Source of the DNA: Cellulomonas shaoxiangyii
Lineage (GTDB): Bacteria; Actinomycetota; Actinomycetes; Actinomycetales; Cellulomonadaceae
Assembly (NCBI RefSeq): GCF_004798685.1
Contig: NZ_CP039291.1
Span: 1,178,001-1,242,000 of the forward strand
Direction: 5' to 3'
Length of the DNA: 64,000 nucleotides
A model generated the notes under the pieces. It made no database searches, was not told where the DNA came from, and worked only from the letters and a program-made list of their open reading frames with translations. The translations under genes and the position numbers were made by a program. Shown one piece after another: positions 1 through 64,000 of this stretch. Position 1 is the stretch's first letter. Each line of letters opens with the position of its first letter.

Positions 1-269
1 CGCACTGGCTCCTGCTCATCGCCGCCGACCGCGTCGACGCGGTGGAGAGCCACCTCGCGTCGTTCGCCACCGCCCGGCCCGACAACCCGGTCACCGAGAC
101 CGGGGTGCTGTCGGAGGCGCGCCGGCACGGGCTGGCCTCGCGCCGTGACGGCAAGCGCGTCGACCTCGTGCACCAGGCGTTCGACCCCGTGGTCGTCGCC
201 GGGCCGTGGCTGCTCGCCGGTGCCGCCGCCGTGCTCGGGGTGCGCGCGCTGGTGCGGCGGGTCCGCTGA
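1..269 (+). CDS. C-terminal fragment of an unidentified membrane-anchored protein
   Basis: The reading frame is open from the left edge (first full codon at base 3) to a TGA at 267-269, so the true start lies outside the window. The visible 88 or so residues contain a polar stretch, then a hydrophobic segment (VVVAGPWLLAGAAAVLGV) followed by a basic tail ending RRVR, which fits a C-terminal membrane anchor. I do not recognise the family. A strong hairpin follows directly at 274-314, so transcription probably ends here. Confidence 0.6.
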   Translation, partial: HWLLLIAADRVDAVESHLASFATARPDNPVTETGVLSEARRHGLASRRDGKRVDLVHQAFDPVVVAGPWLLAGAAAVLGVRALVRRVR

Positions 270-273
270 GCAG

Positions 274-314
274 CCGTCCGCGGCGGCGGTCCGGGAGGAC
301 GCCGCCGCGGACGG
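274..314. terminator. Bidirectional terminator hairpin between convergent genes
   Basis: Bases 274-288 and 300-314 form a perfect 15-bp stem (CCGTCCGCGGCGGCG and its complement) around an 11-base loop. It lies between the plus-strand gene ending at 269 and the minus-strand gene ending at 321. There is no T tract, as is common for actinobacterial hairpins. Confidence 0.65.
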
Positions 315-320
315 ACGTCC

Positions 321-2855
321 CTACAGGTGCGCCGGCCCCGCCTCCGGCGGACGCGGCGCGTCCTGCGGGTACAGGTGCACGGCGACCACCGCGACGTCGT
401 CGTCGGCGCGCCCGTCGAGCATCCGGCGCACGACCTCGTCGACGAGCGCCTCGAGGTCCAGGCCGTCGGGGGAGCGTGCCGCGGCGACGGCATCCGGCGC
501 GAGCTCGGTGAGCACGGCGTGCAGGCGGTCGAGGCCGTCGCGCACGTGCTCGCCGCGGCGCTCGACGAGGCCGTCCGTGAACATCAGCACGGTCGAGCCG
601 CTGTCCAGCACCACGTCCGAGTCCGTGCGCCGGCGCCCGGGCGCGACGCCCAGCAGCATCTCCGGGCCGGCCCCGTGCAGGGGGTGGACGGTGGCGTCCG
701 GGCGCACCAGCAGGGGTGCGAGGTGCCCCGCGTTGGACCAGCGCAGGCGCCGCTGGCCCCGCGCCCGCTGCTCGTCGGTCTGCTCCAGGCGCGCGACGAC
801 GGCGGTGGCCATGGTGTCGACCTTGAGCGCCCGCATGGCGTCGTCCAGGCTCTCGAGCACCTCGGCGGGCGAGCCGCCCGACGTGTACGCGATGCCGCGC
901 AGCAGCGTGCGCACCTGGCTCATCGCCGCGGCGGCCTGCGTGTCGTGGCCCATGACGTCGCCGATGGCCAGCACCGTCGCGCCGTCGCGCTGCAGGAACG
1001 CGTCGTACCAGTCGCCACCGACCTCGGCGGCCTGGTCGGCCGGCAGGTACCGCACCACGACGTGCACGTGGTCCGGCTCGACCGGCGCGGACAGCAGCGC
1101 CCGCTGCAGCGTCTCGGAGATGTGCCGCTGCTCCTCGTACAGGCGGGCGTTGTCGAGCGCGAGGCCCGCGCGGTCGGCGAGCTGCACGAGCATCGTCAGG
1201 TCCTCCGGCGGGAGCGTGCCGCGCTCCGCGTCGAGGAAGAGCGTGATCGCGCCGACCGTCCGCCCGCGGGCGCGCATCGGGATCGCGTACGCCATGTGCG
1301 GGGCGAGGCCCCGCAGCACCTCGCGCGCCTCACCGGACAGCGCGGCCGCGATCGTCTCGGTCGCGTCGGGCACCGCGACGAGCTGACCCGTCCGCAGCGC
1401 CTGGAACAGGTAGGAGCGCGGCGAGAGGGCGGTCAGCCGCAGGTCGGCGTAGTGCTCCACGGTCCGGCGCAGACCCGGCTCGGCGTGCCAGCTCGCGATG
1501 TCGCGGAGGTGGCGGTGCTCGTCGGCCATCGTGATGAGGCACCACGTCGCCAGGCCGGGCACGAGGTGCCGGGCCAGCCGGCGGACGGCGTCCTCGGTGT
1601 CGAGGGTCGAGCTGAGGTCGTCGCTCACCGCCGCCAGCAGGTGCAGCCGCGCCGACGCCGCACGCAGGCGCTCCTGCGCCCGGCCGGCCTCCTGCTGCGA
1701 CGTGCGGCGCGTGGTGATGTCGAGGAAGTACACGGAGAGGCCGTCCTGCCCCGGCCAGGCCCGGACCTCGTACCAGGCGTCGAGGGGCGGCGGGTAGTAC
1801 GCCTCGAAGGCGCGGGGCTGCCCCGACTGCACGGCGCCCCGGTAGTTCACCTCGAAGTCGGAGCCGACCGCCGCGGGGTACAGCTCCCAGATGTCGCCGC
1901 CGACGAGCTGCTCGCGGGTGCGCCCCAGCAGGCGCTCGGCCTCCGCGTTGACGTAGGTGAACCGCCACGCGTCGTCGAGCAGGAAGAAGGCGGCCGACAT
2001 GGTCTCCAGGACGCGGGCGATGCGGCCCTCCGCGTCGCGCTTGGCCGTCGTGTCGTACGCCGCGCCCAGCAGCCGCACCGCGGTCCCGTCCTCGCCCGCG
2101 AGGACCGTGCCCCGTGCCTGCACCCACCGGGTCGAGCCGCCGGGCAGCAGGACGCGGTACTCGGCGTCGTACTCCGAGCACGTCGCCACCGCGCGGTCGA
2201 TCGCCTGCGCGACGCGGGGCACGTCGTCGGGGTGCAGGACGGCGTTGAACTCCTCGATGGTGCCGCCGAACTGCCCGGGCTCCATGCCGAACAGCAGGTG
2301 CAGCTGGTCGTCCCAGTCGATGCGCCCGGTGACGAGGTCCCAGTCGAAGGAGCCGACCCCGCCCGCGCCCACCGCGAGCTGCCAGCGGACGCGGTCCGCC
2401 TCGTAGTCCGCCGACAGCGCGGCCAGCTCGAGCTCGGTGACGGCGGCGGCGGCGAGGTCGGTGAGCAGGGCGACCTCCGTGCCGGACCAGTCGCGCGGCG
2501 CGGGGTGGGTGACGCACAGCGCACCGAGCACCCGTCCCTCGCGCCCGAGGAGCGGGACCCCGAGGTACGCGCCGACCGCGCCCTCGACCACGGCCGCGAC
2601 CGTCGCGACGCGGCTGTCGGCGGCGGCGTCCGGCACGACGAGCGGGCCGGTGGCGTCGGCCGTCGCCACGCAGAGGTCGTCCGCCGTGAGCGGCGTCGCG
2701 AGGCCGGCCAGCGCCGTCGCGCCCTCGACCAGCGAGAGGTGCGCCGCGGGCGCGTCGAGCAGCCGGGCCGCGAGGTCGGTGATCCGACCGAGCGCCGCGT
2801 CCGCGACGGACGCAGGGGTCAGGGCCGCCGCATCGGGCACACCACGACCGGACAC
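321..2855 (-). CDS. PP2C/SpoIIE-type serine phosphatase with GAF and PAS sensor domains
   Basis: Multidomain cytoplasmic signalling protein of about 844 residues. In order: a GAF domain (about 15-145), two PAS domains (about 155-275 and 280-390; the second has YVNAEAERLLG), a second GAF domain (about 405-570) and a C-terminal SpoIIE/PP2C phosphatase (about 600-830). The metal-binding motifs VGGDWYD, AIGDVMGHD and FTDGLVERR are all present, so the phosphatase should be active. Such proteins usually dephosphorylate anti-sigma-factor antagonists in response to a stimulus sensed by PAS/GAF; no partner is adjacent. I chose the GTG at 2855 because GGAGGG sits 7 bases upstream; an in-frame GTG at 2915 would add 20 residues. 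Confidence 0.85.
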   Translation of the reverse strand: MSGRGVPDAAALTPASVADAALGRITDLAARLLDAPAAHLSLVEGATALAGLATPLTADDLCVATADATGPLVVPDAAADSRVATVAAVVEGAVGAYLGVPLLGREGRVLGALCVTHPAPRDWSGTEVALLTDLAAAAVTELELAALSADYEADRVRWQLAVGAGGVGSFDWDLVTGRIDWDDQLHLLFGMEPGQFGGTIEEFNAVLHPDDVPRVAQAIDRAVATCSEYDAEYRVLLPGGSTRWVQARGTVLAGEDGTAVRLLGAAYDTTAKRDAEGRIARVLETMSAAFFLLDDAWRFTYVNAEAERLLGRTREQLVGGDIWELYPAAVGSDFEVNYRGAVQSGQPRAFEAYYPPPLDAWYEVRAWPGQDGLSVYFLDITTRRTSQQEAGRAQERLRAASARLHLLAAVSDDLSSTLDTEDAVRRLARHLVPGLATWCLITMADEHRHLRDIASWHAEPGLRRTVEHYADLRLTALSPRSYLFQALRTGQLVAVPDATETIAAALSGEAREVLRGLAPHMAYAIPMRARGRTVGAITLFLDAERGTLPPEDLTMLVQLADRAGLALDNARLYEEQRHISETLQRALLSAPVEPDHVHVVVRYLPADQAAEVGGDWYDAFLQRDGATVLAIGDVMGHDTQAAAAMSQVRTLLRGIAYTSGGSPAEVLESLDDAMRALKVDTMATAVVARLEQTDEQRARGQRRLRWSNAGHLAPLLVRPDATVHPLHGAGPEMLLGVAPGRRRTDSDVVLDSGSTVLMFTDGLVERRGEHVRDGLDRLHAVLTELAPDAVAAARSPDGLDLEALVDEVVRRMLDGRADDDVAVVAVHLYPQDAPRPPEAGPAHL

Positions 2856-2938
2856 AGGACCGCCCTCCACCCTCCACCGGGATCCGCGGGGACGGCCGCT
2901 GCTGGGCCGTGACACGCTGCGGCTGCCAAGGATAGGGC

Positions 2939-3913
2939 TCAGTTCTCGCGGATCACGCCATCCGGGTCCTTGTCGGGTCGCAGGCCTCGCCAGGACGGGT
3001 GACGCAGCCGGCCGTCGGACGTCCAGCCCGCGTGCACGACCTCACCGACGAGCCGCGGCTCGACCCAGTGCACGTCGCGCACGTCGGCGGGCGGCAGCTG
3101 CCCCGCCAGGGGCGGGGTCGGCCGCTCCAGGGGGCGCAGCACCGCGCCGAGCTGGTCGAGCGCGCGCCCGGTGAAGCCCGTGCCGACGCCGCCCGCGGGA
3201 CGCAGCACGCCGTCCTCGTCGTGCACGCCGAGGACGACCGAGCCCACCGTGCCGGCGCGGCGCCCCTGGCCCGGGCGCCAGCCGACGAGCACGACCTCCT
3301 GCGTGTGGACGTGCTTCACCTTGCGCCAGTCGGGGGAGCGCGCACCCGGCCGGTAGGTCGCGCTGCGCCGCTTGGCGAGGACGCCCTCGAGGCCGAGCTC
3401 GAGGCTGGCCGCGAGCACGTCCGCGCCCGGGCCGGGGAACGACGGCGGCACCTGCCACGACGGCCCGCCGAGCCCGAGGCCCTCGAGGAGCTCGCGGCGT
3501 GCGTCGTACGGGAGGGTGAGCGTCGGGCGGTCGTCCACCTGCAGCACGTCGAACACGAGGTAGACGACCGGCACGGTGCGTGCGAGCCGGCGCGCGAGCG
3601 CGGGGTCGGCGACGTGCATCCGCTGCTGCAGGCGGCCGAAGTCCGGTGCGCCGCGCCCGTCGAACGTCACGAGCTCGCCGTCGAGGATCGCCGGCGTCGA
3701 CCCGAGCGCGTCGCCGAGGCCGGCGATCTCCGGGTAGGAGCGCGAGACGTCCCGGTCGTTGCGCGACAGCAGGCGCACGCCGCCCCCCTGCACGTACGCG
3801 ACGGCCCGCACGCCGTCCCACTTCATCTCGTACGCCCACCCCGCGTCGTCGCCGGCGGGCAGCTCGCCGGGGACGGCGAGCATCGGTCGGACCAGGTCGG
3901 GCAGCGGTGGCAC
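2939..3913 (-). CDS. ATP-dependent DNA ligase, single-domain LigC/LigD-ligase type
   Basis: 324 residues. The nucleotidyltransferase motif EMKWDGVR puts the adenylated lysine at about residue 31. Later motifs are ELVTFDGRG, LEGVLAKRRSATYRPG and SPDWRKVKH, and an OB fold follows. It matches the ligase domain of actinobacterial LigC or LigD without the polymerase and nuclease domains, so a role in gap-filling repair or end joining is likely (inference). The GTG start at 3913 lies 6 bases after GAGACT, the spacing expected of a leaderless transcript, and there is no ribosome binding site. It is divergent from the membrane gene at 4010. Confidence 0.85.
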   Translation of the reverse strand: MPPLPDLVRPMLAVPGELPAGDDAGWAYEMKWDGVRAVAYVQGGGVRLLSRNDRDVSRSYPEIAGLGDALGSTPAILDGELVTFDGRGAPDFGRLQQRMHVADPALARRLARTVPVVYLVFDVLQVDDRPTLTLPYDARRELLEGLGLGGPSWQVPPSFPGPGADVLAASLELGLEGVLAKRRSATYRPGARSPDWRKVKHVHTQEVVLVGWRPGQGRRAGTVGSVVLGVHDEDGVLRPAGGVGTGFTGRALDQLGAVLRPLERPTPPLAGQLPPADVRDVHWVEPRLVGEVVHAGWTSDGRLRHPSWRGLRPDKDPDGVIREN

Positions 3914-4009
3914 ACCTCGAGTCTCACGCCGTCCGCGCGCGGCGGCGACGTGGGCGCGCGCGTGTCACCCGAGCGGCCCGGTCGCCGCGCGCCTGCCAGG
4001 ATCTGACCC

Positions 4010-5338
4010 GTGCACCCCGAGGAGGCCCCGCCGGAGCCCGTCCGCGCCCGCCACGCCGACCCCGCCGCGCCCGCCCCGCGGCGCCCCGCGCGCACCGGCG
4101 TGCCCCGGCGCCCCGGCGGTGCCGGGCGGCCCGGGGCGCCGCCGCGCGCGGTGGCCTGGCTCGTGCTGGTCGTGCTCACGGCGGCGGTCGCGGCCGCCGC
4201 CGGCATCGCGCTGACCTGGCCCAGCGGCCCGCGCTCCGCGCAGGACCCGACCGAGGCCGGCGCCGTCGAGTTCGTGACCGCGCGCGTCGTCACGTCCGGG
4301 TGGCAGACGTGCGAGGGCACCGTCGAGGACGTCGCCCCGGACGGGACCGTGCCGACCGAGGTGCGCTGCCTGCGCGTCACGGCCGAGGTGGGGCAGGACG
4401 GCGACGAGGCGCGGACCGTCGACGTGTACGCGACCGCGGGCCTGGGTCCCGGGGACGTCCCCGCGGGCACGCGCGTCGTGCTCGAGCGCTACCCCGCCGC
4501 GGACGGGCAGGCCGAGGTCTGGGCGTGGGGCGACTTCGCCCGGGGGGTGCCGCTCGCCGCGTTCGCCGCCGTGTTCGCGCTGCTCACCGTGGCGGTCGCC
4601 GGCGTCCGCGGGCTGCGGGCCCTGCTCGGGCTGGTGCTCGCGTTCGGCGTGCTCGGGGGATACCTGCTGCCCGCGGTGGTCGCGGGGGAGGACGCGCTCG
4701 TCGTGGCGCTGTGCGCGTCCACCGCGATCGTCGTCACCGTGCTCTACCTCGCGCACGGGGTCTCCTCGCGGACGACCACCGCGCTCGTCGGCACGCTCGC
4801 CGGGCTGGTGCTCGTCACGGGCCTCGGGGTCGCGGGCGCCGCCCTCGCGCACCTGCAGCCGGTGACGAGCGAGGACACGTTCCAGCTGTCGCGCCTGCTC
4901 GGGGACGACGGCGTCGACGTGCTGCGCGCGGTGTACCTGTGCGGCGTCGTGCTGGCCGGGCTCGGCGTCCTCAACGACGTGACGATCACGCAGGCGTCGG
5001 CGGTCTGGGAGCTGCGCGCGGCCGACCCGCGGGCGGGCGTGCGCCAGCTGTTCACGCGCGGCATGCGCATCGGCCGCGACCACATCGCGTCGACCGTCTA
5101 CACGATCGCGTTCGCGTACGCGGGGGCGTCGCTGCCCGTGCTGCTGCTGCTCGAGGTCTACAGCCAGCCGCTGGCGCGCACCCTCACGAGCGGCGCGTTC
5201 GCCGAGGAGATCGTCCGCACGCTCGCCGGTGCGATCGGCCTCGTGCTCGCGATCCCGCTGACGACGGCGATCGCCGCCGTCGTCGCGAGCGGGACCGCGC
5301 ACGCGGACGTCGCGGCCGGCCGCGGGCACGCGCACTGA
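4010..5338 (+). CDS. YibE/F-family integral membrane protein
   Basis: 442 residues. A proline- and arginine-rich cytoplasmic tail is followed by one membrane segment (about 45-65), an extracytoplasmic domain of about 110 residues, then about seven membrane helices. The stretch LNDVTITQASAVWELRAADP and the helix arrangement match the YibE/F family (DUF5317/YibE-like membrane proteins of unknown transport role). The start is GTG at 4010, 7 bases after CAGGAT and with no ribosome binding site, suggesting a leaderless mRNA. Its neighbour on the opposite strand is a Fur-family regulator, but no operator for it was seen in front of this gene. Confidence 0.75.
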   Translation: MHPEEAPPEPVRARHADPAAPAPRRPARTGVPRRPGGAGRPGAPPRAVAWLVLVVLTAAVAAAAGIALTWPSGPRSAQDPTEAGAVEFVTARVVTSGWQTCEGTVEDVAPDGTVPTEVRCLRVTAEVGQDGDEARTVDVYATAGLGPGDVPAGTRVVLERYPAADGQAEVWAWGDFARGVPLAAFAAVFALLTVAVAGVRGLRALLGLVLAFGVLGGYLLPAVVAGEDALVVALCASTAIVVTVLYLAHGVSSRTTTALVGTLAGLVLVTGLGVAGAALAHLQPVTSEDTFQLSRLLGDDGVDVLRAVYLCGVVLAGLGVLNDVTITQASAVWELRAADPRAGVRQLFTRGMRIGRDHIASTVYTIAFAYAGASLPVLLLLEVYSQPLARTLTSGAFAEEIVRTLAGAIGLVLAIPLTTAIAAVVASGTAHADVAAGRGHAH

Positions 5339-5377
5339 CGCCCGCCCGCTGCCCGGACCGGCGTCGTGCCGATGCCG

Positions 5378-5788
5378 TCAGCGCGCCCGGGCGTCCGTCC
5401 GGGCGCACGCGGTGCACACGCCGACGAAGTCGACGGAGTGCTCGAGCTCGGTGAACCCGTGCTCGGTGGCCAGAGCGCTCACGAGCTCCTCGAGCTGCGG
5501 CGCGTCGACGTCGACCGTCCGGCCGCAGTGCCGGCACACGAGGTGGTGGTGGTGGCTCGCGGTCGGTGCGCACCGCAGGTACGTGTGCTCGCCCGACGGG
5601 TTGAGGAGCACCTCGACGTCGCCGGACTCGGCCATGGCGTTGAGCGTGCGGTAGACGGTGGCGAGCGCGATGTCGTCCCCGCGCTCGTGCAGCGCCCGGT
5701 GGATCTGCCGCGCGCTGCGGAACTCGCCCAGGTCGTCCAGCAGCGCGGCGACGGCCGTCCGCTGCCGGGTGACGCGCTGACCGATCAT
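5378..5788 (-). CDS. Fur-family metal-responsive repressor (Zur- or Fur-like)
   Basis: 136 residues. It has an N-terminal winged helix with the family signature ATVYRTLNAMAESGDV, a histidine cluster (ASHHHHLVCRHCG) and a second cysteine pair (CTACA). The two CXXC pairs are the structural zinc site typical of Fur, Zur and PerR. The family represses metal uptake genes when loaded with metal; subtype cannot be fixed from sequence, though the short form with HHHH and two CXXC pairs is common in Zur and in actinobacterial Fur. ATG at 5788 is preceded by GGAGGG. An inverted repeat upstream (5831-5857) may serve autoregulation. Confidence 0.85.
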   Translation of the reverse strand: MIGQRVTRQRTAVAALLDDLGEFRSARQIHRALHERGDDIALATVYRTLNAMAESGDVEVLLNPSGEHTYLRCAPTASHHHHLVCRHCGRTVDVDAPQLEELVSALATEHGFTELEHSVDFVGVCTACARTDARAR

Positions 5789-6096
5789 GTCCCTGCCCTC
5801 CGCCGCCGCCGGGCCGGTCCCGGTGCCCTGTTCTCAACGGACCACCGTAGATGAGAATTCCGACCCGGCCGACGGCGGCGTCCGACGAGCCCACCGGACG
5901 AGCCCACCGGGCGGGCGCGCCGCGCTCGGGCCCGCCCGGGGCGCCGTGCGACCACCCCCGTACCGGCATAAAGTGCCAGCAACGGCACGGAACGTGTCGT
6001 GTCCCGTCCTCGCCCGTGCGGCAGCCGACCCCGTCGTGGCCCTCCCCGCCGGGCGGCCTCCGCCCGTCGCGCGGGCCCGCGAGGAGGCGCATGCCC
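5789..6096. other. Divergent intergenic region between the Fur-family gene and the stress-protein gene
   Basis: About 308 bases without a convincing gene. It holds the leader and ribosome binding site of the Fur-family gene, a candidate operator at 5831-5857, and a patch at 5964-5973 (CATAAAGTGC) that is AT-rich for this genome and contains a possible -10 (TAAAGT) for the downstream plus-strand gene. Nothing else was recognised. Confidence 0.4.
5831..5857 (-). promoter_or_regulatory. Candidate operator around the Fur-family gene promoter
   Basis: TTCTCA (5831-5836) and TGAGAA (5852-5857) are perfect inverted half-sites 15 bases apart. Between them, on the minus strand, lies TACGGT (5849-5844), a plausible -10 for the Fur-family gene. 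A regulator bound here would cover the promoter. The layout does not match the classic 15-bp Fur or Zur box, so assignment is tentative. Confidence 0.35.
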
Positions 6097-6924
6097 ATGA
6101 ACGCCATCGTCGTCGGCGTCGGCCGCACCACGGACGACGCCGTGCTCGACTGGGCGGCGGCGGAGGCCGGCGCCTGCGGGGCGCCCCTGACCGTGGTCCA
6201 CGTCCCGCCCGCGTCCGCGCCGCAGGGGCCGGACGGCCCCGTCGCGGCCCTGCGCGAGCGGGTGGCCGCCGCGGTCGCCCGGGCGGGTGCCGAGGTGCCC
6301 ACGACGGTCGAGGTCCTGCCCGGGCGGTCCGTCGCCGACGTCCTCGTCGGCGTCGCCGCCGACGCGAGCGCCGTGGTGATCGGCCGGCGGACCGTCCGCG
6401 GCCCGCGCACGCTCGGGCGGGTCACCACCGCCGTGGTCGAGGGGGCGGCCGCGCCCGTGACCGTCGTGCCGCACGACCGGCCGGCGCCGGCGGACGGTCC
6501 GCGGCCCGTGGTGGTCGGCGTCGACGGCTCCGCGCCGGCCGTCGCGGCCCTGCGCTACGCCGCCGGGGTGGCCGCGCGCGCGGACCTCCCGCTCGAGGTC
6601 GTGCTCGCGTGGCAGATGCGGACGCTCGCACCCCTGCCCGGCAAGGAGTGGGGCTACACGCCCCCGCTGGACGACTACGCCCGGCACGCGCGCACGCTGC
6701 TCGACGGCGCCCTCGAGGCCGCCGACGTGCACCTGCCGGACGCGCGGCTCGTCCGCTCGGTCGTGCACGGGACCGCGACCAACGCCCTGCTGGAGGCGGC
6801 CCCGCGGGCCGACCGGCTCGTCGTGGGACGGCGGGGGCTGTCGGGCGTCGACCGGATCCTCCTCGGCTCGGTCAGCCGTCAGGTCGTCGCCCGGGCGCGG
6901 TGCCCGGTGACCGTGGTGCACTGA
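6097..6924 (+). CDS. Tandem universal stress protein (two UspA domains)
   Basis: 275 residues made of two UspA repeats (about 1-135 and 140-275). The second ends with the ATP-binding signature G-x2-G-x9-G-S/T: VGRRGLSGVDRILLGSVSRQV. The first copy has a similar GRRTVRGPRTLGRVT stretch. Cytoplasmic nucleotide-binding stress proteins of this type respond to starvation or hypoxia in actinobacteria. I chose ATG 6097 over ATG 6091 because GAGGAGG at 6081-6087 is then nine bases away instead of three. A longer in-frame start at 5851 is rejected because the extra residues look like noncoding translation. Confidence 0.88.
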   Translation: MNAIVVGVGRTTDDAVLDWAAAEAGACGAPLTVVHVPPASAPQGPDGPVAALRERVAAAVARAGAEVPTTVEVLPGRSVADVLVGVAADASAVVIGRRTVRGPRTLGRVTTAVVEGAAAPVTVVPHDRPAPADGPRPVVVGVDGSAPAVAALRYAAGVAARADLPLEVVLAWQMRTLAPLPGKEWGYTPPLDDYARHARTLLDGALEAADVHLPDARLVRSVVHGTATNALLEAAPRADRLVVGRRGLSGVDRILLGSVSRQVVARARCPVTVVH

Positions 6925-7078
6925 GCGGCGCGCCCCTGCCGGCGACGCGCGCCCGCGCCGCCGACGGTGTCGGCCGGGCCGCGCGCGCGGCGGTACGCTC
7001 GCACGCGGTGCCCGCCGGCCGGACCGCGGGCCGTCGAGCGCGCGCCCCACGCGCGCGAGCCCCCGGGAGGACGCACGC

Positions 7079-7822
7079 ATGACGGTCGCCGACGAGGCCC
7101 CGCAGGAGCAGCCGACGTACCGCAGCGACGTCACCGTCGAGCTCGTCCGGCACGCGGCGCGCGACGCCGACGTGCTGTTCGCCGCGCGGGTGTCCACCGC
7201 GGGGGAGGCGTCCCTGGACGAGCTCGAGAAGGACGCGACGCGCTCGAAGGGCCTCATCAACTACCTCATGCGCGACCGGCACGGCACGCCGTTCGAGCAC
7301 AACTCCATGACGTTCTTCGTCAGCGCGCCGATCTTCGTCTTCCGCGAGTTCCACCGGCACCGCGTGGGGTTCTCCTACAACGAGGAGAGCGGGCGCTACC
7401 GCGAGCTGCTGCCGGTGTTCTACGTGCCGGGCGAGGACCGCAAGCTCGTGCAGCGCGGCAAGCCGGGACGGTACGAGTTCTTCGACGGCACGCCCGAGCA
7501 GCACGCCGTGGTCGACACCGCGATGCGCGGCGCGTACGAGCAGGCGTACGCCGCCTACCAGGAGATGCTCGCCGCCGGCGTCGCGCGCGAGGTCGCCCGC
7601 GCGGTCCTGCCCGTGGGCCTGTTCTCGTCGATGTACGCGACGTGCAACGCGCGCTCGCTCATGCACTTCCTGTCGCTGCGCACCAAGCACGAGGCCGCGG
7701 CCGTCCCGTCGTTCCCGCAGCGCGAGATCGAGATGGTCGCCGAGCGGATGGAGGCGGCGTGGGCGCAGCTCATGCCGCTGACGCACGCGGCGTTCGTCGA
7801 GCACGGGCGCGTCGCGCCCTGA
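7079..7822 (+). CDS. thyX: Flavin-dependent thymidylate synthase ThyX
   Basis: 247 residues. ThyX makes dTMP from dUMP using FAD, NADPH and methylenetetrahydrofolate. The family signature is seen as RHRVGFSYNEESGRY (about 93-107), with further conserved blocks HGTPFEHNSMTFFV and a C-terminal ARSLMHFLSLRTKHEA. Length fits actinobacterial ThyX. ATG at 7079 follows CGGGAGG. A TACGCT hexamer at 6994-6999 could be its -10, giving a leader of about 70 bases. The gene ends 15 bases from a convergent dehydrogenase gene. Confidence 0.95.
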   Translation: MTVADEAPQEQPTYRSDVTVELVRHAARDADVLFAARVSTAGEASLDELEKDATRSKGLINYLMRDRHGTPFEHNSMTFFVSAPIFVFREFHRHRVGFSYNEESGRYRELLPVFYVPGEDRKLVQRGKPGRYEFFDGTPEQHAVVDTAMRGAYEQAYAAYQEMLAAGVAREVARAVLPVGLFSSMYATCNARSLMHFLSLRTKHEAAAVPSFPQREIEMVAERMEAAWAQLMPLTHAAFVEHGRVAP

Positions 7823-7837
7823 CGCCCCCCGCCGCCG

Positions 7838-8668
7838 TCAGCCGGCGTCGGAGCGCTCCGCCTTCTCCCCCGTCGGCTTCGTCATGCCCGCGTGCATCGC
7901 CGCCTTGGCGGTGTCGGGGAGCACGGCGGCCATGGCCGACTGCATCCGGGCCTTGACCGTGTTCGCCTCGACCTTGTCCTTGCCGTCGAGCAGCGCCTCG
8001 ACACCCCGCCGCGCGACGTCGGCCGGGTCGTCCTTGCTGCCCTGCCCGACGACGGTGTCGACCATGTCGGCCTGCTCGAAGAAGTCGGTGTCGGTCGGCC
8101 CCGGCAGGAGCGCCGTGACGGTGACGCCGGTGTCCTTGAGCTCGTGCCGGAGCGCCTCCGCGAACGACGTGAGGAACGCCTTGGACGCGGCGTACGTCGC
8201 GTAGCCGGGCCCCGGCATGAGGCCGCCGGTGGACGACGTGATGAGCACGCGGCCCGCGCCGCGCTGCACCATCGCGGGCAGGATCCCCTTGGCGAGCCGC
8301 ACGTTCGCCACGATGTTGAGCTGCACGGTCGCGAGGTCGTTCTCCAGCGGGATCTCGAGGAATGCGCCCCCGTCGCCCCGGCCGGCGTTGAGTGCGGCGA
8401 CGTCGATCGGACGTGCCACCGCGGCCACCTCGTCGAGCAGCGTCTGCACGCCGTCGGCCGTGGTCAGGTCGGCCTGCACGGCCCGGACCGCGGTGCCGAG
8501 CTGCGCGAGCCCGTCCGCGGCGAGCGTCAGCTCCGGGTTCTCGGCCGTCACGAGCAGGTCGAAGCCGCGCTCGGCGAGCTCGCGCGCCAGCTCCAGGCCG
8601 ATCCCGCTCGACGCGCCGGTGACGAGCGCGAGGGGACGGACGGTCAGGTCGGTCAGGTCGTTCTCCAT
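7838..8668 (-). CDS. Short-chain dehydrogenase/reductase (SDR)
   Basis: 276 residues, classical SDR fold. The cofactor motif TGASSGIG is near residue 18, followed by NAGRG, the active-site serine in TSSTGG, and YATYAASK supplying the catalytic tyrosine and lysine. The C-terminal extension ending KPTGEKAERSDAG is charged. The substrate cannot be inferred. ATG 8668 is preceded by GGAGGATCC, a good ribosome binding site. The gene is 73 bases downstream of a LacI-type regulator on the same strand, but has its own ribosome binding site and need not be part of that operon. Confidence 0.85.
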   Translation of the reverse strand: MENDLTDLTVRPLALVTGASSGIGLELARELAERGFDLLVTAENPELTLAADGLAQLGTAVRAVQADLTTADGVQTLLDEVAAVARPIDVAALNAGRGDGGAFLEIPLENDLATVQLNIVANVRLAKGILPAMVQRGAGRVLITSSTGGLMPGPGYATYAASKAFLTSFAEALRHELKDTGVTVTALLPGPTDTDFFEQADMVDTVVGQGSKDDPADVARRGVEALLDGKDKVEANTVKARMQSAMAAVLPDTAKAAMHAGMTKPTGEKAERSDAG

Positions 8669-8741
8669 GCTGGGGATCCTCCGCAGGTCGACTGCCCACG
8701 ACGCTACGGGCGGTCCCCGTCCCCGGCATCCCGGGCCGGGG

Positions 8742-9749
8742 TCAGGGGCGCCGGCGCCGGGCGGGCTCGGCCGTGGAGGCGCGCACCACGAGGTGGGTCG
8801 GCAGGGTCAGCTCGGTGTCGCACGGCGGCTCGGCGGCCGACGCGCGCGCCGCCGCGACGAGCCGCAGCAGCAGGTCGACGGCGGTCGCGCCGGCGCGGCG
8901 CTGCGGCACGGCCACCGTGGTCAGGGCGGGGTGCCCCATCGTCGCGACGGTGTCGTCGTGGCCGACCACGCTCAGGTCGTCCGGCACGCGCACGCCGCGG
9001 GCGGCCGCGCGGGTGAGCAGGCCGACCGCGACGAGGTCGTTGTACGCGAGGACCGCCGTGGCGCCGTCGGCGAGGACGAGGTCCGCCGCCTGCACGCCCC
9101 CCGCGAACGTCGGTGCGACCGCGGGGCAGCGCACCACCTCGACCCCGCCGTCGGCGGTGGCGGCGGCGAGCCCCAGGTCGCGCTGCGCACCGGCCCACGA
9201 CGACGGGCGCCCGGGCACGTAGACGATCCGCCGGTGCCCGAGGGCGCGCAGGTGCTCGACCGCCTGCCGGGTGCCGTCGGCGAGGTCCGCCACGACCGAC
9301 GGCAGCCCGTCGACCCGGCGGTGCAGCAGGACGGTCGTGGCGCGGTCGGCCACGTCGAGCAGCGCGGCGTCCGACGCGCGGGGCGAGCACAGGAGGAGGC
9401 CGTCGGTGCCGCGCCGCAGCGACGCGACGGCCTCGACCTCGAGCCCGGCCTCCTCGTCGGTGTCGGTGACGAACACGGGCAGGTCCGCGGCGCGGGCGCG
9501 CGCCGCGACGCCCTTGGCGACGTCCGCGAAGAACGGGTTGGTCAGGTCGGGGACGACCAGCCCGAGCGCGCCGGCCCGGCCGGTGATGAGGCCGCGCGCG
9601 GCGCGGTTCGGCCGGTAGCCGAGCCGCTCGGCGACGGCCCGGACGGCGTCCCGCGTCGAGGGGCTGACCGTGCCGCCCGTCAGCGCGCGCGAGGCCGTCG
9701 CGGCGGAGACGCCGGCCTCGCGGGCGACGTCCTGCAGGGTCGTGGGCAC
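8742..9749 (-). CDS. LacI-family repressor, probable local regulator of the uxaA-type gene
   Basis: 335 residues. The N-terminal helix-turn-helix reads TLQDVAREAGVSAATASRALTGG, the hinge helix is intact (RAARGLITGR), and a periplasmic-binding-type effector domain follows. GTG start at 9749. The gene begins 11 bases after the altronate-dehydratase-like gene and is surely co-transcribed with it, so it likely responds to a sugar acid or its breakdown product. A canonical LacI operator (TGCAAACGCTTCCA, 11462-11475) lies upstream of that operon, which fits autoregulation. Confidence 0.88.
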   Translation of the reverse strand: MPTTLQDVAREAGVSAATASRALTGGTVSPSTRDAVRAVAERLGYRPNRAARGLITGRAGALGLVVPDLTNPFFADVAKGVAARARAADLPVFVTDTDEEAGLEVEAVASLRRGTDGLLLCSPRASDAALLDVADRATTVLLHRRVDGLPSVVADLADGTRQAVEHLRALGHRRIVYVPGRPSSWAGAQRDLGLAAATADGGVEVVRCPAVAPTFAGGVQAADLVLADGATAVLAYNDLVAVGLLTRAAARGVRVPDDLSVVGHDDTVATMGHPALTTVAVPQRRAGATAVDLLLRLVAAARASAAEPPCDTELTLPTHLVVRASTAEPARRRRP

Positions 9750-9760
9750 CGGGCTCCCCG

Positions 9761-11374
9761 TCAGGTCACGGCGCCGAGCTGCCACGGCACGAACTCGTCG
9801 CGTCCGAGGTCGAGCTCCTCGCTGACGGTCGGGCGGCCGGACGCCACCGCGAGCACGAGGTCCAGGATCTCCTCGCCGACGCCCTCGATCGTCGCCGTGC
9901 CCGTGACGATGCGGCCCGCGTCGAGGTCCATGTCCTCGCGCATGCGCTCGTACATCTCGCTGTTCGTGGCGACCTTGATGCACGGCGCCGGCTTCGTGCC
10001 GAGGACCGAGCCGCGGCCGGTGGTGAACACGACCACCGTCGCGCCGCCGGCGACCAGGCCGGTCACGGAGACGGGGTCGTAGCCCGGGGTGTCCATGAAG
10101 GTGAGGCCCGCGTCGGTGACCGGCTCGGCGTACTCGTAGACCGCGCTCAGCTCGGCGCTGCCTGCCTTGGCCACGGCGCCGAGCGACTTCTCCAGGATCG
10201 TCGTCAGCCCGCCCGCCTTGTTGCCGGGCGAGGGGTTGTTGTCGAGCGTGCCGCCGCCGCGCGTCATGTACTCCTGCCACCAGTCGATGCGGTCGAGGAG
10301 CCGGCGGCCGACCGCCTCGCTCACCGCGCGCCGGGTGAGCAGGTGCTCCGCGCCGAAGACCTCGGGCGTCTCGGCCAGCACGCTCGTGCCGCCCTGCGCG
10401 ACGAGCAGGTCCGACGCACGGCCGAGCGCGGGGTTGGCCGTGATGCCGGAGTACCCGTCGGACCCGCCGCAGTTCAGGCCGAGCACCAGCGCGGACGCGG
10501 GGACGGTCTCGCGGCGCCTGCCCTCGAGCTCGTCGAGCATGCGGCGCACGACCGCGACGCCGGCGCGGACGGTGGCCCGGACGCCGCCCTCGTCCTGGAT
10601 CGTCAGGTGCTCGACGAGCGTGTCGGGGGACGCGGGCAGGTCCGCGAGCAGCCCCTGCACCGCGAGCATCTCGCAGCCCAGCCCCAGGACGAGCAGCCCC
10701 GTGACGTTGGGGTGCGCGGCGTACCCGCGCAGCGTGCGTCGCAGCACCTGCCCACCCTCGGACGCCGGGACGAGCCCGCAGCCCGAGTCGTGCGTGAGGG
10801 CGACGACGCCGTCGACGTGCGGCCACGCGTCCAGCACCGGGCCGCGGAACTGGTCGGCGATCATGCGGGCGGTGGACGCCGAGCAGTTCACCGACGTGAC
10901 GATGCCGACGTAGCTGCGCGTGCCGACCCGGCCGTCCGCGCGGCGGAACCCCTCGAACGTGCGGGTGGTGGTCGCGGGCGCCACCCGGACGCGCGCCGTG
11001 CCGAACTCGTACGCGTGCGCGATGGCGCCCATGCCGAGGTTCTGCGTGTGCACGTGCTCGCCGGGTGCCACCGGCGCCGTCGTGCGGCCGATGACCTGGC
11101 CGTACTTGTGCACCCGCGCCGCCGCGGGCAGGGCCCGTACCGCGAGCTTGTGGCCGCGCGGCACGCCGGCGGTGAGCGTCACGACGGCCGTGCTGCCGCC
11201 CGGCCCGCCCGGCAGCGCGAGCGACGTCCCCGCCGGCACGTCGCGCGTGGTCACGGCGACGTCGTCGTCGGGCGCGAGCAGGAGGGCGACGGCGGCGAGC
11301 GGGACGGGTGCGGTCGGCTGCGCCGGGTGGCCCGGGCCGGGGGCGGTGGGGCGGTCGGCGGGGGTGGTGCTCAC
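9761..11374 (-). CDS. UxaA-family altronate/galactarate-type dehydratase
   Basis: 537 residues: an N-terminal SAF domain (about 25-120) fused to the UxaA catalytic domain. Conserved blocks include GFRRADGRVGTRSYVGIVTSVNCS, LTHDSGCG, LGLGCE, LGLNCGGSDGYSGITANPALG, NNPSPGNKAGGLTTI and TGRGSVLGTKPAPCIKVATNS. The cysteines and histidine in these blocks are metal ligands in the family. The enzyme removes water from altronate, galactarate or a related sugar acid; the substrate is not resolved. GTG start at 11374. It is followed by a LacI gene and is divergent from a ThuA-like gene, with a LacI operator 88 bases upstream. Confidence 0.88.
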   Translation of the reverse strand: MSTTPADRPTAPGPGHPAQPTAPVPLAAVALLLAPDDDVAVTTRDVPAGTSLALPGGPGGSTAVVTLTAGVPRGHKLAVRALPAAARVHKYGQVIGRTTAPVAPGEHVHTQNLGMGAIAHAYEFGTARVRVAPATTTRTFEGFRRADGRVGTRSYVGIVTSVNCSASTARMIADQFRGPVLDAWPHVDGVVALTHDSGCGLVPASEGGQVLRRTLRGYAAHPNVTGLLVLGLGCEMLAVQGLLADLPASPDTLVEHLTIQDEGGVRATVRAGVAVVRRMLDELEGRRRETVPASALVLGLNCGGSDGYSGITANPALGRASDLLVAQGGTSVLAETPEVFGAEHLLTRRAVSEAVGRRLLDRIDWWQEYMTRGGGTLDNNPSPGNKAGGLTTILEKSLGAVAKAGSAELSAVYEYAEPVTDAGLTFMDTPGYDPVSVTGLVAGGATVVVFTTGRGSVLGTKPAPCIKVATNSEMYERMREDMDLDAGRIVTGTATIEGVGEEILDLVLAVASGRPTVSEELDLGRDEFVPWQLGAVT

Positions 11375-11441
11375 GGGGCTCCGTCGGGTCGGGGACGGGT
11401 GTCCTGCACGGGAGAGGGCGGGGAGAGGCGGGGAGAGTCCG

Positions 11442-11459
11442 GTGGAACGGAGTGGAACG
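11442..11459. repeat. Two direct repeats GTGGAACG next to the LacI operator
   Basis: GTGGAACG occurs at 11442-11449 and again at 11452-11459, one helical turn (10 bases) apart and three bases from the LacI operator. It lies where the minus-strand uxaA-type promoter should be, so it may bind a second regulator or be chance. Confidence 0.35.
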
Positions 11460-11461
11460 AC

Positions 11462-11475
11462 TGCAAACGCTTCCA
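11462..11475. promoter_or_regulatory. LacI-family operator (TGNAANCGNTTNCA)
   Basis: TGCAAACGCTTCCA fits the general LacI-family operator at every fixed position. It sits 88 bases before the uxaA-type start on the minus strand and 104 bases before the ThuA-like start on the plus strand, with the LacI gene in the same operon. It could control both directions. Confidence 0.75.
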
Positions 11476-11578
11476 GCATCGTCCCACCGGGCCGGCGGGC
11501 TGTCGAGGGCGGCGGACCCGCGGCCCGGTCGCCCTGTCCGTGCCGGCGACTGTCGGAGGCGCCCGGCACACTGGCGCG

Positions 11579-12448
11579 GTGCCGAGTGACGTGAACAACC
11601 CGACCGCCGACGACCGCCCCGCCGACGACCGCCCCGCCGACGACCGCCCCGCCGACGACCTCCCCGCCCACGACCTCCCCGCCCACGACCGCCCCGCCGA
11701 GGCCGGGACCCCGACCGCCCGCGCCGCCGCTCGCGCGCGCGGCCGCCGCCGCGACGACCGCCGGCCGCGCGCCCTCGTCCTGGTGGGACGCGGGCGGTAC
11801 GAGGACCCGTGGCACGACGACGCCGCGACGGCCGGTGCCCTGCAGCCGCTCCTGGCGGCCGAGGGCTGGGACGTGCACGTGCACGGCACGTCCCCGGCCC
11901 TGCTCGCCGACGACGGGCTCGTCGCGGCGACCGTGGGCCGCCCCGACCTCGTGGTCGTGGCGGCCGGGACGGGGCGCTCGGACCCCGACTTCGACGGGGA
12001 CGACGCCGCCTGGGCCGCGTTCCACACGGCGCTCGCGGGGTTCGTGACGGGCGGCGTCCCGCTGCTCGCGCTGCACGCCGCGGCGAACACGTTCCACGAC
12101 GCGCCGGCCTGGTCGGGCCTCGTCGGCGGGCGCTGGACCGACGGCACGTCGTGGCACCCGCCCATCGGCACGGCGACGTTCGACGTCGCCGACCCCGCGC
12201 ACCCCGTGACCGCCGGTCTCGGCCCCGTCGAGGCGTTCGACGAGCAGTACTGCGACCTCGCGGTCGACCCCGGCAGCCACGTGCTGCTGACGACGCGGCA
12301 CGAGGGCCGCGACCACCCCGTCGTGTGGGTTGCGCCGGGCCCCGCGCGCGTCGTCTACGACGGGCTCGGGCACGACGTGCGGTCGTGGGCGAGCCCGTCC
12401 CGGCGCGACCTCGTGCGGCGCACCGTGGCCTGGCTCGCCGCTCGCTGA
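11579..12448 (+). CDS. ThuA-domain protein (trehalose-utilisation / glutamine-amidotransferase fold)
   Basis: 289 residues. From about residue 60 (ALVLVGRGRYEDPWHDDAATAGAL) it follows the ThuA fold, with LLALHAAANTFHDAP, the WTDGTSWHPPIG block, HPVTAGLGPVEAFDEQYCDL and a terminal WVAPGPARVVYDGLGHD. ThuA proteins are linked to sugar oxidation and are often found with dehydrogenases; function is poorly defined. The first 50 residues are a low-complexity tail with five-residue repeats (ADDRP). GTG at 11579 lies 6 bases after CACACT and lacks a ribosome binding site, so the mRNA is probably leaderless. It is divergent from the sugar-acid dehydratase and shares its operator region. Confidence 0.75.
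   Translation: MPSDVNNPTADDRPADDRPADDRPADDLPAHDLPAHDRPAEAGTPTARAAARARGRRRDDRRPRALVLVGRGRYEDPWHDDAATAGALQPLLAAEGWDVHVHGTSPALLADDGLVAATVGRPDLVVVAAGTGRSDPDFDGDDAAWAAFHTALAGFVTGGVPLLALHAAANTFHDAPAWSGLVGGRWTDGTSWHPPIGTATFDVADPAHPVTAGLGPVEAFDEQYCDLAVDPGSHVLLTTRHEGRDHPVVWVAPGPARVVYDGLGHDVRSWASPSRRDLVRRTVAWLAAR
11604..11700 (+). repeat. 15-bp tandem repeats coding for ADDRP pentapeptides
   Basis: About six copies of a 15-base unit (GCCGACGACCGCCCC with variants GACCTC and CACGAC) run head to tail inside the ThuA-like gene. Each copy adds five residues, so copy-number change keeps the frame and only alters the length of an acidic, proline-containing tail. Confidence 0.8.
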
Positions 12449-12611
12449 CCGGACCGCCCGGCGGCTCGGTGGGCCGCCCCGCCCCGCTCCGGGCTCATAC
12501 GTGTGTGCCGACCGCGCCCCGGCGGCGCCGCCTCCCGACGCCCGAAACCTGCACGAAACAGCGCACACGGGTGCAGACTGGCGGGCAGCACACGTCGAGC
12601 AGGGGAGAGCG

Positions 12612-13604
12612 ATGCCGGGACGACGAGTGACGTCCAAGGACGTCGCGCAGCACGCCGGCGTGTCGCAGAGCACGGTCAGCTACGTGCTCAACGACACGCC
12701 GAACCAGTCGATCAGCCCGGCGACGCGCGACCGCGTCCGCGCGGCCGCGGCCACCCTCGGCTACACCCCGTCCGCGGCGGCCCGTGCGCTGCGGCGCGGC
12801 TCCAGCGAGGCCGTGCTGGTCGTCCTGCCCGACGCGCCGATCGGAGCGGCCATCGCGGCGATGATCGAGGGCGTCAGCGCGGTCCTCGAACCGCACGGGC
12901 ACCCGGTCGTGCACCGTCGCCAGCGGGACACGGTGGGGCTGCGCGCCCTGTGGCACGAGCTCGCGCCCGCGGCGATCGCCAACCTCGCCGCCTTCCCCGC
13001 GTCGGAGGAGGCCGCCATCGAGGCGGCGGGCATCCCGGTCGTCGGGGTCGCGCTCGGCGGCGAGCCCGGCCGGGCCATGCGCGTGCCGCAGACCGCGATC
13101 GGGCGCCTGCAGGCCGAGCACCTCGTGCAGCGCGGCCACACGCACCTCGGGTTCGCGGCCTCGACGGACCCGCACCTGGCCGAGATCGCCCGTGGCCGCC
13201 TCGCCGGCGTCGAGGAGGTCTGCGCCGAGCGCGGTCTGCCCGCGCCCGTCGTCGTGGACGTGCCGCTCTACGCGGACGCGGCCGCGCGTGCCGTGCAGCG
13301 GTTGCGCGACCGCGCGGGCCCGGTGACGGCCGTGTGCGCGTGCAACGACGACGTCGCGCTCGCGGTCCTCGCCGGCCTGCGCACCGCGGGTCTCGCCGCG
13401 CCCGGCGACCTGGCGGTCGTCGGTGTGGACAACCTGACGGCGGGCCGCCTCGCGGCACCGCCGCTCACCACGGTCGACATCCGGCCCGACGACATCGGCA
13501 CGACCCTGGGCAAGCACGTCCTGCGGCGGCTCAAGCCCGAGCTGGAGCTCCCGGTGCCCGACGACGAGCCACCGATCGACCTGGTGGTGCGCGCGACCAC
13601 CTGA
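12612..13604 (+). CDS. LacI-family regulator, first of a tandem pair
   Basis: 330 residues. Helix-turn-helix VTSKDVAQHAGVSQSTVSYVLND, an intact hinge (SAAARALRRG, about 55-64), then a periplasmic-binding-like effector domain. It ends DDEPPIDLVVRATT, exactly as its neighbour does. The two proteins are clear paralogues from a local duplication. ATG 12612 follows AGGGGAGAG. The effector domain is divergent from sugar-binding LacI members and no metabolic gene adjoins, so the ligand is unknown. CTGCAC (12549) and GTGCAG (12571) form an inverted repeat with a 16-base gap in the promoter region. Confidence 0.85.
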   Translation: MPGRRVTSKDVAQHAGVSQSTVSYVLNDTPNQSISPATRDRVRAAAATLGYTPSAAARALRRGSSEAVLVVLPDAPIGAAIAAMIEGVSAVLEPHGHPVVHRRQRDTVGLRALWHELAPAAIANLAAFPASEEAAIEAAGIPVVGVALGGEPGRAMRVPQTAIGRLQAEHLVQRGHTHLGFAASTDPHLAEIARGRLAGVEEVCAERGLPAPVVVDVPLYADAAARAVQRLRDRAGPVTAVCACNDDVALAVLAGLRTAGLAAPGDLAVVGVDNLTAGRLAAPPLTTVDIRPDDIGTTLGKHVLRRLKPELELPVPDDEPPIDLVVRATT

Positions 13605-13680
13605 CCGACCGGCCGGCGGGCGCCACCGGCCCGCCGGCGACGCGGGCGCGCCGGCGCGCACCACGCAGAGGAGGACGAGG

Positions 13681-14670
13681 ATGTCCGAACGACGCGTCAC
13701 GTCCCGGGACGTCGCCACGCGTGCCGGCGTCTCGCAGAGCACCGTCAGCTACGTCATCAACGACGCGCCCGGGCAGACGATCAGCGCGGCGACGCGCGAG
13801 CGGGTCCTGGCGGCCGCGGGGGAGCTCGGGTACGCGCCCCCGGCCGGGGCGCGGCCGCCGCGCCGCAGCCGGCTCCAGGTGGTCCTCGTCGTGATCCCCG
13901 ACGGGCCGCTCGGCACGGTGGCGGTCCTCGTCCTCGAGTCGTTCGCGGCGACGCTCGAGCAGCACGGCTACACCGTGGTCTCGCAGCGGCGACGGCAGCG
14001 GACGCTCGCGCAGCTCATGCAGGGCTTCTCGCCGGTGGCGGTCGCCGACCTGGCCGCCCTCACCCCGGGGGACGCGGCGGCCGTCGCCGACCGCGGGATC
14101 CCGCTCGTGGGACTGTCCCTCGACGGTGCCGCCGGGTCCGCGATGCGGATCCCGCAGCGGCGCGTCGGTCGTGTGCAGGCGGCCCACCTCGTCGAGCGCG
14201 GCCACACCCGGCTCGCCTTCGCGGCGTCACCGGAGCCGATCGCGGAGTTCTTCCTTCCGGGGCGGCTCGCGGGCCTGCGGGACGAGTGCGCCGAGCACGG
14301 CCTGCCGGCGCCCGTGGTCGTCGACGTGCCGCTCTACCCCGACGCGGCGGCCCGCGCGGTGCGACGGCTCCGAGACCGGGACGAGCCCGTGACCGCGGTC
14401 TGCGCGTTCGACGACGAGGTGGCGCTGGCCGTGCTGTCCGGCGTGGCGTCGCTGGGACTGCGTGTGCCCGACGACCTCGCGGTGGTCGGCGTGGACGATC
14501 TGCCCCTGGCGCGCCTCGCACTGCCCCCGATCACGACCGTCGCGATCCGCACCGAGGACGTCGGCACGGACCTCGCGCGGCACGTGCTGCGACTCCTGCA
14601 GCCGGAGCTCGGTCTCTCGGAGCCGGACGACGAGCCCCCGATCGACCTGGTGGTGCGCGCGACGACCTGA
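13681..14670 (+). CDS. LacI-family regulator, second of a tandem pair, with altered hinge
   Basis: 329 residues, paralogue of the preceding gene with the same layout and the same last 14 residues. The helix-turn-helix (VTSRDVATRAGVSQSTVSYVIND) is intact. The hinge helix is not: where the first copy has SAAARALRRG this one has PAGARPPRRS, and the two adjacent prolines should prevent the usual helix that enters the minor groove. DNA binding may therefore differ or be weakened. ATG 13681 follows a strong site (GAGGAGGACGAGG). The 76-base gap to the first copy suggests co-transcription. Confidence 0.83.
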   Translation: MSERRVTSRDVATRAGVSQSTVSYVINDAPGQTISAATRERVLAAAGELGYAPPAGARPPRRSRLQVVLVVIPDGPLGTVAVLVLESFAATLEQHGYTVVSQRRRQRTLAQLMQGFSPVAVADLAALTPGDAAAVADRGIPLVGLSLDGAAGSAMRIPQRRVGRVQAAHLVERGHTRLAFAASPEPIAEFFLPGRLAGLRDECAEHGLPAPVVVDVPLYPDAAARAVRRLRDRDEPVTAVCAFDDEVALAVLSGVASLGLRVPDDLAVVGVDDLPLARLALPPITTVAIRTEDVGTDLARHVLRLLQPELGLSEPDDEPPIDLVVRATT

Positions 14671-14683
14671 GGGTGCCGGTCCG

Positions 14684-14718
14684 CCGGACGCGCAGGGGCG
14701 CCGGGTCCCGGCGTCCGG
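14684..14718. terminator. Possible terminator between lacI pair and recD
   Basis: CCGGACGC (14684-14691) pairs with GCGTCCGG (14711-14718) over a 19-base loop that can itself fold. It lies between convergent genes ending at 14670 and 14732. The stem is short and lacks a T tract. Confidence 0.4.
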
Positions 14719-14731
14719 TCGGCGCGGACGC

Positions 14732-16840
14732 TCAGCGCGGGAAGAGCAGCCCGCTCGCCCGTCGCACCGGGCGCTGCACCGCGGCCTGCACGGCCTCCGC
14801 CGTGCCGACGACCCGCACGACGTCCCGCGCGCGGGTGACCGCCGTGTAGAGCAGCTCGCGCGTGAGCAGGGGGGACGTGGCGGGCGGCAGCAGGACCGAC
14901 ACCCGCGCGAACTGGCTGCCCTGCGCCCGGTGCACCGTCATGGCGTGCACGAGCTCGACGGCCGGCAGCCGGTGGGGGCGCACCAGGCGGGGTGCGCCGG
15001 CCGTCCCGAACGCGACCACGACGCCTCCGCTCCCGTCGTCGACGACCACGCCCGTGTCGCCGTTGGCGAGGCCCGTCGTGCGGTCGTTGGTCGTCACGAG
15101 CAGCGGCGCGCCCACCGCCCAGGGTCCGCCGCCGTCGTCGGCCCCCGCCGCCTCGGTCACCCACCGCTGCGCCACGGCCGACCACAGCGCCACGCCCGCG
15201 GGGCCCCGGCGGTGGGCGAGCAGGAGCCGGTGCCGGCCCAGTGCGTCCAGCGCGCCCGCGGCGTCCCCGGCGCGCGCGGCCGCGACGACCGCCGCACCGG
15301 CGGCGGCCACGTCGGCCCGGACGCCGCCGACCTCCGCGGCCGTCGGCGCCGCGTCCGCGGTCTCGACCAGCTGCACGTGCGGGCCGCCCGCACGCAGCAG
15401 CCCCAGCGCCTCGTCCGCGCGGCCGCGCCGGACCGCCTCGGCGAGCGCACCGAGGTCGGCGCCGAAGCGGTGCGGCACGGTGAGCCGGACGACGCCCCCA
15501 CGCAGCGCGCGGCGGTCCCGGGCGTCGTCGGAGCGGTCGGCGTCGGTGACCACGGGGGGCCCGGTGCCGGTGCCGGTGGTGGTGGGGCCGGTGCCGGTGC
15601 CGCCGGCGGCCGTGAGCGGCGGCGGGGCGTCGTCCGGGACGAGCGCGGCGAGGCGGGCGGGCAGGGACCCCGCCGGTGGGACCCGTGCGACGAGGTCGCC
15701 GAGCACGGCTCCCACCTCCACCGACGCCAGCTGGTCGGGGTCCCCGACGAGCACGAGCCGGGCGTCGGGGCGCAGCGCCTCGAGCAGGCGCGCGAGCAGG
15801 GGCAGCGACACCATCGACGCCTCGTCGACCACGACGACGTCGTGCGGGAGCCGGTGCGCGCGGTCGTGCCGGAACCGGGTGCCACCGCCCGGACGCGCGC
15901 CGAGCAGGCGGTGCAGGGTCGACGCGTGCAGGACGGCCGGGCGCGGGGCGCCGGAGGCCGCGGCGAGCTCCGCGAGCTCCGCGTCGACGGCCTCCTGCAG
16001 GCGGGCGGCGGCCTTGCCGGTCGGTGCGGCGAGCGCGACCCGCAGGTCCGTGCCGTGCACGTCGCGCAGCACCGCGACGAGTCGCGCGACCGTGGTGGTC
16101 TTGCCGGTGCCCGGACCCCCCGTGAGCACCGTGAGCCGCGAGACCGCGGCGGTCGCCGCGGCCAGGCGCTGGCGCGTGTCCGCGGGCCGGGGGAAGCGGG
16201 CGGCGACCGCCCGCCGGACCGCCGCGTCGTCGGCGGGGAGCGCGGCGGCGAGTCGGGCGTCGACCTCGTGCCGGACCAGCTGCTCGTCCCGCCAGTAGCG
16301 GTCGAGGTACACGCGCCCGTCGACCCAGCGGACCGGCCGGTCCGCCGGACCCGCCGGGCCGTCCGCGACCATGGCGCTGGCACGGACGGCCGCGGCCCAG
16401 GCGTCCGGTTCCGGCCACGGCAGGACGGCGGGCCCGGCGTCCGGCGTACCGGGTCCGGGACCTGCGGCCTCGCGCCCGCCCGCCTCGATCCGGCCGGGTC
16501 CGGGGTCACCGACGTCCACGAGGGCGACCGCGTCGGCGAGCGACACGCACACCGACCCGCCGCGGACCGCGCGCACCGCGAGCGCGGCCGCGAGCCGGAC
16601 GCGCTCGTCCGCCTCGCCCGTCAGCGCGCCCAGCCGCTCGGCCACGCGCACGTCCGCGGCCGTCAGCACGCCGGCGGCCGCGAACGCGCCGAGCAGCGGC
16701 CCGGCGCGCCAGGGCGTGCGCGCCGCGCCGTCGCCGAGCACGCCGTCGCCGAGCTCGCCGCCGCCGAGCACGCCGCCGCCGAGCACGCCGCCGCCCACGT
16801 CGCGGCCCACGTCGGACGTCGTCCCACCGGGCTCGCTCAT
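14732..16840 (-). CDS. recD: RecD, helicase subunit of RecBCD (exodeoxyribonuclease V alpha chain)
   Basis: 702 residues. A superfamily 1B 5'-3' helicase: Walker A TGGPGTGKTTT (about 240-250), Walker B VVVDEASMV, LVLVGDPDQLASV, and the C-terminal AMTVHRAQGSQFARV and LYTAVTRARD motifs. The N-terminal 35 residues are a glycine-rich tail with VLGGG-type repeats, and a GT-rich linker (GGTGTGPTTTGTGTG) interrupts the helicase core. Its ATG at 16840 overlaps the recB stop in an ATGA, so expression should be coupled. It is the last gene of the recC-recB-recD operon. Confidence 0.93.
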   Translation of the reverse strand: MSEPGGTTSDVGRDVGGGVLGGGVLGGGELGDGVLGDGAARTPWRAGPLLGAFAAAGVLTAADVRVAERLGALTGEADERVRLAAALAVRAVRGGSVCVSLADAVALVDVGDPGPGRIEAGGREAAGPGPGTPDAGPAVLPWPEPDAWAAAVRASAMVADGPAGPADRPVRWVDGRVYLDRYWRDEQLVRHEVDARLAAALPADDAAVRRAVAARFPRPADTRQRLAAATAAVSRLTVLTGGPGTGKTTTVARLVAVLRDVHGTDLRVALAAPTGKAAARLQEAVDAELAELAAASGAPRPAVLHASTLHRLLGARPGGGTRFRHDRAHRLPHDVVVVDEASMVSLPLLARLLEALRPDARLVLVGDPDQLASVEVGAVLGDLVARVPPAGSLPARLAALVPDDAPPPLTAAGGTGTGPTTTGTGTGPPVVTDADRSDDARDRRALRGGVVRLTVPHRFGADLGALAEAVRRGRADEALGLLRAGGPHVQLVETADAAPTAAEVGGVRADVAAAGAAVVAAARAGDAAGALDALGRHRLLLAHRRGPAGVALWSAVAQRWVTEAAGADDGGGPWAVGAPLLVTTNDRTTGLANGDTGVVVDDGSGGVVVAFGTAGAPRLVRPHRLPAVELVHAMTVHRAQGSQFARVSVLLPPATSPLLTRELLYTAVTRARDVVRVVGTAEAVQAAVQRPVRRASGLLFPR

Positions 16841-19800
16841 GCGCCGCCCCCGTCCGGCGCGCCGTCGAGCAGTGCAGAGAGCGCCACCACGAGCGCGGTC
16901 GGGGGACGCCACGACAGCACTCCGCAGGGGTCGTCCCCGACGACGGGCGTGCCCGGGCCGCACATGCCCCGGACGAACAGGTACGCGCCGCCGCCCAGGT
17001 GCCGGTCGGGGTCGTAGCCGGGCAACCGCCAGCGGAGGTAGCGGTGCAGCGCGACCGTGTACAGCAGCAGCTGCAGCGGGTAGTGGGCGTCCGTCATCGC
17101 CGCCACGAGCGCCTCGGGGCGGTAGTGCCAGGCGGTGAGCGGCTCGTCGGGCGGTGCAAGGCGGTTGGTCTTGTAGTCCACGACGACGAACCGTGGGCCG
17201 TCGGGGCCGGGCACCCGCAGGACCGCGTCGATGCTGCCGGTCAGGTAGCCGCGCAGGGCCCCGGGACCGTGCGGACCGGGCCGTGCGGTGCCTGTCGTAC
17301 CCGTGCCTGTGCCCGTACCCGTACCCGGCCCGCCCGTGCCCGGCGCGGCAGGTCCACGCCCGGTGGGTCGGCGGTCGAGGTCGGCGAGCCGCCCGGCCCA
17401 CGGGTGGAAGGGGTCGCCCGCGGGCAGGTGCGCGTCGACGAGCGCGGCGACGTCCCGCAGCCGCGCCGGCCGGCCGGTCCGGCGGCCACCCCGCGGCGCG
17501 GCCTGCGACGGCCCACCCGTGCCGGTGTGCCCGCCCGCACGCACGCCGGCGTCGTCCCCGCCGGCGAGCGGGAGCTCGAAGTCGAGCTCCGCCAGCCGGT
17601 CCCGCGGGTCGATCTCGGCGAGCGTGCGCCCGCCGAGCAGCGGGCCGCCGGGGGTGTGCAGCACGGGGAGGAGCGCCGCGGCGAGGCGGTCGGGGTCCAC
17701 GCCCGACCCCGGTGCCGCGCGGCGGCAGCGGCCCGCGACCTCGGCCGCCAGGTCGGCGGCGGCCGTGTCGACCTGCTCGAGCACGCCGTGCACCAGCGTG
17801 CCGAACGCGGTGCCACCGGGCAGGTCCGCCAGCGGGGAGGCCACGGAGCGCAGGAGGGCCTCCGCGTCGTCCCGCGGCGCGGCGGGTGCCAGGGCGAGGG
17901 CGGGCGCCGGGGCCTCCACGGGCTCGTCCCGGATGCCGGGTGCCTCCGGCTCGTCGGCGACGCCGGGCGCGTCCTCGGGCAGCGGCGCCGCGGCGGTGCC
18001 GGGAGGGCCCGCGTGGGCGCCCGCGGTGAGCCCGGAGTAGGACGTGCGACGCCACGACGTGTCGACGTCCCGCCGCAGGCGGGCGACGTCGAGGACGGTC
18101 CGTCCGCCCGCCGGCGGGTGCCAGTGCGCCGACGGCGGCGGACCGTCGACGACCTCGTGGACGACCGTGCCGCCGCTGCGGGCGGCGAGCGCGTCGAACC
18201 CGGCGGCCGCCTCGTCGTCCCGCGGCACCGGCACGGTGGCCGGCGGGCTGCCGTCGGGGTCGCGCGCGCCGAGCACGAGCCGGCCGACCGCACCCGCCGC
18301 GGACACCGTGCTCGGCGCCCACCACACGACGACCTGGCTGCTGGCACGGGTGAGGGCGACGTACGCGAGCCGCAGGTCCTCGCCCGCCTCCTCGGCCTGG
18401 TGCAGCGCGCGGGCCTCGTCGTAGCCCGGGCTGCCGCGGCCGCCCACGTGGAGCCGGCGGGTGCCGTCGGCGTCGTGGTACCGCAGCACCGCGGGGTCGC
18501 GGGGCACGAACCGGTCCCACGCGAACGGCACGAGCACGACCGGGAACTCGAGCCCCTTCGCCGCGTGCACCGTGACGACCTGCACCGCCGCCGCGTCGGT
18601 CTCGAGGCGCCGGCTGCGCTCCTCGGCGTAGTCGACCGCGGCCTCGTCGATGCGGGCGCGCAGCCACTCGGTCAGGGCCGCGGGGCCGAGGCCCCGCTCG
18701 CGGGCGGCGGCGTGCAGGACCTCGCCGACGTGCCGGACGTCCGTCAGCGCGCGCTCGCCGTCGGCGCGACGCAGCAGGCGCTCGTGCAGGCCGGCTGCGG
18801 CCGTCGCCTCCACGAGTGCGGCGACCCCCTGGCCGGTGAGCACGTGCGACCAGGCGCGCAGCCGGTCGGCCAGGTCCTCGCGCTCGGCGTCGCCGGCGCC
18901 CGCGAGGCGTCGTGCGTCCCACCCGACGAACGGCGTGAGCGCCGCCGCTGCGACCCGCCCGGCGTCACCCGTCCCCGCCAGGGCGCTGAGCAGGACCAGC
19001 CAGTCGCGTGCCGCCGGCGTCGCGAACACGCTGGACAGCCCGGACACGACCGCGGGGACGCCGGCGGCGACGAGGGCGTCCCGGACCGCGAGCGCGTCGG
19101 CGTTGCGGCGGGCCAGCACCGCGACGTCCCCCGGACGCAGCGGACGCCACCTCTCGCCGTCGCGCAGCCGTGTGCCGTCGAGCGCGCGGACGACCTGCGC
19201 GGCGACGTCGCGCTGGACGACCGCGCGCACCGCGTCCACGCGCGGCGCCGCGCTGCCGGACCCGACGGCGCGCCGGGTGACGCGGCGCACCACGACCGGC
19301 GGGCCGCCGTCGAGCCGGCGTCCGGACCGGCCGGGCTCGACGGGGTGCACCACGATCCGCGGGTCGCCGAGCGCCGCACCGCCGAGCAGGTGCCCGAGAC
19401 CGGTGAGCACCGCCGGGTCGGCGCGCCAGCTGCGGCCCAGGGTGGCGGTCGTCGCGACCGCGCGGGCCGCGAGGTAGGTGTGCACGTCGGCGCCGCGGAA
19501 CGCGTAGATCGCCTGCTTGGGGTCACCGATGAGGACGAGCGTGCGGTGCCCGTGGAACGCGGTCCGCAGCACGTCCCACTGCACGGGGTCGGTGTCCTGG
19601 AACTCGTCGACCAGCACGACCCGGTACGGCGCGCGGACGCGTGCCGCCGCGTCGTCGCCCGTCTCCGGGTCGGTCAGGGCGTCGCGGAGCAGGACGAGGA
19701 GGTCGTCGTAGTCGACGAGGCGGCCCGCGCGCTTGCGGCGCCCGAGCTCGCGGCGGACGGCGTGCGCGAGCCGGAACCGGTGGTCCGGCGGGCTGCCGGG

Positions 19801-20427
19801 GTCCGCGTCCGCGGGGGCGAGGGTCGCCGAGTGGTCGCTGACCGCGGCGCGGGCCACCTGGCGTGCCTCCTCGACCGACAGCGGGGGCGCCGGCCTGCCC
19901 GCGTAGGCCGCGAGGTACAGGTCGTCGACCACCTCCGCCTCGAGGTCGGCGACGTCCGGCAGCAGGGTGGCGTCGGCGTCCACGTCCCCGGTCGTGGTGG
20001 CGGTGCCGAGCGAGCGCAGCACCTGGCGGCAGAAGCCGTGCGTCGTCGTGATCGTCGCCGCGTCGACCTGGGACAGCGCCACGGTCAGGCGCCCGCGGCG
20101 GCGCGCCAGCTCGGCGTCGTCGACGTCGGCGAGGTGGCGCACGAGCGCGTCGTCGCTCGTGCGGGCGGTGGTGTCGCGCAGCGCGCGCTCGGTGCGCACG
20201 AGCCGCTCGCGGACGCGGTCGCGCAGCTCGCTGGTCGCGGCCCGCCCGAACGTCACGACGAGCAGCTCGGGCAGCTCGGCGTGGCCCTCGGCCACCCACC
20301 GCGTGGCGAGGGCGGCGATGGTGAACGTCTTGCCCGTGCCGGCGCTCGCCTCCAGCACCGTGGTGCCGGTGGGCAGCGGCCCGCACACGTCGAAGACCGG
20401 CGTCGTGGCCGGTGCGGCGGTGGTCAC
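16837..20427 (-). CDS. recB: RecB, helicase-nuclease subunit of RecBCD (exodeoxyribonuclease V beta chain)
   Basis: 1196 residues. The N-terminal UvrD-like helicase has Walker A EASAGTGKT (lysine 33), motif II VDEFQDTDPVQWD (about 272), GDPKQAIYAFRGAD, TVHAAKGLEFPVV and AYVALTRASS. The C-terminal nuclease keeps GSIDAVLR and VVDYKTN (about 1080), so it should cut DNA. A variable linker before the nuclease contains alternating Gly-Thr residues. The complex resects double-strand breaks for recombination. GTG at 20427 overlaps the recC stop by four bases and its own stop overlaps the recD start. Confidence 0.93.
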   Translation of the reverse strand: MTTAAPATTPVFDVCGPLPTGTTVLEASAGTGKTFTIAALATRWVAEGHAELPELLVVTFGRAATSELRDRVRERLVRTERALRDTTARTSDDALVRHLADVDDAELARRRGRLTVALSQVDAATITTTHGFCRQVLRSLGTATTTGDVDADATLLPDVADLEAEVVDDLYLAAYAGRPAPPLSVEEARQVARAAVSDHSATLAPADADPGSPPDHRFRLAHAVRRELGRRKRAGRLVDYDDLLVLLRDALTDPETGDDAAARVRAPYRVVLVDEFQDTDPVQWDVLRTAFHGHRTLVLIGDPKQAIYAFRGADVHTYLAARAVATTATLGRSWRADPAVLTGLGHLLGGAALGDPRIVVHPVEPGRSGRRLDGGPPVVVRRVTRRAVGSGSAAPRVDAVRAVVQRDVAAQVVRALDGTRLRDGERWRPLRPGDVAVLARRNADALAVRDALVAAGVPAVVSGLSSVFATPAARDWLVLLSALAGTGDAGRVAAAALTPFVGWDARRLAGAGDAEREDLADRLRAWSHVLTGQGVAALVEATAAAGLHERLLRRADGERALTDVRHVGEVLHAAARERGLGPAALTEWLRARIDEAAVDYAEERSRRLETDAAAVQVVTVHAAKGLEFPVVLVPFAWDRFVPRDPAVLRYHDADGTRRLHVGGRGSPGYDEARALHQAEEAGEDLRLAYVALTRASSQVVVWWAPSTVSAAGAVGRLVLGARDPDGSPPATVPVPRDDEAAAGFDALAARSGGTVVHEVVDGPPPSAHWHPPAGGRTVLDVARLRRDVDTSWRRTSYSGLTAGAHAGPPGTAAAPLPEDAPGVADEPEAPGIRDEPVEAPAPALALAPAAPRDDAEALLRSVASPLADLPGGTAFGTLVHGVLEQVDTAAADLAAEVAGRCRRAAPGSGVDPDRLAAALLPVLHTPGGPLLGGRTLAEIDPRDRLAELDFELPLAGGDDAGVRAGGHTGTGGPSQAAPRGGRRTGRPARLRDVAALVDAHLPAGDPFHPWAGRLADLDRRPTGRGPAAPGTGGPGTGTGTGTGTTGTARPGPHGPGALRGYLTGSIDAVLRVPGPDGPRFVVVDYKTNRLAPPDEPLTAWHYRPEALVAAMTDAHYPLQLLLYTVALHRYLRWRLPGYDPDRHLGGGAYLFVRGMCGPGTPVVGDDPCGVLSWRPPTALVVALSALLDGAPDGGGA

Positions 20428-23400
20428 GGCGGGCCCCCCGTCTCGTGCCGCAGCAGGTCCTCCCACAGCGTCCGCGCGAGGGCGCCCAGCAGCGTCGGGT
20501 CGTCCGGCCACGCGGCGCGGTCGGCGGGCTCCGGGTCGCCGGCGACCGACGCCAGCCGGAAGCCGTCGCCCCACGCGAGCCGCAGGTGGTCGTCCTCGTC
20601 CTCGTGCCGGGCGCGCAGCGTCTGCTCGGCGTCGGCGAGGGCACCCGCCGGGTCGTCGTGCCCGTGCCGGCGCTGGGCGTACGTGGCGGCCGCGGCCGTC
20701 GGCAGGGGCAGCGGTGCGCACAGCGCGCGGTCGCGCAGGGCGACCAGCCGGCCGAGGACCTCGCGCGCGCTCGCGGGCTCCGGCGCCCGCAGCCACGACG
20801 TCGCCGCCGTGGGACGCGTGCCCGGCCCGCGCCCCACGGTGGCGGCGGCGCGCACCGGCGTGCCCACCGGCGTGCCACCGGGCTCGCCCGCGGCGGCGAG
20901 CGCGAGGAGCTGCACCCATGCCCGCAGCCGGTGCCGTGGCCCCAGCCGGGCGTAGACAGCTCGCACCAGCACGTCGCCCCGCACGCCGGCGACGGTCCCC
21001 GTCAGGACGCGCCCGTCCGGCAGCGGCACGGTGACGTCGACCGTCGTCGGTGCGGCGGCGAGCAGCGGGCGGGCGGCCGCGGCGACGGCCTCGACGCGCG
21101 TGCCGACGTCGCCGAGCTCCGCCGAGCCCAGCGCCCCGGGCGGCACGTCGCCGCGGCGCCGCTCGGCCGCCGCGGCGCGCGCGAGGTCCACGCCGTCGAG
21201 CACCGCCGTGAGCAGCCGGTCGCCGGCGGCGTACGCGTCGAGCGGGTCGAGCCGCAGCGGCAGCCGGTCGTCGAGGTCGTCGACGTCGTGCGGGAGGACC
21301 GCGCGCAGACGCTGGCGCACGAACGCGCGGACCGGGTGCTCCAGCACGCGGACCAGGTCGTCGAGCTCGACGACGCCCGCCGTCCCCGCCAGGTCGCCCT
21401 GCCCGCCGCCGACCACGTCCGGCGCCGGCGGCGGGAGCGCGCCGACGAGCAGCGGGGGGCGCGGCGAGCGGGGCCCCCGCGCGGCCGTCGCCGCCCGCCG
21501 GTCCACGTCGTCGAAGCTGAACGGGCCGGGCCGCCCCAGGGCGCCGGCCACGAAGTTGCGCTCGTCGACCGTCTGCAGCGGGTGGTGCACGACCAGCGCA
21601 TCGCGCACCGGCCGCCCGTCCGCGCGCTCGACCGTCTCCTCCAGGGCGTCGAGGAGCTCGCCGACGGGCACCGCGGGCGGGCGCGGCGCACCCGTGCGCT
21701 CGTCCGCCCCCGTGTGCACGACGACGAGGTGGTCGCCCGCGGCGAGCACCGCGTCGAGGAAGAGCTGCCGGTCCTCCGACCGGCGGTCCCGCTCGCCGAC
21801 GAGCGGGTCGCGCGCGAGCACGTCGTCCCCGGCGCCGTGCGAGGGGCGCGGGAAGACGCCGTCGTCCATGCCGAGGAGCGCGACGACGCGGTGCGGCACC
21901 GCCCGCATGGGCTCGAGCGAGCACACCGTGAGGGCACCCGTGCGGAACCCCGCGCGGGTGGGACGCCCCGCGAGGCGCGGCTCGAGCAGGGCGACGACGT
22001 CCGCCAGGCGCAGCGGCACGTCACCGTGGCCGTCCGCCGACGCGCGGGCGTCGGCGAGGACGGTGCGCGCCTCGACCAGCTGCCAGGCGTCGGCGGGCGC
22101 CGCGTCGGTGAGCAGCACGAGCGCACGCTCGAGGGTGGCGAACCACGCGTCGGCGGGCCGTGCGCCGTCCAGGTCGGCGAGCAGGCCGGTGAGCCGGTCG
22201 ACGAGCTCGGCGAACCGGCCGGCCAGGTCGACCTCGGTGCTGTCGACGTCGTCGAGCGGCAGCGCGGACCCGACGAACCGGTGGTCCTCCTCGGCCATGG
22301 CGACGCCGAGCAGGAGCCGGTCGGTACCGGTGCGCCAGGTGCCCTGCGCGACGGCGCCCAGCCCGTAGCGTGCGCGCCGGCCGACGTCCTCGCCCCAGCG
22401 CACGCCCGATGCGAGGGTCCAGGCGCGCATGCGCTCGAGTGCGGCGTCGTCGAACCCGAACCGGCGCCGCACCGCCGCGACGTCCGCGAGGTCCAGCACC
22501 GCCGAGGCCGTGACGCGGGACCCCGCGAGGACGAGCAGGTCGGCGACCACGCGCAGCACGGGGTTGGTGCGCGCGGGCGCGCGGTCGGCCACGCGGACGC
22601 GCAACGTGCGGCCGGGGTGGGGTGGTGCGTCGTCCGGCGCGCCCGTCCGGCCGTCCTCCGCGGCCGCGCCGAACGCGGCCACCACCAGGGGGGCGAACGC
22701 CTCGACGTCGGGGCAGAGGACGACGACGTCGCGGGGCTGCAGCGTGGCGTCGTCGGCGAGCAGCCCGAGGAGCGCCTCGCGCAGCACCTCGACCTGCCGG
22801 GCCCGCCCGTGGCACGCGTGCACCTGGACCGTGCGGTCCTCGGCGGCGACGCGCACCCGTCGCTCGGGCCGGGCGTCGGCGCGCAGGGCCGCCTGGAGCG
22901 CGCCGAGGACGGTGGAGGGCGGTGCGGCGACGGGGTGGTGCGTCACGGCGGCGTCGCGGGAGGCGAGGCGCACGCCGAGCTCCGTGGCGTCGCGCGCGGT
23001 GGACGCGAGCAGCGGGTGCCGCGCGACGGCCACGGCGTCCCGGCGGCGGGGCGCCGGACCGGGCCGCGTCACCGCGGCGGCGCGATCCCACAGCACGGGC
23101 GACGGGTGGGGGAGCCACAGGTGGACGTCGCGGTGGGCGGCGAGCGCGTCGAGCACGTCGAGGTGCGCCTCGGGCAGCCGGGTGGCGCCGAGCACGGACA
23201 GCCGGGCGGGCAGGTCCACGACCCCGGGGTCGGCGCGCAGGGACCGCACGGCCGCGTCCAGCCGCTCGGCGGGGCTGGGCGTGCCGACGGCCGCGCGGAC
23301 CGCCCGCCACAGCGGTGGCTGCCAGGCCAGGTCGCGGGGCAGCACGTCGCCGCGCCCGTCGTCGTCGCGGCCCGCCGCCCACGCGGTGACGAGCCCGGGG

Positions 23401-23942
23401 CGCTGTGCGGCGTAGGCGGTGAACGTGGCGGCGAGCCGCTGCGCGAGGCGCAGCCGCCGCCCGTTCCGCGCGTCGCTGCTGCCGGGGCCGGAGCCGGAGC
23501 CGGGGCCGGGGCCCTGCGCGACGTCGGCCGGTGCGCCGACGTGCCGCGCGAGCGGCCCGGCCCAGGGCTCCGCGCCGGCCGTGGCGTCGTCGAGCACGCG
23601 CAGCACCGCCCACGCGAGCCGCTCCGGCTCCCAGGGGTCGGCATCGGGGTCGACGCCGCCGGCGACCGCCACGACGCGGCGCACGAGCCGGGCGGGCGGG
23701 TCGAAGTCGATGCGCGCGCACACGCCTCCCTCGCCGTCGGGGCCCGCCCCGAGCCGGTGCGAGAGGCGCTGCGCGACCCACCGCTCGACGCCGCGGGTCG
23801 GCACCGCGACGACCTCGGGCGCGAAGGGGTCGGCGTCCGGCGGCTGCTGCGCGAGCAGGTCCGCGAGCGCGTCGACGAGCACGTCCGCCCGCGCGGCGGT
23901 GTGCACGCGCAGGCGTCCGCCGTCACCTCCGGGACCCGTCAC
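20424..23942 (-). CDS. recC: RecC, chi-recognition subunit of RecBCD (exodeoxyribonuclease V gamma chain)
   Basis: 1172 residues, the usual size. RecC is an inactivated helicase fold: recognisable blocks are EVVAVPTRGVERWVAQRLSHRLG near the N terminus, DPWEPERLAWAV, LSVLGATRLPEAHLDVLDAL, VHACHGRARQVEVLREALLGLL, ALLGMDDGVFPR and the C-terminal region ELDDLVRVLEHPVRAFVRQRL. It scans exiting DNA for chi in the holoenzyme. A short Gly-Pro-Ser linker lies near residue 145. GTG 23942 is preceded at 7 bases by TAGCGT with no ribosome binding site, so the recCBD message is probably leaderless. No LexA box was seen in front. Confidence 0.92.
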   Translation of the reverse strand: MTGPGGDGGRLRVHTAARADVLVDALADLLAQQPPDADPFAPEVVAVPTRGVERWVAQRLSHRLGAGPDGEGGVCARIDFDPPARLVRRVVAVAGGVDPDADPWEPERLAWAVLRVLDDATAGAEPWAGPLARHVGAPADVAQGPGPGSGSGPGSSDARNGRRLRLAQRLAATFTAYAAQRPGLVTAWAAGRDDDGRGDVLPRDLAWQPPLWRAVRAAVGTPSPAERLDAAVRSLRADPGVVDLPARLSVLGATRLPEAHLDVLDALAAHRDVHLWLPHPSPVLWDRAAAVTRPGPAPRRRDAVAVARHPLLASTARDATELGVRLASRDAAVTHHPVAAPPSTVLGALQAALRADARPERRVRVAAEDRTVQVHACHGRARQVEVLREALLGLLADDATLQPRDVVVLCPDVEAFAPLVVAAFGAAAEDGRTGAPDDAPPHPGRTLRVRVADRAPARTNPVLRVVADLLVLAGSRVTASAVLDLADVAAVRRRFGFDDAALERMRAWTLASGVRWGEDVGRRARYGLGAVAQGTWRTGTDRLLLGVAMAEEDHRFVGSALPLDDVDSTEVDLAGRFAELVDRLTGLLADLDGARPADAWFATLERALVLLTDAAPADAWQLVEARTVLADARASADGHGDVPLRLADVVALLEPRLAGRPTRAGFRTGALTVCSLEPMRAVPHRVVALLGMDDGVFPRPSHGAGDDVLARDPLVGERDRRSEDRQLFLDAVLAAGDHLVVVHTGADERTGAPRPPAVPVGELLDALEETVERADGRPVRDALVVHHPLQTVDERNFVAGALGRPGPFSFDDVDRRAATAARGPRSPRPPLLVGALPPPAPDVVGGGQGDLAGTAGVVELDDLVRVLEHPVRAFVRQRLRAVLPHDVDDLDDRLPLRLDPLDAYAAGDRLLTAVLDGVDLARAAAAERRRGDVPPGALGSAELGDVGTRVEAVAAAARPLLAAAPTTVDVTVPLPDGRVLTGTVAGVRGDVLVRAVYARLGPRHRLRAWVQLLALAAAGEPGGTPVGTPVRAAATVGRGPGTRPTAATSWLRAPEPASAREVLGRLVALRDRALCAPLPLPTAAAATYAQRRHGHDDPAGALADAEQTLRARHEDEDDHLRLAWGDGFRLASVAGDPEPADRAAWPDDPTLLGALARTLWEDLLRHETGGPP

Positions 23943-24031
23943 GCGACGCACGCTAGCCGACCGCCACGACACCTCCGGGGCGCCTCCACGACCGGGGGAC
24001 GAGGGGTGGGCCACCGAGGGCTGGGGTCGGG

Positions 24032-24802
24032 TCAGAGCCAGGCGCCGCGCGCCCGCAGCACGTCGCGCAGCAGGTCGGCGCGGTCGGTGACGATCCCGTC
24101 CACGCCCAGGTCGAGCAGGTGGTGCATGGTCGCGGGCTCGTTCACGGTCCACACGTGCACCGCGCGCCCGGCCGCGTGCGCGGCGGCCACCGTGCCGGCG
24201 TCCACGACGCGCAGGCGCCCGTGCGCGGCCGGCACCTGCAGGCAGTCGACGTCGCGCAGCGCGCGTGCGGCGGCGCGCGACGCGTGGGCGCGGTGCGCCG
24301 CGAGGAAGAGCGCGACCTCGCGCGTCCCCGCCGACGTCGCGACGGGCCGGGTCAGCCGCGCGAGGGTCGCCAGCCGGCGCGCCCGCGAGAACGAGGTGAC
24401 GCACACGCGGTCGTGCGCTCGGGTGCGCTCGACGGCCGCCGCGACCGGGCCGACCGCGCGCGCGTCCTTGACGTCGACGTTCACGCGCAGGTCCGGCCAC
24501 GTGCCGAGGAGCTCGTCGAGCCGCGGGACGGGCTCGGTGCCCCCGATCCGCGCCCGCGCCACCGCGGACCACGGCAGGTCGGCCACGCGCCCCCGGCCGT
24601 CCGTGGTGCGGTCGAGCGTGGCGTCGTGCAGCGCGACGGCCACGCCGTCGCCGGTCGCGTGCGCGTCCGTCTCGACGTAGCGGAACCCGAGGTCGACGGC
24701 GGCGGCGAACGCGGCGAGCGAGTTCTCCCGGCCGTCGAGGGAGAAGCCGCGGTGCGCGAGGGCGACGACGCCGGACGGGTCGTCGAGGTAGGGGTGGACC
24801 AC
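24032..24802 (-). CDS. Cytoplasmic glycerophosphodiester phosphodiesterase (GDPD)
   Basis: 256 residues, single GDPD TIM barrel. Catalytic motifs: ALAHRGFSLDGRENSLAAF (HR and E of the HRG...EN block), YVETDAHATGDGVAVALHD (metal-binding E, D and catalytic H), VNVDVKD, and the C-terminal VWTVNEPATMHHLLDLGVDGIVTD. No signal peptide. It splits glycerophosphodiesters to glycerol-3-phosphate and an alcohol. I chose GTG 24802, which lies 6 bases after GAGGGT and opens just before HPYLDDPSG; longer starts add nonconserved residues. A second, secreted GDPD fusion is divergent from it, suggesting a phosphate-scavenging pair. Confidence 0.87.
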   Translation of the reverse strand: MVHPYLDDPSGVVALAHRGFSLDGRENSLAAFAAAVDLGFRYVETDAHATGDGVAVALHDATLDRTTDGRGRVADLPWSAVARARIGGTEPVPRLDELLGTWPDLRVNVDVKDARAVGPVAAAVERTRAHDRVCVTSFSRARRLATLARLTRPVATSAGTREVALFLAAHRAHASRAAARALRDVDCLQVPAAHGRLRVVDAGTVAAAHAAGRAVHVWTVNEPATMHHLLDLGVDGIVTDRADLLRDVLRARGAWL

Positions 24803-24937
24803 GCGTCCACCCTCACCCGTGACCGCCCCCCTCCGCACGGCCGACCCGCCGGGCGACCGTCGCGAGTTCACCCGGCCGTCACCGCGCACCCGCCGGTCGG
24901 ACGGCGTTCCGCCGGGTTCGTCCGTTTCACTGGAGGA

Positions 24938-27277
24938 ATGAGACGCAGCGTCGTGCCTCCCCTCGCCCTCGCCCTCGCCCTCGCCCTCGCCCTCGCGCTC
25001 GGCGCGGGCACCGCGACGTCCGCCGCGGCGTCATCCCCCGTGGCCGCGTCCGTGGCGGCCGTCCGGGCCCCCGCACCAGCGGACGTCGGCACGGACGTCG
25101 GCACGGACGCGGGCCCGGGGGCGCGCACCCCGGGTCACGGCCCCGGCCGTGACCGGCGCACGGCGGTCGTCCCGACGCTGGTCGCCCGCGCCACCCTGCC
25201 GGCCGACTTCCTCGCCGACGGCCCGCCCTCCGGTGCCCTCGCCACCCCGGCGAACGGCCGCCAGGGCCCGTTCGCCGGGCAGGTGGTCCCGGGCTTCTCG
25301 GGCGTCGTCGACGCCGGCGACGGCACCTTCTGGGCGCTGCCGGACAACGGCTTCGGCACCAAGGCCAACTCCGCCGACTTCCTCCTGCGCCTCTACCGCG
25401 TGACGGCGGACTGGCAGACGGCCGCCGGCGGCAGCGGCGAGCTCCGCGTGGGCGAGCACCTGGCGCTGCGGGACCCCGACGGGCACGTGGGCTTCCCGAT
25501 CACCCACGAGGGCACCCCCGAGCGGCTCCTGACCGGCGCGGACTTCGACGTCGAGTCGGTCGTGCGCGCCCCCGACGGCTCCTTCTGGATCGGTGAGGAG
25601 TTCGGGCCGTTCCTCCTGCACGTCGACGCGACGGGCAGGCTGCTGGCGCCCCCGGTCCCGCTGCCCGGTGCCACGTCGCCGCAGAACCCCTACCTCGCGC
25701 CGGGGGAGCAGCCGACGGTCCGCCCGTCCGCGGGCTTCGAGGCGCTCGGCGGCCTGCGCGACGGCCGCTACCTCTACCCGGTCCTCGAGAACGCCTACAC
25801 GGCCGACCCGGACCAGCGCCGCCGCGTCGTGCACGAGTTCGACACCCGCCGGAACGCCTACACGGGCCGCACGTGGGACTACCGCGCCGACCGCGACGGC
25901 GACCTCGTGGGTGACGCGTTCTGGGTCGGCAGGCACGAGATGCTGCTGGTCGAGCGGGACAACTGGGACGGCGCCGCGGCGGTCGTCAAGCGCGTCTACC
26001 GCGTCGACCTGCGCCGCACCGACCGGGAGGGGTTCCTGGAGAAGGAGCTCGTGCTCGACGCGCTCGCGATCGCGAACCCGCACGGCATCGGCGCGGGCGA
26101 CGGCTACGGCACCGGCGACCCGTTCGCCCTGCCCGTGCAGTCGTTCGAGACGGTCGTGCGGCTCGCGGACGGCCGCCTGCTCATCGGCAACGACAACAAC
26201 TACCCGGGCAACGCGGCGCGTGTGCCGGGGACGCCGGACGACACCGAGCTGGCCGTGGTCGAGCTGCGGCGCGAGCGGGTGACGCCCGGCGACGTCGACG
26301 TGATCGCGCACCGCGGCGCGAGCGGGTACCGGCCGGAGCACACGCTCGCCGCCTACGCGCTCGCCATCCGGCAGTGCGCCGACTGGATCGAGCCCGACGT
26401 CGTGTCGACCAAGGACGGCGTGCTGGTCGCGCGGCACGAGAACGAGATCAGCGGGACGACGGACGTCGCGACCCGCCCCGAGCTCGCGGACCGGCGCACG
26501 ACGAAGACGGTGGACGGCCAGGAGGTCACGGGCTGGTTCACCGAGGACCTCACGCTCGCCGAGCTGCGCACCCTGCGCGCGAGGGAGCGCATCCCGGCGC
26601 TGCGGCCGGGGAACGTCGCCTTCGACGGCCTCTACGAGGTGCCGACGCTCGCCGAGGTGCTCGACCTCGCGCGGCACTCCGTGACGTGCGACGGCGCGCC
26701 CGTCGGCGTGTACCCGGAGACGAAGCACCCCTCGTACTTCGACTCGGTCGGGCTCTCGCTCGAGGAGCCGCTCGTCGCGGCGCTGCGTGCGGCCGGCCTG
26801 GACGACCGCCGGGCGCCCGTCGTGATCCAGAGCTTCGAGACCGGCAACCTGCGCGAGCTCGACCGGCTCACGCGCGTCCCGCTCGCGCAGCTCGTCAACT
26901 GCACGGGGGCGCCCTGGGACCTCGTCGCGGCGGGTGACCCGCGCACGTACGCCGACCTGGTGACGCGGCCCGGTCTCCGGGACGTCGCGCGCTACGCCGA
27001 CGCCGTGGGGCTGTGCAAGGACGTCGTGATCCCGCGCGAGGCGGACGCGACACTGGGGTCGCCCACCCGCGTCGTGCGGGACGCGCACCGCGCCGGCCTC
27101 GAGGTCCACGCCTGGACGTTCCGCGCCGAGAACCAGTTCCTGCCCGCGGAGCTGCGCAGCGGTGCCGACCCCGCCGCGCACGGCGACCTGCCCGCCGAGA
27201 TCCGCACGTTCGTCGACGCCGGGGTCGACGCGGTCTTCGCCGACCACCCGGACGTCGCGGTGGCGACGGTCGGCTGA
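24938..27277 (+). CDS. Secreted fusion of a phytase-like domain and a glycerophosphodiester phosphodiesterase
   Basis: 779 residues. A signal peptide with an unusual Leu-Ala repeat core (about 9-22) is followed by a low-complexity linker, then a phytase-like/esterase-like beta-propeller domain (about 85-440; FSGVVDAGDGTFWALPDNGFG, SFWIGEEFGPFLLH, LIGNDNNYPGN) and a complete GDPD domain (about 452-775; VIAHRGASGYRPEHTLAAY, WIEPDVVSTKDGVLVARHEN, VYPETKHP, ADHPDVA). The two halves point to extracellular release of phosphate or glycerophosphate from organic esters (inference). ATG 24938 follows TGGAGGA. A perfect 13-bp hairpin follows the stop. Confidence 0.87.
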   Translation: MRRSVVPPLALALALALALALGAGTATSAAASSPVAASVAAVRAPAPADVGTDVGTDAGPGARTPGHGPGRDRRTAVVPTLVARATLPADFLADGPPSGALATPANGRQGPFAGQVVPGFSGVVDAGDGTFWALPDNGFGTKANSADFLLRLYRVTADWQTAAGGSGELRVGEHLALRDPDGHVGFPITHEGTPERLLTGADFDVESVVRAPDGSFWIGEEFGPFLLHVDATGRLLAPPVPLPGATSPQNPYLAPGEQPTVRPSAGFEALGGLRDGRYLYPVLENAYTADPDQRRRVVHEFDTRRNAYTGRTWDYRADRDGDLVGDAFWVGRHEMLLVERDNWDGAAAVVKRVYRVDLRRTDREGFLEKELVLDALAIANPHGIGAGDGYGTGDPFALPVQSFETVVRLADGRLLIGNDNNYPGNAARVPGTPDDTELAVVELRRERVTPGDVDVIAHRGASGYRPEHTLAAYALAIRQCADWIEPDVVSTKDGVLVARHENEISGTTDVATRPELADRRTTKTVDGQEVTGWFTEDLTLAELRTLRARERIPALRPGNVAFDGLYEVPTLAEVLDLARHSVTCDGAPVGVYPETKHPSYFDSVGLSLEEPLVAALRAAGLDDRRAPVVIQSFETGNLRELDRLTRVPLAQLVNCTGAPWDLVAAGDPRTYADLVTRPGLRDVARYADAVGLCKDVVIPREADATLGSPTRVVRDAHRAGLEVHAWTFRAENQFLPAELRSGADPAAHGDLPAEIRTFVDAGVDAVFADHPDVAVATVG
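24961..24996 (+). repeat. Six hexamer repeats (CCTCGC) in the signal-peptide region
   Basis: Six exact copies of CCTCGC encode the alternating Leu-Ala core of the signal peptide of the gene at 24938. Gain or loss of units keeps the frame and changes the hydrophobic core length by two residues per unit. Confidence 0.9.
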
Positions 27278-27283
27278 CGACTG

Positions 27284-27325
27284 CCGGCGGCGGCCCGCGC
27301 GGGGAGGGGCGGGGGCCGCCGCCGG
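27284..27325. terminator. Terminator-like hairpin after the phytase-GDPD gene
   Basis: CCGGCGGCGGCCC (27284-27296) pairs perfectly with GGGCCGCCGCCGG (27313-27325) over a 16-base G-rich loop, seven bases after the stop codon. There is no T tract. Confidence 0.65.
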
Positions 27326-27399
27326 TGCGGGCCACGGGGACGCGCCGGGGTCGGCGCGTCCCCGTACGAGCGGGTGAGGTGCGCCGCCGAGTGATCGGG

Positions 27400-27415
27400 T
27401 CGAACACATGTTCGA
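27400..27415. promoter_or_regulatory. LexA (SOS) box
   Basis: TCGAACACATGTTCGA is a perfect match to the actinobacterial SOS box TCGAAC-N4-GTTCGA, with both 6-base arms exact. It directly abuts a TACGAT -10 at 27416-27421. LexA bound here would block that promoter until DNA damage. It is the only such match noticed in the window. Confidence 0.88.
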
Positions 27416-27421
27416 TACGAT
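27416..27421 (+). promoter_or_regulatory. -10 element of the SOS-controlled small gene
   Basis: TACGAT follows the LexA box without a gap and ends 7 bases before ATG 27429, so the transcript probably begins at or next to the start codon. No TTGACA-like -35 is visible. Confidence 0.55.
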
Positions 27422-27428
27422 GGGTGCC

Positions 27429-27782
27429 ATGCCCGACCGTCCCGCCCCGCTCGCACCACCTCCGCCCGGCCGCCGGGAGGTGGCCAACAGCGAGGTGCCG
27501 GAGGGGATCCCGACCCGTCCGCAGGGTGACGTGCCCGTCATCGTGCGGGTCGTGTGGACGGACGGCACGGAGGAGTGGCGGCCGGCGCGGGCGGTGCGGT
27601 GGACCCGTGGGCACGTCATGGTCGCCTGGCGGGACGACCCGGGCGACCCGCGCTCCGAGCGGCACACCTGGCTGCGCGCGGGCGACGTGGCGCGGTCCGT
27701 CAGCTGGTTCGTGCCGCCCGAGCGCGGGCGGGGGGCCGGCGCGGGGGGAGCGGGGACCGGCCGCGTGGACCGCGCGGGGTAG
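27429..27782 (+). CDS. Small SOS-regulated protein of unknown function
   Basis: 117 residues; I do not recognise the family. A proline-rich N-terminal 20 residues precede a compact, probably beta-rich core of about 75 residues with many tryptophans (VIVRVVWTDGTEEWRPARAV, WTRGHVMVAWRD, RHTWLRAGDVARSVSWFVPP), then a glycine/arginine-rich tail. No signal peptide or membrane helix. A perfect LexA box (27400-27415) lies right in front, so damage induction is the best clue to its role. ATG 27429 is preferred because the in-frame ATGs at 27408 and 27420 fall inside the LexA box and the -10. No enzyme motif is visible. Confidence 0.75.
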   Translation: MPDRPAPLAPPPPGRREVANSEVPEGIPTRPQGDVPVIVRVVWTDGTEEWRPARAVRWTRGHVMVAWRDDPGDPRSERHTWLRAGDVARSVSWFVPPERGRGAGAGGAGTGRVDRAG

Positions 27783-27827
27783 CGCCCGGCCCCGGGCGCC
27801 CGGCGCGGCCCGGGCGGCCCGTGCGCC

Positions 27828-28652
27828 TCAGTGGCGCTCGCGCCGGTACAGCGCCCGCGCCCACGCGTACCCGAGCGCGCCGAGGAGCACGCACCAGCCG
27901 AGCGCGAGGGCCGTCGTCGTCCCGTCGAGGGGCGCGCCGTCCAGCAGGCCGCGGGCGGTCTCGATGATCGGCGTGAAGGGCTGGTACTCGGCGAACCAGC
28001 GCACGGCGGTGGGCATGGTCTCGACGGGCACGAAGCCGCTGCCGAGGAACGGCAGGAGCAGCAGGATCATCGGGGTGTTGCTGGCCGTCTCGACACTGCC
28101 GGCGTTGAGGCCCATGGCGACGCACACCCAGTTGAGCGCGCACGCGAGCAGGACGCACAGGCCGAGCAGCCCGAGCCACTCGAGCGGGCCGGCACCGGGT
28201 CGGTAGCCCATCGCCACCGCCGCCGCGAGCACGAGCGCGACGGCGGCGAGGGCCTGCACCGCGAAGCCGAGCACGTGGCCGGCCAGCACCGACCCCGACG
28301 CGATGGGCATGGTCCGGAAGCGCGCCATGATGCCGCCGGTGGCGTCCATCGCGGCGCTCACGGCGACCGACGTCGCGCCGCCGACGACGGTCATGACGAG
28401 CAGCGTCGGGGCGATGTAGTCGAGGTAGGCCGCGCGGCCCTCCGCACCCGGGGTCACGCCCGGTGCCACCCCGGCCCCGAACGCACCGCCGAAGACGTAG
28501 ACGAACAGCAGCAGCACCACGAGCGGGCCGGCGACCAGGAAGACCGTGAGGCCGGGGTAGCGGACGGCGCGCAGCAGGCTGCGGCGCAGCATGGTGAGGG
28601 TGTCCGCCAGCGGGCGGGCGGCGGGCGCCGGGGCGATCGTCGCGGTGGTCAT
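27828..28652 (-). CDS. ABC-2 type permease of a DrrB-like exporter
   Basis: 274 residues with six predicted membrane helices. The family signature region is GGIMARFRTMPIASGSVLAGHVLG, followed by SNTPMILLLLPFLGSGFVPVETMPTAVRWFAEYQPFTPIIETARGLL, which is typical of daunorubicin-type DrrB permeases. It pairs with the ATPase encoded just upstream: the ATPase stop and this ATG overlap as ATGA. Substrate unknown; drug or lipid export is usual for the family. It is the last gene of a four-gene minus-strand operon that starts with an RHH regulator at 30934. Confidence 0.88.
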   Translation of the reverse strand: MTTATIAPAPAARPLADTLTMLRRSLLRAVRYPGLTVFLVAGPLVVLLLFVYVFGGAFGAGVAPGVTPGAEGRAAYLDYIAPTLLVMTVVGGATSVAVSAAMDATGGIMARFRTMPIASGSVLAGHVLGFAVQALAAVALVLAAAVAMGYRPGAGPLEWLGLLGLCVLLACALNWVCVAMGLNAGSVETASNTPMILLLLPFLGSGFVPVETMPTAVRWFAEYQPFTPIIETARGLLDGAPLDGTTTALALGWCVLLGALGYAWARALYRRERH

Positions 28653-29461
28653 CAGGCCACCTCCTTCGAGGTCGGGTCGGTCGCGGGCTGCGTCGAGGAC
28701 CGCGTCGAGGGCCCTGTCGCGGGCTCCGTCGACGGCTCGGTGAGGCGCAGGAAGACGTCGTCGAGCGACCCGGCGTCGTGCGCCGACTTGAGCTCGGCGG
28801 GCGTGCCCTCGGCGACGACGCGGCCGCCGTCGAGCACGGCGACGCGGTCCGCCAGCCGGTCCGCCTCCTCGAGGTACTGGGTCGTCAGCAGGATCGTGGT
28901 GCCGGCCGCCACGAGGGCGCGCACCTCGTCCCACAGCGTGCGGCGGCTGCGCGGGTCCAGGCCCGTGGTCGGCTCGTCGAGGAAGACGACGGCCGGCGAG
29001 CCGACCAGCGTCATCGCGAGGTCGAGCTTGCGGCGCATGCCGCCGGACCACGTCGAGACCGGCTTGCGCGCCGCGTCGACCAGGCCGAACTGCTCGAGCA
29101 GCGCGTCGACGCGCTCGCGTCCGGCCCGCCGGCCCAGGTGGTGCAGCGACGTCATCAGGCGCAGGTTCTCGGCGCCCGTGAGCAGGTCGTCGACGGCGGA
29201 GACCTGGCCCGTGACGCCGATGGCGGCGCGCACGGCCTGCGGCTCGGCCGCGACGTCGTGGCCGGCGACGCGCGCCGTCCCGCCGTCGGCCGTCAGGAGT
29301 GTCGACAGGATGCCCACGGTGGTGGTCTTGCCGGCGCCGTTGGGGCCCAGCAGGGCGGTGACGGTGCCCGCGCGGACGGCGAGGTCGATGCCGTCGAGCA
29401 CGGTCTGGTCACCGAACGACTTGCGCAGTCCGCGCACGTCCACGGCGAGGTCGCTGGTCAT
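28652..29461 (-). CDS. ABC exporter ATPase, DrrA-like
   Basis: 269 residues. Walker A LLGPNGAGKTTTV, Q-loop GVTGQVSAVDDLL, signature WSGGMRRKLDLA, Walker B PAVVFLDEPTTGLDP and switch histidine in LLTTQYLEEA (glutamine replaces the usual histidine in TTQ, as in DrrA itself). A C-terminal low-complexity tail has Ser-Thr-Glu-Pro repeats. The start is well supported: ATG 29461 with AAGGAG upstream. It energises the permease encoded at 27828-28652. Confidence 0.9.
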   Translation of the reverse strand: MTSDLAVDVRGLRKSFGDQTVLDGIDLAVRAGTVTALLGPNGAGKTTTVGILSTLLTADGGTARVAGHDVAAEPQAVRAAIGVTGQVSAVDDLLTGAENLRLMTSLHHLGRRAGRERVDALLEQFGLVDAARKPVSTWSGGMRRKLDLAMTLVGSPAVVFLDEPTTGLDPRSRRTLWDEVRALVAAGTTILLTTQYLEEADRLADRVAVLDGGRVVAEGTPAELKSAHDAGSLDDVFLRLTEPSTEPATGPSTRSSTQPATDPTSKEVA

Positions 29462-29524
29462 GGCGGTTCTCCTTGCGTTCGGTGGGTGCGGGGTCGTGCG
29501 GGGCCGTGCGGAAGGTGGTGCGGT

Positions 29525-30367
29525 TCAGGGGCGGCGCAGGATCACGTCGCCCCACCCGGTGCTCGCGAAGACCTGTGCCGTGGACTGCTCCTCGACCGGA
29601 CCGTGCGTGGGAGTCAGCTGGTTGCGCACCGACCCGTGCTCCGAGGCGACGTCGAGCCAGGCGGCCGTGCCCTCGGGCACGCCGACCTCGATCGAGCCGT
29701 AGGACGAGGTGAGCCGCACGTTGCCCGACTCGACGGGCCCGACCCGGATGCCGGCGTGGGCCGCCTTGGCGGTGAGGGTGCCGCGCACGCGGCCGACCAC
29801 GATCTCGGCGTGCGCACCGACGATCTCGAGGACCCCCGTGACGGACCCGACCTGCGTGGGCCCGTTGCTCGCCCGGACGGTCCCCTCGCCGGCCATCTCG
29901 TCGAGGCGCACGCCGCCGGCGCTGGCCTTGACCTCCGTGGCGCCGGTGACCCGCCGCACGACCACCGCGCCCGCGGACACCTTGAGCCTCAGGCGGGCGG
30001 CCTCGTCGATGCGGGCGTCGCCGCCGTTCAGGGTGAGGTCGACCGTGCCGAGCCGGCCCTCCGCGTACAGCGAGCCGGCCTTGCCGCGCAGGTCCGACCC
30101 GGCGGGCAGCTCGATGGTGACGCGCGCGCCGCCCGCCGAGAACGGGTGGACGTACTGCTTCCACGCGGCGGGGTACACGATCGTCACGGCGTCGCCGTCG
30201 CGCGCGACCCGGGTCTCCTCGGCGGCGCGTACGGAGCCGGACTTGGCGGGCTCGGCCGGCAGGACCGTGACGACCACGTCGTCACGGTCGCCGGCGACGA
30301 CGTGCAGGTTGCCGAACGGGACGTCGACGAGGACCGGGACGGGGCCGGGCGCGGGGAAGGTGGGCAT
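29525..30367 (-). CDS. DUF4097 beta-strand repeat protein
   Basis: 280 residues without signal peptide or membrane segment. From about residue 95 the sequence is a run of short beta-strand repeats (for example LRLKVSAGAVVVRRVTGATEVKASAGGVRLDEMAGEGTVRASNGP), the mark of DUF4097 proteins, which form a right-handed beta helix. Such proteins are often encoded next to small regulators and export systems, but their function is unknown. Here it sits between an RHH regulator and a DrrAB-like exporter in one operon, with gaps of 45 and 63 bases. Confidence 0.83.
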   Translation of the reverse strand: MPTFPAPGPVPVLVDVPFGNLHVVAGDRDDVVVTVLPAEPAKSGSVRAAEETRVARDGDAVTIVYPAAWKQYVHPFSAGGARVTIELPAGSDLRGKAGSLYAEGRLGTVDLTLNGGDARIDEAARLRLKVSAGAVVVRRVTGATEVKASAGGVRLDEMAGEGTVRASNGPTQVGSVTGVLEIVGAHAEIVVGRVRGTLTAKAAHAGIRVGPVESGNVRLTSSYGSIEVGVPEGTAAWLDVASEHGSVRNQLTPTHGPVEEQSTAQVFASTGWGDVILRRP

Positions 30368-30412
30368 GACGGCTCCAGGGCGTGGTCGGGGTGGAGGGCG
30401 TGGGGCGCGCGG

Positions 30413-30934
30413 TCAGCGCACCCAGCCGGTGACGCGGTCGCCGCTGCGCTGGCCGGGTGCCGCCTGGGGCGCGGACCGGCCGGGGGGCAGGTCGAGCGCG
30501 GCGGCGACGGTGCGGACGAGCCACGTGTTGACGGAGACCCCGTCGTGGGCGGCGGCCACCTCGACCTGCGACTTGAGGTGGTCGGGCAGGCGGAGCGTGG
30601 TCCGGGTGGTGGCGGCCGCGTCGGCGTCCGGCGCGGCCGCGGGGGACGTGCCCACGGGGGACGTGCCCGTGGGGACCGGCGCGGCGACCGGGGCGGGGAC
30701 GGCGACGACGAACTCCGGCTCGCCGGCACGCAGCCGGACGTCCACGGCGCCGGGCGCGAGCTCGGCGGAGATCTCGGCGGCGGCCGCCGAGAGGGCGTCG
30801 AGCAGGACCAGTCGCACCGCGGCGTCGAGCGGCGCGGTTAGGCGCAGCGCGAGCTCGCGGGCGTCGTCGCCTCCGGCGCCGGCCGCCGTGGCGAGCCGGT
30901 GCTGGAGGTCGTCGACGTAGCGGGTCAGATCCAT
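30413..30934 (-). CDS. Ribbon-helix-helix (HicB/Arc-type) regulator, likely autorepressor
   Basis: 173 residues. The C-terminal part (about 110-152: TTRTTLRLPDHLKSQVEVAAAHDGVSVNTWLVRTVAAALDL) is a ribbon-helix-helix DNA-binding domain of the HicB antitoxin type. The N-terminal half (about 1-75) is helical and probably mediates effector or partner binding, joined by a proline/alanine linker. No HicA toxin gene is adjacent. A 9-bp-arm palindrome overlaps its own promoter, so it probably represses the whole operon. ATG 30934 lies exactly 6 bases after CAGTAT and without a ribosome binding site. Confidence 0.8.
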   Translation of the reverse strand: MDLTRYVDDLQHRLATAAGAGGDDARELALRLTAPLDAAVRLVLLDALSAAAAEISAELAPGAVDVRLRAGEPEFVVAVPAPVAAPVPTGTSPVGTSPAAAPDADAAATTRTTLRLPDHLKSQVEVAAAHDGVSVNTWLVRTVAAALDLPPGRSAPQAAPGQRSGDRVTGWVR

Positions 30935-30944
30935 GACGTCATAC

Positions 30945-30964
30945 TGACACCACGGGTGGTGTCA
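30945..30964. promoter_or_regulatory. Palindromic operator of the RHH operon
   Basis: TGACACCAC and GTGGTGTCA are perfect 9-bp inverted arms separated by GG. The operator overlaps the first base pairs of the CAGTAT -10 (30946-30941, minus strand) and ends 10 bases before the ATG of the RHH gene. A TTGACA reads from its outer edge at 30965-30960. Confidence 0.7.
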
Positions 30965-30986
30965 AAGCAATGCCAAATTTCTCGGA

Positions 30987-30995
30987 GTGGTGTCA
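30987..30995. promoter_or_regulatory. Extra half-site of the RHH operator
   Basis: GTGGTGTCA recurs exactly, 31 bases (three helical turns) from the same arm of the main palindrome, so a second dimer could bind on the same DNA face. Confidence 0.5.
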
Positions 30996-31066
30996 ACCGT
31001 CCGGCGCGGTGGTGCCGACGGGTCTTGACGTGGACGGGTCCGTCCACGGACTCGCGCCCCCGCCCC

Positions 31067-31909
31067 TCAGTCGGCGTAGCCGACCGAGGCCCACAGGTGG
31101 GTGGCCGCCCACGCCCGCCGGCCCTCCCACGCGAGACCCGCCGCGGCGACGTCCCGCGCGTGCGGGACCCGCAGGGCGCGGCGCAGCACGAGGTCGCCCG
31201 AGGGGTAGGCGTCCCGGTCGCCCAGCGCGCGCAGCGCCACGACGTCGGCCGTCCACGGGCCGACGCCGCGCAGCGCCAGCAGCGACCGGCGGACCTCGGC
31301 GGCGGGCACCCCCGGGGCCAGCCGGAGCCCGTCGGCGCACGCAGCGGCGATCGCGTGCACCGCCCCGGCGCGCGCGTGGGGCACCCGCAGGACCGCCTGC
31401 AGCGCCACCGGGTCCGCGGCCGCGACCGCCTCGGGCGTGGGGTAGGCGCGCAGGCCGCTCGGGTGGGGGCGCCCGTAGGCCTCCGCGAGGCGCCCGCCGA
31501 GCGTGCGGCCCGCGCGCAGCGAGACCTGCTGCGTGAGCACGGCCTGCACGGCCGCCTCGAACCCGTCGGGGTGGCCGAGCACGCGCAGGTGCGGGCGCGC
31601 GCGCAGGAGGGGGGCCAGCACGGGGTCGTCGCCGAGTGCCGCGTGCACCTCGTCGAGGTCGTCGTCGACGCCGAACCACCGGGCCAGCAGGCGCCGGAGC
31701 GCGGGCTGCGCGGCCGGGGACGCGTCGTCGTCGGCCGCGGACACCCCGGCGCCCGTCAGGGTGACCGTCACGGGCGTCGGTCCCGCACCGAGGTCCACGA
31801 GGCGACGCACCGTGCCGGCGAGCACGTCGACCTCCTCGACCCCCGGCACCGCCCGGGCCGCGAGGGAGGCGAGCGCGGGGGTGGCGGCGAGCTCGGCGGG
31901 GACGTGCAC
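31067..31909 (-). CDS. AlkA-type DNA-3-methyladenine glycosylase
   Basis: 280 residues. An N-terminal alpha/beta domain (about 1-95) is followed by a helix-hairpin-helix-GPD domain. The hairpin is LLALRGVGPWTADVVALRALGDRDAYPSGD (about 200-230) with the catalytic aspartate in PSGD. Upstream blocks GFEAAVQAVLTQQVSLRAGRTLGGRLAEAYG are typical of AlkA. It removes alkylated bases from DNA. The N-terminal AraC/Ada part seen in some actinobacterial Ada-AlkA fusions is absent. GTG at 31909 lies 6 bases after TACCGT, fitting a leaderless transcript. Confidence 0.87.
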   Translation of the reverse strand: MHVPAELAATPALASLAARAVPGVEEVDVLAGTVRRLVDLGAGPTPVTVTLTGAGVSAADDDASPAAQPALRRLLARWFGVDDDLDEVHAALGDDPVLAPLLRARPHLRVLGHPDGFEAAVQAVLTQQVSLRAGRTLGGRLAEAYGRPHPSGLRAYPTPEAVAAADPVALQAVLRVPHARAGAVHAIAAACADGLRLAPGVPAAEVRRSLLALRGVGPWTADVVALRALGDRDAYPSGDLVLRRALRVPHARDVAAAGLAWEGRRAWAATHLWASVGYAD

Positions 31910-32214
31910 GCCGCCACGGTACGGGCCCGTCCCGACATGCGGACACGTGTGGCTGTGCGGCTCGCCACGTTCCAGGTCAAGGGCCGGTGCGCCACGGGTC
32001 GAGGGGACACCGCAACCTGGTCACCTGTACGAGATGCGCGGGCCGGCCGACGGTGCCATCCTGCTGGGGGTCGAACGGTCGGCGCACCGACCGCTCACCT
32101 GCGGGTCACGACCTCGTGTCCGTCCGCACGCGCAGAAGGCCCGGCGAGAGCCGGACCGCCCGCGAGGGTCAAGGAGCCTGCCACGCCTCGTGCCGGCGAG
32201 ACGGCTCCCCACCG
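31910..32214. other. Intergenic region between the alkA-type and mscS genes
   Basis: About 305 bases with no convincing reading frame. It holds the minus-strand promoter of the glycosylase gene at its left end. The rest shows no repeat or known motif, and precedes the paired hairpins at 32215-32270. Confidence 0.4.
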
Positions 32215-32244
32215 GGTCCCGCCCCCACTGCCGGGGGCGGGACC
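32215..32244. terminator. Strong isolated hairpin upstream of mscS
   Basis: GGTCCCGCCCCC (32215-32226) pairs with GGGGGCGGGACC (32233-32244) over a 6-base loop, a perfect 12-bp stem. No gene ends nearby on the plus strand, so it may insulate the mscS promoter from read-through rather than end a known transcript. Confidence 0.5.
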
Positions 32245-32250
32245 GGGTCG

Positions 32251-32270
32251 CGCTTCCTAACCTGGAAGCG
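32251..32270 (+). promoter_or_regulatory. Leaderless mscS promoter inside an inverted repeat
   Basis: CGCTTCC (32251-32257) and GGAAGCG (32264-32270) are perfect inverted arms. The six bases between them, TAACCT, form a -10 hexamer that ends 6 bases before the GTG at 32270. A dimeric regulator binding the arms would sit exactly on the -10. Confidence 0.55.
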
Positions 32271-34036
32271 TGCGCGACCACCTCCCCGACCCCGCTGCCC
32301 TGCCGCCCGACCCCGTCGCGGCCGCCACGCCGAGCCCCGCACCGGAGGTCGTGCAGGAGGTCGTGCGCGACGTCGGAGACGTCGTGGTGCCGCTCCTGGC
32401 GGTCGCCGCCGGTGCCGTCGTCGGCTACCTGCTCGCGACGCTCGTCGGACTGCTGGTGCGCCGGGTCGCCCCGCGCAGCGCGATCGCCGCCGAGCTGTCC
32501 CGCCGCGCGCGCCGGCCGCTGCGCGTCGCGCTGCTCGTCGTCTCCGTCTGGGTCGCCCTGCGGCTGAGCACCGACCGGTCCGACGCGTGGCGGCCCGGCG
32601 TCGAGCACGCCCTGCTCATCGCGCTCATCGTCGCGCTGACCTGGTTGATCGGGTCGCTCGCGTTCGTCTTCGAGGACGTCGCGCTGCAGCGGTACCGCGT
32701 CGACGTGAAGGACAACCGGCACGCCCGCCGCGTCCGCACGCAGGTGCAGGTGCTGCGCCGCCTCACGGTCGCGATCCTGGTCGTCATCGGCGTCGCCGCG
32801 GTGCTGCTGACGTTCCCCGGCGCGCGCACGGTGGGCGCCAGTCTGTTCGCGTCCGCGGGCCTCATCTCCATCGTCGCCGGTCTGGCCGCGCAGAGCTCCC
32901 TCGCCAACGTGTTCGCGGGCATGCAGCTCGCGTTCACCGACGCGATCCGCGTCGACGACGTGGTCGTGGTCGCCGACGAGTGGGGTCGGATCGAGGAGAT
33001 CACGCTCACCTACGTCGTCGTGCACGTGTGGGACGACCGGCGCCTCATCCTGCCGTCCACGTACTTCACGACGACGCCCTTCGAGAACTGGACGCGCCGC
33101 GCCGCCGAGCTGCTCGGCACGGTCGAGCTCGACGTCGACTGGGCGGTGCCCGTCGAGGCGATGCGTGCGGAGCTCACGCGCCTGCTCTCGGTCACGGACC
33201 TGTGGGACGGGCGTGTCGGCATCCTGCAGGTCACGGACGCGGTCGGCGGCGTCGTGCGGCTGCGGGCGCTCGCGAGCGCGGTCGACGCCCCGACGCTGTT
33301 CGACCTGCGCTGCTACGTGCGCGAGGGCCTCGTCGCGTGGCTGCAGCGCGAGGCGCCGCAGGGTCTGCCGCGCACGCGCTGGGAGGACGGCGCCGGCGCG
33401 CCGGTCCGCCCGGCGGTGCCGCAGGGCACGGCCGGTACGGATGCCCCGGCGCCCGCCGGCCGCGGCTCCGCGGGCGGGCCGGGAGCGCCGTCCGCGCCGT
33501 CGGTGCGCCCGCCGGCCGAGGACCGCGGCGGGACGCCGTCCCGCCCGGCCCACGACTCGACCGTCGTGCTGCCGGGCCCCGGCACGTGGGCGTCCGACGA
33601 CACGCAGCTCCTGGTCCCCACCGGCCGCGACGCGCGCCTGTTCACCGGCAGCATCGACGCGATCGCGCGCTCGCAGGCGTTCGCCGGACCCGGGCAGGAG
33701 GCGATCGACGAGCGGGAGCACGCGGCGAGCGGCAGCGTGCCGCGCGTGGACGAGCAGGGTCGCGCCCGTCCGGCCGCGCACGCGACGCCGCCGGGGGACG
33801 GCGCGGGGGACGGGGTCGTCGGCCCGCCGGTGCGCGAAGGGCGGGGAGGACCCGCGTCGGCGCCCGTGGTGGACCCCGGGGCGGGGACCGTCGCCGACCC
33901 GGGGACCGTCGGCGACACCGGGACGACCGACGTGCGCACGCGCCCGCAGCCGCGTGTCGACCCGGACGCCCGCCCCACCCTGCCGACGCGCCGCTCGACG
34001 CGCACCCGCGGCGAGAGCGACCCGGGCGGCGAGTGA
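32270..34036 (+). CDS. MscS-family mechanosensitive ion channel
   Basis: 588 residues. Four to five membrane helices (first near 35-60) precede the conserved pore-lining and beta domain: GLISIVAGLAAQSSLANVFAGMQLAFTDAIRVDDVVVV (about 197-235), then WGRIEEITLTYVVVHVWDDRRLILPSTYFTTTPFENWTRR. After the cytoplasmic domain comes a disordered tail of nearly 200 residues rich in Pro, Gly, Ala and charged residues, longer than in most MscS proteins. It should release osmolytes under hypo-osmotic shock. GTG start at 32270 with no ribosome binding site. Confidence 0.9.
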   Translation: MRDHLPDPAALPPDPVAAATPSPAPEVVQEVVRDVGDVVVPLLAVAAGAVVGYLLATLVGLLVRRVAPRSAIAAELSRRARRPLRVALLVVSVWVALRLSTDRSDAWRPGVEHALLIALIVALTWLIGSLAFVFEDVALQRYRVDVKDNRHARRVRTQVQVLRRLTVAILVVIGVAAVLLTFPGARTVGASLFASAGLISIVAGLAAQSSLANVFAGMQLAFTDAIRVDDVVVVADEWGRIEEITLTYVVVHVWDDRRLILPSTYFTTTPFENWTRRAAELLGTVELDVDWAVPVEAMRAELTRLLSVTDLWDGRVGILQVTDAVGGVVRLRALASAVDAPTLFDLRCYVREGLVAWLQREAPQGLPRTRWEDGAGAPVRPAVPQGTAGTDAPAPAGRGSAGGPGAPSAPSVRPPAEDRGGTPSRPAHDSTVVLPGPGTWASDDTQLLVPTGRDARLFTGSIDAIARSQAFAGPGQEAIDEREHAASGSVPRVDEQGRARPAAHATPPGDGAGDGVVGPPVREGRGGPASAPVVDPGAGTVADPGTVGDTGTTDVRTRPQPRVDPDARPTLPTRRSTRTRGESDPGGE

Positions 34037-34096
34037 CCGGCCGGTCCGTGCTGCGCGGGCGGGTGCGCGACTCCGGTCGGCGACCCGGTGGGACCG

Positions 34097-35080
34097 TCAG
34101 CCCGCCGCCCGCACGAACCGGTCCGCCAGGGTCCGCACGGCCGCGCGCAGCTCGTCCGGGCCCACGACCTCGAACGGCACGCCGTACATGCCGAGCACGG
34201 ACGCGAGCCCGTCCCACGACCACGCGCCGGTGACGAGCCGGGCCCGGTGCTCGCCGACGGGCTCGACCAGGGCGTCGCGCCCGGACCAGCGGGCGACCTG
34301 GTCGGCCGGCAGGTCGAGCACCGCCTCGCCGCGGCAGGGCCACGCGGGGCGCGCGCCGAGCCGGTCGGCCACGAACGCCGACACGTCGCCGCCCGGCACC
34401 GCGCGCTCCGCCACGCGGGGCCCGGTCGGCGTGCGCGGGGTCATTCGGTCGACCCGGAACGTGCGCCAGTCGGCACGGTCGAGGTCGTAGGCCACGAGGT
34501 ACCAGCGCCCGCCCCACGTGACGAGGTGGTGCGGCTCGGCGCGCCGCGGCGGGCGGAAGGCGGCGTCGCCGGTGCCGAGCACGGGTCCGCTGCCTCCGTC
34601 GTAGTCGAAGCGCAGCACCTCGCGCACCCGTACGGCGGCCCCGACGGCGAGCAGCACCGCGGGCGGCACCGCCGACCGCTCGCGCCGTTCCGCACGCGGC
34701 ACGACCGTGACGGCGAGCGCGTCGGCGGCCGCGCGCAGCCGCGCGGGCATGACCTGGCGCAGCGTCGCGAGGGCGCGCCCGGCGGCCTCGTCGACGCCGT
34801 CGACGCCGGTCGACGCCGTCTGCAGCGCGAGCGTCAGGGCGAGGACCTGCTCGTCGTCGAGCAGCAGCGGTGGCATCTGGCTGCCCGCCTCGAGCCGGTA
34901 CCCGCCGTCCGGGCCCTTGGTGGCGTGCACGGGGTAGCCGAGCTCCCGCAGCCGGTCGACGTCCCGCCGGACGGTGCGCGGGCTGACCTGCAGCCGCTCG
35001 GCCAGCGCCACGCCCGGCCAGTCGCGCCGCGCCTGGAGCAGCGAGAGCAGCGAGAGCAGGCGTGCGGACGGTCCGGACAT
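34097..35080 (-). CDS. WYL-domain transcriptional regulator (YafY/DeoR-type HTH)
   Basis: 327 residues. An N-terminal winged helix (RLLSLLSLLQARRDWPGVALAERLQVSPRTVRRDVDRLRELGYPV) precedes a WYL domain (about 140-215) with the signature WGGRWYLVAYDLDRADWRTFRVDRM and a WCX C-terminal extension. Such regulators sense a small ligand or nucleic acid through WYL. ATG 35080 lies 6 bases after CACGCT, so the mRNA is probably leaderless. A palindrome upstream of this promoter recurs in front of the drrA-like gene at 35660 with the same spacing to the -10, so the regulator likely controls itself and that exporter. Confidence 0.85.
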   Translation of the reverse strand: MSGPSARLLSLLSLLQARRDWPGVALAERLQVSPRTVRRDVDRLRELGYPVHATKGPDGGYRLEAGSQMPPLLLDDEQVLALTLALQTASTGVDGVDEAAGRALATLRQVMPARLRAAADALAVTVVPRAERRERSAVPPAVLLAVGAAVRVREVLRFDYDGGSGPVLGTGDAAFRPPRRAEPHHLVTWGGRWYLVAYDLDRADWRTFRVDRMTPRTPTGPRVAERAVPGGDVSAFVADRLGARPAWPCRGEAVLDLPADQVARWSGRDALVEPVGEHRARLVTGAWSWDGLASVLGMYGVPFEVVGPDELRAAVRTLADRFVRAAG

Positions 35081-35101
35081 GGCACCAGCGTGCCAGCCGT
35101 G

Positions 35102-35120
35102 GCGGACAGAACCTGACCGC
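35102..35120. promoter_or_regulatory. WYL-regulator operator, copy 1 (regulator promoter)
   Basis: GCGGACA-N5-TGACCGC, imperfect palindrome (6 of 7 pairs). On the minus strand it ends 9 bases before the CACGCT -10 (35092-35087) of the WYL gene. The flanking bases GGCGGACANNNCCTGACCGCTAC are shared with copy 2 at 35587. Confidence 0.68.
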
Positions 35121-35123
35121 TAC

Positions 35124-35432
35124 CTAGCCTGCGAGGCGCTGCCGGACGAGGGCGACGACGCGGCCGGCGTTGACCGACCACCCCACGCCGAACACGTGCG
35201 GGCCGATCACGTGTGCCGCGTCCGGGTCCCAGAGGCGGGCCCGGACGCGGGCCGGCGTGGGGATGCGGAAGTCGTACGGCACGACGCCCGCGACCGTGCC
35301 GTGCCACTGGCGCCGGTCCGCGGGCGTCCGCAGCTCCTTGACGACGGCCGCCACCGCCAGCCCGAGGGAGACCACCCGGAGCAGCCGCCCGAGGCCCCCT
35401 CTCCTGCCGCTCGTCGCGTCGTGGGACCCCAT
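35124..35432 (-). CDS. Small DUF5808-like protein
   Basis: 102 residues. A basic N terminus and a short hydrophobic stretch (LLRVVSLGLAVAAVVKEL) precede a core of about 60 residues ending DAAHVIGPHVFGVGWSVNAGRVVALVRQRLAG. The block PHVFGVGWSVNAGRV matches DUF5808 proteins, which often adjoin membrane or regulator genes; function unknown. ATG 35432 has a good site (GAGGAGACGAC). It lies 43 bases upstream of the WYL gene on the same strand, with the WYL operator in the gap. Confidence 0.7.
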   Translation of the reverse strand: MGSHDATSGRRGGLGRLLRVVSLGLAVAAVVKELRTPADRRQWHGTVAGVVPYDFRIPTPARVRARLWDPDAAHVIGPHVFGVGWSVNAGRVVALVRQRLAG

Positions 35433-35586
35433 GTCGTCTCCTCGGTGTGCCGGGCGCCGGGCTCGGGTGCGCCGGTGCCTCCAGCCCGACTGTAGGCCGC
35501 GGACCGAGACGCGTCACCGGGCGTCGGGGAGGGACCGCGGTCCGCGCGGACGAGCCCGCGCGGCGGTCGCGGCGGTCGCGGCGGTG

Positions 35587-35605
35587 GCGGACACCGCCTG
35601 ACCGC
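35587..35605. promoter_or_regulatory. WYL-regulator operator, copy 2 (exporter promoter)
   Basis: GCGGACA-N5-TGACCGC, followed after 9 bases by AAGCCT (35615-35620), a plausible -10 for the drrA-like gene. Operator sequence, orientation and operator-to--10 distance all repeat those of copy 1. Confidence 0.68.
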
Positions 35606-35659
35606 TACGGCGGCAAGCCTGGGTCTCGACCGACCGCCCCTTGCACGCAGGGAGACCCC

Positions 35660-36688
35660 ATGATCCGCACCCGTGGGCTGACGAAGGACTTCGTCGTCAG
35701 CCGCACCGAGACCGTGCACGCCGTGCGCGGCGTCGACCTCGAGATCGCACCCGGCGAGCTCGTCGCGATGCTCGGCCCCAACGGGGCCGGCAAGTCCACG
35801 ACGATGCGCATGCTGACGACGCTCGTCCGCCCCACGGCCGGCACCGCCACGGTCGCCGGTGCGGACGTCGTCGCCGAGCCGGCGCTCGTGCGCCGGCGCA
35901 TCGGCTACGTCGGGCAGGGCAACGGCGCCGGACACGCGCAGCGTGTCGGCGACGAGCTCGTCGTGCAGGGCCGCGTCTACGGCCTCGACCGGCCCGCCGC
36001 CCGCCGGCGCGCGGGTGAGCTCCTGGACGCGCTCGACCTCGCCGACCTCGCCCGGCGCAAGGTCGCCGACCTGTCCGGCGGCCAGCGGCGGCGCCTCGAC
36101 GTCGCGCTCGGGCTCGTGCACGCGCCGCGCCTGCTGTTCCTCGACGAGCCGAGCACGGGCCTCGACCCGCACACCCGAGCGAACCTGTGGGAGCACGTGC
36201 TCCGGCTGCGCCGCGAGCACGACATGACGATCGTCCTGACGACCCACTACCTCGACGAGGCCGACACGATGGCCGAGCGCGTGGTGGTCGTGGACCACGG
36301 CCGCGTGATCGCCGACGACACCGCCGACGGCCTCAAGCGCGACCTGGCGGGGGACAGGGTCGAGGTGACGGCAGCCACGCCGGACGACGCCACGCGCCTC
36401 GCCGCGCTCGTCGAGCGCCTGCCGGGTGGGCGCGAGGTCGTGCTCACCGGGACGCACGTCACCGGACGGGTGGCCGACGGTCCGGCGTCCGTGCCGGTCG
36501 TGGTGCGCGCCGCCGGCGACGCCGGCCTCGCCATCGTCGCGGTGCAGGCCGTGCGCCCCACGCTCGACGACGTCTTCCTCGCCCTGACCGGGCGCAGCCT
36601 CCGCGACGGCGGCCCCGCCGGCGCGGCACCCCACGAGGACCCCACGCAGGAGCGGGCGGCCGCGGCCGCCGGGAAGGACGCGGCATGA
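35660..36688 (+). CDS. ABC exporter ATPase, DrrA-like, with C-terminal regulatory extension
   Basis: 342 residues. Walker A MLGPNGAGKSTT, Q-loop YVGQGNGAG, signature DLSGGQRRRLDVA, Walker B LLFLDEPSTGLDP, switch LTTHYLDEADTMAERV, and the DrrA C-terminal domain (about 225-320; RPTLDDVFLALTGRSLRDGG). An alanine-rich tail follows. ATG 35660 has GGGAG upstream and a leader of about 33 bases from the predicted start. Its stop overlaps the permease ATG. Expression is probably controlled by the divergent WYL regulator through the operator at 35587. Confidence 0.9.
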   Translation: MIRTRGLTKDFVVSRTETVHAVRGVDLEIAPGELVAMLGPNGAGKSTTMRMLTTLVRPTAGTATVAGADVVAEPALVRRRIGYVGQGNGAGHAQRVGDELVVQGRVYGLDRPAARRRAGELLDALDLADLARRKVADLSGGQRRRLDVALGLVHAPRLLFLDEPSTGLDPHTRANLWEHVLRLRREHDMTIVLTTHYLDEADTMAERVVVVDHGRVIADDTADGLKRDLAGDRVEVTAATPDDATRLAALVERLPGGREVVLTGTHVTGRVADGPASVPVVVRAAGDAGLAIVAVQAVRPTLDDVFLALTGRSLRDGGPAGAAPHEDPTQERAAAAAGKDAA

Positions 36689-37509
36689 CCACGACGACGA
36701 CCCAGGAGCCGGCCGTGCGCGCGCCGGCGCGGCCCGAGGACGCCCGCCGCTCGTGGTGGGGCGACGTCGGGCTGGTCATGGCCCGCGAGCTGCGCCCGGT
36801 GGTGCGCGAGCCGTTCTCGGTGGTGTTCGGGCTGGTGCAGCCGCTCGTCTTCCTCGCGCTGTTCGGGCCGCTGCTCGCCGGGTCGGTGGGCACGGACCTG
36901 CCGGCCGGGAGCGTGTGGCAGTGGTTCGTGCCGGGGATCATCGTGATGACGACGCTGTTCGGCACGTCGACGACCGGCTCCAACCTGCAGTACGAGATGC
37001 AGTCGGGCGCCCACGAGCGGCTGCTGGTCACGCCGCTGTCGCGGTCCTCGCAGCTCGTCGGCCGGTCGCTGAAGGAGATGGCGCCGCTGGTCGCGCAGGC
37101 GCTGCTGGTCGTCGTGGTGATGCTGCCGTTCGGGTTCCGGCCGGACCCCGTGGGCACGGTGCTCGGGCTCGCGCTGCTGGCCGTGCTCGGCGTCGGGCTC
37201 GGCTCGCTCAGCTACGCGCTGGCGATCGCCGTCCGCCGGCAGGAGTGGATGTTCTGGGCCGTGCAGCAGACGGTGCTGTTCCCCGTCCTGATCCTCTCCG
37301 GCCTGCTGCTGCCGCTCGAGAGCGGGCCGCGGTGGATGCAGGTGGCCGCGCAGGTGAACCCGCTGCGGTGGGTGGTGGAGGCCGAGCGTGCGCTGTTCGC
37401 CGGCGACCTGACGGCGTCCGTGGTGCTGTGGGGGCTGGTGGCGGCGGCCGCGACGGCGGTGCTCGGCCTGCTCGTGGGGGTGCGGACGCTCCTGCGGTCG
37501 ACCGACTGA
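36685..37509 (+). CDS. ABC-2 type permease of the WYL-linked exporter, DrrB-like
   Basis: 274 residues with six membrane helices. Conserved DrrB blocks: MARELRPVVREPFSVVFGLVQPLVFLALFGPLLAG, TTLFGTSTTGSNLQYEMQSGAHERLLVTPLSRSSQLVGRSLKE and ILSGLLLPLESGPRWMQVAAQVNPLRWVVEAERALFAG. ATG 36685 overlaps the ATPase stop by four bases (ATGA). With the ATPase it forms an efflux pump for an unknown hydrophobic compound. A 10-bp hairpin follows at 37549. Confidence 0.9.
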   Translation: MTTTTTQEPAVRAPARPEDARRSWWGDVGLVMARELRPVVREPFSVVFGLVQPLVFLALFGPLLAGSVGTDLPAGSVWQWFVPGIIVMTTLFGTSTTGSNLQYEMQSGAHERLLVTPLSRSSQLVGRSLKEMAPLVAQALLVVVVMLPFGFRPDPVGTVLGLALLAVLGVGLGSLSYALAIAVRRQEWMFWAVQQTVLFPVLILSGLLLPLESGPRWMQVAAQVNPLRWVVEAERALFAGDLTASVVLWGLVAAAATAVLGLLVGVRTLLRSTD

Positions 37510-37548
37510 CGCACCTCACGCGGTGCCGGGCGGCGACGTCTGCACGAG

Positions 37549-37574
37549 ACGGCGGCGCACTCGGGCGCCGCCGT
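37549..37574 (+). terminator. Terminator hairpin after the exporter operon
   Basis: ACGGCGGCGC (37549-37558) pairs with GCGCCGCCGT (37565-37574) over a 6-base loop. It separates the exporter operon from the ogt gene. Confidence 0.6.
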
Positions 37575-37602
37575 GTCGGGGGCGAGGGGCAGGATGGTGC
37601 AC

Positions 37603-38175
37603 ATGGACGCGATGCAGCGGATCGGCACGGCCGGGGCGGCCCACGCGGTCGTTGTCGACGCGGTCGTCCACGCGGTCGTCGACTCACCGGTCGGGCCGGT
37701 GGTCGTGGCCGTCGAGGACGGCGCCGTGACGCACCTGCGCCTGCCGCGCACGGACGGCGGACCCGCGGCCGACGCCGTGGGGGAGCGGGTCGTGCCCGAG
37801 GACGACCCGGTGCTCGCCGAGGCCGTCCGCCAGCTCACCGCGTACTTCGCCGGGGACCTGCGCGAGTTCGACCTGCCGCTGCGCTACGCCGGCACCGCGT
37901 TCCAGCGGCGGGTGTGGGACGGGCTGCGGCAGGTCCCGTACGGCACGACGACGTCCTACGGCGCGCTCGCGGCCGCGGTCGGCCTGGACCCGCGGACCAC
38001 GGCGCGCGCGGTCGGCGCCGCGAACGGCGCCAACCGGATGGCGATCGTGGTGCCGTGCCACCGGGTGATCGGCGCCGGCGGCAAGCTCGTCGGCTTCGCC
38101 GCGGGCCTGGACCGCAAGCGCACGCTGCTGGAGCTCGAGCGGCGGGCGACCGGCGGCCCGGCGCTGCTCTTCTGA
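37603..38175 (+). CDS. ogt: Methylated-DNA--[protein]-cysteine S-methyltransferase
   Basis: 190 residues. The suicide-enzyme active site reads NRMAIVVPCHRVIGAGGKLVGFAAGLDRKRTLLELE with the acceptor cysteine in PCHRV; the recognition helix is GTAFQRRVWDGLRQVPYGTTTSYGALA. It repairs O6-alkylguanine by direct transfer. I chose ATG 37603, which is 7 bases after CAGGAT as in other leaderless genes here; in-frame starts at 37573 and 37594 fall upstream of or on the promoter. It is followed 8 bases later by a DUF1697 gene and probably co-transcribed. Confidence 0.9.
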   Translation: MDAMQRIGTAGAAHAVVVDAVVHAVVDSPVGPVVVAVEDGAVTHLRLPRTDGGPAADAVGERVVPEDDPVLAEAVRQLTAYFAGDLREFDLPLRYAGTAFQRRVWDGLRQVPYGTTTSYGALAAAVGLDPRTTARAVGAANGANRMAIVVPCHRVIGAGGKLVGFAAGLDRKRTLLELERRATGGPALLF

Positions 38176-38183
38176 GGCGCGCG

Positions 38184-38723
38184 ATGACGGTCATGGTCGC
38201 GCTGCTGCGCGGCGTCAACGTGGGCCCGTCCACCAGGGTCCCGATGGCCGAGCTGCGCCGCGTCGTGGCAGCGTGCGGCTACGGCGAGGTCCGCACCTAC
38301 GTGAACAGCGGCAACGTGGTGCTGACGTCCGACGACCCGGACCAGGACGCCGTCGCGGCCCGCTTGCGGGACGCGTGCGCCGGTGCGTTCCCCGTGCGCC
38401 CCGACGTCGTCGTCCGCACGCGGGACGAGCTGCACGCCGTGGTCGCCGCGAACCCGTTCCTCGACCGCGACGAGGACCCGACGCACCACCACGTCGTCTT
38501 CCTGCCGGGCCGGGACCGCGCCGCGCTGCCGGACCTCGACATCGCGTCGTTCCACCCCGAGGACCTGGCGGCGGGGGAGCGCGAGGTGTACCTCTACCTG
38601 CCGCACGGCATGGGGCGGTCGGCGCTGGCTGCCCGGCTGGCGGCCCTGAAGGGCCCGCGCGGCACGGCGCGCAACTGGCGCACGGTGACGACGCTGGCCG
38701 CGATGGCGGACGCCGTGGTCTGA
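38184..38723 (+). CDS. DUF1697 family protein
   Basis: 179 residues, full length for the family. Typical blocks: MVALLRGVNVG, VPMAELRRVVAACGYGEVRTYVNSGNVVLTS, VVRTRDELHAVVAANPF and the C-terminal ARLAALKGPRGTARNWRTVTTLAAMA. Function is unknown; the protein is cytoplasmic. It starts 8 bases after the ogt stop. Confidence 0.85.
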   Translation: MTVMVALLRGVNVGPSTRVPMAELRRVVAACGYGEVRTYVNSGNVVLTSDDPDQDAVAARLRDACAGAFPVRPDVVVRTRDELHAVVAANPFLDRDEDPTHHHVVFLPGRDRAALPDLDIASFHPEDLAAGEREVYLYLPHGMGRSALAARLAALKGPRGTARNWRTVTTLAAMADAVV

Positions 38724-38946
38724 CGCTCGCGGTCAGTCCCGCGCCGGCGGCACCCGCCGCGCTCCACCGCGCGACCGCACGCGGTCATGGCGGTCCCCTC
38801 GAGGAGCGGCCGGGTCGGCACGACCGTACGGCGCAGGTGCGGCACACCCGGGGCGCGTCGCGGACTGCGAGGTTCCGGATGCAGGTCACACGCGCGGGTG
38901 CGACGGTGGACGCCCGAGCAGGGGACCACCCACGAGGAGGCGCAGC

Positions 38947-40143
38947 GTGCGCGCACTGACCTGGCAGGGCCGCGAGAAGGTCACCGTCGAGACCGTCCCG
39001 GACCCGCGGGTCCAGGAGCCGACCGACGCCGTGATCCGGGTGACGTCGACCGCGATCTGCGGCTCCGACCTGCACCTGTACGGCGTCCTCGGCCCGTACC
39101 TGCGCCCGGGGGACGTCCTGGGCCACGAGGCGATGGGCGTCGTCGAGGAGGTCGGGCCCGAGGCGGCGGGACGGCTCAAGGTCGGCGACCGCGTCGTCGT
39201 GCCGTTCGGCATCGCGTGCGGCACGTGCTTCTTCTGCACCCGCGGCCTGCAGTCCCAGTGCGAGACGACGCAGGTGCGTGCGCAGGGCAAGGGCGCGGCG
39301 CTGTTCGGATACACCGAGCTGTACGGCAGCGTGCCCGGCGGCCAGGCGGAGTACCTGCGCGTGCCCCAGGCGCAGTACGGACCCGTCGTCGTGCCGGACG
39401 ACGGCCGCCCCGACGAGACGTACCTCTACCTCTCCGACGTGCTGCCCACCGCGTGGCAGGCCGTCGCGTACGCCGACGTCCCGCCGGGCGGCACGGTCGC
39501 CGTCGTCGGCCTCGGCCCGATCGGCCAGATGGCCGCGCGCATCGCGCTGCACCGCGGTGCGGGGCGGGTCATCGGCATCGACATGGTGCCCGAGCGCCTG
39601 GCCATGGCGGCCCGGCACGGCGTCGACGTCCTCGACTCCTCCGCCACGGGCGACGTGCCGGCCGTGGTCCGCGACCGCACGCAGGGCCGTGGTGCGGACG
39701 CGGTCATCGAGGCCGTCGGCATGGAGGCGCACGGCTCACCCGTCTTCCAGCTGGCCCAGCGGTCCGCCGGGCTCCTGCCCGACGCGCTCGCGAAGCCGTT
39801 CATCGAGAAGGCGGGTGTCGACCGCATGGCCGCGCTGCAGACGGCCCTCGGCGCCGCCCGGCGTGGCGCGACCGTGTCGGTCGTCGGCGTGTACGGCGGC
39901 GCGATCGACCCGTTCCCGATGATGGACGTGTTCGACCGGCAGCTCACGGTCCGGTTCGGCCAGGCCAACGTGCGCCGCTGGACCGACGAGATCCTGCCGC
40001 TGGTCACCGACGACGCGGACCCGCTCGGCGTGCTCGACCTGCGCACCCACCGGGTCCCGCTCGAGCGCGGGCCGGAGCTCTACGACACGTTCCAGCGCAA
40101 GACGGACGGCTGCATCAAGGTCGTGCTGGACCCCGCGGCCTGA
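38947..40143 (+). CDS. Zinc-dependent alcohol dehydrogenase family oxidoreductase
   Basis: 398 residues, medium-chain dehydrogenase. Catalytic zinc ligands appear in AICGSDLHLYG and LGHEAMGVVEEVG; four structural-zinc cysteines in CGTCFFCTRGLQSQC; the NAD-binding motif is VAVVGLGPIGQMAARIALHRGA. Length and the block DMVPERLAMAARHGVDVLD place it with the glutathione-independent formaldehyde dehydrogenase-like branch, but the substrate is not fixed. GTG 38947 follows GAGGAGGCGCA. The 223 bases in front hold nothing recognisable. Confidence 0.87.
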   Translation: MRALTWQGREKVTVETVPDPRVQEPTDAVIRVTSTAICGSDLHLYGVLGPYLRPGDVLGHEAMGVVEEVGPEAAGRLKVGDRVVVPFGIACGTCFFCTRGLQSQCETTQVRAQGKGAALFGYTELYGSVPGGQAEYLRVPQAQYGPVVVPDDGRPDETYLYLSDVLPTAWQAVAYADVPPGGTVAVVGLGPIGQMAARIALHRGAGRVIGIDMVPERLAMAARHGVDVLDSSATGDVPAVVRDRTQGRGADAVIEAVGMEAHGSPVFQLAQRSAGLLPDALAKPFIEKAGVDRMAALQTALGAARRGATVSVVGVYGGAIDPFPMMDVFDRQLTVRFGQANVRRWTDEILPLVTDDADPLGVLDLRTHRVPLERGPELYDTFQRKTDGCIKVVLDPAA

Positions 40144-40192
40144 GCGGACGGACTGGGACAGGCACGCGCGGACGAGGGCGGACGGAGGCACG

Positions 40193-41233
40193 ATGCGGGT
40201 CGTGGTCGTGGGGGCCAGCGGGAACCTGGGGACGGCGGTCCTGCGCCGGCTGCGGCAGGACGCGACGATCACGTCGCTCGTCGGCGTGGCGCGCCGCGCG
40301 CCCCGGCAGACGCCCCCGCCCCCGTACGACGTCGAGTGGGTGCAGTGCCACATCGGCGCCGACGGCGACGACGAGCCCGTGGTCGCCGCGCTCGCGGCCG
40401 CGTTCGCCGGCGCGAACGCCGTCGTGCACCTCGCGTGGGCGATCCAGCCGAGCCACCACCGCCGCTACCAGCGGGCGGTCAACGTCCTCGGCACGCGTCG
40501 GGTCGTGGACGCCGCTCGCCGCGCCGGTGTCCCGCACCTCGTCGTGTCGTCGTCCGTCGGGGTGTACGGGCCCGCCCACGACGACGAGCCCAAGGACGAG
40601 CGCTTCCCGACCACCGGCGTCCCGACGTCCGACTACAGCGTGGACAAGGTCGAGCAGGAGCGCGTGCTCGACCGCGCCGAGGAGGAGGAGCCGGGGCTCG
40701 CGATCGCCCGCATGCGGCCCGCGCTGGTGTTCCAGCACGACGCCGGCCACGAGATCCACGGCATCTTCCTCGGCCCGTTCGTGCCGGGCAGGCTGCTGGA
40801 CGGGCGCGTCCCGCTGCTGCCGTGGCCCCGGGGCGTCCGGGTGCAGGCCGTGCACGCGGACGACCTGGCGGAGGCGTTCCGGGAGGCGATCGTGCGGCAG
40901 GTGCGCGGGGCCTTCAACCTCGCGGGCCCGGGCATCCTGCGCGGCCCCGACGTCGCGGCCGTGGTGTCGCAGTCGAAGCTGCGCGAGGTCCCGCCGCAGC
41001 TCCTGCGCGCCGGTCTGCTCGTGGCCTGGCACGCGCGCGTCGCGCCCGTCGGCCCGGGCTGGCTGGACCTCGCCGCGTCGGTGCCGGTCCTCGACACCTC
41101 GCGGGCCGAGCGCGTGCTGGGCTGGCGGCCCCGGTACACCGCGGCGGAGGCCCTGCGCGAGCTCGTCGACGGCATCGCGTCGGGCGCCGGCACGGTCAGC
41201 CCGCCGCTCCTCGCGCGGCACCTGCGCGCGTGA
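40193..41233 (+). CDS. NAD-dependent epimerase/dehydratase family protein (extended SDR)
   Basis: 346 residues. N-terminal Rossmann motif VVVVGASGNLGTAVLRRL, then AVVHLAWAIQPSHH, VSSSVGVYGP and the catalytic YSVDK. The C-terminal substrate domain includes VQAVHADDLAEAF and a final GWRPRYTAAEALRELVDGI. Substrate unknown, probably a nucleotide sugar or an aldehyde. ATG 40193 follows GGACGGAGGC, 49 bases after the dehydrogenase gene, so the two may form one transcript. Confidence 0.85.
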   Translation: MRVVVVGASGNLGTAVLRRLRQDATITSLVGVARRAPRQTPPPPYDVEWVQCHIGADGDDEPVVAALAAAFAGANAVVHLAWAIQPSHHRRYQRAVNVLGTRRVVDAARRAGVPHLVVSSSVGVYGPAHDDEPKDERFPTTGVPTSDYSVDKVEQERVLDRAEEEEPGLAIARMRPALVFQHDAGHEIHGIFLGPFVPGRLLDGRVPLLPWPRGVRVQAVHADDLAEAFREAIVRQVRGAFNLAGPGILRGPDVAAVVSQSKLREVPPQLLRAGLLVAWHARVAPVGPGWLDLAASVPVLDTSRAERVLGWRPRYTAAEALRELVDGIASGAGTVSPPLLARHLRA

Positions 41234-41249
41234 GCGGCATGCTGGGCGC

Positions 41250-41768
41250 ATGACCACCTCCGCACCGTCCGCGGGCGACGCCGAGCGGTTCGTCCTCGGG
41301 GACCCCGCGGCCCCCGTGACGGTCGTCGAGTTCGGCGACCTCGAGTGCCCGTACTGCCGCGCGGCGGCGCCCGTGCTGCGGCGGTTCGTCGAGGAGTCCG
41401 ACGGGCGCGTGCGGCTGGTGTGGCGGCACTTCCCGCTGTTCGAGGTGCACCCGCACGCCCTGGCGGCCGCGCTCGCGGCCGAGGCCGCGGGCGCGCGCGG
41501 CCGGTTCTGGGAGCTGCACGACCGCCTGCTGGCGGACCAGGACCACCTCACCGACGACGACCTGCGGGCCCACGCGTCGGCCCTGGGGCTGGACCCCGAG
41601 GACCTCGTGGGGGAGCGCGCCGAGCGGTACGCCGACGCCGTGCGCGCGGACTACGCCGACGGCCTGGCGCTCGAGGTCACCGGCACGCCGACGGTGTTCG
41701 TGGACGGCGTCCGCCTCCGTGGCCGGATCACGCTCGAGGCGCTGCGGGCGGCCGTCGACGCGGTCTGA
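41250..41768 (+). CDS. Thioredoxin-fold DsbA-like protein
   Basis: 172 residues. The active site CPYC is in VVEFGDLECPYCRAAAPVLRRF, and the cis-proline loop is EVTGTPTVFVDG. A helical insertion lies between them, as in DsbA. There is no signal peptide, so it is likely cytoplasmic and may act as a thiol-disulfide oxidoreductase or reductase. ATG 41250 lies 6 bases after CATGCT and lacks a ribosome binding site, although the previous gene ends only 16 bases upstream. Confidence 0.85.
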   Translation: MTTSAPSAGDAERFVLGDPAAPVTVVEFGDLECPYCRAAAPVLRRFVEESDGRVRLVWRHFPLFEVHPHALAAALAAEAAGARGRFWELHDRLLADQDHLTDDDLRAHASALGLDPEDLVGERAERYADAVRADYADGLALEVTGTPTVFVDGVRLRGRITLEALRAAVDAV

Positions 41769-41856
41769 CGAGGGTGCCCGTCCGACGCGCGGCGCTCCGT
41801 CCGACGTACCCGGCGCTCCGTCCGCCCGGGGCGCCGGCGTGCGTCACGATGGTGGG

Positions 41857-42726
41857 GTGACGACCGCCGACGACGCCGCCCTGCCCCGCACCACCGCCCC
41901 CACCACGCCCGACGGCCCGCCCGTGCCGCGCACCGCGCTCGTCACGGGCGCCGGCCGCGGCATCGGCCGCGAGCTCGCGCTCGGCCTCGCCCGCGCGGGG
42001 TACGCCGTCGGCCTCGTCGGCCGGACGCGCGCGCGCCTCGACGAGGTGGCGGACGAGGTCCGCGCCACGGGTGCCGCCGTGACGGTCGCGGCGGCCGACC
42101 TGGTCGACGCCGCGGCCGTCACGGACGCGGTCCTGCGCGTCGAGGGGGCGCTGCCCGGCGGCATCGGCCTGCTCGTGAACAACGCGGGCGTGATCGAGGA
42201 GAACGAGCTGCCGTTCGCCGAGGACGACGTCGAGGACGTGTGGCGCGTCGTCGAGACCAACGTGCGCGGCCCGCTGCTCGTCACGCACGCGGTGCTCCCG
42301 GGCATGCTCGCGCGCCGCGGCGGTCGCGTGCTCCAGATCAACTCGGGCGCGGGGCACCGCGGGCTGCCGACCTACACGGGCTACGCCGTCAGCAAGGGCG
42401 CCCTCGCGCGGTTCAGCACGCAGCTGGACCACCAGTACCGCGACCGCGGCCTGCGGGTGCTCGACCTCGCGCCGGGCGTCGTCGCGACCGACATGACCGC
42501 CGCGATGCCGGTGCACGCGACGCGCACCGACTGGACGTCGCCCGCGCAGGTGCTGGAGCTGGCCGTCGGCTTCGCGGACGGGGAGCTCGACGCCCTCGCG
42601 GGCCGCTTCGTGCGCGCGGGCGCCGACACGGTGGAGTCCCTGCGGGCGGCCACCCCGGCGATCCTCGACACCGACGCCCGGCGGCTGCGCCTGGCCGTGT
42701 GGGGCCCCGACGACCCGGCCGCCTGA
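41857..42726 (+). CDS. Short-chain dehydrogenase/reductase with extended N terminus
   Basis: 289 residues. A proline/threonine-rich tail of about 24 residues precedes the SDR domain: TGAGRGIG, NNAGVIEENE, QINSGAGHRG (catalytic serine) and YTGYAVSK (catalytic tyrosine and lysine). Substrate unknown. GTG 41857 lies 6 bases after CACGAT. Upstream, CGGCGCTCCGTCCG occurs twice (41790 and 41811), 21 bases apart. The stop is 11 bases from the convergent nhaA gene. Confidence 0.83.
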   Translation: MTTADDAALPRTTAPTTPDGPPVPRTALVTGAGRGIGRELALGLARAGYAVGLVGRTRARLDEVADEVRATGAAVTVAAADLVDAAAVTDAVLRVEGALPGGIGLLVNNAGVIEENELPFAEDDVEDVWRVVETNVRGPLLVTHAVLPGMLARRGGRVLQINSGAGHRGLPTYTGYAVSKGALARFSTQLDHQYRDRGLRVLDLAPGVVATDMTAAMPVHATRTDWTSPAQVLELAVGFADGELDALAGRFVRAGADTVESLRAATPAILDTDARRLRLAVWGPDDPAA

Positions 42727-42737
42727 CCCCGCGGGGC

Positions 42738-44120
42738 TCAGTCCGCGCCGGCCGGCGCCCGCCACGGCAGCGGCGGCAGCTCCGCCGGCAGGTTCGGCGG
42801 CGAGCACAGGGGCAGCTGCTCACCGAGCCACCGCAGCAGCAGCGAGCCGGCGACGGCGGCCACGAGCGAGCCGGCCAGCACGCCGATCTTGGCGCGCTCG
42901 AGCTGCACGGGGTCGTCGAACGCCAGGCCGGCGATGAACAACGAGATCGTGAAGCCGATCCCCGCGAGCACCGCGCCGCCCACCAGGTGGCCCCAGCGCA
43001 CGCGCCCGGGCAGCTCGCCGAGCCCGAGCCGCAGCGCCAGCGTCGCCGCGCCCGTGATGCCCACCGCGTTGCCGACGACGAGCGCGACCGCGATGCCGAT
43101 CGTGAGCCGTGAGCGGAAGGCGTCGGCGAGCGTCTCCGGGTCGAGGCGCACACCGGCGTTGGCCAGCCCGAAGAGCGGCACGACGACGTACGCGCTCCAC
43201 GGGTGCAGGACGCGCTGCAGGCGGTCGCCCGTGGGCACCGCTGCGCGGCCCGCCCGCTCGGCCGCGTGCTCCCGGACCGCGCCCCCCTCGTCCAGGAACC
43301 GGAAGGCGTGCACGGCGACGTCGTCGCGGCGGCCGTCCCGCGGCAGCGAGGTCGGCACGAGCAGGCCGACGAGCACGCCCGCGATGGTCGCGTGCACGCC
43401 GGACGCCAGCACCGAGCCCCAGAGCGCGAGGCCGACGACGACGTACGGCGTCAGCTGCCACACGCCGCGCGCCCGGAGCACGAGGAGCGCCACGACGAGC
43501 AGTCCGGCGACCGCCAGGGCCAGCAGGTCGACCTCGTCGGTGTAGAAGACGGCCATCGCGACGATGGCGCCGATGTCGTCGACGATCGCGAGCGTCAGCA
43601 GGAACAGCCGCAGGCGGTCCGGGCAGCGCGGCCCGAACAGCGCGAGCACCCCGACGAGGAACGCGGTGTCCGTCGACATGACGACGCCCCAGCCGTGCGC
43701 CCCCTCGCCGCCGCCCTCGACGAGCAGGAACACCGCGACGGGCACGAGCAGGCCGCCGAGCGCCCCGAGCGCCGGCACGGCGACGGTGCGCGGGTCCCGC
43801 AGCTCGCCGCGCGTCACCTCGCGGTTGATCTCGAGCCCGACGACCGCGAAGAACAGCGCCATCGCCGCGTCGTTCACCCAGTGCTGCAGGTCGAGCTCGA
43901 GGCCCGCGTCGCCGAGGAAGACGCCCGCGGGCGTGTGCCACAGCGCGGTGTACGCCTCGCGCCACGGTGAGTTCGCCCACGCCAGCGCGAGGACGGTGGC
44001 GGCGAGCAGCACCATCGCGCTGCCCGACTCCGTGGCGAGGAACGCGCGCACCCCGGGCGCGAGCGTGCCCATCCGCGCCCGCAGCGCCGGCCGGGCGGCG
44101 GCGGCGGTGGGGGCCGTCAC
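42738..44120 (-). CDS. nhaA: NhaA sodium/proton antiporter
   Basis: 460 residues with about twelve membrane helices. Hallmarks are VMSTDTAFLVGVLALFG and LFLLTLAIVDDIGAIVAMAVFYT, where the paired aspartates bind the ion, and LEINREVTRGELRDPRTVAVPALGALGG. It expels sodium in exchange for protons. GTG 44120 overlaps the stop of the HIT-domain gene by four bases, so the two genes are translationally coupled. The C-terminal tail is short and proline-rich. Confidence 0.92.
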   Translation of the reverse strand: MTAPTAAAARPALRARMGTLAPGVRAFLATESGSAMVLLAATVLALAWANSPWREAYTALWHTPAGVFLGDAGLELDLQHWVNDAAMALFFAVVGLEINREVTRGELRDPRTVAVPALGALGGLLVPVAVFLLVEGGGEGAHGWGVVMSTDTAFLVGVLALFGPRCPDRLRLFLLTLAIVDDIGAIVAMAVFYTDEVDLLALAVAGLLVVALLVLRARGVWQLTPYVVVGLALWGSVLASGVHATIAGVLVGLLVPTSLPRDGRRDDVAVHAFRFLDEGGAVREHAAERAGRAAVPTGDRLQRVLHPWSAYVVVPLFGLANAGVRLDPETLADAFRSRLTIGIAVALVVGNAVGITGAATLALRLGLGELPGRVRWGHLVGGAVLAGIGFTISLFIAGLAFDDPVQLERAKIGVLAGSLVAAVAGSLLLRWLGEQLPLCSPPNLPAELPPLPWRAPAGAD

Positions 44121-44563
44121 AGCGCGGGTGAGCCCAACGCGGCGGGGACCCGGGCGCCGTCGCCCTGCGCGCGCAGCGCGTCGCGCAGGCGCTCGGCTGC
44201 GGCGTCGAGCTGCGCGGACGGCACGTCCTGGCGCGCGTTCGCGAACGCGAGGCTCGACTCGTCCCAGGCGGGCAGCACGTGCAGGTGCAGGTGGGGCACC
44301 TCGAACCCGGCGACGAGGAGCGCCGCTCGGGGTGCCTGCCACGCCGCCCGCTGCGCGCGCCCGACCGCCTTCGCGACGACCACGAGGTGCGCGAGCAGAT
44401 CGTCGTCGGCCTCGGTGAGCTGGTCGACCTCGGCGCGCGGCACGACGAGCGCGTGCCCGTCGGTGATGGGGGCGATGGTCGTGAGGGCGACCGCACGGTC
44501 GTCGGCCCACACGAAGCGGCCGGGGATCTCGCCGTCGATGATGCGCGTGAACAGCGTGCTCAT
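44117..44563 (-). CDS. HIT-domain nucleotide hydrolase
   Basis: 148 residues. The histidine triad is HLHLHVLP near residue 90, with the family opening TLFTRIIDGEIPGRFVWADDRAVALTTIAPITDGHALVVPR. HIT proteins of this Hint branch hydrolyse AMP-lysine-type or dinucleoside substrates. ATG 44563 lies 6 bases after TAGCGT with no ribosome binding site, so the HIT-nhaA message is probably leaderless. Confidence 0.9.
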   Translation of the reverse strand: MSTLFTRIIDGEIPGRFVWADDRAVALTTIAPITDGHALVVPRAEVDQLTEADDDLLAHLVVVAKAVGRAQRAAWQAPRAALLVAGFEVPHLHLHVLPAWDESSLAFANARQDVPSAQLDAAAERLRDALRAQGDGARVPAALGSPAL

Positions 44564-44690
44564 GGCCTCACGCTAGCGGCCCGCCGCGGCCCCGGGGGTG
44601 GCTGCGGTCTCGTGCCGCGGCGTGCGCGACCGCGGACCTCGAAACGTTTAGTGACGCGCCGGGGCGTTGTGGCGCACCCGGACGAACCCC

Positions 44691-44696
44691 TAGGAA
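44691..44696 (+). promoter_or_regulatory. -10 of the lipoprotein gene, with a -35
   Basis: TAGGAA ends 6 bases before GTG 44703. TTGTGG lies 18 bases upstream of it and could be the -35. Further up, the palindromic core AAACGTTT (44642-44649) resembles the centre of a LacI-family operator but the outer bases do not match. Confidence 0.45.
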
Positions 44697-44702
44697 TCGG
44701 GT

Positions 44703-45518
44703 GTGCCTGCCCTCACCCCCTCCCGCCCCCGCCCCCGTCCTCGCTCCGGCTCTCGCGTCGCCGTCGCCCTCCTCGGTGCCGCCGGCCTCGCCCTCACGGC
44801 CGCGTGCTCGACCGGCACCCCGGACGAGCAGCCCGACGCAGCGGCCACCGCCGCAGCCGGCGAGCAGACCCCCACGATGCTCCCCAGCGCCCCCGTCACC
44901 ATGACGTCCGCCGACGTGCCCGACTGCCTGCCCGAGGGCGTCGCCGCCGCCCAGGTGGGCGAGGGGCCCGCGGCCACGACGGTCGCCTGGGCGGGTGCCG
45001 GCGACCGCGGCGTCCTGCTCGCCCCGCAGGTCGACGGCGACGTCTGCCAGTGGGCCGACGAGCTCGTCCGGCTCGCCGGGCAGGGCTACCTCGTCGCCAC
45101 CTACGCGTGGGGCGCGAGCGGCGAGGCGGGCTTCACGTCCGCGGTCGACCTGCTCCGGGCCACGGGTGCGACGCGGCTCGCCTTCGTCGGCGCGTCGGCG
45201 GGCGGCGCGCTGTCGGCCGGCCTCGCCGACGACCTCGGCGCCACCGCAGTGGTCGCGCTCAGCCCGCCCGCGGAGTACGGCGCGGTGGACGCGCGCGCGG
45301 CGGCGAGCACCTTCACCGGTCCGCTGCAGGTGTTCTCCTCGACCGAGGACCCGCAGGTGCCGGCCGCCGACAGCGCCCAGGTCGTGCGCAACGACAAGAC
45401 GTCGGTGGCGACCGAGATCCCCGGCACCGCGCACGGCATCGAGTTCCTCGCGGGCGCCCACGCCGAGCACGTGCGCGGCGTCGTCGACGATGCGCTCACC
45501 CAGGGTTTCGGCGGCTGA
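44703..45518 (+). CDS. Secreted lipoprotein with an alpha/beta-hydrolase-like domain
   Basis: 271 residues. The N terminus is basic, then hydrophobic, ending in the lipobox LTAAC, so the mature protein is lipid-anchored outside the membrane. The domain after about residue 75 resembles a small alpha/beta hydrolase: nucleophile elbow VGASAGGALSA, acid SSTEDPQVP and histidine GTAHGIEF. Substrate unknown. GTG 44703 is probably leaderless. A strong terminator follows at 45569. Confidence 0.75.
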   Translation: MPALTPSRPRPRPRSGSRVAVALLGAAGLALTAACSTGTPDEQPDAAATAAAGEQTPTMLPSAPVTMTSADVPDCLPEGVAAAQVGEGPAATTVAWAGAGDRGVLLAPQVDGDVCQWADELVRLAGQGYLVATYAWGASGEAGFTSAVDLLRATGATRLAFVGASAGGALSAGLADDLGATAVVALSPPAEYGAVDARAAASTFTGPLQVFSSTEDPQVPAADSAQVVRNDKTSVATEIPGTAHGIEFLAGAHAEHVRGVVDDALTQGFGG

Positions 45519-45568
45519 CGCCGGGCGCCACCGCCGCGCCGTCCCGGTGAGGCCTCCGGCGGACGCAC

Positions 45569-45600
45569 GAGCGCCCGGCACCCACGGGTGCCGGGCGCTC
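45569..45600. terminator. Bidirectional terminator between convergent genes
   Basis: GAGCGCCCGGCACCC (45569-45583) is directly complementary to 45586-45600, giving a stem of 13 to 15 bp with a tiny loop. It lies between the lipoprotein gene ending 45518 and the NYN gene ending 45609. Confidence 0.8.
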
Positions 45601-45608
45601 GGCGCGCG

Positions 45609-46181
45609 TCAGAGGTAGCGCAGCGGGTCGAACTCCTCGAGCGGGATGATGCGCAGGCGCGGCAGCTGCACGTTGAAGGCGGCCACGTCGGACTCGAGGT
45701 CGAAGGTCCGCAGGCCGCGCGAGGTCAGGGTCGCCAGCTGCTGGCTCGTGAACTCGCGGAACGCGAGCAGACCCACGTTGCGTCCGGCGTCGACGAGATG
45801 CTCGACCTCGGGCGCGAAGTCCCCGTCGTGGCTCGCCAGCAGCACGTCGCCCTCGCGCTCGGCCAGCGCCAGCAGCGTGCGCTTGATGCCGATGTCGACG
45901 ACCTTCTCGTACGACTCGCCGGCCAGCGGGATCGGCACGTACCCGATCGCGGTCAGGGCCTGGATGAAGGACATGGGCAGCGAGCCGTTGGAGGCGTTGA
46001 GGAAGAACAGCGCCTTGACCGGCTGACCCCACGTCTGCTGCGCGAACGTGAGCACGCGCTCCCAGCGGGGGCGCTGCTCCGGGGTCGGGCGTCCGCCGAG
46101 GATCGAGGAGCCGAGGGTGGCGTCGATGTTCTCGCCGTCCACCAGCAGGTAGGTCGTGCCCGTGGGGGCCGCGTCGCTCAT
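45609..46181 (-). CDS. NYN-domain (LabA/DUF88-like) putative ribonuclease
   Basis: 190 residues, PIN-like fold. Acidic active-site residues are seen in YLLVDGENIDATLG near the N terminus and VLLASHDGDFAPEVEHLVDAGRNVGLL near residue 115, with KVVDIGIKRTLLALAE between. NYN proteins are single-strand RNA nucleases in RNA turnover; no partner gene is adjacent. ATG 46181 lies exactly 6 bases after TAGCCT and has no ribosome binding site. Confidence 0.85.
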   Translation of the reverse strand: MSDAAPTGTTYLLVDGENIDATLGSSILGGRPTPEQRPRWERVLTFAQQTWGQPVKALFFLNASNGSLPMSFIQALTAIGYVPIPLAGESYEKVVDIGIKRTLLALAEREGDVLLASHDGDFAPEVEHLVDAGRNVGLLAFREFTSQQLATLTSRGLRTFDLESDVAAFNVQLPRLRIIPLEEFDPLRYL

Positions 46182-46263
46182 CGCCCCAGGCTATCGACGC
46201 CCGTGGGCCGCGACGACACCACGGTGCGTCCGTGCCCGGCGCGGGCGGGTGACATGATTCCTC

Positions 46264-46290
46264 CTCGTCGAGGTGCGACGCCGACGAGGA
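46264..46290. promoter_or_regulatory. Inverted repeat upstream of the MarR gene
   Basis: CCTCGTCG (46264-46271) and CGACGAGG (46283-46290) are perfect inverted arms with an 11-base gap, 41 bases before the MarR start and just after a possible -10 (CATGAT, 46253-46258). Position fits an autoregulatory operator. Confidence 0.4.
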
Positions 46291-46330
46291 CGGGCGAGGC
46301 CGCACGGCGGCCGCGAGAGGTGAGCCGATC

Positions 46331-46837
46331 ATGGTCGACGACGACGTCCCCGACGCCGCTGCGGTGCGGGCGTCCGCCGAGGCCTGGGAGGCACTCTTCC
46401 GCGCCCAGGTGACGCTGCTGCGACGGTTCGCGCGCGACGACGTGTGGGGCGGGCTGAGCATGCGCGAGTACGACGTCCTGTTCACCCTCGCGCGCGCGCC
46501 CGGCCGGGCGCTGCGCCTGCGGGACCTCGCCAGCGGCAGCCTGCTGTCGCAGCCGAGCCTGTCACGGCTCGTCGAGCGGCTCGAGGAGGACGGGCTGGTG
46601 CGGCGCGGTCCCGTCCCGGGGGACCGCCGCGGCACCGCCGTCCACCTGACGGACGCCGGCGCGGCCCGGCAGCGCGAGATCGGCCGCCGGCACGTGCGCT
46701 CCATCCACGACCTCGTCGGCGGCGCGCTGGACCCGGACGAGCTCGGCACGCTGCAGCGCCTGTGCGACAAGCTCCGCCTGGCGCAGCCGGGGCTGCCCGA
46801 CCCCGGACCGCACCCCGACGCGACGTCGGCCGGCTGA
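46331..46837 (+). CDS. MarR-family transcriptional regulator
   Basis: 168 residues. Winged helix with the MarR core: LSMREYDVLFTLARAPGRALRLRDLASGSLLSQPSLSRLVERLEEDGLVRRGPVPGDRRGTAVHLTDAGAA. No cysteine is present, so redox sensing by thiols is unlikely. ATG 46331 follows GAGAGGTGAG. The flavodoxin-domain gene starts 97 bases after its stop and may be its target. Confidence 0.87.
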   Translation: MVDDDVPDAAAVRASAEAWEALFRAQVTLLRRFARDDVWGGLSMREYDVLFTLARAPGRALRLRDLASGSLLSQPSLSRLVERLEEDGLVRRGPVPGDRRGTAVHLTDAGAARQREIGRRHVRSIHDLVGGALDPDELGTLQRLCDKLRLAQPGLPDPGPHPDATSAG

Positions 46838-46934
46838 CCGCGCGGGGACCTCCGACCCAGGGATGGCGCCGCCCGGCACCCCACGATGGACGCGCCGGAC
46901 GGACGTCCGGCGGGACGACGGCGGAGGAGGGGCG

Positions 46935-47459
46935 ATGCGGATCCTGCTGGCGGTGGCCTCCCGGCACCACGGGACCTGGGAGATGGGCGAGGTGGCCGCC
47001 GACGTGCTGCGCACGCGCGGTCACGAGGTCGTCCAGCGCGCGCCCGAGGACGTCGAGGACCTCGACGGCTACGACGCCGTGCTCCTCGGCTCCGCCGTGT
47101 ACACCGCGCACTGGCTGCCCGCCGCGCGGGAGCTCACCCATCGGTGCGGCGAGGAGCTCCTGGCACGCCCGGTGTGGCTGTTCTCGTCCGGCCTCGCCAC
47201 GCAGCCCGCCAACGCGGCGAACTCCCCGCTCGAGATCCGGGCGCTGTGCGAGCGGATCGGCGCGCGCGGGCACCGCAGCTTCCGCGGACGGCTGGACCGT
47301 GCCGCGCTCTCGTTCGCCGAGCGGGCCATCATCGCGGGCGGCCGGGCCCGCGAGGGCGACCACCGGGACATGGCGGCCGTCGCGGCATGGGCGGGCGAGG
47401 TGGCCGATGCGCTCGCCCGGCCCGCGGGCGGCGCGGCACCGGCGAGCATCGCGAGCTGA
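46935..47459 (+). CDS. Flavodoxin-domain protein
   Basis: 174 residues. It opens MRILLAVASRHHGTWEMGEVAADVLRTRGHEV, a flavodoxin-type phosphate-binding loop, and continues LDGYDAVLLGSAVYTAHWLPAARELT and VWLFSSGL, as in flavodoxin-like proteins related to HemG and menaquinone-dependent oxidases. FMN binding is likely; partner unknown. I chose ATG 46935 because GGAGGAGGGG lies directly upstream. The regulator gene precedes it on the same strand. Confidence 0.83.
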   Translation: MRILLAVASRHHGTWEMGEVAADVLRTRGHEVVQRAPEDVEDLDGYDAVLLGSAVYTAHWLPAARELTHRCGEELLARPVWLFSSGLATQPANAANSPLEIRALCERIGARGHRSFRGRLDRAALSFAERAIIAGGRAREGDHRDMAAVAAWAGEVADALARPAGGAAPASIAS

Positions 47460-47477
47460 GCGGGCCGGCGCGGGCGG

Positions 47478-48368
47478 TCAGGACGCGCGGAGCACGCCGC
47501 TGCGCATGGCGCGCAGCTCGGCCGCGACCGCGGCCATCGGCGGGCGCTGGTGCGGCGCGGACCGCGTCATGGCCTGCAGCAGCCGGCGCCAGTCGCCGTC
47601 CAGCCCCTCCGGGACCTCCGGGACCCGCAGCAGCCGGGCCAGTCCCGCCGTCAGCGGGTCGCCGGGGTAGGCGCGCTCGCCGGTGAGGCACTCGAGCAGC
47701 AGGAGACCGAGCGAGTACACGTCACTCGTCGGGCCCACCCGCTCGCCGAGGGCCTGCTCGGGGCTCTGGTAGCCCGCCGTCGCCCGGGCGTCCGTGCCGA
47801 TGCGGCCGGCCTCGGTGCTGCCCGGGTCCGCGTCCGTGGCCGCGATGCCGAAGTCCGCGAGGACGACCGGCAGCGTCGGCGCGTCCCGGCGGCCGCTCGA
47901 GGCGCGCTCGGCCGAGACCAGCACGTTGGACGGCTTCACGTCCCGGTGCACGACGCCGGCCGCGTGCGCGTGCGTGAGCGCGTGCGCGAGCTGGCGGCCC
48001 ACGTCCGCGGTGGTGGCGGGGTCGAGCGGGCCGTCGGCCTCCAGCAGCTGGCGCAGCGTGCGTCCCTCGACGAGCTCCATGACCAGGAACGCGACGGGCC
48101 CGACGCCGGGCAGCACGTCGGCGCCCACGTCGAGCAGCGCGACCAGCGAGGGGTGGGAGAGCTCCGCGAGCACGCGTGCCTCGTGCGCGTACCGGCGCAC
48201 CTGGGTCGGGCTGGCGCCGTCGAGCCGGAAGATCTTCACGGCCACCGACCGGTCCAGCCGGCTGTCCGTCGCGCGGAACACCTGCGCCGACCCGCCCTGC
48301 CCCAGGGGGTCGCCGAGAACGTAGCGGTGCGCGAGCTCGGGCACCGCGTGCCGTCCTGTCCTGCTCAC
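47478..48368 (-). CDS. Soluble serine/threonine protein kinase
   Basis: 296 residues, a bare Hanks-type kinase domain without membrane or PASTA segments. Motifs: glycine loop LGQGGSAQVFRA, lysine in VAVKIF (about 45), HRDVKPSNVLV (about 141), DFGIA (about 171), the activation-loop end ATAGYQSPEQALG and SDVYSLGLLLLECLTGERAYPG. All catalytic residues are present. GTG start at 48368. It is divergent from cpfC, with about 280 bases between that hold a palindrome at 48572. Substrates unknown. Confidence 0.9.
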   Translation of the reverse strand: MSRTGRHAVPELAHRYVLGDPLGQGGSAQVFRATDSRLDRSVAVKIFRLDGASPTQVRRYAHEARVLAELSHPSLVALLDVGADVLPGVGPVAFLVMELVEGRTLRQLLEADGPLDPATTADVGRQLAHALTHAHAAGVVHRDVKPSNVLVSAERASSGRRDAPTLPVVLADFGIAATDADPGSTEAGRIGTDARATAGYQSPEQALGERVGPTSDVYSLGLLLLECLTGERAYPGDPLTAGLARLLRVPEVPEGLDGDWRRLLQAMTRSAPHQRPPMAAVAAELRAMRSGVLRAS

Positions 48369-48571
48369 GGCTGGTCGACCGTCATCGATGCGCTCCGGTC
48401 CGTCGGTTCGTCGGTCCGGCGGCGCGGAGTGCCGCCGCCCCGCGAGCCGACGCTAGGCGCCCGGAGGCCCCGGCGCATGTCGAGCCACCCGGACGGGTGT
48501 CTCCCGGCGGTCCGGCGGCCCGTCCCGGCCCCGTGTGCCGAGGTCACCGCGTCGGGTGCCCGGGAGGTGAC

Positions 48572-48592
48572 GTGACGTCGCGACAACGTCAC
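48572..48592. promoter_or_regulatory. Palindrome in the kinase-cpfC intergenic region
   Basis: GTGACGT (48572-48578) and ACGTCAC (48586-48592) are perfect arms with a 7-base gap. It ends 56 bases before the cpfC GTG and could regulate haem synthesis or the divergent kinase. The spacing does not fit a CRP/GlxR site. Confidence 0.4.
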
Positions 48593-48648
48593 GCCGGCCC
48601 GGTCGGGCTGGGCAGGAGAGCCCCCGGCGGCGGTGCGATGATCGAGAG

Positions 48649-49845
48649 GTGGACCCCGTGACGCCTCCCGTGACCGACCCGACCGCGCTGCCCGCCGTCG
48701 ACGCGCTGGCCCCGTACGACGCGGTGCTCCTCTACTCCTTCGGCGGCCCGAACGCGCCCGAGGACGTGCTGCCGTTCCTGCGCAACGTCACCGCCGGCAA
48801 GAACATCCCGGACGAGCGCCTGGCGGAGGTCGCCGAGCACTACCACCACTTCGGCGGCCGCAGCCCGATCAACGACCAGAACCTCGCGCTGCAGGCGGCG
48901 CTGCGCGCGGAGCTGGACCGCCGCGGCCTCACCACGCCCGTCGTGTGGGGGAACCGCAACTGGGAGCCGTACACGACGCAGGCGCTGGCCGAGGCGCGCG
49001 CCCTGGGCGCCGAGCGGGTGCTCGCGGTGGTCACGTCCGCGTACTCGTCCTACTCGGGCTGCCGCCAGTACCGCGAGAACCTCTGGGCGTCGCTCGAGGA
49101 GCTCGGGTCGCAGGACGCGGCGACCGACGGCGGGGCGCCGCTCGTCGTCGACAAGGTGCGCTCCTACTTCAACCACCCCGGCTTCGTGGCCGCCAACGTC
49201 GACGCGGTCGTCGAGGCGTACGGGCGCCTGCAGGCCGAGCACCCCGACGCCGCGTGGCCCCGCCTGCTGTTCGTGACCCACTCGATCCCGGACACGATGG
49301 AGGAGGCGTCCGTGGTCGCGGGCGCGTCGTACCGCGAGCAGCACCTGGACGTCGGCCGCAGCGTCGCCGCCGCCGCCGCGGAGCGGCTCGGTCGCCCCCT
49401 CGAGTGGGACCTCGTCTACTGCTCGCGCTCGGGCCCGCCCAGCCAGCCGTGGCTCGAGCCCGACGTCAACGACCACCTCCGGGCGCTGCACGCCGCCGGG
49501 ACGACCTCCGTGGTGCTGTCGCCGATCGGGTTCGTCTCCGACCACATGGAGGTCGCGTTCGACCTCGACACCGAGGCGCTGGAGACCGCGCAGGAGCTCG
49601 GCATGGTCGCCGTGCGCGCCGCCTCCGTCGGCACGCGGGAGCCGTTCGTCCGGGGCCTGGTCGACCTGCTGCTCGAGCGCGCGGCCGTGCAGCGTGCGCT
49701 CGACGCGGGCGCCGAGCCGCCGGCCGAGGCCACGGTCGGCGCGCTGCCGCCGTTCCGGTCCGTCTGCGTGCCCGGCTGCTGCCGGCAGCGCGCCGGCGTC
49801 GACTCGGGCATCCCGGCGGCCTGCTCCACCGACCCCTGGTCCTGA
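48649..49845 (+). CDS. cpfC: Coproporphyrin III ferrochelatase (CpfC/HemH)
   Basis: 398 residues. It inserts iron into coproporphyrin III, the penultimate step of the coproporphyrin-dependent haem route used by actinobacteria. Ferrochelatase blocks: [55 protein letters not shown] and [20 protein letters not shown]. Cysteine 138 and a C-terminal group (C373, C377, C378) match the [2Fe-2S] cluster of actinobacterial enzymes, although spacing differs from the mycobacterial pattern. GTG 48649 lies 6 bases after GATGAT. The chdC gene follows, giving consecutive pathway steps. Confidence 0.93.
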
Positions 49846-49867
49846 CGACCGCTGGTCCTGACGACCG
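49836..49867 (+). repeat. Perfect 16-bp tandem duplication across the cpfC stop codon
   Basis: CTGGTCCTGACGACCG is repeated exactly at 49836-49851 and 49852-49867. The first copy contains the cpfC stop codon (49843-49845). Confidence 0.9.
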
Positions 49868-49904
49868 CACCGACCACCCCGCACCGACGGACGAGGACGA
49901 CCCC

Positions 49905-50612
49905 GTGACCACGCAGGCCCCCACCGACCACGACGCGCTCAACTCCACCATCCGCTACACCATGTGGTCCGTCTTCGCGCTGGACCGCCCCCTGCCCGCG
50001 GACGGCGCGCAGCGTGCCGCGCTCGTCGCCGACGCGCAGGCGGCGGTGGGGCAGGACGCCGGGCTGGTCGTCCGCGGCTGGTACGACGTGGGCGGCCTGC
50101 GGGCCGACGCGGACCTCATGGTGTGGTGGCACGCCGAGACGGTCGAGCAGGTCCAGGGGGCCTACCAGCGGCTGCGCGCGAGCGGCCTCGGGGCGCACCT
50201 GCGCCCGGTGTGGTCGGTCGTCGGCCTGCACCGGCCCGCCGAGTTCAACCGCGCGCACGTGCCGGCGTTCCTCGCCGGCGAGCCCGCGGGCAGCTACCTG
50301 TGCATCTACCCGTTCGTGCGGTCGTACGACTGGTACGTGCTGCCCGAGACGGACCGCCGGCGCATGCTCGTCGAGCACGGGCAGGCGGCACGCGACTACC
50401 CGGACGTGCGCGCCAACACGGTCTCGTCCTTCGCGCTCGGGGACTACGAGTGGCTCCTGGCGTTCGAGGCGGGGGAGCTGCACCGCATCGTCGACCTCAT
50501 GCGCGAGCTGCGGGCCACCGAGGCGCGCCTGCACGTGCGCGAGGAGGTGCCGTTCTACACCGGCCCCCGCGTCGCGCTGGAGGACTGGGCGGAGCGCACG
50601 CCGCGCGCCTGA
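49905..50612 (+). CDS. chdC: Coproheme decarboxylase (ChdC/HemQ)
   Basis: 235 residues, chlorite-dismutase-like fold. It turns coproheme III into haem b with hydrogen peroxide, the step after CpfC. Diagnostic blocks: [42 protein letters not shown], where the tyrosine of the YPF region is catalytic, and [35 protein letters not shown], carrying the proximal haem histidine. GTG 49905 follows GACGAGGACGA. The gap to cpfC is 59 bases, consistent with an operon. Confidence 0.93.
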
Positions 50613-50686
50613 CCGCCCTTGCGACGGCCGCCCGGCCGCACCGCCGGGCACGGGCGGCGCCGTCGGCCCGGTGCGATCATCGACGC

Positions 50687-51178
50687 ATGCGCGACGACCA
50701 GCCGACCGACGACGTCCCCACCACCGTGCCCGCGGGCGCACCGGACCCGACGGCGGGCGACGCGCCCCCGGACGCCGTCGCCGACGGCGACGCCCCGTGG
50801 CTGCACGGGACGTGGCACGTCGCCGAGGTCGATGGCGCGGCACTGGCAGACGGCCTCGAGGGCCCTGCGTGGCTGACGTTCGAGGGGGACGGGCAGGTCT
50901 ACGGCTACGCCGGGGTGAACCACGTGCGGGCGACCTGGCGCGTGCGGGGCGACCGGCTGGAGGTGGGCCCGGTGGTCCAGACGATGATGGCGGGCCCGCC
51001 CGCACCGACGGCGACGGAGCAGGCGGTGACCGCCGTGCTCGGCGACGGCGGCACGCTCGAGGCGGCCGGCGACGAGGTCCGGCTCCGTACGCCGGCGGGG
51101 CGCCTCGCCCGGCTCGTGCGGACTGCCCCGTCCACCGTGCGGCCGGAGCCGGACGCCGGCCCGCACGTGCTCGCCTGA
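50687..51178 (+). CDS. META-domain protein
   Basis: 163 residues. An acidic proline-rich N-terminal 35 residues precede a META (HslJ-like) domain: LHGTWHVAEVDGAAL, TFEGDGQVYGYAGVNHVRATWRVRGDRLEVGPVVQTMMAGPPAPTATEQAV. No lipobox or signal peptide is visible, unlike many META proteins, so it may be cytoplasmic. Function unknown. ATG 50687 lies 6 bases after GATCAT and has no ribosome binding site. Confidence 0.78.
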   Translation: MRDDQPTDDVPTTVPAGAPDPTAGDAPPDAVADGDAPWLHGTWHVAEVDGAALADGLEGPAWLTFEGDGQVYGYAGVNHVRATWRVRGDRLEVGPVVQTMMAGPPAPTATEQAVTAVLGDGGTLEAAGDEVRLRTPAGRLARLVRTAPSTVRPEPDAGPHVLA

Positions 51179-51190
51179 CGGGGCGGCGCC

Positions 51191-51214
51191 CCGGCCCCCG
51201 GCGTCGGGGACCGG
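51191..51214. terminator. Terminator hairpin between META and glutamate dehydrogenase genes
   Basis: Bases 51191-51200 pair with 51205-51214 over a 4-base loop, with one mismatch in a 10-bp stem. It separates convergent genes ending at 51178 and 51240. Confidence 0.6.
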
Positions 51215-51239
51215 CCGCCGGGACGGGGTCGGGCACCGC

Positions 51240-52619
51240 TCAGGGGTACAGGCCGCGGATCTGGTGCGCCTCGGCCACGCGCCGCACGCCGATCGTCAGC
51301 GCCGCGTCCCGGAGGGTGACGCCCTCGGCCTGCGCGAGCGTCGCGACGGCGTCGTGGCTCGCGAGCATCCGGTGCTCGAGCCGCTGCGCGATCTCCTGCT
51401 CGGTCCACCAGTACGCCTGGTTCGCCTGCACCCACTCGAAGTAGCTCACGACGACGCCCCCGGCGTTGGCGAGGATGTCCGGCACGACGACGACGCCCCG
51501 CTCGGTCAGCACCCGGTCACCCGCGTCCGTCGTGGGGCCGTTGGCGCCCTCGACGACCCACCGGGCCTTGACCTGCTGGGCCGTCTCGCCGTCGAGCACG
51601 CCCTCCACGGCGGCGGGCACGAGCAGGTCGACGTCCAGCGTCAGCAGCCCGCGGTTGTCGATCGGGTCCGCGTCCGCGAAGCCGGCCACCGTGCCGGTGC
51701 GTGCGACGTGCGCCAGGAGTGCCGGCACGTCGAGACCGTCGCCGCGGTGGACGCCCCCGTGGGCGTCGCTGACGGCGAGCACCCGGGTGCCCTCCTCGTG
51801 CAGCAGCCGCGCGGTGTGCGAGCCCACCTTGCCGAACCCCTGGACGGCCGCGGTCACCTCCGACAGGCCCACGCCGTCGCGCGCGAGCGCGGCGCGCGCG
51901 GTGTGGACGACGCCCTGGGACGTCGCGGTGGCGCGCCCCAGCGACCCGCCGACCGCCAGCGGCTTGCCCGTGGTCACGGCGGGGATGGTGAAGCCCCGGT
52001 TCACGGAGTAGGTGTCCATGACCCATGCCATGGTCTGCTCGTCGGTGCCGATGTCGGGCGCCATGATGTCCCGCTCGGGGCCGATGATCGGCATGATCTC
52101 GCTGGTGTAGCGGCGCGTGACGCGCTCGAGCTCGGCGCGGGAGTGCTCGTCCGGGTCGATCGTGACGCCGCCCTTCGCGCCGCCGTAGGGCACGTCCACG
52201 AGGGCGCACTTCCACGTCATCCACATCGCGAGGGCGCGGACCTCGTCGAGGTCGACGCCCGGCGCGTACCGCAGCCCGCCCTTGCCGGGGCCGCGGGAGA
52301 TGTTGTGCTGCACGCGGTAGCCCGTGAAGACCTCGGTGCGCCCGTCGTCGCGGCGCAGCGGGACGGCGACGCGCATCTCGCGGCGCGGCGTGGCGAGCAT
52401 CGCGTGCAGGCCCGTGTCGTACCCGAGGATGTCGACCGCGCGCGCGAGCTGGCTCTGGGCGGTGGCGAGCGGGCTGGTGTCCGGGGCGGCGGTCGGTGCG
52501 GGCTCGCGGTCCGTCGTGCGGCGCGCGGCCGGCGTGGGGACCGGGTCGGGTCGGTCCGCGGCGGGTCGCGTCGCGGTGTCCCGGGGCAGGGGTGTGCCGG
52601 TGCGGGAGGAGTGATCCAT
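51240..52619 (-). CDS. Glu/Leu/Phe/Val dehydrogenase, probably glutamate dehydrogenase
   Basis: 459 residues. A proline/threonine-rich tail of about 50 residues precedes the catalytic domain: MRVAVPLRRDDG, QHNISRGPGKGGLRYAPGV, MTWKCALVDVPYGGAKGGV (catalytic lysine), PDIGTDEQTMAWVMDTY, the Rossmann motif AAVQGFGKVGSHTARLL and VEGANGPTTDAGDRVL. It interconverts glutamate and 2-oxoglutarate; Leu or Phe specificity cannot be ruled out but the GPGKGGLRY and PYGGAKGG pattern fits glutamate. ATG 52619 lies 7 bases after CAGGGT. Confidence 0.88.
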   Translation of the reverse strand: MDHSSRTGTPLPRDTATRPAADRPDPVPTPAARRTTDREPAPTAAPDTSPLATAQSQLARAVDILGYDTGLHAMLATPRREMRVAVPLRRDDGRTEVFTGYRVQHNISRGPGKGGLRYAPGVDLDEVRALAMWMTWKCALVDVPYGGAKGGVTIDPDEHSRAELERVTRRYTSEIMPIIGPERDIMAPDIGTDEQTMAWVMDTYSVNRGFTIPAVTTGKPLAVGGSLGRATATSQGVVHTARAALARDGVGLSEVTAAVQGFGKVGSHTARLLHEEGTRVLAVSDAHGGVHRGDGLDVPALLAHVARTGTVAGFADADPIDNRGLLTLDVDLLVPAAVEGVLDGETAQQVKARWVVEGANGPTTDAGDRVLTERGVVVVPDILANAGGVVVSYFEWVQANQAYWWTEQEIAQRLEHRMLASHDAVATLAQAEGVTLRDAALTIGVRRVAEAHQIRGLYP

Positions 52620-52814
52620 GTCACCTACCCTGGCACGCGCCCGCCGACGCGGCGGGTCAGCACACGCGTGCGCCGGGCGTGGAGCGGCGCCGCACGTCAT
52701 CGGGCGGCGCCGGCACGACCTTCGCAAATCGGGCACGTCGCTGTCAAGACAGGCCCCGACCGCGGTCATGGCATCCACCCACCGTGCGCGCCGGCACCCC
52801 CGTCCACCGGGCCG

Positions 52815-53855
52815 TCATGCGGACGCGCGGATCACCAGCTCGGGGTCGAAGATCAGCGGCTCGCCGTGCGGCGCACCGTGCAGCTGGTCGAGGAGCCGGG
52901 CACCCGCGGCACGCGCCATCGCGACGACCGGCTGGATCACGCTCGTGAGCGGGGGGTTGGTCGAGGCGGCCACGCCGAGGTTGTCGTACCCGACGACCGC
53001 GACGTCGCCGGGCACCTCCCGGCCGTACTCGGCGAGGACGCCCATCGCGCCGGCGGCCATGAGGTCGGACGCGATGAAGATGCCGTCCACGTCGGGGTGC
53101 TCCTCCAGCAGCTCCCGCGCGGCGCGGGCGCCGGAGGTGATCGTGAAGTCCCCGTGCACCACGGCCGACTGGTCGAGGCCCGACGCCTCCATGGCGATGC
53201 GCCAGCCGGCGAGCCGGTCGATGCCCGCCGACATGTCCTGCGGGCCCGCGATCGTGCCGATGCGCACGCAGCCGCGGTCGATGAGGTGCTGGGTCGCGAT
53301 GCGGCCACCCTCGGTGTTGTCGGTGTCGACGTACTGGACGTCCTCGTCCGGCGCCGAGAGCGGGCGGCCGACGAAGACGTTCGGCACCCGGGAGTTGAGC
53401 AGCGCGCGGTCGAGCTCGTCGTCCCGGTGGTGCGAGACGACGATGGCGCCGTCGACGTGCCCGTTGCGCAGGTAGCGGATCGTGCGCTCGCTCTCGCCGG
53501 GCCGGGCGATGACGAGCACGACCTGGATGTCGGAGTCGGCGAGCGAGGTGCTCAAGCCGTTCAGCGTGCCGGCGAAGAACGGGTCCGACAGGACGCGCTC
53601 GTCGGGCTCGGGGACCACCAGGGCAATGGAGTCCGTGCGCCGGGTCACGAGGGAGCGGGCCGCGCGGTTCGGGGTGTAGCCGAGGTCCGCGACGGCGGCC
53701 TCGACGGCGGAGAGCGCCTCGGGGGACACCCGCAGGCCGCCGTTGATCGCGCGGGACGCGGTGGATCGCGACACTCCGGCCCGCTCGGCCACCTGCTCCA
53801 GCGTCGGCGCGGCGGGGCGCGCGTGCTCCACGCGCGTCGGGACGTTCTCGACCAC
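52815..53855 (-). CDS. LacI-family regulator of the oligosaccharide uptake operon (CebR-like)
   Basis: 346 residues. Helix-turn-helix TLEQVAERAGVSRSTASRAINGG, hinge RAARSLVTRR, then a sugar-binding effector domain (ALVVPEPDERVLSDPFFAG; GTIAGPQDMSAGIDRLAGWR; AVVGYDNLGVAASTNPPLTSV). It lies downstream of the binding-protein and permease genes, and a site close to the CebR box TGGGAGCGCTCCCA lies at the operon promoter, so a CebR-like role in cello-oligosaccharide control is the best inference. GTG 53855 follows AGGAGGGG at about 11 bases. Confidence 0.85.
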   Translation of the reverse strand: MVENVPTRVEHARPAAPTLEQVAERAGVSRSTASRAINGGLRVSPEALSAVEAAVADLGYTPNRAARSLVTRRTDSIALVVPEPDERVLSDPFFAGTLNGLSTSLADSDIQVVLVIARPGESERTIRYLRNGHVDGAIVVSHHRDDELDRALLNSRVPNVFVGRPLSAPDEDVQYVDTDNTEGGRIATQHLIDRGCVRIGTIAGPQDMSAGIDRLAGWRIAMEASGLDQSAVVHGDFTITSGARAARELLEEHPDVDGIFIASDLMAAGAMGVLAEYGREVPGDVAVVGYDNLGVAASTNPPLTSVIQPVVAMARAAGARLLDQLHGAPHGEPLIFDPELVIRASA

Positions 53856-54006
53856 CGTTGGTCATCCCCTCCTGTGGCTGCTGGTGCAGCGTGGACGTGC
53901 TGTCACCCCGGGGCGTCGCCCCCGCACTCGCGAGGTTACCGTCGGCCGGGGCAGGCACCGGGTCGGGCGCCCGCGTGGCGGGGCCCGACCCGGTGTGGGG
54001 TGCGAC

Positions 54007-54915
54007 TCAGCCCTTGACCGCGCCCGCCATGATGCCCGCCACCAGCTGGCGGCCGGCGACGAAGAACAGCAGGAGCAGAGGGATCGTGGAGAGCACGACG
54101 CCCGCCATGATCAGCGACATGTCCTTGAAGTACGACGACTGCAGCAGCTGCAGCGCGACCGGCAGCGTCGGGTTCGGCGAGCCGAGGACGATGAACGGCC
54201 AGAAGAAGTTCGTCCACGACGCGACGAACGTGAACAGCGCCAGCATCACGGCCGCGGGACGCGCCGCCGGGAGCGCGATGCTCCAGAAGGTGCGGATCAT
54301 GCTCGCGCCGTCGACGCGCGCCGCCTCGACGAGCTCGTAGGGCAGTGCGCCCTCGAGGTACTGCGTCATCCAGAACACGCCGAACGCCGTGACGAGGCCC
54401 GGCACGATGACGGCGACGAGCTTGCCGATCCAGCCGAGCTCCGACATGACGATGAACAGCGGGATCACGCCCAGCTGCGTCGGCACGGCGGTCGTCGCGA
54501 CGACGAACAGCAGCAGGCCGTTGCGGCCCTTGAAGCGCAGCTTCGAGAACGCGAACCCGGCCAGCGTCGAGAACAGCACGACCGACACCGAGGTCACCAC
54601 GGCCACGATGACCGAGTTCGACAGCGCCTTCCAGAAGTCGATGTCCGAGTTCAGGACGCGGTTGACGTTCTCGAAGAACAGGCCCTGCGGGACCAGCGAG
54701 GGGATCGGGTTCTGCGCGATGGTCTGCGCGTCGGAGCTCGCCAGGAGGAACGCGTAGTACAGCGGCAGCACCGAGACCACGATCGCGAGCGTCAGCAGGG
54801 TGTAGGTGACCCACCCCGGCCGGCGGTCCGAGCCGTGCCCGCGGGTCCGCTTGGCGAACCGGGCGGCGCTCGCGCCGGCGGTCTGCCGGACGTAGGGGGC
54901 GCTGGGCGCGCTCAT
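54007..54915 (-). CDS. Carbohydrate ABC transporter permease, MalG/CebG type
   Basis: 302 residues with six membrane helices. The EAA loop that contacts the ATPase is YELVEAARVDGASMIRTFWSIALPAARPA. A typical MalG C terminus ends RQLVAGIMAGAVKG. ATG 54915 overlaps the stop of the upstream permease by four bases. As usual for actinobacterial CebEFG systems there is no ATPase gene here; a shared MsiK-type ATPase elsewhere is expected. Confidence 0.9.
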   Translation of the reverse strand: MSAPSAPYVRQTAGASAARFAKRTRGHGSDRRPGWVTYTLLTLAIVVSVLPLYYAFLLASSDAQTIAQNPIPSLVPQGLFFENVNRVLNSDIDFWKALSNSVIVAVVTSVSVVLFSTLAGFAFSKLRFKGRNGLLLFVVATTAVPTQLGVIPLFIVMSELGWIGKLVAVIVPGLVTAFGVFWMTQYLEGALPYELVEAARVDGASMIRTFWSIALPAARPAAVMLALFTFVASWTNFFWPFIVLGSPNPTLPVALQLLQSSYFKDMSLIMAGVVLSTIPLLLLFFVAGRQLVAGIMAGAVKG

Positions 54916-55913
54916 CGCGTGACCTTCTTTCGTGCGCGGGGGGCCGAGTCGGACGCGATGCGGCGGGTCAGCCAGAAGTTCAGGAGGCCGAACACCAGGA
55001 TGATGAGGAACAGCACCCACGCCACCGCGGCCGCACGGCCGAAGCTCTTCTGGTTGCCGAAGGCGAGCTCGTAGATGTACATCGTCACGGTCATCCACTG
55101 CCGGCCCGCGCCGCCCTGACCCAGCTGGTCGAACATCCGCGCCTCGTCGAAGATCTGCAGGCCGCCGATCGTCGACGTGATGACGACGAAGATGATGGTC
55201 GGCCGGATCGAGGGGATCGTGATCGAGAAGAACTGGCGGGCGCGCGTGGCACCGTCGATGACGGCCGCCTCGTAGAGGTCGCGCGGGACGGCCTGCATCG
55301 CCGCGAGGAGGATCAGCGTGTTGTAGCCGATCCAGCGGAAGTTGACCATCGACGCGATGGCGAGGTGGCTCGGGAGGACGTCACCGTGCCACCGGATCGG
55401 CTCGATGCCGACCATGCCGAGGACGGCGTTCGCCAGGCCCGACTGGTCCGCGAAGATCTTGCCGAAGAGGAGCGAGACGGCCACGGGAGCCACCACGTAG
55501 GGCACCAGGACCCCCATGCGCCAGAACGTGCGCGCCCGCAGGTTCGCGTCGAGCAGGGCCGCGAGCACCACTGCGACGAGCAGCTGGGGCACGGTCGACA
55601 GCACGAAGATGCTGAAGGTGTTGCGCAGGCCCTTCCAGAAGTTGGGCTCCTGGAAGACGAACGCGAAGTTCTCGAAGCCGACGAACTCGCCCTGGCCGCC
55701 GAGCAGGTGCCAGTCGTAGACCGACACGTACGCCGTGTACAGCAGCGGGAACAGACCCGTCAGGGCGAACAGCAGGAAGAACGGCGAGATGTACAGGTAG
55801 GGCGAGACCTTGACGTCCCAGCGGCTGAGCTTCTGGCTGAAGCCGAGGCGGCGCGGTTCGCGCGGGGCGTCGGGCAGTCGGCGCTGGGTGCGCGGCTGCG
55901 TGGTGGTGGCCAT
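54912..55913 (-). CDS. Carbohydrate ABC transporter permease, MalF/CebF type
   Basis: 333 residues with six membrane helices. N-terminal cytoplasmic arm, then YLYISPFFLLFALTGLFPLLYTAYVSVYDW, and the EAA loop PRDLYEAAVIDGATRARQFFSITIPSIRPTI. It forms the membrane channel with the MalG-type partner. ATG 55913 follows CTGGAGGA. A large hairpin sits in the 88-base gap between this gene and the binding-protein gene. Confidence 0.9.
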   Translation of the reverse strand: MATTTQPRTQRRLPDAPREPRRLGFSQKLSRWDVKVSPYLYISPFFLLFALTGLFPLLYTAYVSVYDWHLLGGQGEFVGFENFAFVFQEPNFWKGLRNTFSIFVLSTVPQLLVAVVLAALLDANLRARTFWRMGVLVPYVVAPVAVSLLFGKIFADQSGLANAVLGMVGIEPIRWHGDVLPSHLAIASMVNFRWIGYNTLILLAAMQAVPRDLYEAAVIDGATRARQFFSITIPSIRPTIIFVVITSTIGGLQIFDEARMFDQLGQGGAGRQWMTVTMYIYELAFGNQKSFGRAAAVAWVLFLIILVFGLLNFWLTRRIASDSAPRARKKVTR

Positions 55914-55948
55914 GGCGGGGTCCTCCAGGAGATGGGGCAGACGCGTGC

Positions 55949-55986
55949 GGGGCCGGGCCGGTGGCGGTCGCCACCGACCCGGCCCC
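55949..55986 (-). terminator. Intercistronic hairpin between binding-protein and permease genes
   Basis: GGGGCCGGG-C-CGGTGGC pairs with GCCACCG-A-CCCGGCCCC: 16 base pairs with one mismatch and a 4-base loop. It follows the binding-protein stop (56002) on the minus strand. It probably acts as a partial terminator or 3' stabiliser so that the binding protein is made in excess over the permeases. Confidence 0.65.
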
Positions 55987-56001
55987 GAGCTCAGGTCGAC
56001 G

Positions 56002-57303
56002 TCAGCCGAGGCCGTTGACGACCTGCTGGAAGGACTCCCAGCCGGCCTGCGGGTCCTCGCCGTTCACGTCCACCTGGACGAGCGCGTTGCTCATGGCCGT
56101 CTGGACCGTGAAGTAGTTCGGGCCCTTGAAGGGGGCCTCGATGCCCTGCGAGCGGTTGACCAGGATCTGGCCGACCGGCGCGTTGTTGAAGAACTCGTTC
56201 GTGGCGGTCAGGACCGCCTCGGACTCCTGCGCCTCGATCTGGCTCGGGAACGTGCCCTTGCTCTGGAACGCCTCGATCTGCTGCTCCGGCGCGGTCAGCC
56301 ACGCGGCCAGCTTCTTGGCCTCGTCGACGTTCTCACCCTGGGACGGGACGGTCAGGTACGAGCCGCCCCAGTTCCCGGCACCGCCGGGGTAGACGTCCGC
56401 GAAGTCCCAGCCGGTGACGCCGGCGGCGTTGCCCTCGATGACGCCGAGCATCCAGCCCGGGGCGAGCATGACGGCGAAGCCGTCGTTCTGGAACGAGTTC
56501 GTCCAGTCGTCGCTCCACTGCTCGAAGTGGGCCGACAGGTTGTCGGTCACCGAGGCCTGCACGACCTGGTCGAACATCTCCTTCACGCGGGGGTTGTCCC
56601 CCGCGATGATCTCGCCCGACTCCGGGTCCTCGTACGCCGCCTCCTCCTGGTTGACCATGCCCTGGTAGATGGCGGTCGCGGAGTCGAAGAACGGCTTGCC
56701 CGTGGCAGCGGTGTAGGTCTTGCCGACCTCGAAGAACTGCTCCCACGTGGCGGCGTCGCCACCGAGGAGCTCGGCGACGGCCTCGCGGTCCGCGGGGAGG
56801 CCGGCGGCCTGGAACAGGTCGCTGCGGTAGGCGATGCCCTGCGGGCCGACGTCCGTGCCGTAGCCGATGAGCTTGCCGTCCGCGGTCGTCGCGGCCTCGG
56901 TCTTCCACTCGAGCCAACGGCCCTCGACGTCCGGGGAGGTGAGGTCCTCGAACTTGTCGGGGAACTGCATGAGCTCCGGGAGCCAGTCGACCTCGACGGC
57001 CTCGACGTCGGACGTGCCGGAACCGGCTGCCAGACGGCTGTTGAGGTTCTCGCGGGCCTCGTCCGCCGTGGCGGCGCGCTTCTGCTCGATCGTGACGCCG
57101 GGGTTCTCCGCCTCGTAGCGGTCGAACATCTCGTCGGTGTAGCCGAACTCGTTGAACGTGGCGACCGTGAGCGTGACGTTGCCGCCGTCGCCCGAGTCCT
57201 CGCCCTCGCCCGCGTCGTTGCTGCCGGAGCAGGCGGAGGCGATGAGGGCGATGCCCGTCACACCGGCCGCGAGCGCCCACCCCTTGCGTGTGGTCTTGCG
57301 CAC
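56002..57303 (-). CDS. Extracellular sugar-binding lipoprotein of the ABC transporter (CebE-like)
   Basis: 433 residues. Signal peptide with lipobox LIASAC, then an acidic Gly/Asp-rich linker and the family-1 solute-binding fold: VTLTVATFNEFGYTDEMFDRYEAENPGVTIEQKRA, DVEAVEVDWLPELMQFPDKF and GNWGGSYLTVPSQGENVDEAKKLAAWLTAPEQQ. It captures an oligosaccharide outside the cell for the permeases encoded downstream. GTG 57303 follows AAGGGAG. The operator and promoter at 57440-57496 indicate repression by the LacI regulator at 52815. Confidence 0.9.
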   Translation of the reverse strand: MRKTTRKGWALAAGVTGIALIASACSGSNDAGEGEDSGDGGNVTLTVATFNEFGYTDEMFDRYEAENPGVTIEQKRAATADEARENLNSRLAAGSGTSDVEAVEVDWLPELMQFPDKFEDLTSPDVEGRWLEWKTEAATTADGKLIGYGTDVGPQGIAYRSDLFQAAGLPADREAVAELLGGDAATWEQFFEVGKTYTAATGKPFFDSATAIYQGMVNQEEAAYEDPESGEIIAGDNPRVKEMFDQVVQASVTDNLSAHFEQWSDDWTNSFQNDGFAVMLAPGWMLGVIEGNAAGVTGWDFADVYPGGAGNWGGSYLTVPSQGENVDEAKKLAAWLTAPEQQIEAFQSKGTFPSQIEAQESEAVLTATNEFFNNAPVGQILVNRSQGIEAPFKGPNYFTVQTAMSNALVQVDVNGEDPQAGWESFQQVVNGLG

Positions 57304-57439
57304 TGTGACTCCCTTGTCAGTCGGACGGCGACGTCGCCGTACCTCTGGTGTCCACCCGTCACCCGTACGCCGCAGGGGCCGCGACGGGCGTCGCGCGTGG
57401 GGCCGTCGGGCCCCGACGTGGGACGCCCACCTGTGTTCG

Positions 57440-57453
57440 CGGGAGCGTTCCCA
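57440..57453. promoter_or_regulatory. CebR-like operator of the uptake operon
   Basis: CGGGAGCGTTCCCA matches the CebR box TGGGAGCGCTCCCA at 12 of 14 positions. It lies just downstream of the predicted transcription start, where a bound repressor would block transcription. Confidence 0.72.
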
Positions 57454-57466
57454 CGCGCTGGGTGAC

Positions 57467-57496
57467 ACCTTCGTCGGCATCATGGTCGAGTGTCAA
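57467..57496 (-). promoter_or_regulatory. Promoter of the sugar uptake operon
   Basis: On the minus strand, TTGACA (57496-57491) and GAAGGT (57472-57467) are 18 bases apart. The start of transcription would fall near 57460, right before the operator. Confidence 0.5.
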
Positions 57497-57520
57497 GGAG
57501 TGGCGTGTGGGCCAACTGGG

Positions 57521-57534
57521 TGGTAGCGGTTCCA
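57521..57534. promoter_or_regulatory. Second, weaker CebR-like site
   Basis: TGGTAGCGGTTCCA matches the CebR box at 11 of 14 positions. It lies upstream of the promoter, 81 bases from the main operator, so a looped repression complex is possible. Confidence 0.4.
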
Positions 57535-57716
57535 CCGGAGCATCGCCGCAGGTCACAGCGATTTCCCACGCCTCCCACGTTACCCAATCGTTACGGCATG
57601 TGGTCCGTTGCGTGACCTGGCGCAGGCCGTGGGCGTGCGGGACGGCGAGTCGTGGTGTAGTGCGGGCCGCCGGACATGCCGGACTTGCCGCAGCCGGGCC
57701 TCGCGGCGTCGCGTGC

Positions 57717-58274
57717 TCAGGCGGGCGGGGCTCCTGCGGCCGGCCCGTCACCGAGCGGCTCGGCCTGCTCGACGCGGCCGGGGGAGAGCCACGACCGTGC
57801 GGCGGCGGCCTCCGCGTCGAGCGCCGCACGCACCGCCTGGGCCGTCGCCTCCTCGACCGGCGCGGCGAAGAGGGGGAGCGCGGCACGGACGTCGCCCTCG
57901 TACGTGAGGGTGCTGGCCCCGGCGCCCGCGACCGTCAGCGCCGTGCGGCCCGTGACGCGGACGGGCGCACCGACGATCTCGACCACGACGGTCCCGGTGC
58001 GCCCCCCGTCCGCGTCGGCGGCCTCCCAGGCCTCGACCTGGCGCACCTCGATGCGGGCGCCCACGACGCCGGCCAGGTTCGCGGGGATCTGCTGCGTCGG
58101 CAGCGCGCGGCGTGTCGTGACGGTGAAGGCGCCCGGGGGCGTCCCGGTGACGTGGACCTGGCGCTCCTCCGCGCCAGACGCGCGCATCTTGGCGTCGACG
58201 TAGGCCGGGTCCGCCAGCATCCGCCCGACGTCGGCGGCATCCGCCGGCAGCTCGTGCGTCACGTGCAGCCGCAC
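57717..58274 (-). CDS. DUF2505 family protein
   Basis: 185 residues. The opening VRLHVTHELPADAADVGRMLADPAYVDAKM and the START/SRPBCC-like beta strands that follow (ALPTQQIPANLAGVVGARIEVRQVEAW) fit DUF2505, an actinobacterial helix-grip family of unknown ligand. The C terminus is alanine-rich. GTG 58274 has GGAG directly upstream. It is divergent from the histidine kinase gene. Confidence 0.75.
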   Translation of the reverse strand: MRLHVTHELPADAADVGRMLADPAYVDAKMRASGAEERQVHVTGTPPGAFTVTTRRALPTQQIPANLAGVVGARIEVRQVEAWEAADADGGRTGTVVVEIVGAPVRVTGRTALTVAGAGASTLTYEGDVRAALPLFAAPVEEATAQAVRAALDAEAAAARSWLSPGRVEQAEPLGDGPAAGAPPA

Positions 58275-58428
58275 TCCGAGCACCCCCTGCTGTCGTCGTC
58301 GCGGGCTCTCCCTGTCCCCGGGGCTGTCCCGCGGAGTGTCCCGCGGAGCGGGCACCGGGGCGTGCCGCGGACCCACGTGCGTCGCCCCGCGGGCGCAGGA
58401 CCCGGACCCGAGCGTAACGGGCCGTGCG

Positions 58429-58434
58429 TACCCT
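58429..58434 (+). promoter_or_regulatory. -10 of the pdtaS-type gene
   Basis: TACCCT ends 6 bases before GTG 58441. No ribosome binding site is present, so the mRNA is probably leaderless. Confidence 0.55.
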
Positions 58435-58440
58435 GGGGCC

Positions 58441-59922
58441 GTGTCCACGCTGAGCGACCTCGTCGCACGTCACGGGCCGCTCGTCGCCGCCGACCTGGAG
58501 TGGCTCCACCTGCTCGTCGGCGACTGGCAGGTGGTGTCCGACCTGGCCTTCGCCGACCTCGTCCTGTGGCTGCCGACCACGGACGGCGACTTCGTCGCCG
58601 TGGCCCAGTGCCGGCCCTCGACGGGAGCGACCGTCCACTACGACGACGTCGTCGGCTCGCACCCGCCCGACGGGCAGCGCCCGCAGCTGCGGCGCGCCCT
58701 CGTCGAGCAGGCGGCCCAGCGCTCGCGCGAGCCGCGGTGGTTCGGCTCCTACGCCGTCCGGGAGGAGGCCGTGCCCGTGGTGCGGGACGGGCGCGCGATC
58801 GCCGTCCTCGCCCGGCAGACGAACCTCGGTGGCGCCCGCACCCCCAGCCGGCTCGAGCTCAACTACGTCGAGGCGGCCGACGACCTCATGGGCATGGTCT
58901 CGCGCGGCGAGTTCCCCGCGCCGGACGCCCCGACGGGCCCCCGCCGGGGTGCGCCGCGCGTCGGGGACGGCCTGGTGCGCATGAACGGCGAGGGCGAGGT
59001 GCTGTACGCGAGCCCCAACGCGCTCTCGTGCTTCCACCGGCTCGGGGTCCTGGGCGACCTGGTCGGGCGGTCGCTCGTCGAGGTGACGTCCGACCTCATC
59101 GAGCAGAACGCGACCGTCGACGAGTCGATGCCGCTCGTGCTCATGGGGAGGGCGCCGTGGCGTGCGGACGTGGAGGCGCGCGGCGTGGCGCTGTCGCTGC
59201 GCGCGGTGCCGCTCACCGAGTACGGCGAGCGGGTGGGCGCCGTGATCCTGTGCCGCGACGTGTCCGAGCTGCGCCGGCGCGAGCGTGAGCTCATCACCAA
59301 GGACGCGACGATCCGCGAGATCCACCACCGGGTGAAGAACAACCTGCAGACCGTGGCGGCGCTGCTGCGCCTGCAGTCACGGCGGATGAGCTCGCCGGAG
59401 GCCCGCGACGCGCTGGGCGAGGCGATGCGGCGGGTGGCGACCATCGCGCTCGTCCACGAGACCCTCTCGCAGACGCTCGACGAGAGCGTGCCGTTCGACG
59501 ATCTCGTGGGCCGCAGCCTGCGCCTGGCCGCGGACGTCGCGACGGCCGGCGCGCACGTGCGCACGACGGTGCGGGGGTCGTTCGGCGCCGTGCCGGCGGA
59601 CGACGCGACGGCCCTGGCCCTCGTGCTCACCGAGCTCGTGACGAACGCGGTCGAGCACGGGCTCGCCGGGCGCGAGAGCGGCTCCGTCGAGATCGTCGTG
59701 GCCCGTGAGGGCGAGGACCTGCAGGTCGAGGTCGCCGACGACGGTGCGGGGCTGCCCGCGGAGCGCGGCGCCGGCACCGGCCTGGGCACGCAGATCGTCT
59801 CCACGCTCGTGCGCAACGAGCTCGGCGGGTCGATCGTGTGGCAGCCGCGCGAGGGCGGCGGGACGTCGGTCGTCATCCACGCCCGGCTCCGGCTGGGACG
59901 GGACACCGCCACCGTGGCATGA
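58441..59922 (+). CDS. pdtaS: Cytoplasmic sensor histidine kinase, PdtaS type
   Basis: 493 residues without membrane helices. An N-terminal GAF-like sensor (about 1-145) and a PAS domain (about 178-280) precede a HisKA_2 domain with phospho-acceptor histidine in EIHHRVKNNLQTVAALLRLQSRR (about 300) and a HATPase domain (LVLTELVTNAVEHG; VADDGAGLPAERGAGTGLGTQIV). PdtaS phosphorylates the RNA-binding antiterminator PdtaR in mycobacteria; no PdtaR gene is in the window. The neighbour whiB1 is also next to pdtaS in Mycobacterium tuberculosis, which supports the assignment. Confidence 0.9.
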   Translation: MSTLSDLVARHGPLVAADLEWLHLLVGDWQVVSDLAFADLVLWLPTTDGDFVAVAQCRPSTGATVHYDDVVGSHPPDGQRPQLRRALVEQAAQRSREPRWFGSYAVREEAVPVVRDGRAIAVLARQTNLGGARTPSRLELNYVEAADDLMGMVSRGEFPAPDAPTGPRRGAPRVGDGLVRMNGEGEVLYASPNALSCFHRLGVLGDLVGRSLVEVTSDLIEQNATVDESMPLVLMGRAPWRADVEARGVALSLRAVPLTEYGERVGAVILCRDVSELRRRERELITKDATIREIHHRVKNNLQTVAALLRLQSRRMSSPEARDALGEAMRRVATIALVHETLSQTLDESVPFDDLVGRSLRLAADVATAGAHVRTTVRGSFGAVPADDATALALVLTELVTNAVEHGLAGRESGSVEIVVAREGEDLQVEVADDGAGLPAERGAGTGLGTQIVSTLVRNELGGSIVWQPREGGGTSVVIHARLRLGRDTATVA

Positions 59923-59935
59923 CGCCCGGGACGCG

Positions 59936-59972
59936 CCGCAGGGCCGCCCGCGCGTCGCGGACGGCCCTGCGG
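59936..59972. terminator. Bidirectional terminator between pdtaS and whiB1
   Basis: CCGCAGGGCCG (59936-59946) pairs with CGGCCCTGCGG (59962-59972) over a 15-base loop. It lies between convergent genes ending at 59922 and 60038. Confidence 0.7.
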
Positions 59973-60037
59973 GCACGGTCGGGTGCTCCCGGCCGTGCGG
60001 TTCCCGCCGGGTGCGGCGGGAGGGAGAGGTGCGGGCC

Positions 60038-60286
60038 TCAGCCCGCGCGGCGCTGCCGGGCGGTGCGGCGCTTGAGCGCGCGGCGCTCGTCCTCGGAGAG
60101 GCCGCCCCAGACGCCGGCGTCCTGACCGGTCTCGATGGCCCACTTGAGGCAGGTGTCGACGACCTCGCAGCGACGGCAGACCGCCTTGGCCTCCTCGATC
60201 TGCTGCAGGGCCGGGCCCGTGTTGCCGATGGGGAAGAACAGCTCGGGGTCCTCGTCGAGGCAGGCTGCCCGGTGGCGCCAGTCCAT
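60038..60286 (-). CDS. whiB1: WhiB1 iron-sulfur transcription factor
   Basis: 82 residues. Four cluster cysteines at 9, 37, 40 and 46 (AACLDE, AVCRRC, DTCLKW), the GVWGG turn and the basic tail EDERRALKRRTARQRRAG. Opening MDWRHRAACLDEDPELFFPIGNTGPALQQI is almost the same as mycobacterial WhiB1, an essential nitric-oxide-sensitive [4Fe-4S] protein that binds sigma factor region 4. ATG 60286 follows AAGGAGAT, an excellent ribosome binding site, in contrast to the many leaderless genes nearby. Confidence 0.95.
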   Translation of the reverse strand: MDWRHRAACLDEDPELFFPIGNTGPALQQIEEAKAVCRRCEVVDTCLKWAIETGQDAGVWGGLSEDERRALKRRTARQRRAG

Positions 60287-60850
60287 GGGATATCTCCTTG
60301 GCACGCGTCGGCCCGGCGCCCCTGGTCGAGGGCGCGGCCGTACGTCGTGGAGTCAGTGGTGGGGTGACGTGCTGTCCTCAAGACTCACACCGCCCACCCG
60401 CCGAGACAAGAGTTACGACAGGGTTTCGTCGCGGTGACGCTGAGGCGTTGATCACATCGCCCGGCGCCCGGCGCACAGCGGCGGTCGCGGCCGTCCGGGC
60501 GGCGCGCGTCCAGTGGGGCGAATGTCCAGGTCAGCGCGGCGGCCCTCGGGACGGGCGGCTGACCTGCGGTGTCACCGCCGTGCCCGCGAGGTGCCGGTCC
60601 GGGGTCGCGCGTCCCGACCGGCCGACGCGTCGTCGGCGTGACCACCGTCACGACGAGGGGCGGCGGCGTGCCGGACGTCACGTCGTGTCCGGCGTGGTAC
60701 GCGACCGGTGCGGGATCTGGTATGGGCCCACGCAGGCGGCGTGTCGCGGTCCGCCGCCGGCTGAGCGGGCCGGGGGAGGGGGCGGGCGCCGTGGGCGTCC
60801 AGTGCGTCCCGGCCGCCCGCGCGGCGCGCGGCCCGTCCTAGGGTCGGGGC
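60287..60850. other. Long divergent intergenic region between whiB1 and a membrane protein gene
   Basis: About 560 bases. The left part carries the whiB1 leader and promoter region; on the minus strand TTGTCT (60410-60405) followed 17 bases later by GAGTCT is a possible promoter. Two inverted repeats lie in the middle: CGTGAC-CACC-GTCACG (60637-60652) and GCCGGAC/GTCCGGC (60670-60693). Reading frames here have no recognisable protein. The right end has the promoter of the next gene. Confidence 0.4.
60839..60844 (+). promoter_or_regulatory. -10 of the small membrane protein gene
   Basis: TAGGGT ends 6 bases before ATG 60851, a leaderless arrangement. Confidence 0.5.
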
Positions 60851-61255
60851 ATGCCGACGCCCCGTCCCGCCCTGCTCGTCGCCGCCTGCGGCCTGGTGGT
60901 GCTCGAGGCGCTCGCCCTCGCGGCGGCCGCCGTCGCGGGCGTGGTCACGCTGGTGCGCGGCGCGCAGGCGCCCGCCGTGGCCGCGTTCCTGGTGGCCCTC
61001 GCGCTGGGCGCGGCGCTGCTCCTGGCCTCCGCGGCGCGCGGGCTGTGGTCCGGCCGCCGCTGGGGGCGCGGACCGGTGCTCACGGCGCAGGTCCTGCTCG
61101 TGGTCGTCTCCGCCACGGCGTGGTCGAGCGGGGCTCGCGTCCCGGGTGCCGTCGGGCTCGTGCTGGGCCTCGTCGTGGCCGCGACCGTCCTCGCGCCGCC
61201 GGTCGTCGCCGTGACGTCGCGCACAGGGCGCGACGAGCCCGACCGCCCGGCCTGA
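60851..61255 (+). CDS. Small four-helix membrane protein of unknown function
   Basis: 134 residues, nearly all hydrophobic, with four predicted membrane helices (about 7-33, 39-60, 76-92 and 98-120) and a polar C-terminal tail TSRTGRDEPDRPA. I do not recognise the family; similar small actinobacterial membrane proteins are common. ATG 60851 with a good leaderless promoter supports it being real. It converges on the EccC-like ATPase gene. Confidence 0.72.
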   Translation: MPTPRPALLVAACGLVVLEALALAAAAVAGVVTLVRGAQAPAVAAFLVALALGAALLLASAARGLWSGRRWGRGPVLTAQVLLVVVSATAWSSGARVPGAVGLVLGLVVAATVLAPPVVAVTSRTGRDEPDRPA

Positions 61256-61321
61256 CCCGCCCTGCCGACCCCGCGCGCGTCGGCGAGGCCGGCAGGCGAG
61301 GACCCTCCGGGACGCGGGGCG

Positions 61322-64000
61322 TCAGGGCGCGGCGACGTCCGCGTGCACCTGGACGCGCCGCAGCGCGCGATCGAGGCGGAGCACGCCGCGTCCCGGCACG
61401 CGTCGCGCGGGGTCGGCGTGCAGCGCCGCCTCGGGTCCGAGCAGCGCCGTCGCGTCGGGGTCGTGCGGGTCGAGGACGAGCACGTGCCGCGACCGCAGCG
61501 CGGCGGCGACCGGTCCTCGGAACGCCCCGGCCGCGTGGGCCGTCGTCGTCGCGAGGGCGACCACACGCGGGCCGTCGGGACCGAGCAGCCGGCCGACCGC
61601 CTCCGCGGCGCCCGGGGACGTGCGCTCGAGCTCGTCCGCGTCGTCGACCACGATCACGGTCGGGGACGCGGGAGCGGTGACGTGTCGGTCGTCCGCGAGC
61701 AGGTCGGCGGCACCGACGGACGTCCACGGTGCCTCCGGGAGGTCCTGGCCGCCCGAGCCGGTCGGCGCGACGCGCAGCACCCGGTACCCGGCGGCGGACC
61801 AGCAGCGCGCGGCGACGCGCAGGGCGGTCGTCCGGCCCGTGCCCGGCGGACCGGCCACGACCAGCGGGCGGCTCGCGTCCGTCCGTACCGGCGCGCCGTC
61901 GTCCCCGCCGACGCCCAGCACGACCGCGGCCGCGCCGGGGGCGGCGGCCGCGGCGCCGTCCCTCGGCGCCGGGAGCGGCACCCGTGGGGGCAGCGCGACG
62001 ATCCGCAGCGGCGCCGGGCCCGCCGCGTCCGGTGCGCCGGCGAGCCGCCGGTCCTCGGCGTCACCGCCGGGCGCGGGCGGGAGCGCGACCTGGCACAGCC
62101 GGGCCGGGCCGGCACCGCAGACGACGCCGCGGCCCGGCGTCGAGCGCGCCGCGGCGAGACCGGGCGGGACGCCCGCCAGCGCGTCGGCGGACGGGTCCAC
62201 GACCGGCAGCACGAGGCGCGTCGGCACGTCCCCGAGCAGCCGCGTGACCGCGGGGACGACCGCGGCGGAGGCGGCGAGCGCCAGCCCCGGCACCGGGTCG
62301 CGCCACGTGGTCGCGAGCATGTCGGCGGCGACGCCGCGGGCGTGACGGCCGAGGGTCTCGAGCAGCACGTCGAGCCGGTCCACGACGAGCACGTCGGGTC
62401 GGCGCCCCTCGGCACGGGTGAGCAGCCGGTGCAGCAGGAGCCCGGTGCGGTGGGCGTCGTCGAGGGACAGCACGGTGCCCAGGTGGGAGGGGTAGGTCAC
62501 CTGGCGCAGCGCCGCCTCGGGCAGGCCCAGGGCGTGGACGTGGCTGCCGCCGCGGGTCGCCTCCGCCGCGACGGTGAGCAGGGCCGTCGACCGCCCGGAC
62601 CCCGGCCCGCCGAGCACGAGGAGGGGCCCCGTGGCGGGGCGCCAGCGCACGGGGGCGCGGCGCTGCTCCTCCGGGACGTCGGCGAGCGCGAGCGCCAGCC
62701 CCTCGCCCGCGGGGACGTCGGCGACGGCGACGCGGTCGGGCAGCGCGGGGCACCAGGGGACCGCGGGGCCGGGCCGCCCGTCCGCCGCACCACGGGCCGC
62801 GGACACCCAGGCCGCGACGTGGTCCTCGGCGCGGCCCGCGGCGGGCGGCCGCCAGTGCGCCCCCGAACCCGCCCCGCCGGCGACGAGCCGGACGCCGGGG
62901 CGCGCACCACCGTGCCGCGCGCGCGCCACCTGGACCGTGCGCGGCTCGCGCGACCCGACCCGCACGACGGCGCGGCCCGGGTGGGCGGGGTCCAGCCGGG
63001 CCGCGTCGGGCACGTCGACGACGTCGCGCGAGTCGGCGTCGTCGGTCACGCGCAGCGCCACGCGCTGCGTCACGTTCGCCCGGAGGTCGGCCGTGACGAC
63101 ACCGGCGGGCCGCTGCGTCGCCAGCAGGAGGTGCACGCCGAGAGCGCGTCCCTGGGCCGCGACGCGGGTGAGCACCTCGACCGCCTCCGGCACGTCGTCG
63201 ACGAGCGCGCGCAGCTCGTCGACGACGAGGACGAGGCGCGGCGGCGTCGCGGCCGCGTCGGGGTCGAGCCGCCGCAGGTCGGCCACGCCGGCCGCGGCGA
63301 GCACCTGCTCCCGGCGGCGCAGCTCGGCGCGCAGGCCCGTGAGCGTCCGCCGGGCGGCGCCGGCGTCGAGGTCGTCGACGTGGTCGACGACGTGGGGCAG
63401 GCCGGCGAGCGGACCCAGCCCGGCGCCCCCCTTGAAGTCCGCCAGCAGGAGCGCGAGCCGGTGCGGCGGGTGCTGCAGCGCGAGGCCCAGCACGAGGGTC
63501 GTCAGGAGCTCGGACTTGCCGGCCCCGGTCGTGCCGCCCACGAGCACGTGCGGGCCGTCGGCGTCGAGGTCGAGGACCACGTGGGTCCCGTCCGCCGCCG
63601 CGCCGAGGGGCGCGCGCAGCGGCGCGTGCCCGGCGCCCGCCCAGCGACGGGCGACGGCGGCCGGGTCGGCGGACGGCACCCCCGGCAGCGTGCCGAGGAC
63701 CGCGGGCGCCGCCCAGGCCACGGCCGCGGCCGGCCGGGACGGCCCCGTCGACGCGCCACCGCGAGCGCTCGCGGGGCTCGGAGTCCTCCAGGCGACCGCC
63801 GCCAGCCGGCGTGCCGCGTCCTCCGCGACGGCCACGCAGACCATCTCCGCGGGGGCGGTGGTGCGCGATCCGTCCGCCTCGGTGCGGATCGCGCGCCCGG
63901 CCCCTACGTGCACGACGGTCCGCACCCACGCGGGCGGGCGGGCGGCCGACGGGACCACCACGACGAGCAGGGGCGGCGGCTCGGACGCGGTGCCGCGCCA
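61322..64000 (-). CDS. EccC/FtsK-SpoIIIE-type ATPase with three nucleotide-binding domains (N terminus beyond window)
   Basis: At least 892 residues are visible; the frame stays open to the right edge, so the N terminus is missing. Three P-loop domains are seen in order: the first with GGTTGAGKSE, LADFKGGAG, VLVVDELRAL and LLATQRPAG (bases about 63540-63100), the second with LGGPGSGRST (about 62620) and the third with AGPPGTGRTT and VIVVDDADELE (about 61850-61640). This triple layout is that of EccC, the motor of type VII secretion, and of FHA-linked FtsK/SpoIIIE proteins. No other ESX component is in view. The later two domains have less canonical loops (Arg for Lys in both), so they may not hydrolyse ATP. 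Confidence 0.85.
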   Translation of the reverse strand, partial: WRGTASEPPPLLVVVVPSAARPPAWVRTVVHVGAGRAIRTEADGSRTTAPAEMVCVAVAEDAARRLAAVAWRTPSPASARGGASTGPSRPAAAVAWAAPAVLGTLPGVPSADPAAVARRWAGAGHAPLRAPLGAAADGTHVVLDLDADGPHVLVGGTTGAGKSELLTTLVLGLALQHPPHRLALLLADFKGGAGLGPLAGLPHVVDHVDDLDAGAARRTLTGLRAELRRREQVLAAAGVADLRRLDPDAAATPPRLVLVVDELRALVDDVPEAVEVLTRVAAQGRALGVHLLLATQRPAGVVTADLRANVTQRVALRVTDDADSRDVVDVPDAARLDPAHPGRAVVRVGSREPRTVQVARARHGGARPGVRLVAGGAGSGAHWRPPAAGRAEDHVAAWVSAARGAADGRPGPAVPWCPALPDRVAVADVPAGEGLALALADVPEEQRRAPVRWRPATGPLLVLGGPGSGRSTALLTVAAEATRGGSHVHALGLPEAALRQVTYPSHLGTVLSLDDAHRTGLLLHRLLTRAEGRRPDVLVVDRLDVLLETLGRHARGVAADMLATTWRDPVPGLALAASAAVVPAVTRLLGDVPTRLVLPVVDPSADALAGVPPGLAAARSTPGRGVVCGAGPARLCQVALPPAPGGDAEDRRLAGAPDAAGPAPLRIVALPPRVPLPAPRDGAAAAAPGAAAVVLGVGGDDGAPVRTDASRPLVVAGPPGTGRTTALRVAARCWSAAGYRVLRVAPTGSGGQDLPEAPWTSVGAADLLADDRHVTAPASPTVIVVDDADELERTSPGAAEAVGRLLGPDGPRVVALATTTAHAAGAFRGPVAAALRSRHVLVLDPHDPDATALLGPEAALHADPARRVPGRGVLRLDRALRRVQVHADVAAP

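Follow-up and report, generated by a model that had tools for sequence, protein, structure and literature searches.

An exact LexA operator precedes a gene for a predicted small barrel protein in Cellulomonas shaoxiangyii, and some distant relatives carry a RecA-NDp-type promoter layout

Outside the model species, SOS regulons still include genes that have a clear promoter and a blank product. The closest described systems for the gene considered here are proteins with comparable barrels and regulons that respond to DNA damage. One study (PMC6511836) describes small SH3/Tudor-type barrels in the DNA damage proteins PcrA/UvrD, CarD, DinX (DUF3553), and YolD, with the Tudor-like domains of PcrA/UvrD and CarD binding RNA polymerase, DinX proposed to do likewise, and YolD expected to bind Y-family polymerase. 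The eukaryotic Tudor domains SGF29, PHF1, and TDRD3 are also counted among the closest known systems of the predicted barrel. Among the regulons, the actinobacterial LexA (SOS) regulon is one point of comparison, and the other is described in two reports, in which PafBC activates a LexA-independent damage response through RecA-NDp (PMC8223512, PMC6789036).

We analyzed a 64-kb stretch of C. shaoxiangyii DNA (the window), for which a preliminary description had given an exact LexA box, an abutting TACGAT, an ATG 7 nt on, and a 117-amino-acid gene; all of these are correct to the base (Table 1). The sequence GGGTGCC separates the hexamer from the ATG, and the stop codon lies at 27780 to 27782. 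In-frame ATGs also exist at 27408 and 27420, inside the operator and the -10 hexamer, respectively, and thus upstream of the predicted transcript start. Since the start codon sits at the expected transcription start, the spacing predicts a leaderless mRNA for the window gene. Compared with its relative L041, the gene has 29 synonymous and 5 nonsynonymous codon differences, and the changed bases number 3, 2, and 32 at codon positions 1, 2, and 3, respectively; this synonymous excess argues that the frame is a real coding gene. It appears to be monocistronic, because a hairpin lies on its 5' side, between the preceding gene and the operator, and a convergent frame that by eye resembles an ABC-2-type permease lies on its 3' side.

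Table 1. Features of the locus, in window coordinates
Feature	Position	Strand	Basis
Strong GC hairpin, possibly a terminator; no T-run	27283..27326	+	z-score -3.3
LexA operator TCGAACACATGTTCGA, 16-bp palindrome, half-sites exact	27400..27415	.	Site scan; kept in 32/32 relatives
-10 hexamer TACGAT, abuts operator	27416..27421	+	Sequence reading
Predicted transcription start, first base of ATG	27429	+	Inferred from spacing
117-codon gene, stop codon counted in range	27429..27782	+	Frame translation
Conserved N-terminal arm, codons 16-34 (R16, N20, P24, P28, P31, G33)	27474..27530	+	Alignment A3, model
Predicted five-strand SH3/Tudor-like barrel, codons 35-89	27531..27695	+	AlphaFold model

The operator is the sole exact LexA box in the window, where six sites fall within two mismatches (one exact and five with two mismatches), compared to a mean of 1.85 after dinucleotide shuffling. 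Across the 3.9-Mb genome, CGAACN4GTTCG is found in 11 places, versus 0 for the reversed pattern. The genome encodes one LexA (PF01726 match at 2299151), and the other targets assigned among the 11 exact boxes are recA, dinB, a LysM gene adjoining lexA, a radical-SAM gene, and a C5 cytosine methyltransferase gene; at recA, a -10 hexamer, TACGCT, directly follows the box, 178 nt upstream of the start of RecA. The window gene therefore resembles members of the actinobacterial LexA regulon in having an exact operator in a genome that encodes LexA and has the box at recA, dinB, and lexA, but its product is none of the named SOS proteins and belongs to no curated family.

A LexA box before homologues had been named earlier as a check on this assignment, and we found one just upstream of the gene in 32 of 32 relatives from named genomes (26 exact, 6 with one mismatch), with the best-matching site taken from the interval between -250 and +60 relative to each match. 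The rest of these 32 loci (303,457 positions) contained 0 exact sites and 18 within one mismatch. An in-frame start follows the 16-bp box after 12 to 13 nt in 26 of the relatives (counted by hand), and in 28 (by reading) a TANNNT either begins 0 to 1 nt past the box or overlaps the box end. With a joint score that counts matches over 10 box positions for a box 9 to 14 nt before a start codon, 24 relatives reached 10/10 and 4 reached 9/10, compared to 0 and 2, respectively, of 15,787 background starts; this background was drawn solely from the 32 Cellulomonas-type loci, and real promoters may be among it. L060, L067, L070, and L071 score below 9 because of other spacing or start assignment, yet their boxes are present. 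In a second sample, which partly shares its contigs with the named-genome set and so is not independent of it, 12 of the 13 best loci of the window's bacterial family keep the box within one mismatch; the lone exception, L032, has a truncated gene and lacks the box. The gene is present in 10 of the 15 same-genus genomes listed, and Georgenia members have the box with one or two mismatches. Among the nine stretches printed of 33 compared (cutoff of 1e-15, frames overlapping the gene excluded), no neighboring frame was common to more than five other stretches, and neighboring frames were common only to close relatives; since the neighbors vary, the box and the gene travel together. Together with the boxes at recA, dinB, and lexA and the lack of a curated family, this conservation upholds the preliminary claim of a LexA-controlled gene for an unassigned protein, and, judged from sequence, LexA control of the window gene is near certain.

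In the mechanism that we propose, LexA on the operator would block the promoter just upstream of the -10 hexamer; after DNA damage, active RecA would bring about LexA cleavage and free the promoter, and RNA polymerase would start at or beside the A of the ATG to produce a leaderless mRNA. The product, predicted to consist of the conserved N-terminal arm and the small SH3/Tudor-like barrel, may then dock on a protein partner of the damage response; examples would be RNA polymerase, a translesion polymerase, or a nucleoprotein complex of RecA. Our main reading, to which we give a probability of roughly 0.5, is that this is a stand-alone LexA-regulon gene whose product is most likely a damage-induced docking module and whose family is kept under damage control by different switches.

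The predicted structure agrees with the earlier impression of a probably beta-rich protein, with AlphaFold strands at residues 35 to 43, 48 to 58, 62 to 68, 77 to 83, and 87 to 89 and a pLDDT of at least 90 at 68 of 117 residues. A divergent member was modeled with the same topology, and the structural neighbors of the models include Tudor and SH3-like domains, with integrase C-terminal domains near the top for both. This last result, and the pI of 11.1 of the full-length window protein, would suit a damage-induced DNA-binding barrel that would coat or bridge DNA where forks stall or breaks occur, like SH3-like integrase C-terminal or Tudor/PWWP domains, a possibility that we regard as somewhat doubtful. 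The conserved core is near neutral (mean net charge of +0.6 and median pI of 7.1 over 93 sequences) and has many invariant Trp, Arg, and Ala residues. From this composition, and from the docking roles of small SH3 or Tudor-like barrels in damage responses (YolD, PcrA/UvrD, CarD, and DinX; PMC6511836), we favor a docking module and infer the molecular function of the product.

The protein had been said to match no recognized family, and searches of Pfam, NCBIfam, PHROGs, PADLOC, and PDB sequences likewise found none; the PADLOC anti-phage defense models gave 0 families for four members. The family differs from PcrA/UvrD, CarD, DinX, and YolD in that none of the members searched matched the Pfam signatures of YolD, DUF3553, or CarD, DUF3553 was not found in the window's genome, and YolD, CarD, and PcrA are absent among the best 50 structural neighbors listed. 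Since membership in these Pfam families was not found, docking describes how the protein may work and not what it belongs to. Two weak profile matches were set aside: GYF_2 (E value of 0.018; found in 20 of 31 members, with a best value of 0.0053), which covers 15 residues and falls under its cutoff, and tRNA-dihydrouridine synthase C (E value of 0.019, or 0.38 with a wider profile), which we judged to be due to chance. Among 18 f38-type members (see below), fvmRadSAM-pep and YlxR each matched weakly in two members and other families in one each. In searches of the open-access literature, we recognized no paper that treats the family.

The preliminary description had also suggested a damage-induced division inhibitor. 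A damage checkpoint protein that halts division or modulates RecA/LexA in the manner of SulA, YneA, or DinI would, like the known checkpoint proteins, be small, apparently monocistronic, and LexA controlled, but the best 19-residue hydropathy mean of the window protein is 0.32, indicating no membrane segment, and Pfam returned no match to SulA-type families. With no hydrophobic segment, the membrane type of inhibitor is disfavored, and of the SOS division-inhibitor traits considered (Pfam signature, LysM domain, and membrane segment), the window protein has none. The LysM gene directly behind the LexA box beside lexA resembles the usual checkpoint gene, and by precedent we take it to be the better division-inhibitor candidate. 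A checkpoint role for the window protein is thus very unlikely in our estimate.

When 394 genomes from across the class were searched with a profile that includes distant matches (A4), 27 of them had members, chiefly in f38, a family of large genomes, where 18 of 22 genomes have one to four copies. The f38 promoter set comprises 18 of the 34 f38 matches, and the promoters of L119, L121, and L124 were also seen. Of these 18 loci, 11 have a joint score of 10/10, 5 score 9, and L096 scores 8; at L099, the exact box lies further upstream. The usual f38 form is CGAACN4GTTCTANNNT, in which the -10 hexamer overlaps the operator end, and in eight f38 genomes this pattern occurs at 17 sites, 12 of them directly before members by coordinates, compared to 1 for the reversed pattern. 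The f38 members thus keep a LexA-type box, with LexA as its putative reader. The same promoter form also stands before a second small-protein family in f38 (L136, L143, and L144). Promoter typing in the class sample covers the members other than L088, L105, L106, L108, L111, L112, and L113; at L109, which is left unassigned, an exact box is found 96 nt upstream of the match.

In contrast to the LexA-type members, those of the Serinibacter/Litorihabitans group (f13) and of Brachybacterium (f11, with two of three loci on named plasmids) lack a LexA box. All 11 f13/f11 loci examined (two of them identical copies) instead have TGTC, a NANNNT hexamer that begins 16 nt downstream, and, 6 to 7 nt beyond this hexamer, a start codon, which is within the 5 to 7 nt that the layout calls for; this layout was found at 10 of the 15,787 background starts. 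It fits what we take to be the RecA-NDp consensus, TTGTCRGTG-N8-TANNNT. Homologues without a LexA box, which the preliminary description had set against its own proposal, arise in distant members only, and at the f13/f11 loci they come with a RecA-NDp-type layout.

When the strict RecA-NDp pattern was combined with a start codon, ten genomes gave 11 to 34 matches each, versus 0 to 3 for the reversed pattern. The 34 matches in genome G266 include both of its tandem family genes, and by Pfam the first 20 others comprise 9 repair or replication genes (DinB, RecO, a PolA-type exonuclease, UvrB, an exonuclease with GIY-YIG, Lhr, an alkyltransferase, an Exo III type, and a family A polymerase), 1 for DHFR, 7 of other families, and 3 with none. 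Pairs of WYL genes, adjacent or fused, are present in all six Micrococcales genomes checked, and these are candidate PafBC only; we assume that an adjacent or fused pair is the arrangement to be expected for PafBC. The f13/f11 members are therefore like the RecA-NDp/PafBC regulon in their motif layout at the start codon, and their link to PafBC is putative; the window gene differs, as the layout was not seen at the window gene itself. Judged from these promoter sequences, the family switch probably differs between lineages, with LexA in Cellulomonas, Georgenia, and f38 and a RecA-NDp/PafBC-type switch in the Serinibacter/Litorihabitans group and Brachybacterium. The window also has a WYL-domain regulator gene on the minus strand (34436 to 34657), separate from the genome's adjacent WYL pair. 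At recA of the same genome (L008), a separate RecA-NDp motif, TGTCGGTG-N8-TACCGT, stands behind the LexA box; at dinB (L009), the LexA box overlaps the RecA-NDp motif and abuts the start codon.

Some members have neither switch. The divergent paralogue in the window's own genome (L040/L114, G000:C1:1490192-1490434, minus strand) lacks both the LexA box and the RecA-NDp layout, and neither damage promoter was found before L093 and L103 (f45), before L033 to L035 (f7), or before the plasmid copies of Paraoerskovia and Brevibacterium spongiae. These exceptions indicate that damage control is typical of the family and not universal. We would put forward only tentatively, as a wider statement, that this is an undescribed actinobacterial family of damage-induced Tudor-type docking barrels, spread over chromosomes, plasmids, and phages, that stayed damage controlled even as it moved between repression by LexA and activation of the PafBC type. 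In this family, the same gene can be compared as it occurs naturally under two different damage regulators, and the family could serve as a marker of LexA/PafBC rewiring in actinobacteria. The window gene product is a compact, conserved domain with a confidently predicted fold, so that work on a small protein together with simple genetics should suffice to test its function; should the docking partner be RNA polymerase or a translesion polymerase, the family would form a class of stand-alone adaptors in the bacterial response to damage.

Copies of the gene also occur on plasmids of Xylanimonas, Paraoerskovia, Brachybacterium, and Brevibacterium and in 32 Brevibacterium phage records, the same 32 being returned by phage searches with L094 and with P0131. 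The phage copies are flanked by the lysis genes on one side and by the integrase/repressor block on the other. Searches of phages with the window protein or with L102 found no relative, and neither did a scan of viral contigs. Also among the closest known systems is the unannotated gp29 of Brevibacterium phage AGM1 (L150:5468-5743), a family member with 41% identity to the f38 member L094 over 85% of L094; it differs in that the LexA box and the RecA-NDp layout are absent from the 11-kb stretch fetched. These copies keep open a reading in which the gene is accessory cargo of plasmids, phages, or islands that uses the host damage signal for counter-defense, host-SOS interference, or element maintenance, and the patchy distribution of the family, its one to four copies per f38 genome, and a gene next to L097 and L102 that by eye resembles a recombinase are consistent with it. 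Against this, PADLOC gave no match, the Cellulomonas copies lie in ordinary, varying chromosomal surroundings, and the host-type LexA box is kept in all 32 relatives from named genomes, so we consider mobile cargo unlikely.

Several smaller observations concern these copies and the LexA boxes. On Xylanimonas plasmid pXCEL01 (L145:6882-6917), an exact LexA box separates the member from a divergent hypothetical gene, which likewise starts a short distance past the box, and a gene for an SOS-response-associated (SRAP) peptidase is found 2 kb away; near the B. avium copy, another SOS-response-associated peptidase gene is found at a distance of about 6 kb. The sequence AATAGAAC stands shortly before the ATG in L035, in phage gp29, and in the unannotated B. 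spongiae plasmid copy (L149 near 6001). A plasmid record labeled Bacillus subtilis (CP123774.1, 21148-21291) contains a weak match to L094 (E value of 8e-4, 51% over half of L094). In the window's genome, the C5 cytosine DNA methyltransferase gene (L001, G000:C1:19573) starts 31 nt after its exact LexA box.
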